Assembly: GCA_022865865.1 (NCBI GenBank) | Contig: JALHTN010000135.1 | Location: 1-7,774, forward strand | DNA: 7,774 bases | Direction: 5' to 3' | Source: Anaerolineales bacterium | GTDB taxonomy: Bacteria > Chloroflexota > Anaerolineae > Anaerolineales > UBA4823 | Shown: positions 1 through 7,774 of the stretch, piece after piece | How positions within the stretch are numbered: position 1 is the first letter of the stretch | How the letters are laid out: each line of letters starts with the position of its first letter | Translations under genes and position numbers: made by a program | The notes under the pieces: generated by a model | Databases searched by the model: none | What the model saw: the letters and a program-made list of their open reading frames with translations, nothing else | Told to the model about the DNA's origin: nothing

Positions 1-900
1 GAGAGCAGCCAGGTTTCTTCCTAAGGCAATAAATCCAGTGCCATCATGGATGTTGTACCTACCAGAAAATATACCCTCATACTTACCTTTCGGATGGATA
101 AAGGGTAACGTGAATATCGCTTCACATATTCCAAAAACCTTAAAAAGAGAATGGTAAATCTTATTAATATCTATGATGCTTTGGGTGATCGTGCTATTCT
201 TTGGCCCATGCCAATAGGGTCTGAGCGGATCAGGGATCATTCCAAAAAGATTCTTGATTGTAAAGCTGGCGTACATTTTCATCCTGGCAAAACTGATAAA
301 CGTCGAGTTTCTCAAGTTGAATAGTTTTTCAGGCAGCATTCCATAAAGCTTAGTATTTCGAACAGGCTTATACTTTGATTCGACTATCCTCTTGACTTCT
401 GCCGGGTCTGCAATTCTGCCATTCCATACTTCCTCGGTGACGTTGATATATTCCACGTTGAATTCATCAAAGAGGTCGGAGAATCCATATTCATCAATGA
501 AGGCTTTATCTTCATTAATAAGTTGATTCCAATGTTCTCCGTTTTTAAACCAATTCCAATCAGGATTCTCAATGAGCCACTTCCACCCGTCACCCTTCAG
601 AAGCCACTTCCAATTGACTTCTTTCCCTTCAACAGTAAATCCCAATCCTTGATTCAGGATGTTCATTGAGCGAGCCAAGCAGTATGACTCTGTTACTACA
701 ACCGGGCAGTCTAACGCCTCTAGTAGCACCCGAAGCGTGTCTGCGTCAGTAAAGTCCGTAGGATCTGTGGATACCCAGTTTGGTTTGATGATGATTGTTT
801 GGTTTTTCAACCAGGGGTCATCTAATAATTGACTAACCTCGTTCGGGATGTTTAATTTCGCTACAGTTGTGGGGCCAAATTTGTGCTGAAGGACTGACAT
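1..900 (-). CDS. DUF362 domain protein, N-terminal 300 residues (C-terminus outside window)
   Basis: An open frame starts with ATG at 900 and runs unbroken to the window edge, so the C-terminus is missing. An in-frame TAG lies three codons upstream, so 900 is the most upstream ATG; the Shine-Dalgarno is weak. DUF362 (COG2006) hallmarks are visible: an early IIIKPNWVSTDP segment (residues 36-47), a segment FARMKMYASFTIKNLFGMIP (204-223) matching the family's K-x-K...LKNLFG block, PYWHG (228-232), and near the edge DGTGFIALGRN. The family is widespread and poorly characterised; some members carry ferredoxin-like cysteine clusters, but none is visible in this part. Residues 97-132 are unusually tryptophan-rich, with a 9-residue repeat. 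No membrane segment is evident. It lies 300 bp downstream of higA on the same strand, so co-transcription is uncertain. Family assignment is fairly secure; function is unknown. Confidence 0.75.
   Translation of the reverse strand, partial: MSVLQHKFGPTTVAKLNIPNEVSQLLDDPWLKNQTIIIKPNWVSTDPTDFTDADTLRVLLEALDCPVVVTESYCLARSMNILNQGLGFTVEGKEVNWKWLLKGDGWKWLIENPDWNWFKNGEHWNQLINEDKAFIDEYGFSDLFDEFNVEYINVTEEVWNGRIADPAEVKRIVESKYKPVRNTKLYGMLPEKLFNLRNSTFISFARMKMYASFTIKNLFGMIPDPLRPYWHGPKNSTITQSIIDINKIYHSLFKVFGICEAIFTLPFIHPKGKYEGIFSGRYNIHDGTGFIALGRNLAAL
505..612 (-). repeat. Four imperfect 27-bp (9-residue) Trp repeats inside the DUF362 gene
   Basis: Residues 97-132 of the DUF362 protein divide into four 9-residue units beginning at W97, W106, W115 and W124: WKWLLKGDG, WKWLIENPD, WNWFKNGEH and WNQLINEDK. 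The first three share W-[K/N]-W-[L/F]; the fourth is degenerate. The DNA is less similar than the protein, which suggests old duplications kept by selection on the tryptophans rather than a recent slippage array. Confidence 0.6.
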
Positions 901-1200
901 AATTTGCTATCCATTTCCGATTAAAGAAGGAAAGAGTACTTAATTTGGGACCTGGATTCAACTACGAAGTGCAATTCGCAAGAATGAAGTTGAGGTTGGT
1001 GGCATTCATGTTCAAAACCACGAATAGCCCCTGTCAGGTTGACTCTCTGTGTATAGGATCATTGAAACTAATGCTCGCTGGGTTCCGAGTAGTCGAAAAT
1101 CGATGGGCTGCCCTTGGAAGCTCAGCCTGACGATCCAAGCCCCGCTACCTGCGAGAAAGCTCCCGAGGGGGCGGGCGTCGAAGCCGACGGTCTGTGCTTG
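901..1200. other. Intergenic gap between higA and the DUF362 gene
   Basis: I find no convincing gene here. A 61-codon plus-strand frame opening with TTG at 945 has no ribosome binding site and no recognisable sequence. A weak minus-strand promoter for the DUF362 gene is possible: TTGAAT (956-961), a 17-bp spacer, then TACTCT (933-938), with a poor -10. The right end (about 1139-1190) is GC-rich and full of short inverted repeats. Confidence 0.4.
1139..1190. repeat. GC-rich cluster of nested inverted repeats downstream of higA
   Basis: CGTCG (1176-1180), an AAGC loop and CGACG (1185-1189) form a perfect 5-bp hairpin on either strand. Just outside it, CCCGC (1141-1145) can pair with GCGGG (1171-1175), enclosing a smaller GAG/CTC hairpin. 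It lies 12-60 bp past the higA stop. No T-run follows on the minus strand, so it is not a standard intrinsic terminator; it could be a 3' mRNA stabiliser, a REP-like element or a structured RNA. Confidence 0.3.
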
Positions 1201-1527
1201 TTACGCAGCGTGAAGGTTCTCTTCCCTCACTTCATACGGCACGATATTTCGAAGGATATGATTTTCTGACTCTTGTGCTTCGAAAAGTTCAAGCCCGATT
1301 TGAAGATTCATCCAGAATTCCACCGAGTTTCCAAAAAACTTGGCTAGACGAAGAGCGGTGCTGGGAGTAATGCCACGGCGACCGTTGACTATTTCATTGA
1401 CCCTTTGATACGGCACACCAATGGCATCAGCAAGATCCTTCTGAGTCAGCCCCATTGGCTTTAGAAACTCCTCTAATAGCATCTCGCCTGGATGTGTAGG
1501 CGCACGATTACTAGGTATCCCAACCAT
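1201..1527 (-). CDS. higA: HigA-family antitoxin (XRE helix-turn-helix)
   Basis: This 108-residue protein is the antidote half of a HigB-HigA toxin-antitoxin module; it should bind the toxin and repress the operon. It opens with the family signature PTHPGEMLLEEFLKPMGLTQ (residues 10-29), followed by the XRE helix-turn-helix, roughly residues 27-50, with DLADAIGVPYQRVNEIVNGR (31-50), then RGITPSTALRLAKFFGNSVEFW. The length is normal for the family. I chose ATG at 1527 because an excellent Shine-Dalgarno, AAGGAGGT, sits 5 bases upstream. A longer frame reaching 1596 would overlap the toxin gene and lacks such a site. The toxin stop codon TAA lies within the start of that ribosome binding site, so the two genes are tightly coupled on one mRNA. 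It probably autoregulates through the inverted repeat in the higB promoter. Confidence 0.92.
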   Translation of the reverse strand: MVGIPSNRAPTHPGEMLLEEFLKPMGLTQKDLADAIGVPYQRVNEIVNGRRGITPSTALRLAKFFGNSVEFWMNLQIGLELFEAQESENHILRNIVPYEVREENLHAA

Positions 1528-1538
1528 CTCAGACCTCC

Positions 1539-1829
1539 TTAATGGTAATCTACTATTTCTACCGATTTTGGACCTTGATCGGTCCAGATGAAGCAAATCC
1601 TAAATTGCTCATTTAGCATAATGCTGTGCTGTCCCTTTCTATCATGCTTTAATTTCTCTAGACTGTTACCCACTGACTTCAAATCCGATAATCGAGTCGC
1701 GCCATGCAACATGTCAAGTTTGCGCTGTGCGGTTGACCAAGCATCCCTGGGGCAACACTTTCTAGCATCTTTTGTATTCTTCCCATTATAGATATCTTCA
1801 GTTCCGTCATCATTGAAGTTTACTATCAC
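1539..1829 (-). CDS. higB: HigB-family toxin (RelE-fold mRNA endonuclease)
   Basis: This 96-residue protein matches the HigB (proteic killer plasmid maintenance) family, whose members cleave mRNA on the ribosome when not bound by HigA. Visible family blocks are AQRKLDMLHGATRLSDL (residues 34-50), GNSLEKLKHDRKGQHSI (54-70), NEQFRICFIW (73-82) and the C-terminal VEIVDYH (90-96). R64, R77 and the terminal H96 occupy places where the family usually keeps its RNA-cleaving residues. The start is a GTG at 1829; the next Met is residue 40, far too late. No Shine-Dalgarno precedes the GTG. Instead a near-consensus promoter ends 6 bases upstream, implying a leaderless or almost leaderless transcript. 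The toxin is encoded first, as is typical of higBA. The stop overlaps the higA ribosome binding site. The assignment is secure; activity is inferred from the family. Confidence 0.9.
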   Translation of the reverse strand: MIVNFNDDGTEDIYNGKNTKDARKCCPRDAWSTAQRKLDMLHGATRLSDLKSVGNSLEKLKHDRKGQHSIMLNEQFRICFIWTDQGPKSVEIVDYH

Positions 1830-1835
1830 GATAAC

Positions 1836-1865
1836 ATAATAGCACGGATATCATGCTAATGTCAA
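1836..1865 (-). promoter_or_regulatory. higBA promoter, sigma-70 type
   Basis: On the minus strand a perfect -35 box TTGACA (1860-1865) is separated by 18 bp from TATTAT (1836-1841), which matches the -10 consensus at five of six places. The -10 box is followed by GTTATC and then the GTG start of higB, so initiation about 7 bases downstream would fall on the first base of that codon. Confidence 0.75.
1840..1858. promoter_or_regulatory. Putative HigA operator between -35 and -10
   Basis: TAGCA (1840-1844) and TGCTA (1854-1858) form an inverted repeat with a 9-bp spacer. It fills most of the promoter spacer and touches the -10 box. Bound antitoxin or toxin-antitoxin complex would exclude RNA polymerase, the usual autoregulation for this family. 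The binding assignment is inferred from position and symmetry. Confidence 0.5.
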
Positions 1866-1941
1866 CCTGTGTCTTTGCTTCAGTGATATTCCGGCAAAGC
1901 ACTCTCGCTCTACAGATCTAAGATATTCCCAGGGGGAGTCG

Positions 1942-2055
1942 ATGAAGATCCGCGAAGAAATGTGGAAGGAGGGGTTGGAAAACCCAAATCACCCTATCAC
2001 AGGATATGGTTCTTCAATGTGCTTGGCTATTCCTAATTGGACAGAGGTATTTTAG
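1942..2055 (+). CDS. Possible 37-residue small protein
   Basis: An ATG at 1942 is preceded, three bases upstream, by the purine-rich AGGGGGAG (1931-1938), a credible if closely spaced ribosome binding site. The frame encodes 37 residues beginning MKIREEMWKEGLENP and ending at a TAG at 2053. It has a charged N-terminal half and no membrane helix or signal peptide. I do not recognise it. It diverges from higB, whose promoter ends at 1865, so its own promoter would lie between 1866 and 1930, where I see none. It may be a real small gene or the remnant of a longer one; evidence is limited to the ribosome binding site and the open frame. Confidence 0.22.
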   Translation: MKIREEMWKEGLENPNHPITGYGSSMCLAIPNWTEVF

Positions 2056-2105
2056 CCGCCTCTCCTTGTTTCGGCTTGATGTAGAGGTGATACTATTCCG
2101 CCGCG

Positions 2106-2126
2106 TCCGGTGCAGTTCCGGTGCAG
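2106..2126 (+). repeat. 11-bp tandem direct repeat
   Basis: TCCGGTGCAG occurs at 2106-2115 and again at 2117-2126 with one intervening T, an 11-bp period of about one helical turn. It is just upstream of the 12-bp palindrome at 2133-2144, so the two could form a compound protein-binding site. No downstream gene is certain. Confidence 0.55.
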
Positions 2127-2132
2127 AATTAT

Positions 2133-2144
2133 TATGACGTCATA
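2133..2144. repeat. Perfect 12-bp palindrome TATGACGTCATA
   Basis: This is a fully symmetric sequence seven bases after a tandem repeat in a non-coding stretch. It is a plausible dimeric repressor site, but no promoter is recognisable beside it. Confidence 0.5.
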
Positions 2145-2239
2145 GAAACAGTGGATAGCTTGGACATTATTTCCCCTATTGATGGGAGTAGGTAGACACC
2201 ATAACTCTCAATATACAGAGGAGACGGAATTTTCCCGAT

Positions 2240-2281
2240 CTCGTAATCAGTAGGTTAAAGGTTCAATTCCTATGCGGGTCA
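2240..2281 (+). pseudogene. tRNA-Thr(CGT)-like 3' half, probable remnant or attachment-site scar
   Basis: The segment parses with exact tRNA geometry: anticodon loop CTCGTAA (2240-2246, anticodon CGT), 3' anticodon strand TCAGT, 5-nt variable loop AGGTT, T-stem AAAGG, T-loop TTCAATT, T-stem CCTAT, acceptor strand GCGGGTC and discriminator A. One T-stem pair is mismatched (A-A). No matching 5' half is found: the upstream bases do not pair with the anticodon or acceptor strands, and no D-arm is seen. CTTGG follows instead of an encoded CCA. It is therefore not a functional tRNA. Integrative elements that recombine in tRNA genes commonly leave such a duplicated 3' piece, so this may be an att remnant. 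Confidence 0.5.
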
Positions 2282-2495
2282 CTTGGGTTCTTGTGGATTA
2301 GGATTAGTTTTTTCCCCTGTCGTTGGGAGCATGCTGAAAACCCACTGGCTCTCACCGGAGCTCAAGACCATCGAGAACCCTCCGCCAACCGGACAAGATC
2401 TCACTATGTGGGCGCACATCAGTGACCCAACGCCAAAACCCGTGGACATCATTACGCCCATAACCGTCCCACAGCACTGCTGGCGCAGCCGAGGT

Positions 2496-3464
2496 TCAGA
2501 ATTGATCCGACTGTGTGATCAATTGCTCGCGCATTCTTCCCAGATCGACTTCAACCTGTTCCGCTGCAAGCAGTACCGCCCCAACGACTGGCGGCACTTT
2601 TAAGGGAACAAAACATACCCCCGGCGCTTGATCATGAACAGCAGCACGAAAAGGATCAATCAGAAGATGTCCAGCTTGAAAGACCCCTCCCATTTCTACG
2701 ACTTCGAAAGTCTTCCGTTGAAAACCCAGTTGGCGGACGACACCGATCACCATATCAGCCAAATGTTCGGCAGCCCATCCAATAATTTGGTGTGCAACTG
2801 AGTCGCCTTCTTCAGCGGCCTGGAAGATCTTTGGGGTAATCTTCGCTCCTATATGATAACGATTCATACATAGTCCTTCGATAAGATCGTTAATATCCTG
2901 CGCTCCGGCTTCATCGATCAATATTTGGGTGAGGGATGTCGTCGGACCTCTTTGGCTCCATTCAGCAGAAACAGCCTGGATTGCCTTTGTTGTAATTGTA
3001 GATGCGCCCCCGTATTCGCCCATTAATGGGCCAAAACCGGTCATTCGGCCGGTTTTGCCATGAGGATCTCTACCCCAGCAGTTTTCGCCAGAGCCAGCGA
3101 GAATAACAATTCCCCAGCCCTGCTCTGAACCCGCATACATTCCAAGGAGGGTGTCATTCACTAATTCAATGGGGGCGGACAGTCCCAACCTTTTAATAAC
3201 TTCCACTGTTGGAGATTGTTCCGAAGGCCAGTCGTATCCAGAGACACCAAATCCAGCGCCTTGAATTTCTTCTATTCCAACACCAGCCGATTGGAGTGCC
3301 TCACTGGTGATCTGGTTAAGTACATCATGAAGACCATCGTATCCTACGACTTCATGATTGCCTGGACCTGCTTCTGAAAAGGCCAGAATTCGACCCTCTT
3401 CATCTGCGAGAAGCGCATGACTGGTGATACTTCCGATATCTACGCCAAGGAAGAATTTCTTCAT
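2496..3464 (-). CDS. BadF/BadG/BcrA/BcrD-type sugar kinase, N-acetylglucosamine kinase-like
   Basis: This 322-residue cytoplasmic protein has the ASKHA (actin/hexokinase) fold and probably transfers phosphate from ATP to an amino sugar or a related saccharide. The N-terminal phosphate-1 motif is FLGVDIGSITSHALLAD (residues 5-21), with D9 as metal or phosphate contact. VNDTLLGMYAG (102-112) holds D104, the likely catalytic base. AGSGENCWG (123-131) is the phosphate-2 loop, GFGPLMGEYGGAS (143-155) the family's glycine block, and EMGGVFQAG (257-265) the adenosine motif; VPPVVGAVLLA (290-300) ends the fold. Length is normal for GlcNAc kinase-like members. I chose ATG at 3464, with GGAG a few bases upstream; a longer frame reaching 3545 would run into the GH4 gene. 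It starts 22 bp after the GH4 stop, as third gene of the operon. BadF itself is a benzoyl-CoA reductase activase, but the lack of Fe-S cysteines and the sugar context favour a kinase. Exact substrate is unknown. Confidence 0.82.
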   Translation of the reverse strand: MKKFFLGVDIGSITSHALLADEEGRILAFSEAGPGNHEVVGYDGLHDVLNQITSEALQSAGVGIEEIQGAGFGVSGYDWPSEQSPTVEVIKRLGLSAPIELVNDTLLGMYAGSEQGWGIVILAGSGENCWGRDPHGKTGRMTGFGPLMGEYGGASTITTKAIQAVSAEWSQRGPTTSLTQILIDEAGAQDINDLIEGLCMNRYHIGAKITPKIFQAAEEGDSVAHQIIGWAAEHLADMVIGVVRQLGFQRKTFEVVEMGGVFQAGHLLIDPFRAAVHDQAPGVCFVPLKVPPVVGAVLLAAEQVEVDLGRMREQLITQSDQF

Positions 3465-3486
3465 CTCACTCCAACTGAACCTGATG

Positions 3487-4779
3487 TTAATTCCAGAATT
3501 GTGGAAGGTATTCTTTGTTCGTTTCGAGTATGTCCTCCAGAACAATTTCGATTTGATCTAAACCTGGACCGAGCGGATGGGATAGTAGTGCTTGGTAGGC
3601 TGCATTCCTATCACCCAGCACTGCCGCCTCGACAGTTAATAATTCGAAGGCTTTAACATGCGCGAGGAGTCCGTAACAGACCGGTGGCAGGGGTTTAGCT
3701 GGAAGAGGGTGGGCTCCTTTTGTATCGATCCGGCAGGGTAGTTCTAACACCCAATCCTGGGGCCAGGAAGGTACTGCCCCAAGATTAGGAACATTCACAA
3801 CATGCTCCTCCCCCAAATCGTTGTAGATCGAATTAAACATCCTGGTTGCCATGGTGGAGTAGTATGCACCACCCCGTTGAAGGTGCTCCTCTGGTACATC
3901 CACGGTCGATTTTTTAGCATAAGTGCGTAATAGATTAGAGTCGATTTGCATCACTTCTTCGGCCCGCGAAGGAGGCCAGGTTTCCTGTGCCGCGAGTTTC
4001 TTGTCGTGATTGTAGAAATAACCCAGGTAATAATTCGGGATCATAGCCAGGGTTTCAATCAGGTGGGGGAGGGAGTCAGGCTCAGCCTGTGTATTCAAAT
4101 CATCAATGTATGCCTCTAACACCTGGGGCCAATAATCGATCTCTCCCGAACGCAAACCACGATGCCAGGAGAGATGGTTCAGACCGAGCGTATCGAGAGC
4201 AACTTCATCTGGATTTAACTGGATCCCTGTGTGATCTTTTAGCAATTTCAGAAGAGTCATTTTTGTGGTTATTGCCACATTACACATTCCAATGACGTTA
4301 ATTTCCGGGGCATATCTACTCGCCGCTTCGGTAATCAGGCCTGCTGGGTTGGTGAAATTAGCAAGGTATGCGTGGGGCGCAAGCTTGGAAATTTCCTTGG
4401 TGATTTCAAGGATGACGGGGATGGTACGTAAAGCTTTTGCCATACCCCCGACTCCAGTTGTCTCCTGGCCTATAAGACCATGTCTCTGGCCGAGATATTC
4501 ATCCGCTTGACGCGCGGCCATCCCTCCCACACGGAACTGCGTGATGATAAAGCTTGCATCTCGGATTGTTTCGCGGCGATCCGTTGTCAATCGCACTTCG
4601 AATGGCGTACCTTGCTTTTGCACGAGGCGTTGAGCGAAACCGCCCACAATATCCAACCGTTCCTCATTGTTGTCCATCAGCCAGAGCTCGGAGATGGGCA
4701 GCGTTTTATGTTGCTCCAAGAAGCCAGACACCAGCTCGGGTGTGTAGGTCGATCCACCACCGATCACGGAAATTTTCAC
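3487..4779 (-). CDS. Glycoside hydrolase family 4, 6-phospho-beta-glucosidase-like
   Basis: This 430-residue cytoplasmic enzyme should cleave 6-phospho-beta-glycosides by the GH4 mechanism: NAD-dependent oxidation at C3, elimination, addition and re-reduction, with a divalent metal. The N-terminal Rossmann motif is ISVIGGGSTYTPELV (residues 3-17). NFTNPAG (141-147), GMCNVAI (164-170) and LGLNHLSW (198-205) carry the expected metal ligands C166 and H202, and the CNV form points to the beta-glucosidase branch (LicH/CelF/ChbF) rather than alpha-galactosidases. Tyrosines 250-251 (IPNYYLGYF) are candidates for the base, and RGGAYYS (302-308) is another family block. Length fits the family. The start is GTG at 4779 with AAGGAG six bases upstream; an ATG one base earlier is out of frame and meets an immediate stop. 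It lies 36 bp after the GH130 stop and 22 bp before the kinase, which could supply its phosphorylated substrate. Chitobiose-6-phosphate-like or 6-phosphoglucoside substrates are both possible. Confidence 0.92.
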   Translation of the reverse strand: MKISVIGGGSTYTPELVSGFLEQHKTLPISELWLMDNNEERLDIVGGFAQRLVQKQGTPFEVRLTTDRRETIRDASFIITQFRVGGMAARQADEYLGQRHGLIGQETTGVGGMAKALRTIPVILEITKEISKLAPHAYLANFTNPAGLITEAASRYAPEINVIGMCNVAITTKMTLLKLLKDHTGIQLNPDEVALDTLGLNHLSWHRGLRSGEIDYWPQVLEAYIDDLNTQAEPDSLPHLIETLAMIPNYYLGYFYNHDKKLAAQETWPPSRAEEVMQIDSNLLRTYAKKSTVDVPEEHLQRGGAYYSTMATRMFNSIYNDLGEEHVVNVPNLGAVPSWPQDWVLELPCRIDTKGAHPLPAKPLPPVCYGLLAHVKAFELLTVEAAVLGDRNAAYQALLSHPLGPGLDQIEIVLEDILETNKEYLPQFWN

Positions 4780-4815
4780 ATACCTCTCCTTGGCTACTCT
4801 ACGATAGATGATGCA

Positions 4816-5790
4816 TTACAGTTCCGAAGTTGCCTTGACGAAATCGAGAACCTCATCAAGTTTGGCGAAAGCTAGAGCCGTCACTGTATCAGCGCCTCCA
4901 TAATAGATCGCTATCCGTCCTGTTTGTGGATCATGAAGTGCAGCACAGGGAAAAGCTACGTTGGGCACATCGCCAACACATTCATAGGTTGTTTGTGGAG
5001 AAAGTAGGTATGGACCACCGCGGTAGATCACTTTCCAGGGCTCATCCAGATCTAGCAGGGCAGCTCCAAAGCTGTAGACAAAGCCATTGCAGGAAGTTAA
5101 GACCCCGTGATAAATCATCAGCCAACCTTCAGACGTCTCAATCGGGACAGGGCCAGCGCCAATTTTGGTGCTTTGCCAGCTGTGAGGTTTGACTCCCATT
5201 ACGAAGCGATGTTGTCCCCAGTGGATGAGATCTGGGCTCTGGCTGAGGAAGATATCCCCGAAGGGTGTGTGGCCATTATCGCTGGGCCGGCTGAGTATGA
5301 CATATAAGTCATTGATCTTCCTCGGGAAGAGTACACCATTGCGATTGAAAGGCAGGAGGGCGTTTTCAAGGAAGTGGAACTTCTCGAAATCGTAGGTATA
5401 ACCAATCCCAATCGTTGGACCGTAATAGCCATTACACCATGTGACGTAGTATCGATCCTCAAGCCAGATCACACGTGGGTCGTAGCGGTATTGATAGCGA
5501 CCAATTTCAGGGTCATCACACAGCCATTCGATGGGATTATCATCCAACGTCCAGTCGATGGCATTGTCACTGAAACCCCGGTGTACGTTCATCTCCCTTT
5601 TCTTATTGTCGCAGCGGAATACGCCGGCATACTTATGCTGGAAGGGGACCACCGCGCTGTTGAAAATGCTGTTCGAGGAGGGGATGAGATCGCGCGGGAT
5701 GATCGGATTGGCGCTGTATCGCCATACGACATCGGAAGAATCGGCTGGTCTTTCTTCCCAGGGTATGTTGGGTAGGCAGGAATAAATCAT
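4816..5790 (-). CDS. Glycoside hydrolase family 130 beta-mannoside phosphorylase
   Basis: This 324-residue protein has the five-bladed propeller pattern of GH130, whose members phosphorolyse beta-mannosides (mannooligosaccharides, mannosyl-glucose or mannosyl-GlcNAc) to mannose-1-phosphate. Visible blocks are [10 protein letters not shown] (residues 28-37), [17 protein letters not shown] (43-59), [16 protein letters not shown] (103-118) with D104 as likely general acid, [18 protein letters not shown] (154-171), [21 protein letters not shown] (from 209), [14 protein letters not shown] (269-282) and [14 protein letters not shown] (295-308). No signal peptide is seen, so it is cytoplasmic. ATG at 5790 is preceded by AAAGGAGG about ten bases upstream. 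It is the first gene of a three-gene minus-strand operon. The GlcNAc kinase-like partner makes mannosyl-GlcNAc, as in N-glycan core use, an attractive substrate, but the subfamily cannot be settled by eye. Confidence 0.9.
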
Positions 5791-5853
5791 GTTAAGGAAC
5801 CCTCCTTTGCAAGAGAATTAAAGCCAGCAGGTTTATTATCCACATCATTCAAG

Positions 5854-5883
5854 ATTGTACAGAATGAATCCCAGTAAATCCAA
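5854..5883 (-). promoter_or_regulatory. Candidate promoter of the GH130-GH4-kinase operon
   Basis: On the minus strand, TTGGAT (5878-5883), an 18-bp spacer and TACAAT (5854-5859, five of six to -10 consensus) would give a leader of about 55 bases before the GH130 start. The -35 box is poor, consistent with an activator-dependent or weak promoter. No LacI-type palindrome like those at 7378 and 7472 is found nearby. Confidence 0.35.
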
Positions 5884-5912
5884 TTCACCGCATAATTATT
5901 CGGAAGTATACT
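5884..5912 (+). promoter_or_regulatory. Candidate promoter of the SLATT-protease gene
   Basis: TTCACC (5884-5889), a 17-bp spacer and TATACT (5907-5912) match the sigma-70 boxes at four and five of six positions. It points right and abuts the -35 region of the leftward operon promoter. Initiation near 5919 would leave a leader of about 160 bases before the ATG at 6081. Confidence 0.4.
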
Positions 5913-6080
5913 GATATGGGATTATTTTACATTCAATGGTGTCATCTGTCGGCGAGTACCGATGGTAGTTTTAGACGATTTCGGAGATTCAACACGCCGA
6001 GTCCAGCCGAGTGCCACCTCCTAAAGTCCAAGTTTGGCTAGCCCTAGCTGGAGCTGACCTGCCTGCAGCAGGAGGATAAG
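5913..6080 (+). other. Long 5' leader upstream of the SLATT-protease gene
   Basis: This non-coding stretch contains a direct repeat GCCGAGT (5996-6002 and 6006-6012, period 10) and a small CCTG/CAGG hairpin (6062-6072) overlapping the start of the AGGAGG ribosome binding site (6070-6075). A 41-codon frame from ATG 5916 to TAG 6041 lacks a ribosome binding site and resembles nothing I know. The leader could carry translational control, but no known riboswitch is recognised. Confidence 0.3.
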
Positions 6081-7178
6081 ATGGAGCAAAAGATTCAAGA
6101 ATTAATCGATGATTGGAAACAACGGGTTAATGATATTCAAAAAGCTAATTATGCTTTGGCTATCAAAAACAACAAATATCATTATTGGTTAGGTTTGACC
6201 GCAATTATTTTTACAACGGTTGCAGGTGTGACACTCTTTGCTGAGCCAGCGGAACCCAGGACGAAAAGCATAATTGGCATCGTTGGGATAATAGCAGCAA
6301 TCCTTGCTGCTATTCAGACCTTTTATAGTCATGCAAAAAGGGCTGAAAAGCATCGTCTTGCAGCCTCTCAGCTAGTGCATGTAAGAAGAGATATTGAGAT
6401 ATTTGAGAGATTTGTGCCCGATAATAAATCTGAAAGGGAACAGCGAATTCGTGAAATTGAAGAGAGAATTTCAATATTAGAAACAGATGCTCCAGTAATC
6501 GATGTAAATGAAACGATAAAAAATTTGCCTTGGATTCTACTGGGTTGTACTAGCGCTATTTTGCTGATTTTTCTTCTTTTTCTAGGCAGTGGGTGGCTAG
6601 GGCAAATTCCGGCAACCCAGCAATCCGTCACAAACGGGGCAAGAGAATCCGTTCAACAGGGTATTGAAACTTGGGAGTTTGATTCAAGGGATCCACTTGT
6701 AAAACAACGGATAATTCTTCTCAATACGCTGATCAACGAGGTAACGACTCAAAAAGTTATCACTTTGCTTGCTTATCTAAATGAACAGGATACTGATACA
6801 CCCATTACCCTATATTTGTCTTCAACGGGTGGTTTCACAAAAGATGCATATGCGATTGTACAGGCCATCCATGAATCGGATTCCTTAGTGAATACTGTAG
6901 CTTTAGGCGATTGCTTTTCAGCTTGTTTAAACATACTTATAAGCGGTACGGGAGATAGGAAAATCGCTCATAACTCTCGTATTATGATACATACCCATTC
7001 CTATCCATATGACGACGATCCCCATTCAAATAACTTGATCCTGTATGAGCGAGAAAGGGAATTCTTCCGAGAATACTCTGATATTCCGCTCGATTGGATT
7101 GATAGAAAAGAGAATTTCTATTATTTAACTCCAGAGCAAGCCATTAAATATCAGCTTGCTGATGAAATTTTGAATTAG
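6081..7178 (+). CDS. SLATT-like membrane module fused to a ClpP-fold serine protease domain
   Basis: This 365-residue protein starts at ATG 6081 behind a perfect AGGAGG. Residues 1-135 resemble SLATT/DUF4231: an N-terminal helix, two membrane helices (about 36-54 and 63-82), and a charged coiled coil with AKRAEKHRLAASQLVHVRRD (85-104), the family's typical post-membrane segment. A third membrane helix spans about 150-172. Residues 200-365 form a ClpP/crotonase-fold domain: LYLSSTGGFTKDAYAIVQAI (244-263, oxyanion STGG), GDCFSACLNIL (276-286) with nucleophile S280, NSRIMIHTHS (298-307) with H304, and LTPEQAIKYQLADEIL (349-364). The S-H spacing of 24 fits ClpP (25). The usual acidic residue aligns with F346; D341 or E344 may substitute. 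Positive charges after helix 2 and few after helix 3 place the coiled coil in the cytoplasm and the protease outside. The gene is more A+T-rich than the sugar operon, has its own promoter and no obvious partner. SLATT proteins are known membrane effectors of nucleotide-signalling immunity; that role here is inferred. Confidence 0.75.
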   Translation: MEQKIQELIDDWKQRVNDIQKANYALAIKNNKYHYWLGLTAIIFTTVAGVTLFAEPAEPRTKSIIGIVGIIAAILAAIQTFYSHAKRAEKHRLAASQLVHVRRDIEIFERFVPDNKSEREQRIREIEERISILETDAPVIDVNETIKNLPWILLGCTSAILLIFLLFLGSGWLGQIPATQQSVTNGARESVQQGIETWEFDSRDPLVKQRIILLNTLINEVTTQKVITLLAYLNEQDTDTPITLYLSSTGGFTKDAYAIVQAIHESDSLVNTVALGDCFSACLNILISGTGDRKIAHNSRIMIHTHSYPYDDDPHSNNLILYEREREFFREYSDIPLDWIDRKENFYYLTPEQAIKYQLADEILN

Positions 7179-7336
7179 ATTATCCAATACCGCATTACAG
7201 TGGATGCAGGCTTGGTCGAGTACGGAAGTATGGCCAATCCAACTTCATTGCCCCTCATACTGCGAGCTAGCGATATAGATAAATGGGGTTCCTCAAAATT
7301 TGGTCCTTTTGACCAATGAATTTACAGAATCGGAAG

Positions 7337-7365
7337 TTGACTCGTTTCAAAAAACCTTGTATAGT
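7337..7365 (+). promoter_or_regulatory. Promoter of the LacI-family gene
   Basis: TTGACT (7337-7342), an exact 17-bp spacer and TATAGT (7360-7365) each match the sigma-70 consensus at five of six positions. Transcription should start near 7372, six bases before the first operator, giving a leader of roughly 134 bases. Confidence 0.65.
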
Positions 7366-7377
7366 GTAGATATCCGC

Positions 7378-7391
7378 TGAGAGCGCTCCCA
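7378..7391. promoter_or_regulatory. LacI-type operator O1
   Basis: TGAGAGCGCTCCCA is a 14-bp near-perfect palindrome around the central CG step typical of LacI-family sites. It differs from O2 at one base. It lies at about +7 to +20 of the predicted transcript, where a bound repressor would block initiation or escape. Confidence 0.8.
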
Positions 7392-7471
7392 AATTACTGT
7401 ATATTCGCTCATAATTAATGACATAATACAACAAAACAAGCGAAATTATCATAAAAACTGTTTTGAATGAC

Positions 7472-7485
7472 TGAGAGCGCTCTCA
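7472..7485. promoter_or_regulatory. LacI-type operator O2
   Basis: TGAGAGCGCTCTCA is a perfect 14-bp palindrome ending about 20 bp before the regulator's start codon. Its centre is 94 bp from that of O1, close to nine turns of B-DNA, so both sites face the same side and could be bridged by a tetramer or act as a roadblock. Confidence 0.82.
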
Positions 7486-7505
7486 TTTATGGCAGGTGAT
7501 GTGTG

Positions 7506-7774
7506 GTGGTGGACCTAACGCTTGAGGACATTGCCAGATTGGTGGGTGTCTCTCGTTCAACCGTCTCAAGGGTGGTGAACAACCACCCAAATGTAAGTGA
7601 AGACGTACGCAAGCATGTCCTTGAAACCATTCGAAGCACCGGGTACCACCCCAACGCTGCAGCCCGTTCCCTGGCCTCACAACGATCGTGGATGATTGGT
7701 TTAATTCTCCCTCATAGCGTGGGCTCGATTTTCATCGATCCATATTTCCCTCAACTCATTCAAGGCATCGCACA
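7506..7774 (+). CDS. LacI-family transcriptional regulator, N-terminal part (runs off right edge)
   Basis: About 89 residues are present before the window ends. The DNA-binding domain is plain: LTLEDIARLVGVSRSTVSRV (residues 4-23) is the LacI helix-turn-helix, followed by NNHPNVSEDVRKHVLETIRS and the hinge YHPNAAARSLAS (47-58), whose leucine L56 normally intercalates into the central CG of the operator. MIGLILP (63-69) begins the periplasmic-binding-protein-like sensor domain. Three consecutive in-frame GTG codons (7503, 7506, 7509) could start translation, and an in-frame TGA at 7497 bars anything further upstream. AGGTGAT (7494-7500) is a usable ribosome binding site and favours 7506 or 7509. 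Two near-identical operators in its own leader indicate autoregulation. The sugar it senses cannot be told from this part; the operon to the left has no such operator, so further targets probably lie to the right. Confidence 0.9.
   Translation, partial: MVDLTLEDIARLVGVSRSTVSRVVNNHPNVSEDVRKHVLETIRSTGYHPNAAARSLASQRSWMIGLILPHSVGSIFIDPYFPQLIQGIA

Follow-up and report, generated by a model that had tools for sequence, protein, structure and literature searches.

A SLATT_4 membrane module joined to a ClpP-fold domain in Anaerolineales-like bacteria: a candidate membrane-tethered ClpP-type peptidase

Results

Architecture of the fusion protein

In the window, that is, the whole stretch of 7,774 nucleotides analysed here, a single gene encodes a protein combining a SLATT domain, a third hydrophobic helix and a ClpP fold with conserved Ser and His. 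We see about an even chance that this fusion is a membrane-tethered ClpP-type ectoprotease or peptidase with SLATT as a cytoplasmic assembly or sensor module. The features of the gene and of its product, all on the plus strand, are:

6070..6075, plus strand, ribosome-binding site AGGAGG, partly within a short hairpin arm (CCTGC...GCAGG)
6081..7178, plus strand, SLATT-TM-ClpP fusion gene, 365 aa
6102..6503, plus strand, SLATT_4 domain (NCBIfam NF033632), residues 8-141
6186..6242, plus strand, TM helix 1, about residues 36-54, hydropathy peak at 43-50 (43 sequences)
6267..6323, plus strand, TM helix 2, about residues 63-81, hydropathy peak at 68-76 (also in L015), model helix 59-81
6330..6485, plus strand, helical hairpin after TM helix 2, residues 84-135, predicted cytoplasmic from the model and charge bias
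6525..6599, plus strand, TM helix 3, membrane-crossing, residues 149-173, hydropathy peak at 156-169, with model and charge bias
6678..7172, plus strand, ClpP-fold domain, residues 200-364, predicted extracytoplasmic
6912..6926, plus strand, C278-F-S280-A-C282, nucleophile Ser between two Cys
6990..6992, plus strand, H304, catalytic His position, invariant (43/43) and aligned with the ClpP His
7110..7112, plus strand, E344, invariant acid two residues ahead of the canonical Asp column (here F346)

Homologue searches among about 5.8 billion proteins yielded 50 and 51 clusters, of which 42 at full length were aligned with the window protein (alignment A1, 47-93% identity). The fusion scored 97 bits on the SLATT_4 model NF033632, for which the cut-off is 55, and is thus a member of SLATT_4; the same model gave 49.4 bits, under that cut-off, on the divergent family member P0043, and the corresponding Pfam model PF18186 gave 21.5 bits on the fusion, below its cut-off of 27. 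The SLATT_4 layout, in which a cytoplasmic helical region comes after two TM helices, was recovered by prediction from hydropathy, the structural model and charge bias, TM helix 1 falling within model helix 3-53 and at the same place in the hydropathy profile of L015. The C-terminal half has the ClpP fold, with S280 and H304 in the ClpP Ser and His columns, and reached 53.9 bits on the ClpP equivalog TIGR00493 (NCBIfam), under the cut-off of 308.6. The first-pass annotation, which had recognised SLATT and ClpP-fold domains by eye, was therefore right on both, and it overlooked the predicted location of the protease domain outside the cytoplasm and the non-canonical nature of the triad Asp.

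Substitution rates showed that constraint acts on the SLATT and ClpP halves alike, with dN/dS values between the window and L001 of 0.29 for SLATT, 0.17 for ClpP (the lowest) and 0.48 for the linker. The hairpin at the ribosome-binding site folded no better than shuffled sequences. The leader of the gene (window 5930-6080) looks conserved in L001 even far ahead of the start codon; it gave no Rfam match and no significant fold.

Predicted topology

Hydropathy and charge predict a ClpP domain on the outer side of the membrane, with the SLATT helices and the N-terminus in the cytoplasm. The Lys/Arg counts of the flanks placed the N-terminus in, the TM1-TM2 loop out, the SLATT hairpin in and the ClpP domain out in 43/43 proteins. 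Since the inside flanks counted were longer than the outside ones (45 versus 23 residues), we recomputed the bias per residue, and the inside again exceeded the outside in 43/43 (means 0.19 versus 0.05). When TM3 was considered alone with equal flanks of 15 residues, the same bias was present in 42 of the 43 proteins, the last one being a tie. The net charge of the ClpP domain averages -10.4.

Active site and handle region

For the active site we used as comparators 27 of the 41 ClpP-only proteins matched in the order search described below. S280, H304, C278, R293, E344, Gly250 and Gly251 are invariant in the fusion family (43/43), and C282 is present in 42 of its members, the exception (P0028) having Tyr. 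All 27 comparators have the same residues in the Ser and His columns. In the sequence alignment, the canonical Asp column contains Asp in 27/27 comparators versus F, L or Y in 43/43 fusion proteins, so that catalytic activity is not assured. The likeliest replacement for the triad Asp is Glu344; this column is also D or E in 26 of the 27 comparators, and the invariance of E344 is thus by itself no proof of a role in the relay.

The handle helix lies between His304 and Tyr348, an interval that spans 44-45 residues in the fusion family versus 51-53 in the 27 comparators, leaving the handle region about 7 residues short of its full length in ClpP. The two heptamers of ClpP meet in this stretch, and its shortening makes a standard tetradecamer, or double ring, doubtful.

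A Cys-flanked serine common to exported-looking ClpP-like proteins

The catalytic Ser lies in a C-F/Y-S-A-C motif that is absent from 27/27 ClpP comparators; none of these ClpP domains of the same order (0/27) has any Cys in the nucleophile stretch. C278 and C282 are the sole cysteines in 31 of the 43 fusion proteins. With the 50-residue motif region as query, eight weak records were obtained (E 1 to 8), four of which were retrieved: the alphaproteobacterial L066 and L067 with the motif, a Photobacterium ClpP (L068) without it, and L069, which contained no ORF. L066 and L067 thus came from a query that was itself the motif region, at non-significant E values of 1-2. Searching with L066 gave 22 records, and nine were retrieved.

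C-x-S-[AS]-C was present in 11 of the 12 ClpP-like plasmid proteins examined, and in each of these 11 the first 60 residues include a hydrophobic segment (13-residue mean 1.89-2.82), which on hydropathy we read as a signal peptide, a lipoprotein signal or an anchor. The twelfth protein, L068, has neither the motif nor a hydrophobic N-terminal segment (0.66). A further plasmid match, L065, is an ordinary ClpP without C-x-S-[AS]-C. The Pfam model CLP_protease gave L066 15.0 bits, below its cut-off of 20.2. The exported Cys-flanked group, which we take to be COG3904, is not the closest profile relation of the fusion domain, whose hhalign score was 162 to ordinary ClpP versus 68 to that group. Because the domain is nearer to ordinary ClpP, the Cys motif may be convergent, having evolved on two occasions under the same condition of export.

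Two exported-looking ClpP-like proteins from rhizobial plasmids carry a C-terminal extension, one of them (L074) annotated as PAN domain-containing and the other (L078) similar by eye. Separately, two genomes of the carrier's family encode ClpP-like proteins of about 200 aa (L045 and L046) with the serine in GSVDSIG and no hydrophobic anchor found.

Distribution of the fusion

The fusion is rare. The rows of the homologue searches that name an organism (P0016, P0036 and P0051) are Anaerolineales or Anaerolineae, and a pattern scan of one genome for each of 84,980 species found a single relative, CP070708, an Anaerolineaceae MAG. Whole-genome searches were centred on this genome (G001), whose order we took as Anaerolineales. 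In overlapping and hence not independent samples, the complete fusion was present in 1/396 genomes of the class, 2/400 genomes of the order (G001 and G550), 1/27 and 1/24 genomes of the families of these two carriers, and 1/400 genomes of the phylum (G001 again). The remaining 42 matches in the order search were 41 ClpP-only proteins and one SLATT-only relative (G726, 165 aa, 39% identity across 111 residues); the second match in the 27-genome family search (G410) was an ordinary clpP. A housekeeping clpP distinct from the fusion is present in the named carrier genome (255.6 bits), adjoining a gene read by eye as clpX-like. No plasmid (0/47) or phage (0/37) record covered at least 80% of the fusion protein. 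The patchy occurrence, with 2/400 genomes of the order, suits an accessory trait, defence included.

Genomic surroundings

The gene surroundings could be read in three loci, the window, L001 and L043, and in all three the fusion lies among genes of oligosaccharide uptake or degradation. The minus strand of the window carries a DUF362 gene, a HigB/HigA pair, a BadF/ROK-type kinase, GH4 and GH130. The relevant features are:

1201-1829, window, minus strand, HigB-like toxin and HTH antitoxin pair in overlapping frames, about 4.3 kb from the fusion
4816..5790, window, minus strand, GH130 mannooligosaccharide phosphorylase-like gene, 85% identity with the L001 copy
7379-7390 and 7473-7484, window, LacI-type operator palindromes before lacI, GAGAGCGCTCCC and GAGAGCGCTCTC
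7503..7772, window, plus strand, LacI-family regulator truncated at the end of the window, 76% identity over 89 residues with L001
800-1831, L043, plus strand, borderline SIR2-domain gene (24.1 bits at a cut-off of 24), about 8 kb upstream of the fusion

The two operators (at most two mismatches) compare with 0.23 expected, and a similar site precedes lacI in L001. The order in L001 is GlcNAc 2-epimerase, MFS, GH1, BadF, GH130, sugar ABC genes and the fusion, followed by lacI, SBP_bac_5, ABC permeases and then a primary sigma factor gene (10 ORFs scanned, plus sigma); the proximity of the latter, about 6.4 kb downstream of the fusion, indicates a core-chromosome setting. In L043, the borderline SIR2-domain gene, a sensor kinase, PadR, and solute-binding and VWA proteins lie upstream of the fusion, which is followed by YdjC, a MalT-type regulator and then the SBP_bac_5 and permeases of L001. 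The window and L001 thus have in common GH130 (85%), the BadF-type kinase (64%) and lacI (76%), and L001 and L043 have in common SBP_bac_5 and two ABC permeases (76-80% identity). Within each carrier's family, SBP_bac_5 (E <= 1e-150) was found only in the fusion-carrying genome (1/27 and 1/24); fusion and transporter are thus inherited together or have moved together. The sharing of neighbours between loci may simply reflect common descent or a joint transfer.

In these three loci, no CD-NTase cyclase, SLOG, reverse transcriptase or other clear defence gene lies beside the fusion. PADLOC, run at 1e-4 on 6 neighbours in the window, 8 in L001 and 11 in L043, gave four matches only and none for the borderline SIR2 gene of L043. 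HigA (PDC-M69A, 23.4 bits), the L001 LacI (mad1, 23.3 bits) and the L043 LuxR-type regulator (CARF3, 26.8 bits) were matched over their helix-turn-helix stretch only, and we read these three as cross-matches. The fourth, L001:17459-18742 (minus strand), matched MzaA (PDLC02203, 215 bits) and is the primary sigma factor, with 358.6 bits to solved SigA; the PDLC02203 model thus seems to cross-match sigma factors.

Other SLATT_4 genes of the order

Searching 301 genomes of the order with the NCBIfam SLATT_4 model gave eight matches, the two fusions and six others. L059 and L060 are standalone SLATT_4 genes directly downstream of CD-NTase cyclases identified by PADLOC. In L063, the gene ahead of SLATT_4 nearly matches the L060 cyclase in its first 40 residues, so that the two cases are probably not independent. 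L061 has SLATT_4 two genes past a PglX-like methyltransferase, and L064, below the SLATT_4 cut-off, adjoins a protein with a BrxL match. In L062 (1833-2762, minus strand), SLATT_4 is fused to a MutT/Nudix-like domain in a 309-aa protein beside an amtB-looking gene (by eye), the Nudix-like part giving 50.8 bits at best, under the equivalog cut-offs. The cyclase and SLATT of L060 belong to a CBASS-like locus (L060:4240-8809) flanked by type II restriction-like and AbiJ-like proteins, and the L063 locus looks like it.

Discussion

The fusion resembles several known systems, each in part. It shares two TM helices and a helical hairpin with the CBASS-like 2TM effectors of SLATT_4 (NF033632; PF18186), but adds a TM helix and a ClpP domain, and no cyclase or SLOG gene was found adjoining it in the three loci. 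It differs from housekeeping ClpP (MEROPS S14) in its membrane anchor, the Cys pair at the Ser, the hydrophobic Asp column and the handle about 7 residues shorter. The exported-looking ClpP-like proteins have a Cys-flanked serine and a predicted extracytoplasmic site in common with it but lack SLATT, and the profile similarity of the fusion domain to them is weaker than to ClpP. SppA-/NfeD-type membrane serine proteases (named by eye), which occur in the genomes of the carrier's family, similarly combine a ClpP/crotonase-type domain with hydrophobic segments, but without C-x-S-A-C (0/4 sequences) and without SLATT. The SLATT-Nudix protein of L062 is comparable in that a single chain carries both SLATT_4 and an enzyme domain, the enzyme being MutT/Nudix-like instead of ClpP.

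The founding SLATT paper (Burroughs 2015) may mention ClpP fusions. That paper aside, the titles and abstract openings of the matches listed for SLATT, SLATT_4/DUF4231 and anchored, exported or fused ClpP contained no description of the SLATT-ClpP architecture, in line with the remark of the first-pass annotation that it knew of no well-described SLATT protein carrying ClpP. As far as these listings show, the fusion is undescribed, both modules being themselves of known kinds.

We favour the ectoprotease or peptidase reading. The SLATT module would oligomerise; it would also sense a cytoplasmic signal, which has been proposed for other SLATT proteins, and would thereby assemble or switch the protease. 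Outside, the Cys pair around Ser280 may be oxidised to a disulfide, Ser280-His304-Glu344 would form the charge relay, and the ClpP domain might need no ATP-driven unfoldase to cleave peptides or envelope proteins that are loosely folded. Rather than an immune operon, its likely setting in some Anaerolineales-like bacteria is the physiology of the envelope or of oligosaccharide uptake. A more specific version, inside-out signalling in which a cytosolic messenger binds the SLATT hairpin, the three TM helices rearrange and a disulfide-stabilised outer ClpP-type ring assembles or opens in an ATP-free manner, is speculative and on balance unlikely.

The first-pass annotation had proposed a defence, cell-suicide or stress effector, and suggested a check of whether homologues of the same architecture cluster near defence genes; the three readable loci, with no cyclase, SLOG or reverse transcriptase gene found beside the fusion, did not show such clustering, and the proposal itself gained no positive support. 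Such an effector, in which SLATT would respond to a signal of infection and death or arrest of the cell would be brought about by the ClpP part, or by disruption of the membrane with its help, now seems to us an improbable reading, yet one with several points in its favour. According to the respective papers, SLATT is needed for phage defence by DRT10 (PMC12632851), is a predicted nucleotide-responsive pore-forming effector in GAP1-type systems (PMC7159879), adjoins UG17 RTs in the case of SLATT_5 (PMC8934634) and occasionally adjoins DRT9 (PMC12483538). The CBASS "2TM Effector" models of PADLOC match the fusion, standalone SLATT_4 genes of the same order adjoin cyclases (L059, L060 and, judged by the first 40 residues of its neighbour, L063), the distribution is rare and patchy, and HigB/HigA and the borderline SIR2 gene are at some distance from the fusion in the window and L043. 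Against these stand the PADLOC results on the neighbours, which came down to cross-matches, the lack of plasmid or phage records covering 80% of the fusion, and the predicted position of the ClpP domain outside, away from cytosolic targets, which it therefore could not cut.

If instead the ClpP domain had lost its relay and formed oligomers at the cell surface for binding or scaffolding, the hydrophobic residue in the canonical Asp column of all 43 proteins and the shortened His304-Tyr348 region would be readily accommodated; but Ser280, His304, Gly250, Gly251, Arg293 and Glu344 are invariant throughout the family and the ClpP part has the lowest dN/dS, and we regard a pseudo-protease as distinctly unlikely. 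That the profile of the domain resembles ordinary ClpP more than the exported set could also suggest a reversed topology, with a cytoplasmic ClpP domain on a membrane leash co-operating with ClpX or ClpC at the membrane. This seems to us very improbable, as the charge bias opposes it in 43/43, the Cys pair is common to exported-looking ClpP-like proteins and the handle region is shortened.

The membrane-tethered peptidase would represent ClpP-type proteolysis that takes place outside the cytoplasm and without an unfoldase. SLATT proteins are predicted pore-type effectors whose mechanism is not settled in the cited papers, and a SLATT module linked to a measurable enzyme across the membrane would offer a direct readout of transmembrane signalling by SLATT. 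Should the inside-out reading be true, it would represent a new control of extracellular proteolysis by a signal from inside the cell and a physiological, non-immune use of the SLATT module. The fusion also warns against labelling every SLATT gene a defence gene.
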